This document shows, in pieces, positions 1 through 36,161 of a stretch of 36,161 bases of DNA (the first letter of the stretch is position 1; every line of letters starts with the position of its first letter). The notes under the pieces are model-generated. The model ran no database searches and was not told the origin of the DNA. It saw only the letters and a program-made list of their open reading frames with translations. Source of the DNA: Flavobacteriales bacterium (GTDB lineage Bacteria > Bacteroidota > Bacteroidia > Flavobacteriales > TMED113); contig PBKX01000020.1 in assembly GCA_002722215.1 (NCBI GenBank), positions 24,875 through 61,035 on the forward strand. The letters run 5' to 3'. Made by a program: the position numbers and the translations under genes.

Positions 1-155
1 AAAACAAGTAGCCAAACATCAAAAAGATAAGCATGTCTGCCATTTGTAGTGAAAATGATGTTATATATTTTATTTTTTAAGAAATTCGTACGCTGCACAA
101 TAATTATATATATTTCGTCAAATATATTAATTTAATCACATGATACTTGATTTAC
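1..155. other. Left edge without a confident gene
   Basis: No reading frame can be assigned with confidence. On the minus strand an ATG at 43-41 opens a frame that stays open to the window edge and encodes a hydrophobic start (MADMLIFLMFGYLF), which could be the beginning of a membrane protein running off the left end. On the plus strand, a frame ending in TAG at 47-49 could instead be the tail of an upstream gene. The two are mutually inconsistent and neither can be judged from so few codons. The rest (about 50-155) is AT-rich and could hold promoters for the flanking genes. Confidence 0.3.
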
Positions 156-299
156 ATGAAAGAAAAAAATTACCATATTATACTAATCCTAGGGCTGATT
201 ATTACAATTATTGGAATAATGACTAACAAATTTATTTTTTTACTACTATTATTCCCATTTGGTCTAAAAGTCTTTCAAGATGAATCACGTGATGATTAA
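156..299 (+). CDS. Small membrane protein, 47 aa, hypothetical
   Basis: An ATG at 156 opens a 47-codon frame ending in TAA at 297-299. The peptide starts with a charged segment (MKEKNYH), then has two hydrophobic stretches (about residues 8-22 and 26-37) separated by the short polar segment TNK, and ends in an acidic tail (QDESRDD). This is the layout of a small inner-membrane hairpin, and small hydrophobic peptides of this kind are common in Flavobacteriia. It ends 4 bases inside the convergent lipoprotein gene, matching the tight 3' overlaps elsewhere in the window. I do not recognise a named family, and no function can be given. Because the frame is short, chance cannot be excluded, although the topology and exact gene-end overlap argue for a real gene. 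Confidence 0.5.
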   Translation: MKEKNYHIILILGLIITIIGIMTNKFIFLLLLFPFGLKVFQDESRDD

Positions 300-1231
300 A
301 TTTGAATATTGAATACTGAGAGTAACCCTCTATGATCGGATTCGTAATTCTCAATAAGAATCGTAGATTGCGAGTCTGGACCAACAATATCTACAGACTC
401 AAGAGTAATTAAGTCATCCAAGGGATAATAATAAATAAAATCTATTCTATCATGAACTTCATTAAGAGTAGTATAAGGAGTCCAAGTATAACCCGGATGG
501 ACAATTGGATTATTATAAATATGTCTATATGAATCAATAAATCCTAAGTCATGAATTTTATTTGAAGTCGGCCAATCTACCGTGAAGTGAGATGAATCAA
601 TAGCAAAATATAATGGATTCTCTGCTCCAAAAATCCAATCTAAATGAGAAGGCTCATTAAAATCTCCTGTTAAAATAATAGGCATAGTACTTGTATTTTT
701 TACTTCTTCCACCAATGATATTAATGATAATAATTCCGCACTTCTTGTTTGGTTTGCTTGATATATAGCTTGTGATTCTGTTGTAATTAATAAATCCCGA
801 ATATCATATGGCTGGTATGGAAACGCAGTCAAATGCACATTAAAAAAATTCAAATAAATTGAGTCATTAAAGATAATCCTAGATTGCATATCATTAATAC
901 CTTCAATTGGATATTTCGATAAAATCGCAGTACTTGCATTGGAATTACCATAAAAACAATAATCAAATCTATCCGCTATTTCCAGGCCAATTTCATACGA
1001 CTCTTGCAAACCAATAATATCTGGATCAACAACATCAATAACATCAGAAATGCTATTAAGAGAGCTTGTAGATAATCTATTAAAAGATAATACAGAAATA
1101 GTATTACCTGGTATGAAATTGTCACATAGAGATAGATATATTTGTGAATCCAAATCCATTGAGATAGAGTTGTTTTTTTCACAAGAAAAAAGTAAAATTG
1201 AAAAAAATATAACGTATTTATACATACTCAT
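296..1231 (-). CDS. Endonuclease/exonuclease/phosphatase family lipoprotein
   Basis: A predicted lipoprotein (311 aa) with the DNase I-like metal-dependent phosphoesterase fold. The N-terminus is a lipoprotein signal: a hydrophobic stretch ending in the lipobox LLFSC, with Cys17 as the acylated residue. A second ATG at codon 3 (1225) is an equally good start. The fold's signature motifs appear in order: LQES (metal-binding Glu, about residue 75), GDFNEPSH (about 190-198), DRIDFIYYY (about 262-270) and SDHRGLLSVF near the C-terminus, which holds the catalytic His. Members of this superfamily cleave phosphodiesters in nucleic acids, inositol phosphates or sphingomyelin; the substrate cannot be read from sequence. 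Lipidation places it in the envelope, so extracellular or periplasmic DNA or phosphate scavenging is a fair inference but unproven. It stands alone on its strand, diverging from the methyltransferase gene. Confidence 0.85.
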   Translation of the reverse strand: MSMYKYVIFFSILLFSCEKNNSISMDLDSQIYLSLCDNFIPGNTISVLSFNRLSTSSLNSISDVIDVVDPDIIGLQESYEIGLEIADRFDYCFYGNSNASTAILSKYPIEGINDMQSRIIFNDSIYLNFFNVHLTAFPYQPYDIRDLLITTESQAIYQANQTRSAELLSLISLVEEVKNTSTMPIILTGDFNEPSHLDWIFGAENPLYFAIDSSHFTVDWPTSNKIHDLGFIDSYRHIYNNPIVHPGYTWTPYTTLNEVHDRIDFIYYYPLDDLITLESVDIVGPDSQSTILIENYESDHRGLLSVFNIQI

Positions 1232-1254
1232 TATGCTAAATTAATTAATAATAT

Positions 1255-1262
1255 TAGTTTTG
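1255..1262 (+). promoter_or_regulatory. -7 promoter box (TAGTTTTG) of the methyltransferase gene
   Basis: An exact match to the Bacteroidota -7 consensus TANNTTTG lies 12 bases before ATG 1275. It overlaps a TTG at 1260 that could be read as an in-frame start. If the box is used, transcription begins downstream of that TTG, so ATG 1275 must be the start. I see no clear TTG -33 element at good spacing. Confidence 0.5.
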
Positions 1263-1274
1263 AAAGCATTATCT

Positions 1275-2906
1275 ATGGAACAAACAGAAAAAAAACTAAT
1301 ATTCTTATCAAATTTATTTCAACACCTTGATGGAATTGTATTAATTCCTACCATATTGGAATTACAAACACATCAGATTCTAGATTATATTAAAAGTCAA
1401 AAAAAATGTGCTTTATCTGAATTAACACACAAATACCATGCAAATCCTGGATATCTGAATGTAGCATTGCGATTATTGTGTTCACAAGGCATTTTAACCC
1501 AAAAAATTGAGGAAGATGACATATTTTTTATTGACTCTATGTTGACAAATTGGATGTCCTTAAAAATAGAATCCAAATATCAGATGATTGAAGGATTATA
1601 TAGGAAGGAGATAAACTATAAAAGTATTATTACAGATACGAAAAACTCGAACATATCGGAGCCTCATTTATATGCTATACTAGAAAAGTACATAAAGTGG
1701 AAGAAACTAGATGATCAGAAAAACAAGTCAGAGGGAATGCCAATAAATGATAAATGGGCAAATTGGAGAATTCATATAGAGGGTGCTGTTCTAGGCCCCA
1801 TTATAGTGCTTTTATCTAGAAATAATGTATTTGATGGCATTGTCAAAGGCAGTACTATTGAAATACCAGGACATCCAAAATGGAAAGAAATATTAATGAA
1901 ATTATTTCTGAGTTGTAATATAATTAATGAAGATTCCGCATTAACTGAATACGGTTATTTCTTATTAAAACGGGCCACCTCGTATGGAGTTACAGTCTCT
2001 TATCTGCCGACATTTCAAAGTTTAAATCATTTAATCTACGGGAACCATCGCTTCCTAACCACTAAATCAAAAAAAGAAGCGGAAATACATGTAGATAGAG
2101 CAATGAATGTTTGGGGTAGCGGCGGTGCTCATAATACATATTTTAAAAAAGTAGATAAAATTATTTTAGATTTATTTAATCTCCCAATTGAAGAACAACC
2201 AAAAGGCTTTATAGATATTGGTTGTGGTAATGGTAAATTAATAGAGCATGTATTTGATTTAATCTATTACAAAACTAAAAGGGGGCAGTTATTGAAAGAA
2301 CACCCTTTATTTATTGTAGGCAGTGACTTTAATTATCAAGCACTAGAAGCGACAACTGAGACAATCAATAAAGCGGACATATGGGCAAAAACAGCATTTG
2401 GTGACATTAGTGATCCAGCATCTTTAGCAAAAAGGCTTAAGGAAGAACATAGTATCAATTTAGTTGATTTACTAAATGTGCGATCATTTTTAGATCATAA
2501 CCGAATATATGAATCCCCAAAAAAAGAAAATAAAGACAAGAGTGCATCTACTGGTGCATTTTGCTATCAAGGAAGTCGATTACAAAATAATGAAGTGGAA
2601 CAAAACTTAAAAGAACACTTACAAAAATGGCACCCATATTTAACAAAATATGGATTACTCATTGTAGAATTACATACTATAGATCCAGTGATATCAGCGA
2701 AAAATATTGGGAAAACTGCTATTACTGCATATGACGCGTCACATGGGTTTTCAGATCAATACATTATTGAATATAATTTGTTTTTAAAAAAAGCTCTTGA
2801 AATTGGATTAGTACCAGACTCTAGTCATGAATATACATTTCCTTCTAAAGAAATTCCAATTGTTAGTATTAATAGATTAATTGCTACAAATCCTAAATAT
2901 GATTAA
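1275..2906 (+). CDS. Class I SAM-dependent methyltransferase, PKS C-methyltransferase-like
   Basis: A protein of 543 aa from ATG 1275 (548 aa if TTG 1260 were used, which the overlapping promoter box makes unlikely). The N-terminal 290 residues look like a helical/winged-helix lid: two segments resemble wHTH folds (about 30-100 and 165-250), as in O-methyltransferase dimerisation regions. The SAM-binding motif I is FIDIGCGNGKLIE (D314, G316, G318, G320). Near the C-terminus is YDASHGFSDQ (H490 to Q495). From memory, this motif occurs in large methyltransferases related to the AprA and other trans-AT polyketide-synthase methylating domains, where His and Gln side chains bind a metal. Here the enzyme stands alone with no PKS or acyl carrier protein nearby, so its substrate is unknown. 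Its 3' end overlaps the convergent rluD by 14 bases. The methyltransferase call is firm; the PKS relationship is tentative. Confidence 0.8.
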   Translation: MEQTEKKLIFLSNLFQHLDGIVLIPTILELQTHQILDYIKSQKKCALSELTHKYHANPGYLNVALRLLCSQGILTQKIEEDDIFFIDSMLTNWMSLKIESKYQMIEGLYRKEINYKSIITDTKNSNISEPHLYAILEKYIKWKKLDDQKNKSEGMPINDKWANWRIHIEGAVLGPIIVLLSRNNVFDGIVKGSTIEIPGHPKWKEILMKLFLSCNIINEDSALTEYGYFLLKRATSYGVTVSYLPTFQSLNHLIYGNHRFLTTKSKKEAEIHVDRAMNVWGSGGAHNTYFKKVDKIILDLFNLPIEEQPKGFIDIGCGNGKLIEHVFDLIYYKTKRGQLLKEHPLFIVGSDFNYQALEATTETINKADIWAKTAFGDISDPASLAKRLKEEHSINLVDLLNVRSFLDHNRIYESPKKENKDKSASTGAFCYQGSRLQNNEVEQNLKEHLQKWHPYLTKYGLLIVELHTIDPVISAKNIGKTAITAYDASHGFSDQYIIEYNLFLKKALEIGLVPDSSHEYTFPSKEIPIVSINRLIATNPKYD

Positions 2907-3903
2907 TATAATTCCGCCAACGATTAATGACTGTTTGCATATCATCAGGAAGATTAGAGTGAAACATGACAAGTTGTTCATCTGCAGGATGTAAAAAACT
3001 TAACTCTGTAGCATGTAATGCTTGACGTGGTAGTATTTTAAAACAATTTTGAACAAATTGTTTATATTTTGAAAATGTTGTGCCTCTTAAAATATGATTA
3101 CCCCCATATTCAAAATCATTAAATAATGGATGGCCTATATGTTTCATATGTACACGTATTTGATGCGTCCTACCAGTTTCGAGTTTACATTTCACTAAAG
3201 TAACATATCGAAATCTTTCTACGACTTCATAATGTGTCACTGCATGCTTACCTTCTTCAGTGTTATCAAAAACTGTTATTAATTTTCTATTTTTTTTATT
3301 TCGCCCAATATTAGCTGTAATTGTACCTTGCTCTTCCTTCACATCACCCCAAACCAATGCTAAATATGTTCTACTAATTGTTCTCTCAGCAAATTGATTA
3401 GATAAATAACTTAATGCATTAGCATTTCTAGCAACAACCATCAAACCAGTCGTATTTTTATCTAACCGATGCACTAAACCAGGGCGTTGATTATCACTAG
3501 CATACTCAATGTCCTTAAATCTATATAAAAGAGCATGCACAAGAGTACCTGAATAATGACCATAACTAGGATGAACTACCATATTGCTAGATTTATTAAC
3601 AACAATAATATCATTATCTTCAAAAATAACATCAATCGGTATGTCTTCTGGAATAATCTCTTTATTATATGGCTCGTATTCAAACCGTATACTAATTTTA
3701 TCTAGAGGCTTTACTTTATAATTGGACTTGACTATTTTGTCATTACAAAAAACATTTCCTAATAATATTGATTTTTGTATTTTAGTTCTACTAGTATTCG
3801 GGATTCTAAGTAATAAAAATTTATCAATTCTTATTAAATCATGTTTTTTTTCTACTTCAAATGAATAATGTTCATATAATTCATCGTGATTAATTGGATC
3901 CAT
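2893..3903 (-). CDS. rluD: RluA-family 23S rRNA pseudouridine synthase (RluD-like)
   Basis: A protein of 336 aa that isomerises uridines to pseudouridine in rRNA. An S4 RNA-binding domain covers about residues 22-85 (RIDKFLLLRIPNTSRTKIQK), followed by the catalytic domain. The active-site motif HRLDKNTTGLMV carries the nucleophile Asp148, and the later GRTHQIRVHM motif is typical of the family. The S4 domain plus length suit RluD, which modifies helix 69 (positions 1911/1915/1917), but RluC-type specificity cannot be excluded by eye. It lies 6 bases downstream of the PASTA gene and should be co-transcribed with it from the promoter near 4690. The arrangement PASTA - rluD next to divergent ddl recurs in Flavobacteriia. 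RlmH, which methylates pseudouridine 1915 made by RluD, is encoded 3 kb away. Confidence 0.93.
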   Translation of the reverse strand: MDPINHDELYEHYSFEVEKKHDLIRIDKFLLLRIPNTSRTKIQKSILLGNVFCNDKIVKSNYKVKPLDKISIRFEYEPYNKEIIPEDIPIDVIFEDNDIIVVNKSSNMVVHPSYGHYSGTLVHALLYRFKDIEYASDNQRPGLVHRLDKNTTGLMVVARNANALSYLSNQFAERTISRTYLALVWGDVKEEQGTITANIGRNKKNRKLITVFDNTEEGKHAVTHYEVVERFRYVTLVKCKLETGRTHQIRVHMKHIGHPLFNDFEYGGNHILRGTTFSKYKQFVQNCFKILPRQALHATELSFLHPADEQLVMFHSNLPDDMQTVINRWRNYINHI

Positions 3904-3909
3904 AGCAAC

Positions 3910-4671
3910 TTATTCTAGGCGTAAATTTACAGAGTCTGTCAACCACACTGAAATGTATGAGCCAAGAGGAACTTTTTCTAAAAAGATAGGTTCTTGCTTA
4001 TATATGACACTATTTAGTGTATCGCTCACAGAAGTATCAAAATAACATGCCCCCACATTCAAAGAATAATTATTTAAAACTCTCTTAATCTCATAAAATC
4101 CTAACCCAAGGACAGTGGGCACCTCTATTGCTTGAAGCCGACCATCCCCTAAATAGAGATCTACAATACTAAATTTAGGTAAACTATCATCAGTGTTGAC
4201 AAGGACTCTATCAACTTTGCAAAACCTCACCACGTCTTTAGCAAAATAATCAACATAATGTAAATTCCCCACTCTAAAAGCATTACTTTCAAGTAAACTA
4301 ATTGCTTGCCTCACAGATTTATTCTTCAAGTCTGGGAAAGGAATATAATTTAATTTCAATGGATTAATGGTTAAATATATTTTTCTCCCCGGCTTCACTT
4401 TACTATTGGGCTTAGGGTTATGTGCTAAAATAGCACCTCTATTATAATTTGGATTATAGGATGCTGAATCTAGAATAATCAATTCTAAATTATATTTATC
4501 TAAGGTATCTTGCGCAGACAAAGAATCCAAACCAAGTAAAGATGGCACGGTAATAATACTATGATGTCGAGTATATTTTTTTAAACTAAAATCTATTGTT
4601 TTGAAAATTACAAAGAACAGCACAAACAAAAAAAAGAATAAATAAATTGAAAACCGATAATTTAATTTCAT
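3910..4671 (-). CDS. PASTA domain-containing membrane protein
   Basis: A protein of 253 aa from ATG 4671, with one N-terminal membrane helix (about residues 8-28) and an extracytoplasmic part made of about three PASTA repeats (roughly 38-105, 108-175 and 182-250). Visible marks are VPSLLGLDSLSAQDTL, HNPKPNSKVKPGRKIYLTIN, FPDLKNKSVRQAISLLE and VPTVLGLGFYEIKRVLNNY. PASTA domains bind muropeptides or beta-lactams in Ser/Thr kinases and PBPs, but this protein has neither a kinase nor a transpeptidase domain. The genetic link to ddl suggests a role in cell-wall synthesis or sensing. An upstream in-frame TTG at 4692 is rejected because it sits inside the promoter box. The pairing with rluD is a familiar Bacteroidota arrangement. 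Confidence 0.88.
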   Translation of the reverse strand: MKLNYRFSIYLFFFLFVLFFVIFKTIDFSLKKYTRHHSIITVPSLLGLDSLSAQDTLDKYNLELIILDSASYNPNYNRGAILAHNPKPNSKVKPGRKIYLTINPLKLNYIPFPDLKNKSVRQAISLLESNAFRVGNLHYVDYFAKDVVRFCKVDRVLVNTDDSLPKFSIVDLYLGDGRLQAIEVPTVLGLGFYEIKRVLNNYSLNVGACYFDTSVSDTLNSVIYKQEPIFLEKVPLGSYISVWLTDSVNLRLE

Positions 4672-4689
4672 GTGCAAATAAATTTGACA

Positions 4690-4697
4690 CAAAGATA
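4690..4697 (-). promoter_or_regulatory. -7 promoter box (TATCTTTG) of the PASTA-rluD operon
   Basis: The minus strand reads TATCTTTG, an exact TANNTTTG match, 18 bases before ATG 4671. It overlaps the TTG at 4692 that an ORF caller could take as a start, so it decides the start in favour of 4671. Confidence 0.5.
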
Positions 4698-4772
4698 TCT
4701 AATTATCATACAATAATAGAATAAAGTTTTGAAAACAAATTCTATATTTAAATTATTATTATATTTCAAATA

Positions 4773-5711
4773 ATGAAAAATATTGCAATCGTAATGGGAG
4801 GAAACTCCAAAGAAAAAGATATTTCTATTCAGAGTGCAAATACAATTTATAAACACATTGATCGCTCAAAATATCAACCCTACAAAGTATTATGTATTAG
4901 TGAGCATAAGTTTATAGTTAATATTAACAATCAACAAATTGATATCAAAAATGAAGATTTTTCATTTATCTTAAATGAAAAACAAATCCGATTTGACACA
5001 ATATTCATGATCATTCATGGGGATCCTGGGGAGAATGGAAAACTTTGCGCTTATTTTGAAACAAGAAAAATACCTTATACATCTTGTAATGAGCCAGTAT
5101 CTTCTCTTACATTTAATAAATTTAAATGTAATCAATATTTAAGATCACTCGGCTATCAAGTTCCTAATTCTAAAATCTATACAGAGGATTATAGAACAAG
5201 ATTTCCGTGCATCATAAAACCCAGTTGTAGTGGATCAAGTTTTGGTATTAGTAAAGTATATAATGATAGTGAATTAAAAACCGCTGTAGACAAAGCTAAA
5301 CAGCATGGCCAAGAAATAATTATAGAAGAATTTATTGATGGTAGAGAATTAACATGTGCTGTATATAATTTATATAATCAAATTGAAACTCTCCCAATAA
5401 CTGAGATTATTAGTCAGAATGACATTTTTGATTATGATGCAAAATATAATGGAAAATCCATAGAAGAAACACCTGCTAAAATTGAAAAAAATATCAAAAT
5501 GCAAATTGAACACATAGCTAAAAAAACATATCAAGATTTAAATCTATCAGGTGTGATTAGAATTGATTTTATCATGGGTGCTACAGAACCATATATTATT
5601 GAGATTAATACAATCCCAGGTTTTTCTGAAAAAAGTATTGTGCCAAAAATGTTAAAATGCGCTAAAATAAAACTAGAAGATTTCATTACCGCACAAATTG
5701 AAAATGCATAA
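4773..5711 (+). CDS. ddl: D-alanine--D-alanine ligase
   Basis: A protein of 312 aa with the ATP-grasp fold. It joins two D-Ala molecules using ATP to make the dipeptide that ends the peptidoglycan stem peptide, in the cytoplasm. The N-terminus IAIVMGGNSKEKDISIQSA matches the Ddl signature (usually GGxSxEhxvSl). The ATP-grasp region shows IKPSCSGSSFGISKV (about 147-161), EEFIDGRELTCAV and the metal-binding end GVIRIDFIM...YIIEINTIPGFSEKS. The length is normal for the family. It diverges from PASTA-rluD and abuts the next gene with no spacer (TAA at 5709-5711, ATG at 5712), so the UV repair glycosylase is probably translated from the same mRNA. No exact TANNTTTG box is visible in the 80-base divergent gap on this strand. 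Confidence 0.95.
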   Translation: MKNIAIVMGGNSKEKDISIQSANTIYKHIDRSKYQPYKVLCISEHKFIVNINNQQIDIKNEDFSFILNEKQIRFDTIFMIIHGDPGENGKLCAYFETRKIPYTSCNEPVSSLTFNKFKCNQYLRSLGYQVPNSKIYTEDYRTRFPCIIKPSCSGSSFGISKVYNDSELKTAVDKAKQHGQEIIIEEFIDGRELTCAVYNLYNQIETLPITEIISQNDIFDYDAKYNGKSIEETPAKIEKNIKMQIEHIAKKTYQDLNLSGVIRIDFIMGATEPYIIEINTIPGFSEKSIVPKMLKCAKIKLEDFITAQIENA

Positions 5712-6131
5712 ATGACTAGAATTAATCTTATCCCGACTCACGAATTAACTGATCAACATTTAATTGCAGAATACAGAGAAATTACTATGGTTCCTGCAGC
5801 ATTAAAACGGACGATACATAGTAAATCTGGCTTGATGTTAAATAAAATACCCGCAAGTTTTACATTAAACAAAGGACATGTACTTTTTTTTTATGATAAA
5901 GGCAAGTACTTATTCAAAAGATATCAATTACTAATACGTGAAATGGAAAACCGAGGATTTAAGCCAAATAAAAATAGAAAATTCCCATGTGACATTTTTA
6001 TTGAAAATAAATTATTCAATGATTGGGAACCAACATTAAAAGATTTAAAAATAATCCGGAATCGCATAAAATCTAAAATTAAACAAAAGCCAAATTGGTA
6101 TAGAAACAATGGGATTAAAATAAATAATTAA
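5712..6131 (+). CDS. Pyrimidine dimer DNA glycosylase (T4 endonuclease V family)
   Basis: A protein of 139 aa, almost the length of T4 DenV (138 aa). It removes the 5' base of UV-induced cyclobutane pyrimidine dimers and cleaves the abasic site. The N-terminus MTRINLIPTHELTDQHLIAE aligns with T4 endonuclease V without gaps: Thr2 (whose alpha-amino group is the nucleophile after Met removal), Arg3, Gln15, His16, Arg22 and catalytic Glu23 are all at the same positions. The C-terminal PNWYR corresponds to T4 PTWYK. T4 Arg26 is Met here, which I believe is common in the cellular REITMVPAALKR subfamily. It starts on the base after the ddl stop, so expression is probably coupled to a cell-wall gene rather than to an SOS unit. 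It suggests life in sunlit water; no photolyase is in this window. Confidence 0.93.
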   Translation: MTRINLIPTHELTDQHLIAEYREITMVPAALKRTIHSKSGLMLNKIPASFTLNKGHVLFFYDKGKYLFKRYQLLIREMENRGFKPNKNRKFPCDIFIENKLFNDWEPTLKDLKIIRNRIKSKIKQKPNWYRNNGIKINN

Positions 6132-6700
6132 ATATTTAAATAATCAACCACCTTTTGAATAGCTCTACTACGATGACTAATTTTATTTTTTTCATCTAAA
6201 GACATTTCTCCAAATGTTTTCTGACATCCATTTGGTATAAATATAGGATCATATCCAAATCCCCCATCACCTGATGATTCATTAGATATGCAACCCTCTA
6301 CTATGCCTTCGAAAAAAATTTCTTGCGATTTGCTTTTTAAACAAATAACTGTTTTAAACCTAGCTCTTCTATCTGTGATGCCTTGCATTTCATCGAGGAC
6401 TTTTTTTATATTGTCAGTAGCATTTGCTTTTTCACCAGAATAACGTGCTGAAAAAACACCAGGTCTCCCATCTAATTGATATACCTCTAAACCTGTATCA
6501 TCTGCAATTGTTGGAATACTATATTTATCATATATAGTTTTAGACTTTATTAATGCATTTTCTCTAAGCGTTGACCCCGACTCAATGATTTCATCATAAT
6601 AACCAACATCCAGCAAACTCAGCAATCTAATATCTAAGAGTTGTGTTGAAATTTCTAATAATTTGTTTTGATTAGAAGATGCAAAAATATATTTATTCAT
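6128..6700 (-). CDS. rdgB: RdgB/HAM1 family non-canonical purine NTP pyrophosphatase
   Basis: A protein of 190 aa that hydrolyses dITP, ITP and XTP to monophosphates and pyrophosphate, cleaning deaminated purines from the nucleotide pool. Family marks are the N-terminal FASSNQNKLLEI (SxNxxK nucleotide-binding motif, residues 8-13), IADDTGLEV with catalytic Asp67/Asp68, the specificity segment GRPGVFSARYSG, the GDGGFGYDPIFIP loop and the C-terminal KNKISHRSRA motif with its conserved SHR. The length is typical. Its start overlaps the end of the upstream rlmH by 8 bases, so the two form an operon. Its stop overlaps the convergent glycosylase gene by 4 bases. That pairing of two nucleotide or DNA damage enzymes is probably a coincidence of a compact genome. 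Confidence 0.95.
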   Translation of the reverse strand: MNKYIFASSNQNKLLEISTQLLDIRLLSLLDVGYYDEIIESGSTLRENALIKSKTIYDKYSIPTIADDTGLEVYQLDGRPGVFSARYSGEKANATDNIKKVLDEMQGITDRRARFKTVICLKSKSQEIFFEGIVEGCISNESSGDGGFGYDPIFIPNGCQKTFGEMSLDEKNKISHRSRAIQKVVDYLNI

Positions 6701-7133
6701 GGTGATATGGGTGATTGTTTAAAATGGTAAATGCCCGATATGTTTGTTCCAAAAGAATTAATCTGGCGACTAAATGCGGGAAAGTCATCTTAGAAAGAGA
6801 AATGAAAGCATGACAACGATCAACTATTGATTTGGGAACTCCAAAAGCACCGCCAACCAAAAATATAATTGAATCATAATTCTCTGTTTTTTCTCTAATA
6901 AATTGGGCATAATCTAGTGTATTCATACATTGTCCTCTTTCATCTAAAATGATAAAAAAATCTCCTATTTTTATGTGTGCTAATACTTTCTTACCTAATT
7001 TAATTTCATTTTTTTCTGAAAAAAATAACACTTCGGATTTAGTATAGCCATTTAATCTTTTTAAGTATTGGATCATAAAAGAATTAAATGATTCAGAGTT
7101 TTTTTTACCCAAAAAGATAAATTTTAATTTCAT
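6693..7133 (-). CDS. rlmH: 23S rRNA (pseudouridine(1915)-N3)-methyltransferase RlmH
   Basis: A protein of 146 aa from ATG 7133 (a TTG four codons upstream at 7145 is a weaker start). It is a SPOUT-fold enzyme that N3-methylates pseudouridine 1915 in helix 69 of 23S rRNA. Diagnostic features are the N-terminal MKLKFIFLGK, LDERGQCMNTLDYAQFI, the SAM-binding knot FLVGGAFG and the C-terminal KMTFPHLVARLILLEQTYRA followed by NHPYHHE, the usual end of RlmH. The length fits the family (about 155). It is upstream of and overlapping rdgB, and diverges from nadC across a 54-base gap. Its substrate is made by RluD, also encoded in this window. Confidence 0.95.
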   Translation of the reverse strand: MKLKFIFLGKKNSESFNSFMIQYLKRLNGYTKSEVLFFSEKNEIKLGKKVLAHIKIGDFFIILDERGQCMNTLDYAQFIREKTENYDSIIFLVGGAFGVPKSIVDRCHAFISLSKMTFPHLVARLILLEQTYRAFTILNNHPYHHE

Positions 7134-7187
7134 AAATTGTATCAATAAATATTCCTAATTTGTAACAACATAAATATAACCATATCA

Positions 7188-8027
7188 ATGGATAAAATAA
7201 TCAATGATTTTATAAAAAAATCACTTGCTGAAGATATTGGCGAGGGGGATATCACTTCAGAGGCATGTATTGATAAAAACGCACGCGGAAAAGCTCAATT
7301 AATCGCGAAAGAAAATTGTCAAATTGCTGGCATTGATATAGCAGAAAAAATATATTATTTATATGATAGCCAACTGATTTTCAAACCTTTTAAAAAAGAT
7401 GGTGAAACAATCAAAAAAAATGATATTATTTTTTCAATATTTGGCAATCAACATTCAATTTTAGCCACTGAAAGGTTAGTCTTAAATTGTATGCAAAGAA
7501 TGAGTGGAATAGCAACAAAAACAAGAAAATTTGTCAATAAAATCCGTGATTTAAATACAGTAATACTAGACACAAGAAAAACATCCCCAAGTATTAGATT
7601 TTTGGAAAAAACAGCGGTTAAAATAGGTGGTGGTGAAAATCACAGACATGGACTATATGATGTAATTATGATAAAAGATAATCATATTGATTTTTCAGGC
7701 GGGATTCCAAATGCCATTAAAAATTGTCATACACATCTTGAAAAAAGTGAAAAAAAAATTAAAATTATAATTGAAGTTAGAAATTTAACAGAATTAAATC
7801 AAGTGCTAAATTCAGGTGGTGTAGATCGCATACTACTAGATAATTTTTCAATACACAAAACAAAAGAAGCAGTGGATATTATTAATTCAAAATATGAAAC
7901 GGAATCGTCTGGTAATATCGGCTTACATAATGTTAGAGAATATGCGTTATGCGGTGTAAACTACATTTCAATTGGAAATCTAACTCATTCTATCAAAAGT
8001 ATTGATTTGAGCATGCGATGTATATAA
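7188..8027 (+). CDS. nadC: Nicotinate-nucleotide diphosphorylase (carboxylating), NadC
   Basis: A protein of 279 aa that converts quinolinate and PRPP to nicotinate mononucleotide, CO2 and pyrophosphate in de novo NAD synthesis. The N-terminal AEDIGEGDITSEA and the active-site run LDTRKTSPSIRFLEKTAVK followed by IGGGENHRHGLYDVIMIKDNH are hallmark QPRTase segments with the phosphoribosyl- and quinolinate-binding Arg, His and Lys residues. Later come IIIEVRNLTEL and VDRILLDNF, and the C-terminal GVNYISIGNLTHS. The length is normal. No nadA or nadB is nearby. It faces away from rlmH, an arrangement I recall from other Flavobacteriia. A weak -7-like sequence (TAATTTG, one base short of TANNTTTG) occurs upstream around 7156-7162. 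Confidence 0.95.
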   Translation: MDKIINDFIKKSLAEDIGEGDITSEACIDKNARGKAQLIAKENCQIAGIDIAEKIYYLYDSQLIFKPFKKDGETIKKNDIIFSIFGNQHSILATERLVLNCMQRMSGIATKTRKFVNKIRDLNTVILDTRKTSPSIRFLEKTAVKIGGGENHRHGLYDVIMIKDNHIDFSGGIPNAIKNCHTHLEKSEKKIKIIIEVRNLTELNQVLNSGGVDRILLDNFSIHKTKEAVDIINSKYETESSGNIGLHNVREYALCGVNYISIGNLTHSIKSIDLSMRCI

Positions 8028-8088
8028 TGATAGAATTTGATAATAACATTGATATTTTACTATCTTAGTGAAAAAAACATAATACTCC

Positions 8089-11000
8089 ATGAAAAAAACA
8101 ATACTATTCATCTTTTTTGTTATCACAAATCTTATCTTTTCGCAAGACACATTGATTGATTCAGCACAAATCAAAAATGATCCAATTTTTTCCCAATCTG
8201 ATCTAGAGATGGAATTCAAAAATACTATAGACCCATATAATCCTTTATTGCCACCAAACACATATACAAATACTGATAACCCAAATTATTGGAAAAATAA
8301 AATGCCCCATCCAGGATATTGGCAACAAGATGTACATTATTCAATAAAAGCTGAGTTATTTGATTCAACAAACGTTATTGAAGGAACTCAAACATTGACC
8401 TATACTAACAACTCTCCAGATGATTTAGATCATGTATTTTTTCATCTATATGCAAATGCATTTCAACCAGATTCATATTTAGATAAATTTAAAAAAGCGA
8501 ATAAAGAACTCACGAGATACAGAAAAGATGAAAAACAAAAAAAAGGCATTAACATTATAAGTCTTGAAATAAATAATGAGACACCTAGAATAGAGGTTGA
8601 CAACACTATTATGAAAGTATTTCTAAATACTCCTATAAAAAGTGGAGAGACAGTAGTTTTTGACATCATATTCGAATCATCTTTTGGAGGGAATGAAGAG
8701 AGTGGCAATGTCAGAAGACGTATGAAAATGTACCAAGAATTTGGGAGCAAACATTATAATGGTGTCCATTGGTATCCTAGAATATCTGTATATGACAGGA
8801 AATTTGGGTGGACTACTGATCAACACCTAGGGAAAGAATTTTATGGTGACTTTGGGTGTTTTGATGTGGAATTAACAATGCCTGAAAACTATATTCTAGA
8901 GGCAACTGGCTATATGATTAATCGTGATGAAGTGCTACCAAAAGAATTAATGAAGAAATTGGATATAACAAACTTTAAGAGCAAAAAATACAATAGCCCT
9001 CCATCTACCATCATAAGATATAATCCAAACAAAAAGAAAACATGGAAATTTCATGCAGAAAATGTGCATGACTTTGCATTTACAGCGGATCCAAGCTATC
9101 GTATTGGTGTTGCAGAATGGAACGGAATAAAAGCTTATTCTTTAGCGCAAGAACAACATGCATCAAAATGGCAAAATGCTGCAGATTATGCTGCAGAGAT
9201 AATAGAAGTCTTTTCAAAAGATATTGGCATGTATACATACCATAAAATCATCGTCGCAGATGCAAGAAGTGGGATGGAATATCCAATGATTACACTCGAT
9301 AGTGGTAGAGATCCTGGATATAGAGGTCTACTAGTGCATGAAATTGCTCACATGTGGTTTTTTGGACAGGTTGGGACTAATGAAACATATAGAGCTGCAC
9401 TAGACGAGGGATTTACACAATTTTTAAGTGGATGGGGAGAAGAAGCAATCGAGGGCAAATATATGACTCGTGAACCTAAGTACATCACTGATAGTCTTTT
9501 AGATAACAAAATAGATGCAAGAAAAAAAGAATTATCTACAAAAAATTATTCAATAAAAAATTCTGATAATGCTTCATCAGAAAAAAACACCCAGCCAAGA
9601 GTGGGTGTGCTAGATAGATTAAGATGGTTAAAGCAAAACCAATCCCCTTTGAACAAGTATTATGATCAACATACAAATCAACGAAATACACGTGAGGGAA
9701 ATGCTTATTATAAATATATTCTAGATGCAACTGAAAATAATACTCCAGCACTGAACAGCCATTCTCATGACACTTATGCTTTTGGTGAAGATTTAGCACA
9801 CAGAGGTGGGTATACACATGTTTATTGGAAAACCGCTACAATGCTGTATAATTTACAATATGTGCTTGGTGATGAATTATTTTTAGCCGCTATGCAAAAT
9901 TATTTTGATACATGGAAAATGGCACATCCTTATTTAAATGATTTCAGAAACTCTTTTATTAGATTTACAAAAGTAGATCTAAATTGGTTCTTTGATCAAT
10001 GGCTAGAAACAAATAAAGATTTAGATTATGCGATTGGAAAAGTGAAAAAATTAGAAAATGACACATTTGAAATTAGTGTTCTAAGAAAAGGTGAGATGGA
10101 AATGCCTATTGACTTAACAATTGATTCCGAATTTGGACTTAGAAAACATTATCATATTCCAAATAAATGGTTTGTGAAAGAAGATAAAAATCGAGATTAT
10201 CTTTTGCCAAGATGGACAGGATATGGAGAATTAAATAGGGAATATAAATTTAAAGCACATGTGCCATCCGGGATCAAGAATATCATGATTGATTTAAGCG
10301 AACGACTTGCAGATTCATATGCAATTAATAATAACCAGAAAGGAAATATAGATTTTTCTATTGACTATGGGGTGAAAAAATGGCCAAATTTAAGGAAGTA
10401 TGAGGTGCAAGCTAGACCTGATTTTTGGTACAACTCATATGATGGGTTAAAAATAGGAACAAATCTTCAAGGAAATTATCTAAAGAAACATCACGTTTTT
10501 AGAGGAAACTTATGGGTAAACTCTGGTGTACTCCGAAACAATAGTATAAATGATAATGAAAATGATAAGCTATCATATAGATTAAACTACTCAACATCTA
10601 CATATAAATATGTGAAAAACAGTCGTGTTAGATTTGCATTAAGTGCGTTAGATGGGTTAAATTATTTATCCGTCGGTTTTAATTTAAAAGATGTAAGTCG
10701 CATGAATACTCTTGACATTTCTTTTAATAGTTTTGAAAGAAAAGAAACTTCCGATATCACCGGATATTTACTCAATCAAGAATATTGGGGTGGCGCAGGT
10801 ATGAAAAACACGAATATCTTAATTAATACTGGTCATCATTATCGTTACATTCAAGGAAATAAATTCAGTGGATCTGGAGACATTCAATTATCATTAAAGT
10901 CTTCTTCTATAATGAGTGATTATAATTTTTCCCAAATTTCCCTTTCTGCTATAAATAAAAATCGAGTAGGTAAAATTAAAATTAATACTAGATTCTTTGC

Positions 11001-11592
11001 ACAACGTGGATTTAATCATACTGGCTCTGAGTATTCTTTTCCATTTGAAAGCATGTTGTATGCGGCAGGAGGTAACCCAGAAGAAATGATGAGCAATAAA
11101 TATACAAGGTCAGCTGGCTTTATACCATATGACTGGGCTTCATATAGTACCAATATGACTAACACCTTACATTATGGAGGAGGATTAAATTTACGTGGAT
11201 ATGTTGGGTATAAAATGGGTGAATCTGCAAGTGACCTAATAAATGAGAATGAAGATTTTAATTTTTTATATAGAGGCACGTCAGGTATTGCTTTTAATAC
11301 AGAAATTGATTTCACAAATCATATCCCATACATGAATTATTTTGGCCTTAACTCATATATCTTCATGGATATGGGAGTGATTAACCAAAATAATCATGAC
11401 TTGTCATTCAGCAGTTTACACATGGATGCAGGAATAGGTTTTGCTTTAGAATTATCGAAATTGTGGAATAGTGTCATCGATGCAGAACCTTTGGTGTTAA
11501 GATTTGATTTACCTTTCTTCTTAAACAAGCCACCAGCAGATCAGAACTATATTGATTTTCGATTTGTCTTTGGTATAAATAGAGCCTTTTAA
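8089..11592 (+). CDS. M1-family metallopeptidase fused to C-terminal outer-membrane barrel
   Basis: A protein of 1167 aa, about twice the length of a usual bacterial M1 peptidase. A signal peptide (MKKTILFIFFVITNLIFSQ) is followed by the M1 N-terminal beta domain and the gluzincin catalytic domain. The zinc site is HEIAH (H417, E418, H421) with the third ligand E440 exactly 18 residues after the motif, in TNETYRAALDEGF. GMEYPMI (about 400) replaces the aminopeptidase GxMEN motif, and GGYTHVYWKTA holds the probable catalytic Tyr. An Ig-like domain (about 650-760) ends in LADSYAINNNQ. Residues about 770-1167 alternate polar and hydrophobic residues like beta strands, contain GGGLNLRGY (1030-1038), and end in RFDLPFF and FVFGINRAF with a terminal Phe, as in Omp85/surface-antigen barrels. 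I infer a peptidase anchored in, or exported through, its own barrel. The next gene starts 1 base later. Confidence 0.85.
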   Translation: MKKTILFIFFVITNLIFSQDTLIDSAQIKNDPIFSQSDLEMEFKNTIDPYNPLLPPNTYTNTDNPNYWKNKMPHPGYWQQDVHYSIKAELFDSTNVIEGTQTLTYTNNSPDDLDHVFFHLYANAFQPDSYLDKFKKANKELTRYRKDEKQKKGINIISLEINNETPRIEVDNTIMKVFLNTPIKSGETVVFDIIFESSFGGNEESGNVRRRMKMYQEFGSKHYNGVHWYPRISVYDRKFGWTTDQHLGKEFYGDFGCFDVELTMPENYILEATGYMINRDEVLPKELMKKLDITNFKSKKYNSPPSTIIRYNPNKKKTWKFHAENVHDFAFTADPSYRIGVAEWNGIKAYSLAQEQHASKWQNAADYAAEIIEVFSKDIGMYTYHKIIVADARSGMEYPMITLDSGRDPGYRGLLVHEIAHMWFFGQVGTNETYRAALDEGFTQFLSGWGEEAIEGKYMTREPKYITDSLLDNKIDARKKELSTKNYSIKNSDNASSEKNTQPRVGVLDRLRWLKQNQSPLNKYYDQHTNQRNTREGNAYYKYILDATENNTPALNSHSHDTYAFGEDLAHRGGYTHVYWKTATMLYNLQYVLGDELFLAAMQNYFDTWKMAHPYLNDFRNSFIRFTKVDLNWFFDQWLETNKDLDYAIGKVKKLENDTFEISVLRKGEMEMPIDLTIDSEFGLRKHYHIPNKWFVKEDKNRDYLLPRWTGYGELNREYKFKAHVPSGIKNIMIDLSERLADSYAINNNQKGNIDFSIDYGVKKWPNLRKYEVQARPDFWYNSYDGLKIGTNLQGNYLKKHHVFRGNLWVNSGVLRNNSINDNENDKLSYRLNYSTSTYKYVKNSRVRFALSALDGLNYLSVGFNLKDVSRMNTLDISFNSFERKETSDITGYLLNQEYWGGAGMKNTNILINTGHHYRYIQGNKFSGSGDIQLSLKSSSIMSDYNFSQISLSAINKNRVGKIKINTRFFAQRGFNHTGSEYSFPFESMLYAAGGNPEEMMSNKYTRSAGFIPYDWASYSTNMTNTLHYGGGLNLRGYVGYKMGESASDLINENEDFNFLYRGTSGIAFNTEIDFTNHIPYMNYFGLNSYIFMDMGVINQNNHDLSFSSLHMDAGIGFALELSKLWNSVIDAEPLVLRFDLPFFLNKPPADQNYIDFRFVFGINRAF

Positions 11593-11593
11593 T

Positions 11594-12019
11594 ATGTCAT
11601 TAATTCGATTATTATGTGTAGTATCTCCAATACTCCTTTGCTCTCAAAATGAAATTTGTGGTATATGGCTAGAAGAAGAAAAGCGATCACATATAGAAAT
11701 TTATAAAAACAATGACAATCTATATGAAGGAAAAATTGTCTGGCTATCAGAGCCATTAGATGAAAATAGAGAACCAAAAAAAGACAAAGACAATCCTAAT
11801 AAATCCCTAAGAGATCAAACACTCGATGGATTAATTATAATTAAAGATTTAGAATATGTCAAAAAAAATGAATGGATTAATGGAACCATATATGATGCTA
11901 GAAGTGGTAAAACATATAGCTTAAATGCAACCTTAAATGATGACAAGAATCTATTTATGAGAGGTTATTTTGGATTTAGTTTTATTGGAAGAACTACAAG
12001 TTGGACACGTGTTCAATAA
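11594..12019 (+). CDS. DUF2147 domain-containing secreted protein
   Basis: A protein of 141 aa with a short signal peptide (MSLIRLLCVVSPILLCSQ). The mature part matches the DUF2147 pattern: GIWLEEEKRSHIEIYKN, LYEGKIVWL, KDKDNPNKSLRDQTLDGLII, then WINGTIYDARSGKTYS, an MRGYFGFSFIGRT core and a WTRV end. This family is a small lipocalin-like periplasmic or surface beta barrel of unknown function, frequent in Bacteroidota and Proteobacteria. The start lies one base after the stop of the peptidase-barrel gene, so the two are translationally coupled and perhaps work together at the outer membrane. The start is fixed by the hydrophobic leader. Its function is unknown. Confidence 0.88.
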   Translation: MSLIRLLCVVSPILLCSQNEICGIWLEEEKRSHIEIYKNNDNLYEGKIVWLSEPLDENREPKKDKDNPNKSLRDQTLDGLIIIKDLEYVKKNEWINGTIYDARSGKTYSLNATLNDDKNLFMRGYFGFSFIGRTTSWTRVQ

Positions 12020-12023
12020 TGAC

Positions 12024-12884
12024 TTAATTTCTTATATATTTTTTTACAATTTGCTTATATCGATATTGTCTGATAAAGCGTCCTAAATCTGGGTCTACTA
12101 TTTTTTTGTCTCTTTGAAAAAAGGCCTTTAAATAACCGAATAACATAGCCATTCCTAGCACGAAATAAGGTTTTCGATATATTTTTTTAAAACAATTTGT
12201 CAATAATAAGCCTACATCCATTCTAATAGAATATAACATTCTTCCATTTCTAAATGCCGCTTTCACAAAGCCATATTCCTGGTGAGTAGAGCGTTGATGA
12301 ACGACTTTTAAATCAGGCATCACTTTTACTATCCACCCATGAAATCTAGCAGAGTGTTCATCAACAGTATCCCACCCCATCTCTTTTAACAATCCTCCTA
12401 TTTCGTTAAAACATAATTTTTTATATGATTTAATTGCACCACGTATATGATCTAAATTAGTTTCTTTTTCAAGAATATATTTTTTACCCTCTTGTATGAC
12501 ACATACTCCACCACAAATACCTATTTTATCATTTAACGTAAATTGAGCTAAAACAGTTCTAATATAATCAGGTGGCAATACTAAGTCTGCATCAAGTTTC
12601 ATAACAACATCATATTCTAAATTTTTTCGATTATCAAAACCAAAATAAAATGTTTCTATAACACTTTTTCCAGGAGATCGATCACCTGTTTTTTCTTTTC
12701 TTAAATAACTAATCCAAGAATAATTAACAGCAGCTTTTTGGATCACGTTACTAGTGTTATCTGTTGATCCATCATCTACAATGATCCACTCAATAGGAAG
12801 AACTGATTGATGAATCATAGAATTGATTAATTCTGGAAGATGATTTTCTTCGTTACACGCTGGAGTAATAATAAGTGCTTTCAA
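12024..12884 (-). CDS. Glycosyltransferase family 2
   Basis: A protein of 286 aa with a GT-A fold. The N-terminus ALIITPACNEENHLPELI and WIIVDDGSTDNT form the nucleotide-sugar site, and VVMKLDADLVLPPDYI carries the DxD metal motif. Further on, GGLLKEMGWDTVDEHSARFH corresponds to the acceptor/catalytic region. Near the C-terminus a short hydrophobic segment (PYFVLGMAMLFGYLKAFF) may touch the membrane. The start is TTG at 12884, overlapping the flippase stop as TTGA. No ATG further in would preserve the ALIITPACNEE strand, so the unusual start is probably real. It is the last gene of the carB operon and should transfer a sugar onto a lipid-linked glycan or secreted polysaccharide. Donor and acceptor are unknown. 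Confidence 0.9.
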   Translation of the reverse strand: MKALIITPACNEENHLPELINSMIHQSVLPIEWIIVDDGSTDNTSNVIQKAAVNYSWISYLRKEKTGDRSPGKSVIETFYFGFDNRKNLEYDVVMKLDADLVLPPDYIRTVLAQFTLNDKIGICGGVCVIQEGKKYILEKETNLDHIRGAIKSYKKLCFNEIGGLLKEMGWDTVDEHSARFHGWIVKVMPDLKVVHQRSTHQEYGFVKAAFRNGRMLYSIRMDVGLLLTNCFKKIYRKPYFVLGMAMLFGYLKAFFQRDKKIVDPDLGRFIRQYRYKQIVKKYIRN

Positions 12885-14179
12885 ATTTTAATACTATGTT
12901 TTAAAACTTTAAATGATATAAATCCTAACATTGCATACATACATGCTCCAAAAATAGCATATATTAAAATAACATGTTCAACCACTGATTCTTTTAAGGA
13001 ATGAAAAAGAAATACTAAACAAATAAAATATATAATCTGCCAAATTAACAAATAATGATTCTGCATAGTATAAGAAATAGTGGGGGTAACTACATTAAAT
13101 ATAAATCTACTAAACAATAATGGACACAGTAACTGTATGTATTTTCCAGTATCTATCCATTCATCCCCCAATAATAAAACGAAAAAACTTTCAGGAATAA
13201 TATAAAATGGAACGGTCAGAATAAAACTGATGAAGGTCATTAACATAATTGACTTTTTGAATATTGTCAGTTTATCTTTTGCAGTTGTCAAGCGTTTATA
13301 AAAAACCGTTTTAAAGGAATTAGAAATGATTCCTAATGGTTTACCTATAATTTTATCAGCCAAATCAAAAATACCAACAGTAAAGACACCAAAAAAAGCA
13401 CTGAATACACCTATAATATATTTTTGAGAAATAAAATTTAAAATTGAATGCGGGGTCTCAAAAACAATAAACTTTTTATATTCTTTTAATAACGTAAAAA
13501 TATTAATAACAATAGTGTCTTTAGGAATTAATTTAATAGTTTGAAATAAATTCTTTAATAACAAAAAACATGCTAAAAATCTACCAATAATTTGTCCGAG
13601 AATTAACCCGATGTTATTTAATGAAGAAAAATAAAAAAGAATTGACAAAGGAGTACTAAATACAGAATGAGTGATGTGAGAATATGACATATTTGCATAT
13701 AATTCCATCCTATTATTCCAATGATATAAAATATTATAAAGACCTAATAAAAATGCCCCCATTGGAATTAAATAATAAAACGGTAGATATAGATTATCAT
13801 GATATTGTTCAAAAATTAAAAAATCATTTGAATTGACCACAAATAACCACAATAAAGAGGCAATTCCAAATAGCAATAAGCAAAATGTAGCTAAAAAGAA
13901 AAATGCGACTATACATACAAGAGCAGCATCGGTATCTTTTTTAGGTAAAACAATGGCCATTTCTAACCTCAATGTTGTAGAAATAGCTATTAATTGAATA
14001 ATTGCCATGAAAATTGCTAAAACTCCAAAATCAGTAGGCGAAAAAAACCTAGTTAGCACAGGTAATAATAATAATGGGATTAATTGAGAAAAGCCCACAC
14101 CACTAGTCAAAACAAATAGATGCTTAACGTACTTTGAAGTAATTAATTCAAAATATATTTTTCGGAAAAATTTAATCAT
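12881..14179 (-). CDS. Polysaccharide flippase (Wzx/MOP-like oligosaccharide flippase family)
   Basis: A protein of 432 aa with about 12 hydrophobic helices across its length. The N-terminal pattern KHLFVLTSGVGFSQLIPLLL followed by PVLTRFFSPTDFGVLAIFMA is characteristic of the polysaccharide biosynthesis flippases that turn undecaprenyl-linked oligosaccharides to the outer face of the inner membrane. The middle segment FVFETPHSILNFISQKYIIG and KIIGKPLGIISNSFKTVFYK also fit the family. The gene overlaps the GT4 gene upstream and the GT2 gene downstream by 4 bases each (ATGA and TTGA). This location between two glycosyltransferases supports a role in exporting the glycan they build. No Wzy polymerase is obvious unless the YfhO-like protein plays that part. 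Confidence 0.88.
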   Translation of the reverse strand: MIKFFRKIYFELITSKYVKHLFVLTSGVGFSQLIPLLLLPVLTRFFSPTDFGVLAIFMAIIQLIAISTTLRLEMAIVLPKKDTDAALVCIVAFFFLATFCLLLFGIASLLWLFVVNSNDFLIFEQYHDNLYLPFYYLIPMGAFLLGLYNILYHWNNRMELYANMSYSHITHSVFSTPLSILFYFSSLNNIGLILGQIIGRFLACFLLLKNLFQTIKLIPKDTIVINIFTLLKEYKKFIVFETPHSILNFISQKYIIGVFSAFFGVFTVGIFDLADKIIGKPLGIISNSFKTVFYKRLTTAKDKLTIFKKSIMLMTFISFILTVPFYIIPESFFVLLLGDEWIDTGKYIQLLCPLLFSRFIFNVVTPTISYTMQNHYLLIWQIIYFICLVFLFHSLKESVVEHVILIYAIFGACMYAMLGFISFKVLKHSIKI

Positions 14180-15450
14180 AAATCATTAATCAAATCAATT
14201 AACTTCTGAGCTTGACTTTCTCTAGAGAATTCAGTAATATCATCATCAAAAATATTGTCTTGCTTACTTAACTCATATATTTGTAAAATAGTATTATGTA
14301 ATAGTGTTGAATTATCAAAATCCACAAACCAAGCATATGATATATTTTGAATTATTTTATCTAGATCACTATTTTTTTTACCAATTGCTAGGATAGGCCT
14401 TCTTGCTCTTAAGTATTCAAAAAATTTAGCTGGCAATCGTCCATTAACTGATGCAGCATCACCTTGAGTGACCAATAAAAGATCACATTGCATCATATAT
14501 TGAATCGAATTAGCATGATTTAAGTATTCATGGTAAATTAATTTCTGATCAAATTGATAAGTTTTTATTTTCATGAAAAAATTAGCATGTATTTCTCCTG
14601 CAAATAAAAATTGTAATTTATTTGAAAAATCTAGTTTATGTTTAACTATTTCTTTAATTGTTTTCCATAAAAAATCATGATCACGTAATTCATTATATAA
14701 CCCAAAATGACCAATAGTAAACTTATTAGAATCTACTATCACATTATTTATCTGATAATCTTCTGAGTCATAACCATTTGTTAAAATAGCTGTTTTTTTA
14801 GCCCCAAGATCACTTAATTGCTTTGCCCAAGATGGACTAACAGATAATGTTAAATCAGCATTAGAAAGGATTTTATATTCTAAGTTAATATGTCTTTTTT
14901 TAACAAAAGATAATAAAGGCAATTGCTTAAAATACTCTATCCCAGTCCAAGGATCTCTAAAATCAGCAATCCAATTAATTTGATGTTGTTTTTTTAAAGC
15001 AAAAGCTATCATATGCATACTATGTGGAGGACCTGTTGATATAATTAAATCAATTGGATTTTTTTCTATATACTTATTAAGGAATTTAATCGATGGCTGA
15101 ATCCAAAAAGATCTTGAATCAGGAATACAGAAATTGGACCGTAGCCAAACAAATACCTTATCTAACCAAGATTTTTTTGTTCTAATCAAAATATCTGATT
15201 TTACTTTTTTTCGAAAAAGAAACGAAAAGATCTTTTGAGGTTCAAAGATATTAGTTTTAAGGATTGTTAATCTAGGAGAAATTGTATCTACTAAACTTTG
15301 ATCTTCCAAAGGGGAAAAGTCATCTTCCGGGGTATAAATAATGGGTTCATAATTATATTTACATAAATACTTAGTCAGTTTTAACCATCTTTGCACCCCT
15401 ACTCCACCCTTTGGTGGCCAATAATACGTGATAACAAGTATTTTTTTCAT
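14176..15450 (-). CDS. Glycosyltransferase (GT4-like, GT-B fold)
   Basis: A protein of 424 aa. The N-terminus MKKILVITYYWPPKGGVGVQ with RWLKLTKYLCKYNYEP is the typical opening of GT4-type enzymes in Bacteroidota, with the glycine-rich loop for the acceptor. WIADFRDPWTG follows about halfway through the N-domain. The C-terminal donor-binding domain shows FTIGHFGLYNELRD, FLFAGEIHANFF and the E-x7-E-like stretch AKFFEYLRARRPILAIG. There is no membrane segment, so it is probably a cytoplasmic enzyme acting at the inner membrane. It overlaps YfhO and the flippase by ATGA at both ends. The donor sugar cannot be predicted. Confidence 0.9.
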   Translation of the reverse strand: MKKILVITYYWPPKGGVGVQRWLKLTKYLCKYNYEPIIYTPEDDFSPLEDQSLVDTISPRLTILKTNIFEPQKIFSFLFRKKVKSDILIRTKKSWLDKVFVWLRSNFCIPDSRSFWIQPSIKFLNKYIEKNPIDLIISTGPPHSMHMIAFALKKQHQINWIADFRDPWTGIEYFKQLPLLSFVKKRHINLEYKILSNADLTLSVSPSWAKQLSDLGAKKTAILTNGYDSEDYQINNVIVDSNKFTIGHFGLYNELRDHDFLWKTIKEIVKHKLDFSNKLQFLFAGEIHANFFMKIKTYQFDQKLIYHEYLNHANSIQYMMQCDLLLVTQGDAASVNGRLPAKFFEYLRARRPILAIGKKNSDLDKIIQNISYAWFVDFDNSTLLHNTILQIYELSKQDNIFDDDITEFSRESQAQKLIDLINDL

Positions 15451-17876
15451 TGTTTAAAGAAAAATAACATACCAAAGGTCATTAAAGCTGTTATAATTAA
15501 CAAACAAGATGAGAAAAAAGCAATTTTAGCAGATATAAAAAATGATTTCGGCTTAAATTCAAATACAATTTCCTGAGCTCCTTTTGGAATAAATAGAGCC
15601 CTTAGTATGTAATTGACTGGAAAATGTTCAACACTAACACCATCTATATAAGCTGACCATCCCTTTGGATAAAAAATCTCTGAAAAAACAGCTAAACTAG
15701 ACACTTTTGAATCTAACCTATATACAAGTCGATTAGGAGAGTATTCTGTTAAATTAATATCATTTCTTGTATTCAATTCAAGAGATTCAATATGTTTTTC
15801 ATATTTCTTTTCAAGAATAGCTGTTGTATTGGGATTAAAGTTATTTAAAGAATTAATTGATTCATTAGCATTTTTCACCCATAGAATGGTATCAACACAC
15901 CACGCATTCCCAAGAGCATTTGGGTTTTTCTGGACAATAGACTGCCTATTTTGATCAGGAGCAATAATATATTTAGTGTTTAACATATTAATTACATTCA
16001 TATTTCCCTTATTCAGATGCATGTCTATAACTTCTTGGTATTTTCCTAACTTTGCTCCATGATACCCCCCTAAAGAATGATGAAAATAAGATGTCCTTGC
16101 GCCTTGATCTAATCTTTCATTTAAATTATACACCCTAAAAATGGTAGTGTCTTGTTTAATAATTTTATCAAATTCTTCTATTTGGAATGGTTTTTCAATA
16201 TTTGATTTTAAATCAAAGTCATCTGCATTTAAATATCTTTTATTGACAGACCACATGTCTATTAAAACTAAAATTGATAAGATGTAAATGCCTTTATATT
16301 TTTGATTTGGATATTTGTCGATTAAAAAATATATTGTAATAGAAGCGATCGAAATAAAGAAAATTGCACGCATAATATCTGATCGAAAAAAATGAACGCG
16401 ATCCAAAACTAATGCTTCTACAAACCAAGCGGGGAATTGGCTGTCTGCTAAACCCTTAAAATTCAAAATTAAATTACCACAGACAAGAAAAAATATAGAA
16501 ATACTTATTAAAATTAATGAGGATTGAAAAAGTATTTTTTTCTTCGAAACATTTGTTAATTTATCTGATAAAAAATAATTAAGTCCCAAAACACCTAATA
16601 CAGGTATGATAAACTGCACAATGACTAAAATCATAGAAACCGTTCGAAACTTATTATACAGTGGGAAATAATCAAGAAAAAAATTTGTTATAATTGGAAA
16701 GTATTTACCCCACGCTAACATTAAACATAAAAGCATAAGTGACAACATAATCCACTTAATTGGTTTTTTAAGCGTAAATAAGCTAATGAAAAATAACAAC
16801 CATACTACTGCACCAATATAAACCGGACCAGAAGTAAAACTTTGAGGACCAAAATATAAAGGAACTGCATCAATAAAATTTTGACTATCTCGCTTGGAAA
16901 TTCCATTTTTTCTTAATGCTTGATAGACATTGGAATTCTCTGAAAGTTTAGCATGTGAAGAGCCACCAAAAAAATTTGGAAATAATAGATTAAAAGTTTC
17001 TAATTTTCCATAACTCCAAGCAGTAGCATAATCTCTATCAAGTCCTGTTTTTTTTTCTCCTGAATCTTGTAACAATTCAGATTCCCCTCTGATAGTATAT
17101 TTACTATACTCATATGTAGACCAAATATTACCTAAATTAATAGCAATTGCCATCAAGCCTGCTATAAAAAATAAAATTGTTTTTTTTACAAATTGATTTA
17201 TAGCTCTAGCCTTAACAAAAAATATTAAATAATGAATCCAAAAAAACCCAAGAATAAATAACAAATAATAGGTTATTTGTAAATGATTAGCTCTTAAATG
17301 TAATCCTAAACAGAGAAAAGCAAAAAAGAATGGAATGATATTAGACCATCTATATGTTAATTTATTAGTAAAACAATATATTAAACTAGCAACAGATGGT
17401 GCCATATATGCAATGGCATGTGCTTTTGTATTATGACCAGCCTCCAAAATAATAAAGAAATATGATGAAAACCCGAAAGCTAAAGCCCCCAAAATAGAAA
17501 GATGTGGATTAATTTTTAAACATAACATTAAAATATAAAATCCTAAAAAATATAAAAACATAGTCCCTACAGGCCTAGGCAAATACAACTGTAAAAACTT
17601 GTCAATTTGAACTAATATATTATTTGGATAATATACAGAGATTTGATATGCAGGCATACCTCCAAACATAGAATTAGTCCACAATGCCTCTTTTCCAGTA
17701 GAATCACGATAGTCAACAATTTCCTTGGACATACCTAAAAATTGCTTATAATCACTCTGATTAATCTTTTTTCCGTTTAATATAGGGAAGCAGTATACAA
17801 TGGTAATTGTAGCAAAAATTAAAATTGCATATATATGAATAGAATTAGATTTTATATTGTCAATAAATGTAGTCAT
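15447..17876 (-). CDS. YfhO family polytopic membrane protein (GT-C-like)
   Basis: A protein of 809 aa. About 12 to 14 membrane helices (roughly residues 13-32 and 100-560, plus a last helix at about 783-805) surround a soluble, extracytoplasmic C-terminal region (about 570-780). The first loop (FPILNGKKINQSDYKQFLGM) and FGGMPAYQISVYYP are characteristic of the YfhO family. The C-terminal part has LVYRLDSKVSSLAVFSEIFY followed by PKGWSAYIDGVSV and VNYILRALFIPKGAQEIVFE, the standard family end. In Firmicutes YfhO-type GT-C enzymes transfer sugars from undecaprenyl phosphate to lipoteichoic acid; in Bacteroidota the acceptor is not known. Here it sits at the head of a glycosyltransferase-flippase set, overlapping both neighbours by ATGA, so outer-face glycan decoration is the likeliest job. 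Confidence 0.88.
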   Translation of the reverse strand: MTTFIDNIKSNSIHIYAILIFATITIVYCFPILNGKKINQSDYKQFLGMSKEIVDYRDSTGKEALWTNSMFGGMPAYQISVYYPNNILVQIDKFLQLYLPRPVGTMFLYFLGFYILMLCLKINPHLSILGALAFGFSSYFFIILEAGHNTKAHAIAYMAPSVASLIYCFTNKLTYRWSNIIPFFFAFLCLGLHLRANHLQITYYLLFILGFFWIHYLIFFVKARAINQFVKKTILFFIAGLMAIAINLGNIWSTYEYSKYTIRGESELLQDSGEKKTGLDRDYATAWSYGKLETFNLLFPNFFGGSSHAKLSENSNVYQALRKNGISKRDSQNFIDAVPLYFGPQSFTSGPVYIGAVVWLLFFISLFTLKKPIKWIMLSLMLLCLMLAWGKYFPIITNFFLDYFPLYNKFRTVSMILVIVQFIIPVLGVLGLNYFLSDKLTNVSKKKILFQSSLILISISIFFLVCGNLILNFKGLADSQFPAWFVEALVLDRVHFFRSDIMRAIFFISIASITIYFLIDKYPNQKYKGIYILSILVLIDMWSVNKRYLNADDFDLKSNIEKPFQIEEFDKIIKQDTTIFRVYNLNERLDQGARTSYFHHSLGGYHGAKLGKYQEVIDMHLNKGNMNVINMLNTKYIIAPDQNRQSIVQKNPNALGNAWCVDTILWVKNANESINSLNNFNPNTTAILEKKYEKHIESLELNTRNDINLTEYSPNRLVYRLDSKVSSLAVFSEIFYPKGWSAYIDGVSVEHFPVNYILRALFIPKGAQEIVFEFKPKSFFISAKIAFFSSCLLIITALMTFGMLFFFKQ

Positions 17877-18130
17877 GAATTATCATTTATATCTTCAAAG
17901 TCAACATATTCACCACCAGGATCAGAATCTACCTTCTTCTTTTGTTTATATTGAACAACTGTATCACCTTCCTGATGCTCTTGATAAGAATCTGTATCTC
18001 TTTTCCTTTTTATATTTTTCTGAACTTTATTTACCCACCTTTTTAAAATAAAAGAAAATAAAATTCTAGAAAAAAACACAAATAGATAATAAATAACTAT
18101 AGAATAAAAAATGAACTTAAGCAATATCAT
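17873..18130 (-). CDS. DUF4834 family small membrane protein
   Basis: A protein of 85 aa with one N-terminal membrane helix (about residues 2-28, ILLKFIFYSIVIYYLFVFFS), then a basic segment (KRWVNKVQKNIKRKRD) and an acidic tail ending GGEYVDFEDINDNS. The tail motif GGEYVDFEEI is typical of DUF4834, a Bacteroidota-specific family of unknown function. Its stop overlaps the YfhO start by ATGA, and it begins 10 bases after the carB stop. It could be an accessory subunit or anchor of the YfhO protein, but this is inferred only from its fixed position. Confidence 0.88.
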   Translation of the reverse strand: MILLKFIFYSIVIYYLFVFFSRILFSFILKRWVNKVQKNIKRKRDTDSYQEHQEGDTVVQYKQKKKVDSDPGGEYVDFEDINDNS

Positions 18131-18140
18131 AAAATTTAAT

Positions 18141-20990
18141 CTACTTACTTAAATATAGGTTTCTTTCTGAATACACTTTAACAAAAAATGGATCTGTTAA
18201 GTCATCAATAAAATATATAATCTCTCCAGTTGATTTCATTTCAGGACCTAATTCTTTATTCACATTTGGAAATTTATCAAATGAGAAAATTGGAACTTTG
18301 ATAGCATATCCTTTTTTAATTGGATTAAAATTAAAATCTTTTAATTTTTTATTTTTAAGCATGATTTGTGTTGCATAATGAATATATGGCTCTTTAAATG
18401 CCTTAGCAATAAAGGGTACCGTTCTTGAAGCTCTCGGATTAGCCTCAATCACATATGCTTCTTCGTCCTTAATGGCAAACTGAACATTAATTAAACCCAC
18501 CGTCTTCAAGGCTAAAGCTATTTCTTTGGTATATTTTTGAATTTTAGCTAATACGCTATCTGTAAGATTAAATGGGGGTAAGACAGCATTAGAATCCCCA
18601 GAATGAATACCGCAGGGCTCGATATGTTCCATAATACCTATTATATATACTTCTTCCCCATCACAAATAGCATCTGCTTCAACTTCTATTGCCTTATCTA
18701 AATAATGATCTAATAAAATATGATTACCTGGAATACTTTTTAGTAGATTTACCACATGATGTTCTAATTCTGTTTCATTAATAACAATCTTCATTCCTTG
18801 ACCTCCTAACACATAAGAGGGGCGAACTAGAATAGGGAAAGATAACTGTTTTGATAATGAAGCAGCCTCTTCTGCTGTAGTAGCAACTCCAAATTCCGGA
18901 TATGGAATACCAATTTCTTTTAATGTTTGTGAAAAACGACCTCTATCTTCTGCTATATCTAGAGAATTAAAACTAGATCCCATAATTTTTACATTATATT
19001 TCTCTAATTTTTCAGCTAATTTCAATGCTGTTTGACCACCTAGTTGAACAATAACACCTTCCGGTTTTTCGTGATTAATAATATCATAAATATGTTCCCA
19101 AAAAACTGGCTCAAAATATAATTTATCTGCAGTATCAAAGTCGGTAGATACTGTTTCTGGATTACAATTAATCATAATAGTTTCATATCCCGATGCTTTT
19201 GCTGCTAAGACACCATGCACACAACAATAATCAAACTCTATGCCTTGACCAATCCTATTAGGCCCAGAACCTAAAACAATGATTTTTTTATTTTTACTAA
19301 CAATACTCTCGTTATCAGCATAAGATTTACCATTTGGGTATGTAATTTTTCTTTCGAAAGTAGAGTAATAATACGGTGTTTTAGCTTCAAATTCTGCAGC
19401 ACATGTATCAACAAGTTTATAAACACGCTCAATATTGTATTTTTTTCGTAACGCAAAAACTTTACTTTCTACATCACCTAACAGATGAGCAATTTGTCTA
19501 TCTGCAAAACCTTTCATTTTGGCTTTCAATAACAATTCTTCCGATAAAGAAGTTATATTAAATGTTGAAATCTCATTTTCAATTTGAATAAGTTCATTAA
19601 TTTGTCTTAAAAACCAATCATCTATACCTGTTATCTTTTTAATACGTGTTATGGGTATACCTATTTTTAAAGCATCATAAACTCGAAACACTCGATCCCA
19701 AGATGGATGCTGAAGAGATTCTAAAATCCTATCTTGATTGGTCCAATTTTTACCATCAGCACCAAGTCCATTTCGCCTAATTTCTAATGATTGACATGCC
19801 TTTTGAAGGGCCTCTTGAAATGACCTTCCAATCGCCATCACTTCACCAACAGATTTCATTTGTAGCCCCAATAAACTATCACAACCAGGAAATTTATCAA
19901 AATTCCAACGAGGGATTTTTACTATCACATAATCCAAAGTAGGTTCAAAAAAGGCAGATGTTGTTTGAGTAATCTGATTTTTTAATTCATCTAAAGTATA
20001 GCCTATTGCTAATTTAGCTGCTACCTTCGCAATTGGATATCCTGTTGCCTTAGATGCAAGGGCCGAAGATCTAGAGACTCTAGGATTAATCTCAATCGCA
20101 ACAATCTCTTCTTTATCGTCAGGACTAACAGCAAATTGAACGTTGCAACCACCTGCAAAGTCACCGATAGATCGCATCATTTTAATTGCCATATTACGCA
20201 TTCGTTGATAACAGGTGTCAGATAAAGTCATGGCTGGAGCAACCGTGATAGAGTCACCAGTATGGATGCCCATTGGGTCCATATTCTCTATAGAACATAT
20301 AATAATAACATTATCATTATTATCACGTAATAATTCTAACTCATATTCTTTCCAACCTAACAATGCCTTATCAATCAAGACTTCATGAATAGGAGATGCA
20401 TGTAGGCCTTTATTTAAAGCAGATTCAAATTCATTTTTTTCAAAAACAAATGTTGCTCCTGTTCCACCCAAGGTAAAAGAAGGCCTAATAACTAAAGGAA
20501 ATCCAAATTCTTGAGCTATAGATTTGCCCTCTAAAAATGAAGTAGCAATCTTAGCAGGTGCAACAGGAATATCTATGTGATTCATTAATTGACGGAATTC
20601 CTCTCTGTTTTCGGTAATATTAATGGCATCAATATCCACACCAATAATAGCGACATTATATTTTTTCCATAGTCCTTTTTCATCTGCTTCAATACATAAG
20701 TTTAGAGCTGTTTGACCTCCCATGGTTGGAAGAACAGCATCAATTTTTCTTTCTTTTAAAATCTGTTCTATTGATTCACACTCTAAAGGCAGTAAATATA
20801 TATGATCCGCAACAACTGGATCTGTCATAATAGTTGCTGGATTCGAGTTTATCAAAGAAACTTCTATTCCTTCTTCTCTTAAAGATCTAGATGCTTGAGA
20901 ACCAGAGTAATCAAACTCACAAGCCTGACCAATAACAATAGGTCCACTACCAATAATTAAAACTGATTTTAATGATTTATCCTTAGGCAT
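18141..20990 (-). CDS. carB: Carbamoyl-phosphate synthase large subunit
   Basis: A protein of 949 aa that makes carbamoyl phosphate from bicarbonate, ammonia (channelled from CarA) and two ATP, feeding pyrimidine and arginine synthesis. Both homologous halves are visible: the N-half opens with VLIIGSGPIVIGQACEFDYS and has the ATP-grasp segment FPLVIRPSFTLGGTG; the C-half opens with IIVLGSGPNRIGQGIEFDYC and has FPILVRPSYVLGGQG. MKSTGEIIYFIDDLTDPFFV is at the very end. The protein stops where the E. coli enzyme (about 1073 aa) continues into the roughly 130-residue MGS-like allosteric domain, so this domain is absent. About 950 aa is, as far as I recall, usual in Flavobacteriia. carA is not in the window. 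It is the first gene of the minus-strand glycan operon, downstream of rpmH and its terminator. Confidence 0.96.
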   Translation of the reverse strand: MPKDKSLKSVLIIGSGPIVIGQACEFDYSGSQASRSLREEGIEVSLINSNPATIMTDPVVADHIYLLPLECESIEQILKERKIDAVLPTMGGQTALNLCIEADEKGLWKKYNVAIIGVDIDAINITENREEFRQLMNHIDIPVAPAKIATSFLEGKSIAQEFGFPLVIRPSFTLGGTGATFVFEKNEFESALNKGLHASPIHEVLIDKALLGWKEYELELLRDNNDNVIIICSIENMDPMGIHTGDSITVAPAMTLSDTCYQRMRNMAIKMMRSIGDFAGGCNVQFAVSPDDKEEIVAIEINPRVSRSSALASKATGYPIAKVAAKLAIGYTLDELKNQITQTTSAFFEPTLDYVIVKIPRWNFDKFPGCDSLLGLQMKSVGEVMAIGRSFQEALQKACQSLEIRRNGLGADGKNWTNQDRILESLQHPSWDRVFRVYDALKIGIPITRIKKITGIDDWFLRQINELIQIENEISTFNITSLSEELLLKAKMKGFADRQIAHLLGDVESKVFALRKKYNIERVYKLVDTCAAEFEAKTPYYYSTFERKITYPNGKSYADNESIVSKNKKIIVLGSGPNRIGQGIEFDYCCVHGVLAAKASGYETIMINCNPETVSTDFDTADKLYFEPVFWEHIYDIINHEKPEGVIVQLGGQTALKLAEKLEKYNVKIMGSSFNSLDIAEDRGRFSQTLKEIGIPYPEFGVATTAEEAASLSKQLSFPILVRPSYVLGGQGMKIVINETELEHHVVNLLKSIPGNHILLDHYLDKAIEVEADAICDGEEVYIIGIMEHIEPCGIHSGDSNAVLPPFNLTDSVLAKIQKYTKEIALALKTVGLINVQFAIKDEEAYVIEANPRASRTVPFIAKAFKEPYIHYATQIMLKNKKLKDFNFNPIKKGYAIKVPIFSFDKFPNVNKELGPEMKSTGEIIYFIDDLTDPFFVKVYSERNLYLSK

Positions 20991-21013
20991 TCATAAATAA
21001 TTTAAAATTTGTT

Positions 21014-21042
21014 TTATAAAAAAAGGTGCTATAAACACCCTT
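21014..21042 (-). terminator. Rho-independent terminator after rpmH
   Basis: Read on the minus strand, a short hairpin (GGTG pairing with CACC, extended by two A-T pairs past one bulged base, loop TTTATAG) is followed by a run of seven T. It lies between rpmH and carB and probably limits read-through from the abundant rpmH mRNA into carB. Confidence 0.55.
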
Positions 21043-21078
21043 CTCTAATTAACTCAACTTATATAATCATACAAGTTG

Positions 21079-21234
21079 TTATTTTTTAAACATTTGATCT
21101 GAAACTGACAAAGATTTTCTTCCCTTGGCCCTTCTCCTAGAAAGTACTTTCCTGCCGTCAGCTGTAGACATACGCTCTCTAAAACCGTGTTTATTCTTTC
21201 TTTTTGTATTGGATGGCTGATAAGTTCTTTTCAT
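21079..21234 (-). CDS. rpmH: 50S ribosomal protein L34
   Basis: A 51-residue basic protein of the large ribosomal subunit, too short for common ORF cut-offs. The translation starts [20 protein letters not shown], continues [20 protein letters not shown] and ends [11 protein letters not shown]. This matches bacterial L34 ([16 protein letters not shown], [14 protein letters not shown]) with the slightly longer Bacteroidota tail after the usual end. The start is ATG at 21234 and the stop is TAA at 21081-21079. It has its own -7 box 26 bases upstream and a terminator downstream. In many bacteria rpmH sits beside rnpA and dnaA; here it neighbours carB and an ABC exporter instead. Confidence 0.97.
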
Positions 21235-21260
21235 CTTTATATATCAATGTTTCTGGACAC

Positions 21261-21268
21261 CAAATATA
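21261..21268 (-). promoter_or_regulatory. -7 promoter box (TATATTTG) of rpmH
   Basis: The minus strand reads TATATTTG, an exact TANNTTTG match, with a 26-base gap to the rpmH ATG. A TTG further upstream is 23 bases from the box, at the long end of accepted spacing, so the -33 element is uncertain. Confidence 0.55.
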
Positions 21269-21328
21269 ATATTATTTTTTAATTTAACACTCAAAAATAT
21301 ATATGATATATTTACTAATTATTACATT

Positions 21329-23053
21329 TTGAAAAAATCGAAAAAAATATATCAAATTCTAAAATATATCAAACCATATAAATGGATATTTTCATTAGGT
21401 TTGATGTGTTTATTCTTTTCTAGCATCGCATCTCTTTTATTTCCATGGCTAGTTGGTGAATTGATAGATCAATCAAACCAAGATATTAAGCACCTAAATA
21501 CAATTGCAATCTACCTTTTCATATTATTCGGTGTACAAGCGATTTTTTCATATTTTAGAATTGTTTTATTTGTCAATGTAACAGCAAAAGCCATAGCACA
21601 GTTAAGGATAGATTCTTTTACTAATCTAATCAAGTTACCTGTTACTTTCTTTTCCGAGAGAAAAACTGGAGAGTTATGTAGTAGAATAGCATCTGATCTT
21701 GAAATCTTAAAAAATACATTTACAACAGATTTAGCACAATTTATACGTCAAATTATTATCATTACCGGAGGTATAATACTATTATCAATTACATCTGTTC
21801 GCTTAACTATTTTTATGCTATGCACGCTACCCATTATTGTTATTATAGCTATCATCTTTGGAAGAAAAGTAAGAGAATATAGTAAAACCGTACAAAACAC
21901 AGTAGCTGAATCAAATACCATTGTAGAAGAAGGCCTACAAGCTATTTTAACAATTAAATCATTTACTAGTGAATTTTTTGAAATCAATAGATACACAAAA
22001 AAAGCAGATCAAATTGCTCATATATCTATCAAACTAGGTAAACTACGAGCATTTTTTGCATCATTTATTATTTTTGGAATTTTTGGCTCTATTGTTGGTG
22101 TCATATGGTATGGGGTTTTGCTCGTACAAGATAATATGATGAGCATGGGAGATTTATTTTCCTTTGTATTATATTCTGTATTTATTGCAGCTAGTATTGG
22201 TGGAATTGCTGAATTATATACATCAATCCAAAAAGCAATTGGTGCAACTGAAGATTTATTAAAATTACAAGATCTAATACCTGAAAGTATTTCAAAAAAA
22301 GGAACTAAACTCAATATAAAGGGAAATATTGCATTTAATAATGTTGACTTTGCATATCCCTCTAGAAAACACAATCAAGTATTTAAAAATTTATCATTTG
22401 ATATTAATGTTGGTCAACAAATTGCCATTGTGGGACTCAGTGGTGCAGGTAAAACAACGTTAACAAAATTATTAATGGGATTCTATAAAATAGACTCTGG
22501 AAAAATTACAATTGATAAAAAAAACATCAATACAATACCTCTATATGAACTAAGAAACGCAATTGGAATAGTCCCTCAAGATATCGTGCTGTTTGATAAT
22601 AGTATAAAAGAAAATATAAGGTATGCTAACCAAAACGCTTCTGAAAAAGATATAATTAATGCATCAAAAAAAGCAAATGCACATGATTTTATAATGAATT
22701 TTGAAGATGGATACGAAACTATCGTTGGAGAAAGGGGTGTGGAAATTTCTGGTGGACAGAGACAAAGAATAGCTATCGCAAGAGCAATATTGAAAAATCC
22801 GAAAATTCTTATTTTTGATGAAGCCACATCCTCTCTGGATACTAAAACAGAGAGCCTTATACAAGAATCCATGGACCTACTATTAAAGAGTCGAACATCG
22901 ATTATAATCGCACATCGATTATCTACCATTAAAAATGCGGATAAAATACTTGTATTAGAAAATGGAAACATTGTCGAGTCAGGCACACACGAAGAATTAA
23001 TGAAAATAAAAGGGGTATACACTAAATTAGCCACTTTACAATTCAAAGAATAA
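21329..23053 (+). CDS. ABC exporter, fused permease and ATPase (MsbA/BmrA-like)
   Basis: A half-transporter of 574 aa, expected to work as a homodimer in the inner membrane. Residues about 15-300 contain six membrane helices of the type I exporter fold (ABC_membrane), and the nucleotide-binding domain follows. It has Walker A GLSGAGKTT (369-377), Q-loop GIVPQDIVLF, signature SGGQRQR (474-480), Walker B ILIFDE with D497 and E498, and the H-loop AHRLST. The substrate is unknown; MsbA-type lipid export is one candidate, drug or peptide export another. The start codon is TTG at 21329 (MKKSKKIYQILKYIKPYK): no upstream in-frame ATG exists, and the next ATG (codon 26) would cut into the first helix. 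It stands between rpmH and a T9SS protein gene that has its own promoter. Confidence 0.93.
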   Translation: MKKSKKIYQILKYIKPYKWIFSLGLMCLFFSSIASLLFPWLVGELIDQSNQDIKHLNTIAIYLFILFGVQAIFSYFRIVLFVNVTAKAIAQLRIDSFTNLIKLPVTFFSERKTGELCSRIASDLEILKNTFTTDLAQFIRQIIIITGGIILLSITSVRLTIFMLCTLPIIVIIAIIFGRKVREYSKTVQNTVAESNTIVEEGLQAILTIKSFTSEFFEINRYTKKADQIAHISIKLGKLRAFFASFIIFGIFGSIVGVIWYGVLLVQDNMMSMGDLFSFVLYSVFIAASIGGIAELYTSIQKAIGATEDLLKLQDLIPESISKKGTKLNIKGNIAFNNVDFAYPSRKHNQVFKNLSFDINVGQQIAIVGLSGAGKTTLTKLLMGFYKIDSGKITIDKKNINTIPLYELRNAIGIVPQDIVLFDNSIKENIRYANQNASEKDIINASKKANAHDFIMNFEDGYETIVGERGVEISGGQRQRIAIARAILKNPKILIFDEATSSLDTKTESLIQESMDLLLKSRTSIIIAHRLSTIKNADKILVLENGNIVESGTHEELMKIKGVYTKLATLQFKE

Positions 23054-23057
23054 ATTG

Positions 23058-23065
23058 TATCTTTG
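23058..23065 (+). promoter_or_regulatory. -7 promoter box (TATCTTTG) of the cysteine-rich T9SS gene
   Basis: An exact TANNTTTG match starts 4 bases after the stop of the ABC exporter gene and lies 34 bases before ATG 23100. This indicates separate transcription. It also shows that the in-frame codons at 23055-23099 are leader rather than protein. Confidence 0.55.
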
Positions 23066-23099
23066 TAGATACATTCTTGATAATAAAAACTACATCCGC

Positions 23100-26000
23100 A
23101 TGAAAAAATATATTTTACTTTTCACAATTATTGCCTTCAACTTATTATATAGCCAGATTGACTATGAAACACAAATTCAGCCTATTTTTAACACCAATTG
23201 TGTGGACTGTTATTCAAATGGAGCGACATATACAGGGGGAATAGAACTCACAAGTTATGACGATTTAATGGCTGGCGGATATAATACTGACGCCACAAAT
23301 GTATTAACAGTTCTTGAAGACTACATCATTACTGGATATATGCCAGCTTGGGGAGAAGAACCTCTCAATGTGGAAGATATAGAATTAATTAGCCAATGGG
23401 TTGCTGAAGGAGGTAATCCTTCAGCCGGAGGAGATGGATGCATCTTGTCAGATGGCACTGTAGTTGAGAATAACTGGTATGGTTATGACACAGGAGACAA
23501 TTGGTGCAATACATGTTTTTGTGAAAATAATATACTTTTTTGTACTGAATATGATTGTTTAAGTGGAGGTAATGAATGCACACTATCAGATGGAACGGTA
23601 GTACCCAATGGCTGGTTTGGTGATGGTGTCGGAGATAATTGGTGCAATACATGTTTTTGTGAAGGGGGAATGCTATCATGTACTGAGCTGTGGTGTGGTG
23701 ACGAATTAGGAACATGTATAGATGATGATGGGAATGAATACTTTGATGGAGATATGCTTTGGGTCGATGAATGTACTTATTATGTGTGTGAAGACCTTAC
23801 TAATGATTGGCCCTCTGGGAACGATCCAGTATGGTCAGGACCAATTACTATTGACGATTGTTTAGACTGTACAGTAGACCTAGATGAAGATGGCATATGT
23901 GAAGATGATTGTGGAGATGATATGCCTACTGTAATTTTTGACTGTGCATGCTCTTTTTTCAATCCTTATACATATACTGTATTTGAAACAACTATTAATG
24001 AAGAATATTGTGAAATATGGGAAGAATGTTATTGTGAATGCATCAATGATGTAAATGAAAATGGAATTTGTGACGAAGAGGAAGAGACCGGTGATGATTG
24101 TTGTATCAATCCTGAATGGATTAATCCATTTTCAATATGTCCTATGATTTGGCAACCTGTAATAGGATGTGATGGATTCATGTATGAAAATAGTTGTGAA
24201 GCAGAAGCATCAGGTGTGACAAGTTGGATAGATGATTCCACTGGAGAAGAAACAGTATTATCATGGGACTGTGAAACAACGGAATGTCTAGCTGTATTAG
24301 ATCCTGCATGCATCTATATAACTGTATGGGATCCTGTTTGTGGTTGTGATGGTGTCACATATAGCAATTCTTCAGAGGCATTTTGTAATAATATTTTTGA
24401 ATATACTACAGGTGAATGTGGAGAAAATGATGAAGGATGCTGGGATAATGAGGATTTTTATTGCATAGGCTGTGAAATTATAATAGATAATTGCAATTAT
24501 TACGAATGCTTAGAAGGAAGTATATGGTCTGAATTAATAACAATACCAGACTGTGTTGTAGGTGAAATTATAGGGTGCACTGATGAAAACGCATGTAACT
24601 ATATGCCGTCAGCCACTATTGAGGATGGTTCTTGTGTTTATGAAGGAGACCCTGAATGTGAGGATTGTGGAACAGTATTAAATTTCAATAATTATGGAGA
24701 TAATGAATATTTTTCAGATACATATTATGCTCCTCCGGGACTAATAATCACAATTAATTTTAGTGGATCCACAGAATCATGCTGTGACCATGTGTATGTA
24801 AATGGAGTTGAATATGATGGAATACTAGATGGAGTGGTCATTGGTGATGAAGTCTTAGAAGTTGAATGGACAACTGATAGCAGCGTCAATTCAGCAAGTG
24901 GCTATGGATGGTCTGCAGAATTAATCTGTGAAGAAGCAATAGAAGGATGTACAGAACCATATGCCGAAAATTATAATCCTGATGCGAATACAGATGATGG
25001 ATCATGTATATTAGATTGCACATACTTACTCACATATGATTCATATATTGATTTAAATTATGACAACTCTGTATCTAATTATTATTGCAACTACTATGTC
25101 TCAAACGGCACTTACACAATAGAACAGGCAGAAAGTTATGGTTATAACTGTGATTGCGTAATACTTGGCTGCACAGACCCAGAAGCATTAAATTATGATG
25201 AAGAAGCATTTATTAATGATTGCTCATGTATATATGAAGAAAATTGCACTTCTATTAGCGTAACAGGAGGATCATATCCAACAGAAGTATCATGGGAAAT
25301 AGAAAATGAAAATGGAGATATTGTTTCAAGTGGTGGAGCACCATATTGTGACAACTTCTGCTTTGAAGATGGTTGTTATACTGTTAATATGAATGATTCG
25401 TACGGAGATGGATGGAATAATGCTGTCTTAAGTATAGGTGATTATGATTACACTTTTACTACAGGATACTCTGCCATAGCGCCATTTGGATATAATAACG
25501 ATGATTGTATCATTGAAGGGTGTACAAATTCTTTAGCCGACAATTATAATGAAGAAGCAAACTATGATGATGGCTCTTGTGAATATGGGTGTGAGTATTT
25601 ATTAACATATGAATCATACATGGAATTAAATTATGACAATTCAGTATCCAATTACTATTGTGCTTATTATTTTGAGTTAGGATATTATACAATAGAATAT
25701 ATGGAAGAAACATTAGGTTATAATTGTGACTGTGTATTAGTAGGCTGTACAGACCCAGAAGCAACAAATTATGATGAAGAAGCATTTTTAGATGATTGCT
25801 CTTGCATCTACGAAAATGATTGCCCTTCAATTTCTTTTAATACAACAGATTCAAGCCTAGGGTGGTCGATTAATGATATGGATGGAGAAACAGTATTGTC
25901 ATATAATAATAGCGGACAAGAAATGGGTGGCTATTGTGGGAATTTCTGTTTTGAAGATGGATGTTACATCATCAATATGACTTCAACATGGGGAGGAGGA

Positions 26001-26822
26001 TGGTACCAAACCACACTAGATATTGGAAATGAGTCCTTCACACTACTAAATGGTAGTGAAGGAATAGAAGCATTTGCCTATAACACAGAAATAAATTGTG
26101 AAATTGGCTGTACTGATCCTGACGCATCGAATTACAATGAAAATGCTATTCTAGATGATGGGTCATGTGTAGTTTTTGGTTGTACAATCACATCAGCATG
26201 CAACTACGATCCTGAAGCAACAGCATTTGATGGTAGTTGTTATTACTGTTATATGGATGATTGCAACACATATCCTATTGAGTCTTATGATTGTGAAGGA
26301 AATTGTGTAGATGAAGATCAAGATGGCATATGTGACAATGAAGAAATGATAGGATGTATGGATGAAAATGGATGCAATTATGACCCTAATGCAACGGAGG
26401 AAGGTGATTGTATTTATCCTGAACAGTATTATGATTGCGATGGAAACTGCATTAATGACATGGATACTGATTTAGTATGTAATGAAATGGATAATTGTCC
26501 AACCATATACAATCCTAATCAAGAAGACTTTAATAATGATGGGATTGGTGATGCCTGTGATGGAATTAGCCTGGACGAAGATAATAATTTTGAATGGCAA
26601 ATATATCCAAATCCATTTTCAGAATATACCACTATTCAATTTACAAATCATACAAATAAAGAAGTACAAATTCAAATTATTAGCTTATCTGGGAAAATCA
26701 TTTATAATACAAGTACAGTAACAAATGAGCATATTATTGCAAATAATTTTTCCGCTGGATATTATATTATCCAATTAAAATCTGATCAGACTGTATTGAG
26801 GGAAGTATTAATTGTTGAATAA
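23100..26822 (+). CDS. Cysteine-rich multidomain secreted protein with T9SS sorting domain
   Basis: A protein of 1240 aa from ATG 23100 (signal peptide MKKYILLFTIIAFNLLYSQ). Domains in order: a cytochrome-c-like domain (about 20-108; YETQIQPIFNTNCVDCY, where the haem motif reads CXXCY at 34-38, with M81 as possible distal ligand); two pacifastin/VWC-like modules (114-153 and 160-199; CNTCFC, then CTEYDC or CTELWC); acidic Cys-rich spacer; two Kazal-like modules (about 335-382 and 396-440; DPVCGCDGVTYSN); eight repeats of type GCTDxxAxNY...DGSC starting at 492, 616, 690, 807, 882, 1003, 1027 and 1085; a CUB-like segment (about 520-610); two 191-residue tandem copies (from 640); a thrombospondin type 3 repeat (1131-1154); and a type A sorting domain (1166-1240, WQIYPNPFSEYTTIQF). 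It should be exported by the type IX system and held on the surface or released. The net charge is strongly acidic. Function is unknown. Confidence 0.9.
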   Translation: MKKYILLFTIIAFNLLYSQIDYETQIQPIFNTNCVDCYSNGATYTGGIELTSYDDLMAGGYNTDATNVLTVLEDYIITGYMPAWGEEPLNVEDIELISQWVAEGGNPSAGGDGCILSDGTVVENNWYGYDTGDNWCNTCFCENNILFCTEYDCLSGGNECTLSDGTVVPNGWFGDGVGDNWCNTCFCEGGMLSCTELWCGDELGTCIDDDGNEYFDGDMLWVDECTYYVCEDLTNDWPSGNDPVWSGPITIDDCLDCTVDLDEDGICEDDCGDDMPTVIFDCACSFFNPYTYTVFETTINEEYCEIWEECYCECINDVNENGICDEEEETGDDCCINPEWINPFSICPMIWQPVIGCDGFMYENSCEAEASGVTSWIDDSTGEETVLSWDCETTECLAVLDPACIYITVWDPVCGCDGVTYSNSSEAFCNNIFEYTTGECGENDEGCWDNEDFYCIGCEIIIDNCNYYECLEGSIWSELITIPDCVVGEIIGCTDENACNYMPSATIEDGSCVYEGDPECEDCGTVLNFNNYGDNEYFSDTYYAPPGLIITINFSGSTESCCDHVYVNGVEYDGILDGVVIGDEVLEVEWTTDSSVNSASGYGWSAELICEEAIEGCTEPYAENYNPDANTDDGSCILDCTYLLTYDSYIDLNYDNSVSNYYCNYYVSNGTYTIEQAESYGYNCDCVILGCTDPEALNYDEEAFINDCSCIYEENCTSISVTGGSYPTEVSWEIENENGDIVSSGGAPYCDNFCFEDGCYTVNMNDSYGDGWNNAVLSIGDYDYTFTTGYSAIAPFGYNNDDCIIEGCTNSLADNYNEEANYDDGSCEYGCEYLLTYESYMELNYDNSVSNYYCAYYFELGYYTIEYMEETLGYNCDCVLVGCTDPEATNYDEEAFLDDCSCIYENDCPSISFNTTDSSLGWSINDMDGETVLSYNNSGQEMGGYCGNFCFEDGCYIINMTSTWGGGWYQTTLDIGNESFTLLNGSEGIEAFAYNTEINCEIGCTDPDASNYNENAILDDGSCVVFGCTITSACNYDPEATAFDGSCYYCYMDDCNTYPIESYDCEGNCVDEDQDGICDNEEMIGCMDENGCNYDPNATEEGDCIYPEQYYDCDGNCINDMDTDLVCNEMDNCPTIYNPNQEDFNNDGIGDACDGISLDEDNNFEWQIYPNPFSEYTTIQFTNHTNKEVQIQIISLSGKIIYNTSTVTNEHIIANNFSAGYYIIQLKSDQTVLREVLIVE
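23439..23696 (+). repeat. Two tandem pacifastin/VWC-like modules
   Basis: Two 40-residue copies starting 138 bases apart (23439-23558 and 23577-23696), each beginning C-x-LSDGTVV and ending in CNTCFC, then CT-x3-C. The bases around ATTGGTGCAATACATG are identical in both copies (near 23499 and 23637), which points to recent duplication or gene conversion. The cysteine spacing matches the pacifastin inhibitor pattern C-N-x-C-x-C...C-T-x3-C, also shared by some VWC domains. Confidence 0.7.
25017..26175 (+). repeat. Tandem duplication of a ~191-residue module
   Basis: Copy one runs 25017-25589 and copy two 25590 to about 26175 inside the cysteine-rich gene. Both begin C-x-YLLTY-x-SY, share NYDNSVSNYYC, YNCDC, GCTDPEA, DDCSCIY or NDCSCIY, an FCFEDGCY motif and a GDGWN or GGGWY loop, and finish with GCT...DGSC. 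The copies differ mainly in surface loops. Confidence 0.85.
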
Positions 26823-26826
26823 AATA

Positions 26827-26855
26827 AAAGGGGAAGGATTTTATCCTTCCCCTTT
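26827..26855. terminator. Bidirectional terminator between the T9SS gene and rsmG
   Basis: A perfect 13-base-pair stem (AAAGGGGAAGGAT with ATCCTTCCCCTTT) and a TTT loop, with an A-rich left flank and T-rich right flank, so it can stop transcription from both sides. It lies 5 bases after the T9SS gene stop and its last two bases belong to the rsmG stop codon. Confidence 0.9.
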
Positions 26856-27477
26856 ATTTCGATAAATAAATAATTTTCTTTTCGATAAAAAAGTCTTCTT
26901 GAAAGAAATCACTAATTTGATACTGTAAAACCGGAAAGTGAATATTTGCTATTTCATCTTTCAAGTCACCACCTTTTAAACAAATTAAGCCATTTTGAAA
27001 ATCATGGTTGTGTTCATCACATATTTTATCTTTTGTCCAACTAATTAATTTATCTAATCTAGCAACAGCTCTGACAAAAATAAAATGAAATTGATCATCT
27101 ATATTCTCTGCTCTTTGGTTTAAAATAGTGACATTTTTTAATTTTAAATCTTTAACAATGTTAGCAACAACATCAGTTTTTTTAGTAATGGAATCTACTA
27201 AATAAAAATTAACATCTGGAAACATAATAGCAAGCGGTATCCCTGGAAAACCTCCTCCAGTACCAAGATCCATTATATTTGTGCCTAAATGAAAAGAAAA
27301 CACTTTACAGATAGAAAGGGAATGTAAAACATGTCTTTCATAAAAATATTGAAAATCTTTTCTAGAAATAAGATTTACCTTTTGATTCCAAAAAGAATAA
27401 ACATCAATTAATTGATAGATCTTTTCACGTTGATATTCGGATAAATCAAAATACTTATCTACTATAGTTTTATTCAT
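26854..27477 (-). CDS. rsmG: 16S rRNA (guanine(527)-N7)-methyltransferase RsmG
   Basis: A protein of 207 aa that methylates G527 in the 530 loop of 16S rRNA with SAM; in other bacteria its loss gives low-level streptomycin resistance. Family marks are FWNQKVNLISRKDFQYFYER, LHSLSI, the SAM motif DLGTGGGFPGIPLAI (70-84), DSITKKTDVV and FVRAVARLDKL. The length is normal (E. coli 207 aa). The gene diverges from tgt. Its last codon lies within the bidirectional terminator stem. It is separate from gidA/mnmG, its usual partner in Proteobacteria. Confidence 0.95.
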   Translation of the reverse strand: MNKTIVDKYFDLSEYQREKIYQLIDVYSFWNQKVNLISRKDFQYFYERHVLHSLSICKVFSFHLGTNIMDLGTGGGFPGIPLAIMFPDVNFYLVDSITKKTDVVANIVKDLKLKNVTILNQRAENIDDQFHFIFVRAVARLDKLISWTKDKICDEHNHDFQNGLICLKGGDLKDEIANIHFPVLQYQISDFFQEDFFIEKKIIYLSK

Positions 27478-27536
27478 TGGATTATTATTATTCTCAATAA
27501 TAATGAAATTCTATTATATTTATGAAAATGAATGTT

Positions 27537-28667
27537 ATGAAATTTAAAATTAAATCTAGAGACTCGCATTCAAAAGCAAGAACAGGTGAAGTTAAATTAG
27601 ATAGAGGTATAATTAATACACCGATATTTATGCCTGTAGGAACACTAGGAACTGTACGGGGAGTTCATCAATCTGAACTTTTAAATGACATAAATTCAGA
27701 AATTATTCTAGGCAATACATATCACTTATACTTAAGGCCAAAATTAGAAGTAATTAAAAAAGCAAACGGTTTACACAACTTTATTAACTACCATAAACCT
27801 ATTTTGACAGATAGTGGAGGATATCAAGTATACTCATTGTCAGAAAAGAGGAAGATCAATGAAGATGGTGTGCGTTTTCAATCTCATATAGATGGATCTT
27901 ACCATTTTTTTAACCCAGAAAATGTCATAGATATTCAACGCGAAATTGGTGCAGATATCATTATGGCTTTTGATGAATGTACACCTTATCCTTGTGAATA
28001 TAATTATGTAAAAAAATCCATGAATCTAACACATCGATGGCTAAAAAGATGTAAAAAAAGATTTAATGAAACAAAAGAACTATATAATTATAAACAAATA
28101 CTATTACCAATCATACAAGGTGGCACATATAAAGATTTAAGAAAAATTTCGGCACAAGAAATAGCTTCACATGATTTTCCCGCAAATGCGATTGGAGGAT
28201 TATCAGTAGGAGAACCTCATCAGGAAATGTATGAAATGACGGATGTGGTTACAGATATACTACCTGTCGAAAAACCACGTTATTTAATGGGGGTTGGGAC
28301 ACCTAGTAATTTGTTAGAAAATATATCACTAGGGATTGATATGTTTGACTGTGTTATGCCAACCAGAAATGCAAGAAATGGTTTATTATATACATTAAAT
28401 GGCACAATTAACATAAAAAATAAAAAATGGGAAAAAGATTTTACCGCAATAGATGAAAATGGCACAACGCACGTAGACAATCAATATAGCAAAGCATATT
28501 TGAGACATTTAATGATGTCAAAAGAAATCTTAGGAAAACAAATTGCTAGTATTCATAACTTAGGATTTTATTTAAATCTAATGAAAATCACAAGAGAAAA
28601 AATTAATGATGGAACATTTTACGAATGGAAAGAAAAAATGACCAAACAATTAGATCAAAGGCTATAG
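27537..28667 (+). CDS. tgt: Queuine tRNA-ribosyltransferase (tRNA-guanine transglycosylase)
   Basis: A protein of 376 aa from ATG 27537 (ATGs at 27522 and 27528 would add five or three residues; the family's conserved start MKF-x-I-x-x-x-D supports 27537). It exchanges guanine 34 of GUN-anticodon tRNAs for preQ1 in queuosine synthesis. FMPVGTLGTVRGV, ILTDSGGYQVYSL (general acid/base Asp92), IIQGGTYKDLR, GGLSVGEP and MFDCVMPTRNARNG (nucleophile Asp) are all present. The C-terminal zinc site, normally CxCxxC plus a later His, reads IDENGTTHVDNQYSKAYLRH: the three cysteines are gone while the surrounding residues and the IASIHNLGFYL end are kept. I believe this is shared by many Bacteroidota enzymes. 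The stop codon abuts the LptF/G start, a conserved pairing in the phylum. Confidence 0.95.
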   Translation: MKFKIKSRDSHSKARTGEVKLDRGIINTPIFMPVGTLGTVRGVHQSELLNDINSEIILGNTYHLYLRPKLEVIKKANGLHNFINYHKPILTDSGGYQVYSLSEKRKINEDGVRFQSHIDGSYHFFNPENVIDIQREIGADIIMAFDECTPYPCEYNYVKKSMNLTHRWLKRCKKRFNETKELYNYKQILLPIIQGGTYKDLRKISAQEIASHDFPANAIGGLSVGEPHQEMYEMTDVVTDILPVEKPRYLMGVGTPSNLLENISLGIDMFDCVMPTRNARNGLLYTLNGTINIKNKKWEKDFTAIDENGTTHVDNQYSKAYLRHLMMSKEILGKQIASIHNLGFYLNLMKITREKINDGTFYEWKEKMTKQLDQRL

Positions 28668-29744
28668 ATGAAGAAATTTGATTACTATATAATAAAACAT
28701 TTTTTATATACATTCGGGCTAGCAATATCATTGATATTATCGATTGCCGTAATATTCGATTTTTCAGAGAAAATTGACAACTTTATAGACCATCAAGCAC
28801 CTACAAATTTAATTGTTAGTGATTACTATATGAACTTTATAATTCACTATGGAGTTCTTTTTAGCGGATTAATCACATTTATTTCTGTGATTTTTTTCAC
28901 ATCAAGAATGAGTGAAAAAAATGAAATTATTGCACTTTACAATAATCAAATTAGTCCTGCACGGATTCTCATTCCTTATATGATTAGCGCATTATTTATT
29001 TTCTTTCCAAACATTTATTTTCAAAATTCATTTTTACCAAAAAAAAATGAATCTAGATTGGATTTTGAAAATAAATATATCAAAAACAAAGATGTATTTA
29101 GAGAAAAGAAATTACATAAACAAATTGATGAAAATACATTTATTTTTATCAATAATTATGATGTGAAAAATGAAAAAGGGTATAATTTTGATATTCAAAA
29201 ATTTGACAAAAATAAAATACTAGAAAAAATATCAGGTACTAATATAATTTGGCAAAAAAAAGAGCAAAAATGGCTCATAAAAAATTTCACTAGCAAAAGG
29301 ATTAATTCAAATAATCAAATTAATATTGAGAAAGGAAAACAGAAATTAATTGGATTAAATATAAATCCAACACAAATGTTCCAACAAAATAGATCTGTAA
29401 AATCTATGAATTTCCAAGAATTAAAACAATTTATTTTAAATGAAAAGAATAGAGGAAATGAATTTTTACCTATTTACCAAATTGAACAACATGAAAGATT
29501 TTCATATTCATTTTCTATTTTCATCTTCACAATCCTAGGTTTTTTAATCTCAAATAAAAAAAACAGAGGTGGATTAGGATACAAGCTGACAGCAGGAATT
29601 GCAATTTGTTTTTTATATATATTCCTTATGAAATTTGCCATAACATTTACGATTAATAGTAGTATCCCTGCATTTATTACTGTTTGGTCTCCAAATATAT
29701 TGTTTCTAATACTTTCGTTAGCTTTATTCAAAAAATTAACTTGA
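28668..29744 (+). CDS. LptF/LptG family permease (LPS export)
   Basis: A protein of 358 aa with the YjgP/YjgQ topology: three N-terminal membrane helices (about 12-34, 50-75 and 98-118), a periplasmic beta-jellyroll domain (about 125-265), and three C-terminal helices (about 280-355). The start KKFDYYIIKHFLYTFGLAIS is typical. Together with LptB and a second permease it extracts LPS from the inner membrane and passes it to the LptC-A bridge. LptF and LptG cannot be told apart here. ATG follows directly on the tgt stop with no spacer, so the pair is co-transcribed. The 3' end overlaps the convergent ispE by 9 bases. Confidence 0.92.
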   Translation: MKKFDYYIIKHFLYTFGLAISLILSIAVIFDFSEKIDNFIDHQAPTNLIVSDYYMNFIIHYGVLFSGLITFISVIFFTSRMSEKNEIIALYNNQISPARILIPYMISALFIFFPNIYFQNSFLPKKNESRLDFENKYIKNKDVFREKKLHKQIDENTFIFINNYDVKNEKGYNFDIQKFDKNKILEKISGTNIIWQKKEQKWLIKNFTSKRINSNNQINIEKGKQKLIGLNINPTQMFQQNRSVKSMNFQELKQFILNEKNRGNEFLPIYQIEQHERFSYSFSIFIFTILGFLISNKKNRGGLGYKLTAGIAICFLYIFLMKFAITFTINSSIPAFITVWSPNILFLILSLALFKKLT

Positions 29745-30551
29745 CAAAGAGCCTTTCCAAAACCAACAATTAGATCTTGCATGAATTCTTGGCTCATGGT
29801 CAAATATACCATAAATAGCAGACCCAGATCCAGTCATGCTCGCATAGAGAGCACCTTCGGAATACAAATAACTTTTAATTTTTTTTAATTCAGGATATAT
29901 AGAAAATGTGACCTGCTCAAGATCATTAATTAAATCCCTTTTCCAAACAACATGATTAGGATTAAAGTCAAGTTGACCTCCTATATCTGCTTGTAATGTA
30001 TATTTTTCAAAAACCTCCTTCGTCGAACAATGTATCTGAGGCTTAAAAACGACAATGTAATAATCTTTAAAAGAAAAACTAATAGGTTTTATAACATCTC
30101 CGATGCTAGACACTTTACTAAAACAATTAAAAATAAAAAATGGACAATCACTACCTAGAGTCATGGAGTAATCCAAAAGTTGTGATTGATTTAACTTTAA
30201 ATCAAATAATTTATTTAATAAAATTAACATGAAAGTAGCATCCGAAGATCCACCTCCCATTCCAGCACCAAAAGGAATATTTTTATGTAAATGTATTTTT
30301 ACAGGGCCTATTAAAAAATCCTTTTTTAATAAATTATAAGCTCTAATCACTAAGTCGTTTGTTATTTGATTAGCGTTTAATCCGGAATAAGTAATCTGAG
30401 TTTCTACTGTATTGTCAGGAACCAAATTTACCTCTAGTATATCAAAAATAGGTATTGGTAAAAAAAAAGAATCAATATTATGAAAATGATCTTTCCGTTT
30501 AGATAAAATTTTTAATCCTAAATTAATTTTTGCATTTGGATAACAAATCAT
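29736..30551 (-). CDS. ispE: 4-diphosphocytidyl-2-C-methyl-D-erythritol kinase
   Basis: A protein of 271 aa of the GHMP kinase family that phosphorylates CDP-ME in the MEP route to isoprenoids. Marks are the N-terminal PNAKINLGLKILSKRKDHFH (catalytic Lys8), the ATP-binding loop PFGAGMGGGSSDA (93-105), LGSDCPFFI with catalytic Asp135, and the C-terminal MTGSGSAIYGIF. The length is slightly below the E. coli enzyme (283 aa) and normal for Bacteroidota. It supplies undecaprenyl phosphate for cell-wall and glycan synthesis and quinone tails. It diverges from accA across an 81-base gap and converges on the LptF/G gene. Confidence 0.95.
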   Translation of the reverse strand: MICYPNAKINLGLKILSKRKDHFHNIDSFFLPIPIFDILEVNLVPDNTVETQITYSGLNANQITNDLVIRAYNLLKKDFLIGPVKIHLHKNIPFGAGMGGGSSDATFMLILLNKLFDLKLNQSQLLDYSMTLGSDCPFFIFNCFSKVSSIGDVIKPISFSFKDYYIVVFKPQIHCSTKEVFEKYTLQADIGGQLDFNPNHVVWKRDLINDLEQVTFSIYPELKKIKSYLYSEGALYASMTGSGSAIYGIFDHEPRIHARSNCWFWKGSLSS

Positions 30552-30604
30552 AAAATATAAAATTAAATAACTAAATTAAGTTATTAATATTTTTAAGTAA
30601 AATA

Positions 30605-30612
30605 TATATTTG
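30605..30612 (+). promoter_or_regulatory. -7 promoter box (TATATTTG) of accA
   Basis: An exact TANNTTTG match with a 20-base gap to ATG 30633, in the divergent ispE-accA region. No clear TTG -33 partner is seen. Confidence 0.5.
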
Positions 30613-30632
30613 CATATATATATCAAAAAATT

Positions 30633-31586
30633 ATGGAATATTTAGATTTTGAATTACCTATTAAAGAGTTAATAGACCAACTAGAAAAAACAGTGGAAAT
30701 TGGTAAAGAGACAAAATCCAATGTTAATGATTTAAAAAAGGAAATTACATTAAAAATAAAAGCCAAAAAAAAAGAAATATATACTAATCTCACACCATGG
30801 CAAATTGTTCAATTATCAAGACACCCAAATAGGCCTTATACACTAGATTATATAGAAAATCTTACTGAAAATAATTTTATAGAATTACATGGTGACAGAA
30901 ATTTTAAAGATGATAAAGCCATGATTGGAGGCTGGGGTACAATTAATAATCAAACATTTATGTTAATTGGTCAGCAAAAAGGGAAAAACACAAAAAGTAG
31001 ACAATATAGAAACTTTGGTATGGCTAACCCGGAAGGATATAGAAAAGCTCTTAGATTAATGAAAATGGCTGAAAAATTCAATAAACCCATTATCACATTT
31101 ATAGATACTCCTGGTGCATACCCGGGATTAGAGGCTGAAGCTAGAGGACAAGGAGAAGCTATTGCGAGAAATATATATGAAATGATTCAACTAAAAGTTC
31201 CGATTTTATGTTGTATTATTGGCGAAGGAGCATCGGGTGGGGCATTAGGAATTGGTGTTGGAGATAAAATCATGATGCTAGAGAATACTTGGTATTCCGT
31301 CATTTCCCCAGAAAGTTGTTCTTCAATACTCTGGAGAAATTGGGATAATAAAGAATTGGCGGCGGAAGCACTAAAACTTACTCCAAAAGATATGTTGAAA
31401 AATAAATTAATTGATATCATTATAAAAGAACCTATTGGTGGAGCTCATAATAACCCACAACAAGTTTATGACAACATTAAATTAGAAATCCATCATCAAA
31501 CTGAACAATTATTAAATACAAATCCTGAAAAAAGAATCCAACAGAGAATAAATAAATTTTCAAAAATGGGTATATATAGTGATTAA
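30633..31586 (+). CDS. accA: Acetyl-CoA carboxylase carboxyltransferase subunit alpha
   Basis: A protein of 317 aa that, with AccD, moves CO2 from carboxybiotin to acetyl-CoA to give malonyl-CoA for fatty acid synthesis. The N-terminal helical region ([20 protein letters not shown]) is followed by [50 protein letters not shown] and [20 protein letters not shown], then the oxyanion-hole loop [12 protein letters not shown] (197-208) and the [18 protein letters not shown] stretch. The length is that of the E. coli protein (319 aa). dnaB follows 88 bases later on the same strand; the order accA, dnaB and then the cysteine-elbow protein is, as I recall, conserved in Flavobacteriia. Confidence 0.96.
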
Positions 31587-31674
31587 TCCCCGATTATAAA
31601 TTATATTTACAATACAAATATATTCATAGCATATTACGTAAGAATTCAACCCCTATTCAATTAAATTTTGCTTA

Positions 31675-33123
31675 ATGTCAACAATTAGAAGAAATAGTAA
31701 AATACCCCCTCAAGCAATAGACTTCGAAGAAGCTGTATTAGGTGCAATCATGATTGATCAGAATGCAATAGCAGAAGTTGGTGATATATTATCATCTGAA
31801 GTTTTTTACAAAGATGCACACAAAGAGATCTATAAAGTGATCGAAAAACTATTTCAAGACGGACAGCCAATTGACACATTAATGATTTCAGAAAAACTGC
31901 AAAAAAAGAAAAAATTAAAGTTATGTGGTGGAGATCATTATCTCGCAGAGTTAACTCAAAAAGTTATTTCGTCAGCAAATATTGAATATCATGCACGGAT
32001 TATCGTGCAAAAACATATTCAAAGAGAATTAATTACAACATGTAGTAATATCATTAATGATGCTTTTGACGAATCTACCGATGCTATCGAACTATTAGAT
32101 GCAGTTGAAAGTCAAATATTTGCAATAAGTGAAGGGAATATAAAAAAGAAATACTTAACCGCAAGTAAATTAATCCAAAACGCTATTAAAGAGATTGAAC
32201 GAATTGGCAATTTAAAAGAAGGTTTAAGTGGCATTGCATCTGGTTTTGACGAAATTGACAATGTTACAAGTGGATGGCAAAAATCAGAGCTTATTATTAT
32301 TGCAGCTAGACCAGGTATGGGAAAAACTGCATTTGTGTTATCAATGGCTAGGAATATAGCAGTAGATAATAAAATACCTGTTGCCGTTTTTTCACTAGAA
32401 ATGTCATCACTACAACTTATAACTAGACTAATTACAGCAGAAACCGGATTAAATCAACAAAAATTACGAACCGGTGATTTAGATAAATGGGAATGGGAGA
32501 TATTACATAATAAAATCAAAAATATTGAAAAGGCTGATATTTATATTGATGATACACCAGCATTATCTGTATTTGACTTAAGAGCTAAATGTAGAAGACT
32601 GCAAAGTGAACATGGTATACAAATTATAATTGTAGATTATTTACAATTAATGATCACTAGAGATCATAGAGGAAATAGAGAACAAGAAATATCACATATT
32701 TCAAGATCCTTAAAAGGAATTGCAAAAGAACTAGGCGTTCCCGTGATTGCTTTATCACAACTAAGTCGTGCTGTAGAAACTAGAGGAGGAACCGATAAAA
32801 GACCTGTATTATCTGACTTAAGAGAATCCGGTGCAATTGAACAAGATGCAGATATAGTATCATTTATATATAGACCGGAATACTATGGAATCACTGAGTG
32901 GGATCTAACACCAACTGGACCAACTGAAGGAGAAGCTGAATTTCTTATTGCAAAACATCGAAATGGACCCACTCATAGAGCACGATTAAGATTTGAATCT
33001 AAGCTAATTAAATTTAGCAATCTAGATGATGAATTATATTCAACACAATATAATTCGAAAATTAATAGTGACACCCCGTTTTCATCTGATGATGAAATAT
33101 CTGATAAAGGATCGAATGTATAA
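31675..33123 (+). CDS. dnaB: Replicative DNA helicase DnaB
   Basis: A protein of 482 aa forming the hexameric fork helicase. The N-terminal domain (about 10-115) starts PPQAIDFEEAVLGAIMIDQN. The RecA-like C-terminal domain begins GIASGFDEIDNVTSGWQKSE and has Walker A ARPGMGKTAF (K217, T218), IIVDYLQLM (Walker B Asp), ALSQLSRAVETRGG and the arginine-finger region SDLRESGAIEQDADIVSFIYR, then KHRNGPTHRARLRF. There is no intein, which some dnaB genes carry in the P-loop. The C-terminal tail of about 30 residues is acidic and Ser-rich. The next gene starts inside the dnaB end (8-base overlap). Confidence 0.97.
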   Translation: MSTIRRNSKIPPQAIDFEEAVLGAIMIDQNAIAEVGDILSSEVFYKDAHKEIYKVIEKLFQDGQPIDTLMISEKLQKKKKLKLCGGDHYLAELTQKVISSANIEYHARIIVQKHIQRELITTCSNIINDAFDESTDAIELLDAVESQIFAISEGNIKKKYLTASKLIQNAIKEIERIGNLKEGLSGIASGFDEIDNVTSGWQKSELIIIAARPGMGKTAFVLSMARNIAVDNKIPVAVFSLEMSSLQLITRLITAETGLNQQKLRTGDLDKWEWEILHNKIKNIEKADIYIDDTPALSVFDLRAKCRRLQSEHGIQIIIVDYLQLMITRDHRGNREQEISHISRSLKGIAKELGVPVIALSQLSRAVETRGGTDKRPVLSDLRESGAIEQDADIVSFIYRPEYYGITEWDLTPTGPTEGEAEFLIAKHRNGPTHRARLRFESKLIKFSNLDDELYSTQYNSKINSDTPFSSDDEISDKGSNV

Positions 33124-34372
33124 TCTATTAAAAATACTGACTTTTTTTATTATTAGTAATTTGTCTTTTGGGCAAAGCATTTTAATACAGATGGATGAAA
33201 GTCAAAAAAATCACTTAAAAGCATATGGATTAGCATATTTTGTTTTGGAGAATAAACTAGAAGTCAATTGGCTACTCAATTATAAAGGAGGCAGTTTTAT
33301 GTTTCCTTTTCTAGAAGCATTAGAAAAAGAATGTATATATCGTGGCATATCATACATTAAGATATCATCCGAGGAAAAAAATACGATTCTCCATGAAATA
33401 GCAAATCCTCAAAACAATTATGACATCATTAAATTAGAAAAAGCTCCTAAAATAGCAGTTTATTCCCCTAAAAATAAACAACCATGGGATGATGCTGTAA
33501 CATTGGTATTAGAATACGCAGAGATAACCTATGATGTTATTTATGATGATGAAATACTAAATAACTTATTGCCATTATATGATTGGTTACACCTACATCA
33601 TGAAGATTTTACAGGTCAATATGGTAAGTTCTATAGATCTTTTAAAAATGCACCCTGGTATATAGAGCAAAAAACACTATTTGAAAAAGAAGCTCATGAA
33701 CAAGGTTTCCAAAAAGTTTCAAAACAAAAATTAAGTGTAGTAAAAAAAATTCAAGAATATACAGCCGGTGGAGGCTTTCTATTTGCCATGTGTTCTGCAA
33801 CAGACACATACGATATTGCACTCTCAGCAGAAAATACTGACATCTGTGAATATATGTTTGATGGCGATCCGATTGAAGAAAATGCAGAAAAAAAGTTAAT
33901 TTTTTCTGAAACTTTTGCGTTTGAAAATTTTGATATTATCAAAAATCCAAATATATATGAATACTCCAATATAGATGTAACCCAAACTAGAAAAATTGAA
34001 GAAGAAAATGATTTTTTTACATTATTTGAGTTTTCAGCAAAATGGGACCCTGTACCAACAATGCTCTGTCAAAATCACACAAATATTATCAAAGGATTTA
34101 TTGGGCAAACAACAGCGTTTAATAAAGATCTCATTAAAGCTAATGTCTTAATTATGGGAGAAAACAAATCCCTAAATGAAGCTAGATATATCCATGGGGA
34201 ATTCGGAAAGGGAACATGGACATTTTATGGAGGACATGATCCTGAAGATTATAAACATCGAATCGGAGATCCAAAAACAGAATTAGCATTATACCCAAAT
34301 TCTCCAGGCTATCGATTGATTTTAAATAATATCCTCTTTCCTGCTGCAAAAAAGAAAAAAAGAAAAACTTAA
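33116..34372 (+). CDS. Secreted Bacteroidota protein with GATase-like Cys elbow (often labelled asparagine synthetase B)
   Basis: A protein of 418 aa from ATG 33116, which gives a clean signal peptide (MYNLLKILTFFIISNLSFGQ); a longer in-frame reading from 33026 would bury this leader behind dnaB-overlapping codons. Conserved blocks are MDESQKNHLKAYGLAYFVLE, VNWLLNYKGGSFM, KAPKIAVYSPKNKQPWDDAV, YDWLHLHHEDFTGQYGKFY, GGGFLFAMCSATDTYD (Cys226) and GTWTFYGGHDPEDYKHRIGD. I recall this family in Flavobacteriia next to dnaB under the label asparagine synthetase B, but it has no N-terminal Cys glutaminase domain and no PP-loop ATP site (SGGxDS). The glycine-rich turn into Cys226 and the late GGHD resemble class I glutamine amidotransferase or ThuA-like folds. 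Function is unknown; an envelope location is likely. It overlaps dnaB by 8 bases and the convergent porin gene by 4. Confidence 0.8.
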   Translation: MYNLLKILTFFIISNLSFGQSILIQMDESQKNHLKAYGLAYFVLENKLEVNWLLNYKGGSFMFPFLEALEKECIYRGISYIKISSEEKNTILHEIANPQNNYDIIKLEKAPKIAVYSPKNKQPWDDAVTLVLEYAEITYDVIYDDEILNNLLPLYDWLHLHHEDFTGQYGKFYRSFKNAPWYIEQKTLFEKEAHEQGFQKVSKQKLSVVKKIQEYTAGGGFLFAMCSATDTYDIALSAENTDICEYMFDGDPIEENAEKKLIFSETFAFENFDIIKNPNIYEYSNIDVTQTRKIEEENDFFTLFEFSAKWDPVPTMLCQNHTNIIKGFIGQTTAFNKDLIKANVLIMGENKSLNEARYIHGEFGKGTWTFYGGHDPEDYKHRIGDPKTELALYPNSPGYRLILNNILFPAAKKKKRKT

Positions 34373-36036
34373 TTTAAAAATTGCCATTTTATAGATAGCT
34401 GAACAGTCTGTGGTGGTATAGGATAATTATTTATTAAAAAATTATTTTCTAAAAACAAACTACTAATATTTCTAAAAACTAATCCAAAAGAAAAATCAGC
34501 CTTCTCTATAGCAAATGATAATGAACCCAGAGGAATCAAACCATTTTTTTGATTTATTTGTCTATAAAATAAATCTGTTAAAGGAAAGTATGAGTTTATA
34601 TAGTATTTTGAAAAAATATTAAAGGTGAAAGAACTTAAAAATGAAATATCTTTTAATAGTAAAGATTTATATTCTATTTTTTGTTGAAATAAAAAACTAG
34701 GAACAGATAAAACAGTATTATCAGATTGTTGAAAACAAAAACTACTTTTTAAGAACATTTTTTTGAAGTGCCAATCTTTATTTAGGATCAAATTAAAATA
34801 GAGCAACTTTTCTTCTAATTGAACAGGAGATACTAATTCATTAAAATATAAATAATTAGAATACTGATTTAAAGACGATGAAATAAGAATCTTTGATTTA
34901 TTAAAATATGAATTAAAAAACATTGAAATAGTTCCCAATGAATTAAACTCATTCCAATTAAAAGAATATGAAGTATTGTAATGTTCAGTAAAAAAATTTG
35001 GCTTTTTTGAGTTTAAAATAATTTTTAAATTATGAGTAGATTTTTTTAAATTTTTATAAACATCGAAATCTAGAATATAATTATTCTTATTATAGCCTAT
35101 TGGACAAAAATTAACGTTAAAATTTATATTTTTATCTTTTTTAAATAATTCAGAACTTGAAATAGAGATATCTAGATCTCCTATATTATTTACTACTAGA
35201 TTATCTGCATTATAATAATTATGATTGATTGTAAAACTTACATTTTCATTCAAAAGAGACAAAGTATTGAGGACTCTGGTAAAATAGCTAGTTAAACTAT
35301 AATCTGAAACAATTGAATAGTATAGTGGGGTCAAAGAATAATAGAATGATGTTGGATCTGAATCAATAAAATATCTTTCAAAAAAATTAATAAAAATACC
35401 ATATCTCAATTTTAGTTTATTATGTATTTGGTAATGATGATTTAACTTTAATTCTCTGTTTTTTAAAATGCTTTGAGCTGTTAGATACGGTTGCATTAAA
35501 TCTAAAGATACCAATGAGTCATAGATAACACCACCATTTTGATTATAAGTTGCATTATTTGATAAAAAAGAAAAAAACAAAGAATAATCTGTCTTTTTAT
35601 TAATGTAGTGTAGAGACAAAAACAAAGAACTATATTTATTCTGTTGATGTTGAAGAAAACCTTCAGAACTTAAATTATCATATGAAAATTTTAATTTAAC
35701 ATTCTTACCAATCGGTCTTGTTAAAAATGTTTTTAATACACCGCCTGCATTATATGCACTTTGATAAAAAATATGACTATAAATGGAGTCTGATTCAATT
35801 AAATGGTCTTTTTTATCATAATCTACAAACCTAACTTTTTGACTATAATGAGAAAGGGAAAAATTATTATTTTGTAAGGGTAGGACCAAAAATAAGATAG
35901 GGTCTCCTATATTACTTATTTCAAGATTAAAAGTGTTTATAATATTCAAATCAAACACATCTAAACTATCTGATTCAAATAATTGTTTCGAAAAACCTAA
36001 AGAAAAAGTAAATACAAAAATTAAGAAACACCTCAT
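34369..36036 (-). CDS. Putative outer-membrane porin (Porin_10-like)
   Basis: A protein of 555 aa with a signal peptide (MRCFLIFVFTFSLGFSKQ). The rest alternates hydrophobic and polar residues in strand-length segments with many aromatic residues, as in an outer-membrane beta barrel. The segment around LTRPIGKNVKLKFSYDNLSS followed by EGFLQHQQNKYSSLFLSLHY resembles the Bacteroidota putative porin family (Porin_10), though it is shorter than the usual 600-700 aa. The C-terminus PPQTVQLSIKWQFLN is an amphipathic last strand, ending in Asn rather than Phe. The substrate is unknown. It lies just after the 5S rRNA terminator on the same strand, only 13 bases past its T run, so its promoter must overlap the rRNA end or it depends on read-through. 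Confidence 0.72.
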   Translation of the reverse strand: MRCFLIFVFTFSLGFSKQLFESDSLDVFDLNIINTFNLEISNIGDPILFLVLPLQNNNFSLSHYSQKVRFVDYDKKDHLIESDSIYSHIFYQSAYNAGGVLKTFLTRPIGKNVKLKFSYDNLSSEGFLQHQQNKYSSLFLSLHYINKKTDYSLFFSFLSNNATYNQNGGVIYDSLVSLDLMQPYLTAQSILKNRELKLNHHYQIHNKLKLRYGIFINFFERYFIDSDPTSFYYSLTPLYYSIVSDYSLTSYFTRVLNTLSLLNENVSFTINHNYYNADNLVVNNIGDLDISISSSELFKKDKNINFNVNFCPIGYNKNNYILDFDVYKNLKKSTHNLKIILNSKKPNFFTEHYNTSYSFNWNEFNSLGTISMFFNSYFNKSKILISSSLNQYSNYLYFNELVSPVQLEEKLLYFNLILNKDWHFKKMFLKSSFCFQQSDNTVLSVPSFLFQQKIEYKSLLLKDISFLSSFTFNIFSKYYINSYFPLTDLFYRQINQKNGLIPLGSLSFAIEKADFSFGLVFRNISSLFLENNFLINNYPIPPQTVQLSIKWQFLN

Positions 36037-36049
36037 TGTAATTAAATAT

Positions 36050-36081
36050 AAAAAAAAAGCCCCAACTTACAAGTTGGGGCT
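36050..36081 (-). terminator. Rho-independent terminator of the rRNA operon
   Basis: Read on the minus strand, a GC-rich 10-base-pair stem (AGCCCCAACT with AGTTGGGGCT, loop TGTA) is followed by nine T. It sits directly after the 5S rRNA 3' end and is the strongest intrinsic terminator on this strand in the window. Confidence 0.92.
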
Positions 36082-36082
36082 G

Positions 36083-36161
36083 AAGGTTGGCGACGACATA
36101 CTCTCCCAGTTTTACCTAGTACCATCTGCGCTAACAGGCTTAACTTCTCTGTTCGATATGG
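36083..36161 (-). rRNA. rrf: 5S ribosomal RNA, 3' part (5' end outside window)
   Basis: The minus strand reads CCATATCGAACAGAGAAGTT from the window edge, then AAGCC, the GATGGTACT loop and GGGAGAGTATGTCGTCGCC, the conserved core and 3' end of bacterial 5S rRNA. Roughly 75 of about 110 bases are present; the 5' part and the rest of the operon (23S and 16S expected) lie beyond the right edge. The exact 3' end is estimated to within a few bases. Confidence 0.93.

What the first reader, a model, noticed from the sequence alone, without database searches (positions are those of the whole stretch)
1275..2906. Stand-alone methyltransferase resembling PKS C-methyltransferase domains
A 543-aa enzyme with a wHTH-like lid, a SAM motif and a C-terminal YDASHGFSDQ motif. 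I associate this motif with the AprA-type metal-dependent methylating domains of polyketide synthases. No PKS, acyl carrier or NRPS gene is nearby, so it may act on an acyl-CoA, acyl-ACP or free small molecule, a chemistry not usually assigned to core Bacteroidota genomes.
Basis: partly seen in the sequence, partly recalled or inferred. Interest (0 to 1): 0.5.

Follow-up and report, generated by a model that had tools for sequence, protein, structure and literature searches.

The report
Stand-alone polyketide-type carbon methyltransferase
A bacterium with a very small genome and no polyketide machinery that we could find keeps an enzyme of the type that adds methyl groups to carbon in polyketide assembly lines; what it does there is unknown.

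Summary
Window 1275-2906 (+) encodes a 543-aa protein with three Pfam AprA domains (Methyltransf_36 E 4.7e-102). Sequence and a confident AlphaFold2 model (mean pLDDT 87.2) place it nearest AprA MT1 and SxtA MT (Z 28.8-37.9; next chain 21.3). His490 and Gln495 are invariant in 113 of 113 rows and in 34 of 34 rows found without motif bias. Metal binding is untested.

No PKS, NRPS or carrier-protein family was found in the window. The own genome (81% complete) shows one carrier protein beside one ketosynthase over cut-off, as in a fatty-acid acpP-fabF pair. The gene is accessory, stands in or is missing from an exonuclease-rluD pair in its family, and is under purifying selection in relatives (dN/dS 0.05-0.13).

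In 113 loci the gene next door stays within one taxonomic family. Two lineage-bound leads exist: a dehydrogenase E1 upstream (31 of 113) and overlap with bshB1 in one genus (5 of 5).

Best reading: metal/SAM C-methylation of a small chelating acyl substrate, malonyl-ACP being the first candidate. Substrate unproven.

The parts
1275..2906 (+). Stand-alone AprA-MT1-like SAM methyltransferase, 543 aa plus stop (TTG start at 1260 possible)
1305..1502 (+). AprA_N N-terminal domain, aa 11-76
   Evidence: PF23526 E 8.9e-30
1779..2045 (+). WH_AprA winged-helix domain, aa 169-257
   Evidence: PF23589 E 3.3e-19
2082..2870 (+). Methyltransf_36 catalytic domain, aa 270-532
   Evidence: PF23525 E 4.7e-102
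2103..2132 (+). MNVWGSGGAH, aa 277-286: stand-alone-family signature (W280 where AprA has V and SxtA has I)
2205..2234 (+). SAM motif I GFIDIGCGNG, aa 311-320
2481..2504 (+). RSFLDHNR, aa 403-410; D407 and H408 invariant; RSFLDHDR in AprA MT1 and SxtA
2667..2675 (+). E465-L-H467; EVH in AprA MT1 and SxtA; H467 invariant in the family
2730..2759 (+). YDASHGFSDQ, aa 486-495; H490 and Q495 candidate metal ligands
296..1231 (-). Divergent neighbour, Exo_endo_phos family
   Evidence: one of the pair that the gene stands between
2893..3903 (-). Convergent neighbour, RluA-family pseudouridine synthase, overlapping the 3' end by 14 bases

Best explanation
It is a free-standing, SAM-dependent C-methyltransferase of the AprA MT1 / SxtA MT type. 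Inferred mechanism: a divalent metal (Fe or Mn), held by H490, Q495 and an upstream His/Asp, chelates a small acyl substrate with two oxygens, stabilises its enolate, and the carbon takes the methyl group from SAM. Because homologues act on malonyl-ACP, and because the own-genome search finds a single carrier protein beside a single ketosynthase, the first-choice substrate is malonyl-ACP (or malonyl-CoA) of fatty-acid synthesis, giving methylmalonyl or dimethylmalonyl thioester. Shown here: family, fold, conservation of the candidate ligands, purifying selection in relatives, absence of PKS genes in what could be searched. Inferred: metal binding, C-methylation, substrate, product.
For: Three Pfam AprA domains. 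PDB by sequence: only AprA MT1 and SxtA MT sequences, E 2e-63 to 2e-64 for the protein, 2.7e-100 to 6.4e-106 for a family profile. Model against PDB: SxtA/AprA MT1 entries Z 28.8-37.9 over 466-505 residues, next chain 21.3. H490 and Q495 invariant in 113 of 113 rows and in three distant outgroup sequences; 34 of 34 in the set not chosen by motif. AprA MT1 has H and Q at these places; the SxtA chains have Q and Q. PMC10784701 (passages) says iron-dependent SxtA methylates malonyl-ACP and AprA is the related dimethylating enzyme. Own genome: one PP-binding protein (81-aa frame), matched part 36 bases from that of the one ketosynthase over cut-off. dN/dS 0.046-0.130 in nine pairs of relatives.
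Against: The pocket region differs from both characterised homologues at positions fixed or nearly fixed within the family: W280 (V/I), T/S489 (Y/F or engineered H), D494 (M/Q), V239 (T/I), so the substrate may differ. The GNAT domain that follows the MT in the AprA/SxtA structures is missing, so no built-in decarboxylation. The own genome is 81% complete, so another carrier protein could be missed. No fatty-acid-synthesis gene lies next to it in the window; accA is 28 kb away. Methylmalonyl-CoA mutase is present in the own genome, so methylmalonyl-CoA can arise otherwise.
Confidence: 0.45

Rival explanations
1. A metal-dependent C-methyltransferase of a free 2-oxo acid, working like MppJ, MrsA or SgvM. 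The branched product could then feed a 2-oxo acid dehydrogenase, whose E1 gene precedes the methyltransferase in one clade.
For: The S. hygroscopicus enzyme (MppJ; name recalled), MrsA and SgvM are among the next structural matches (Z 15.7-21.3). NCBIfam 2-ketoarginine methyltransferase matches 15 of 21 family members weakly, best E 5.5e-6. A fused E1 (E1_dh + transketolase domains; 'branched-chain type' is my label) lies upstream on the same strand in 31 of 113 loci, gap 38-108 bp in 19 of the 31.
Against: The window protein itself has no NCBIfam match. Similarity to AprA MT1/SxtA is much stronger. Matches of similar Z include enzymes of other chemistry, such as AprA MT2 (18.8) and CurJ (18.4). 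E1 synteny is confined to one Flavobacteriaceae clade; the methyltransferase was within 1.5 kb downstream of E1 in 17 of the 30 best-matching E1 loci and not in 13, whereas a 945-aa gene stands beside E1 in 28 of 30. E1 is nearly universal (196 of 199 genomes).
Confidence: 0.25
2. It methylates bacillithiol or a precursor of it (for example at the malyl carbon), a second modification beside the known N-methylation by NmbA.
For: In 5 of 5 genomes of one genus (f104) bshB1 overlaps its start codon as TGATG or TAATG. BshC occurs in 30 of 30 methyltransferase-bearing genomes given, the window's own included (30 of 41 then known).
Against: BshC is also in 38 of 43 genomes without the gene (hypergeometric about 0.06 by hand, not corrected for kinship; four small f16 genomes without the gene were left out of that call). 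BshB1 matched in no other of the contexts compared. NmbA, the known bacillithiol methyltransferase, is a different, 266-residue protein with a four-strand cap (PMC12719100).
Confidence: 0.12
3. An O-, N- or S-methyltransferase of some other small molecule that has kept the AprA scaffold but changed chemistry.
For: Family-specific pocket residues; patchy distribution; different immediate neighbours in each family.
Against: The candidate metal-site positions shared with AprA MT1 are invariant. The same pocket residues recur in 34 sequences of 11 families, which points to one conserved substrate.
Confidence: 0.12
4. A decaying relic of a PKS module with no function.
For: No PKS nearby; clean absence in two relatives.
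Against: dN/dS 0.046-0.130 in nine pairs; invariant candidate catalytic positions; full-length frames of 523-567 aa in 113 loci.
Confidence: 0.02

Closest known systems
AprA MT1 (apratoxin A; PDB 6b39, 6b3a, 6b3b, 7uch)
   Same: Same lid, winged-helix and MT region; His and Gln at the H490 and Q495 positions; RSFLDH and E-x-H motifs; model Z 28.8-32.2
   Different: AprA MT1 is solved with a following GNAT domain; Y instead of T/S489, V instead of W280, T instead of V239; here no GNAT, no carrier protein, no PKS
SxtA MT (PDB 7uci, 7ucl)
   Same: Same regions; highest Z, 36.7-37.9; malonyl-ACP methyltransferase according to PMC10784701 (passages)
   Different: Q instead of H490, F (H in the F458H variant) instead of T/S489, I at the V239 position; solved with a decarboxylase domain
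MppJ, MrsA, SgvM (2-oxo acid C-methyltransferases)
   Same: C-methylating enzymes with a related core fold; Zn in one SgvM entry title; metal use and the name MppJ recalled
   Different: 332-341 residues, aligned mostly from model residue 150 on, 9-17% identity, Z 15.7-21.3
NmbA (bacillithiol N-methyltransferase)
   Same: Class I methyltransferase that is patchy in Bacteroidota; possible pathway link through bshB1 in f104
   Different: 266 residues, four-strand cap (PMC12719100)

Membership tests
AprA MT1 / SxtA MT type metal-dependent C-methyltransferase | AprA_N, winged helix and Methyltransf_36 domains in this order | tested here: met
   all over curated cut-off
AprA MT1 / SxtA MT type metal-dependent C-methyltransferase | Nearest solved folds are AprA MT1 and SxtA MT over most of the chain | tested here: met
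   Z 28.8-37.9 over 466-505 residues, next 21.3
AprA MT1 / SxtA MT type metal-dependent C-methyltransferase | His/Gln candidate metal-ligand positions conserved in sequence | tested here: met
   H490 and Q495 113 of 113, 34 of 34; that these are the AprA ligands is recalled, not from a call
AprA MT1 / SxtA MT type metal-dependent C-methyltransferase | Ligands meet in space around a metal | not testable with these tools
   no model coordinates were in the Python box
AprA MT1 / SxtA MT type metal-dependent C-methyltransferase | SAM motif I | tested here: met
   D314, G316, G318 113 of 113
AprA MT1 / SxtA MT type metal-dependent C-methyltransferase | Embedded in a PKS-like protein with GNAT and carrier protein | tested here: not met
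   543-aa protein ends after the MT domain; no PKS context found. So it may work like an AprA MT but is not a PKS domain
AprA MT1 / SxtA MT type metal-dependent C-methyltransferase | C-methylation of malonyl-ACP with Fe or Mn | not testable with these tools
   needs purified enzyme
2-oxo acid C-methyltransferases (MppJ, MrsA, SgvM) | Sequence membership (TIGR04543 for 2-ketoarginine methyltransferase) | tested here: inconclusive
   15 of 21 relatives match weakly, the window protein does not
NmbA bacillithiol N-methyltransferase | About 266 residues, Rossmann core with four-strand cap | tested here: not met
   543 aa with helical N-terminal part and winged helix against PMC12719100 section 2.3; no NmbA sequence was compared
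Bacillithiol pathway enzyme | Occurs only with bsh genes | tested here: inconclusive
   BshC 30 of 30 with the gene, 38 of 43 without

The most novel reading that the evidence does not exclude
A PKS-type carbon methyltransferase has been recruited into primary metabolism: in genomes without polyketide synthases it methylates the malonyl group on the fatty-acid carrier protein, giving methyl- or dimethyl-malonyl units and hence methyl-branched or iso-type lipids without branched-chain amino acids.
Probability: 0.25. Interest if true: 0.7.

Novelty: new variant of a known kind. Interest (0 to 1): 0.42.

Why it matters
Metal-dependent C-methylation of acyl groups is known to me mainly from assembly lines. 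A free enzyme of this type, found in several families of Bacteroidota and kept even by a 1.4-Mb genome whose only detected carrier protein looks like that of fatty-acid synthesis, would extend that chemistry to ordinary metabolism and give a small C-methylation catalyst. A family with fixed pocket residues (W280, T/S489, D494) makes the substrate question directly testable in culturable Flavobacterium species.

Tried and rejected
1. Conserved partner genes. Neighbours were clustered in 23 contexts, 80 named loci and 113 together; immediate neighbours were checked. Each family has its own neighbourhood. Within 6 kb, two clusters join different families (clusters 10 and 89) and one listed (cluster 43) joins f1 with Flavobacterium loci, but at inconsistent distances or strands. 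An apparent shared GTPase cluster was three different GTPases (MnmE, Der, Era). The E1 link was tested on 30 E1 loci and is not specific. An earlier count said 18 and 12; the count is 17 and 13. Those loci show only 1.5 kb downstream, so a gene farther off would be missed; in 7 of the 13 the genes that otherwise follow the methyltransferase come instead.

2. Identity with NmbA. The bshB1 overlap suggested it; the papers show another family.

3. Co-occurrence with BshC: base rate too high to decide. Methylmalonyl-CoA mutase as a gap to be filled: it is present.

4. Relic: rejected by dN/dS.

5. Metal-site geometry: no coordinates in the box. Extent of methylation: PMC10784701 says an active-site Ile-to-Thr change let SxtA methylate twice; the matching column may be V239 (I in SxtA, T in AprA). 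This is my inference and gives no firm prediction.

6. Tree (50 rows, quick method): the stand-alone proteins fall together apart from three outgroups, but that root fork has support 75, the outgroup branches are very long and composition differs, so the root is unsafe. f104 (another class) and f3 g28 fall among other families, which suggests transfer.

7. Literature: searches showed no paper on a stand-alone member among the papers held, an open library only. Skiba 2017 and Lao 2022 are not held; what I say of AprA ligands is recalled. NmbA (9RI2) is not in the VIA listing; that excludes nothing.

Bias and dropped rows. The 80 loci were found with the motifs MNVWGSGG and [TS]FLDHNRI, so invariance there is partly by construction; the 34-row count is free of this. 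L049 (genome G179) was dropped from the 113 because my ORF picker missed the gene; its copy (L023) was added. L052, a partial copy, was left out.

Full report
What is there. The reading frame 1275-2906 (+) is real and encodes 543 residues. Pfam finds three AprA domains in it, 11-76, 169-257 and 270-532. NCBIfam has no model that matches it. The genome G000 has one copy.

Nearest known proteins. By sequence only AprA MT1 (6b39 and three more entries) and SxtA MT (7uci, 7ucl) match in the PDB, E 2e-64 to 2e-63, and 6.4e-106 to 2.7e-100 with a profile of 21 relatives. An AlphaFold2 model from that alignment has mean pLDDT 87.2 and pTM 0.88. Foldseek ranks seven AprA MT1/SxtA rows first, E 9.8e-32 to 9.8e-27; the eighth, MrsA, is at 6.6e-7. 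VIA gives Z 37.9 and 36.7 for SxtA (rmsd 2.8 and 2.6, 498 and 466 residues), 28.8-32.2 for AprA MT1, then 21.3 for the Streptomyces hygroscopicus enzyme (MppJ, name recalled); AprA MT2 comes at 18.8.

Candidate active site. In the alignments, H490 matches H in AprA and Q in SxtA; Q495 matches Q in both; H467 matches H in both; RSFLDHNR matches RSFLDHDR in both. H467, H490, Q495, R403, D407 and H408 are the same in 113 of 113 rows and 34 of 34 of the unbiased set. Three distant sequences (a Janthinobacterium PKS, a Streptantibioticus and a Burkholderia protein) keep H490 and Q495 but differ elsewhere: the first has F for H467, the second Q for H408, the third V for D407. Whether these residues hold a metal I could not test. 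Family-specific residues differ from the PKS enzymes: W280, V239, T/S489, D494. A pocket this constant suggests one common substrate; that is inference.

Distribution. 13 of 60 genomes, own included: 6 of 12 in the window's family f1 and 4 of 4 in f15; 12 of 395 in the class over cut-off; 27 of 395 in the phylum. In the 113 loci compared, the frames are 523-567 residues long.

Gain and loss. In f1 the gene stands, opposite in direction, between an exonuclease-family gene and rluD (window; L030-L034). In two f1 genomes without it, G005 and G003, the two neighbours are adjacent, with 73 and 330 bases between their matched parts. Near E1 in Flavobacteriaceae it is likewise present or absent: within 1.5 kb downstream of E1 in 17 of 30 loci, not in 13; in 7 of these 13 DoxX, holA or small genes that otherwise follow the methyltransferase come within that 1.5 kb. 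It is thus an accessory gene. In nine pairs of relatives dN/dS is 0.046-0.130, so it works where it is kept; the window's own copy was not among those pairs.

Genome setting. The own genome (1.43 Mb, 81% complete) shows one PP-binding protein (81-aa frame) and one ketosynthase over cut-off (418-aa frame), matched parts 36 bases apart on one contig. A second ketosynthase hit is below cut-off. If the enzyme acts on a carrier-bound substrate, the candidate is the fatty-acid carrier protein, unless a second one lies in the missing part.

Leads on function. (a) A fused E1 dehydrogenase upstream in 31 of 113 loci, and directly next door in 21, shown above to be unspecific synteny. (b) In genus g440 of family f104, another class, bshB1 (TIGR04001, 270 bits) overlaps the start codon in 5 of 5 genomes. 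(c) In G839 S-adenosylhomocysteine hydrolase, a SAM-cycle gene, lies about 204 bases upstream on the same strand. Each is confined to one lineage.

Papers. PMC10784701: passages. PMC12719100: abstract, sections 2.1, 2.4, 4.1 and the first part of 2.3. PMC6282198: passages. PMC9838390, PMC10127204, PMC10673588: passages. PMC6336425: search listing only. Skiba 2017 and Lao 2022: not held, recalled only, titles seen in a reference list.

Verdict. A stand-alone branch of the AprA/SxtA methyltransferases for which I found no characterised member: same fold and same candidate metal positions, different architecture and pocket. I hold the class at about 0.9, C-methylation at about 0.75, malonyl-ACP or -CoA as substrate at about 0.35-0.4.

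Noticed in passing
L203-L207 (f104 genomes), e.g. L203:9692-12051: The bshB1 stop codon overlaps the methyltransferase start (TGATG/TAATG) in 5 of 5 genomes of one genus, suggesting translational coupling with a bacillithiol gene.
   Followed up: partly
L087:4515-9916 and further loci: A 945-aa protein without a Pfam match (L124 copy) or NCBIfam match (L087 copy) stands next to the fused E1 dehydrogenase gene in 28 of 30 Flavobacteriaceae E1 loci.
   Followed up: no
window 5712-6131: A pyrimidine-dimer glycosylase family gene (Pyr_excise) lies between ddl and the Ham1 gene; it is absent from the same spot in the related loci L030-L034.
   Followed up: no
L208:1140-4291: In genome G839 the methyltransferase follows an S-adenosylhomocysteine hydrolase gene on the same strand, about 204 bases apart.
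   Followed up: no
L145:1-11443: On a Burkholderia stagnalis plasmid a distant relative, annotated as a hypothetical protein (CDS 9302-11443), lies in a cluster with two ketoacyl-ACP synthase III proteins and AMP-binding proteins.
   Followed up: no
G000: No full-length fused E1 was found in the window's genome, unlike its two genus mates; it may lie in the missing part of the assembly.
   Followed up: no
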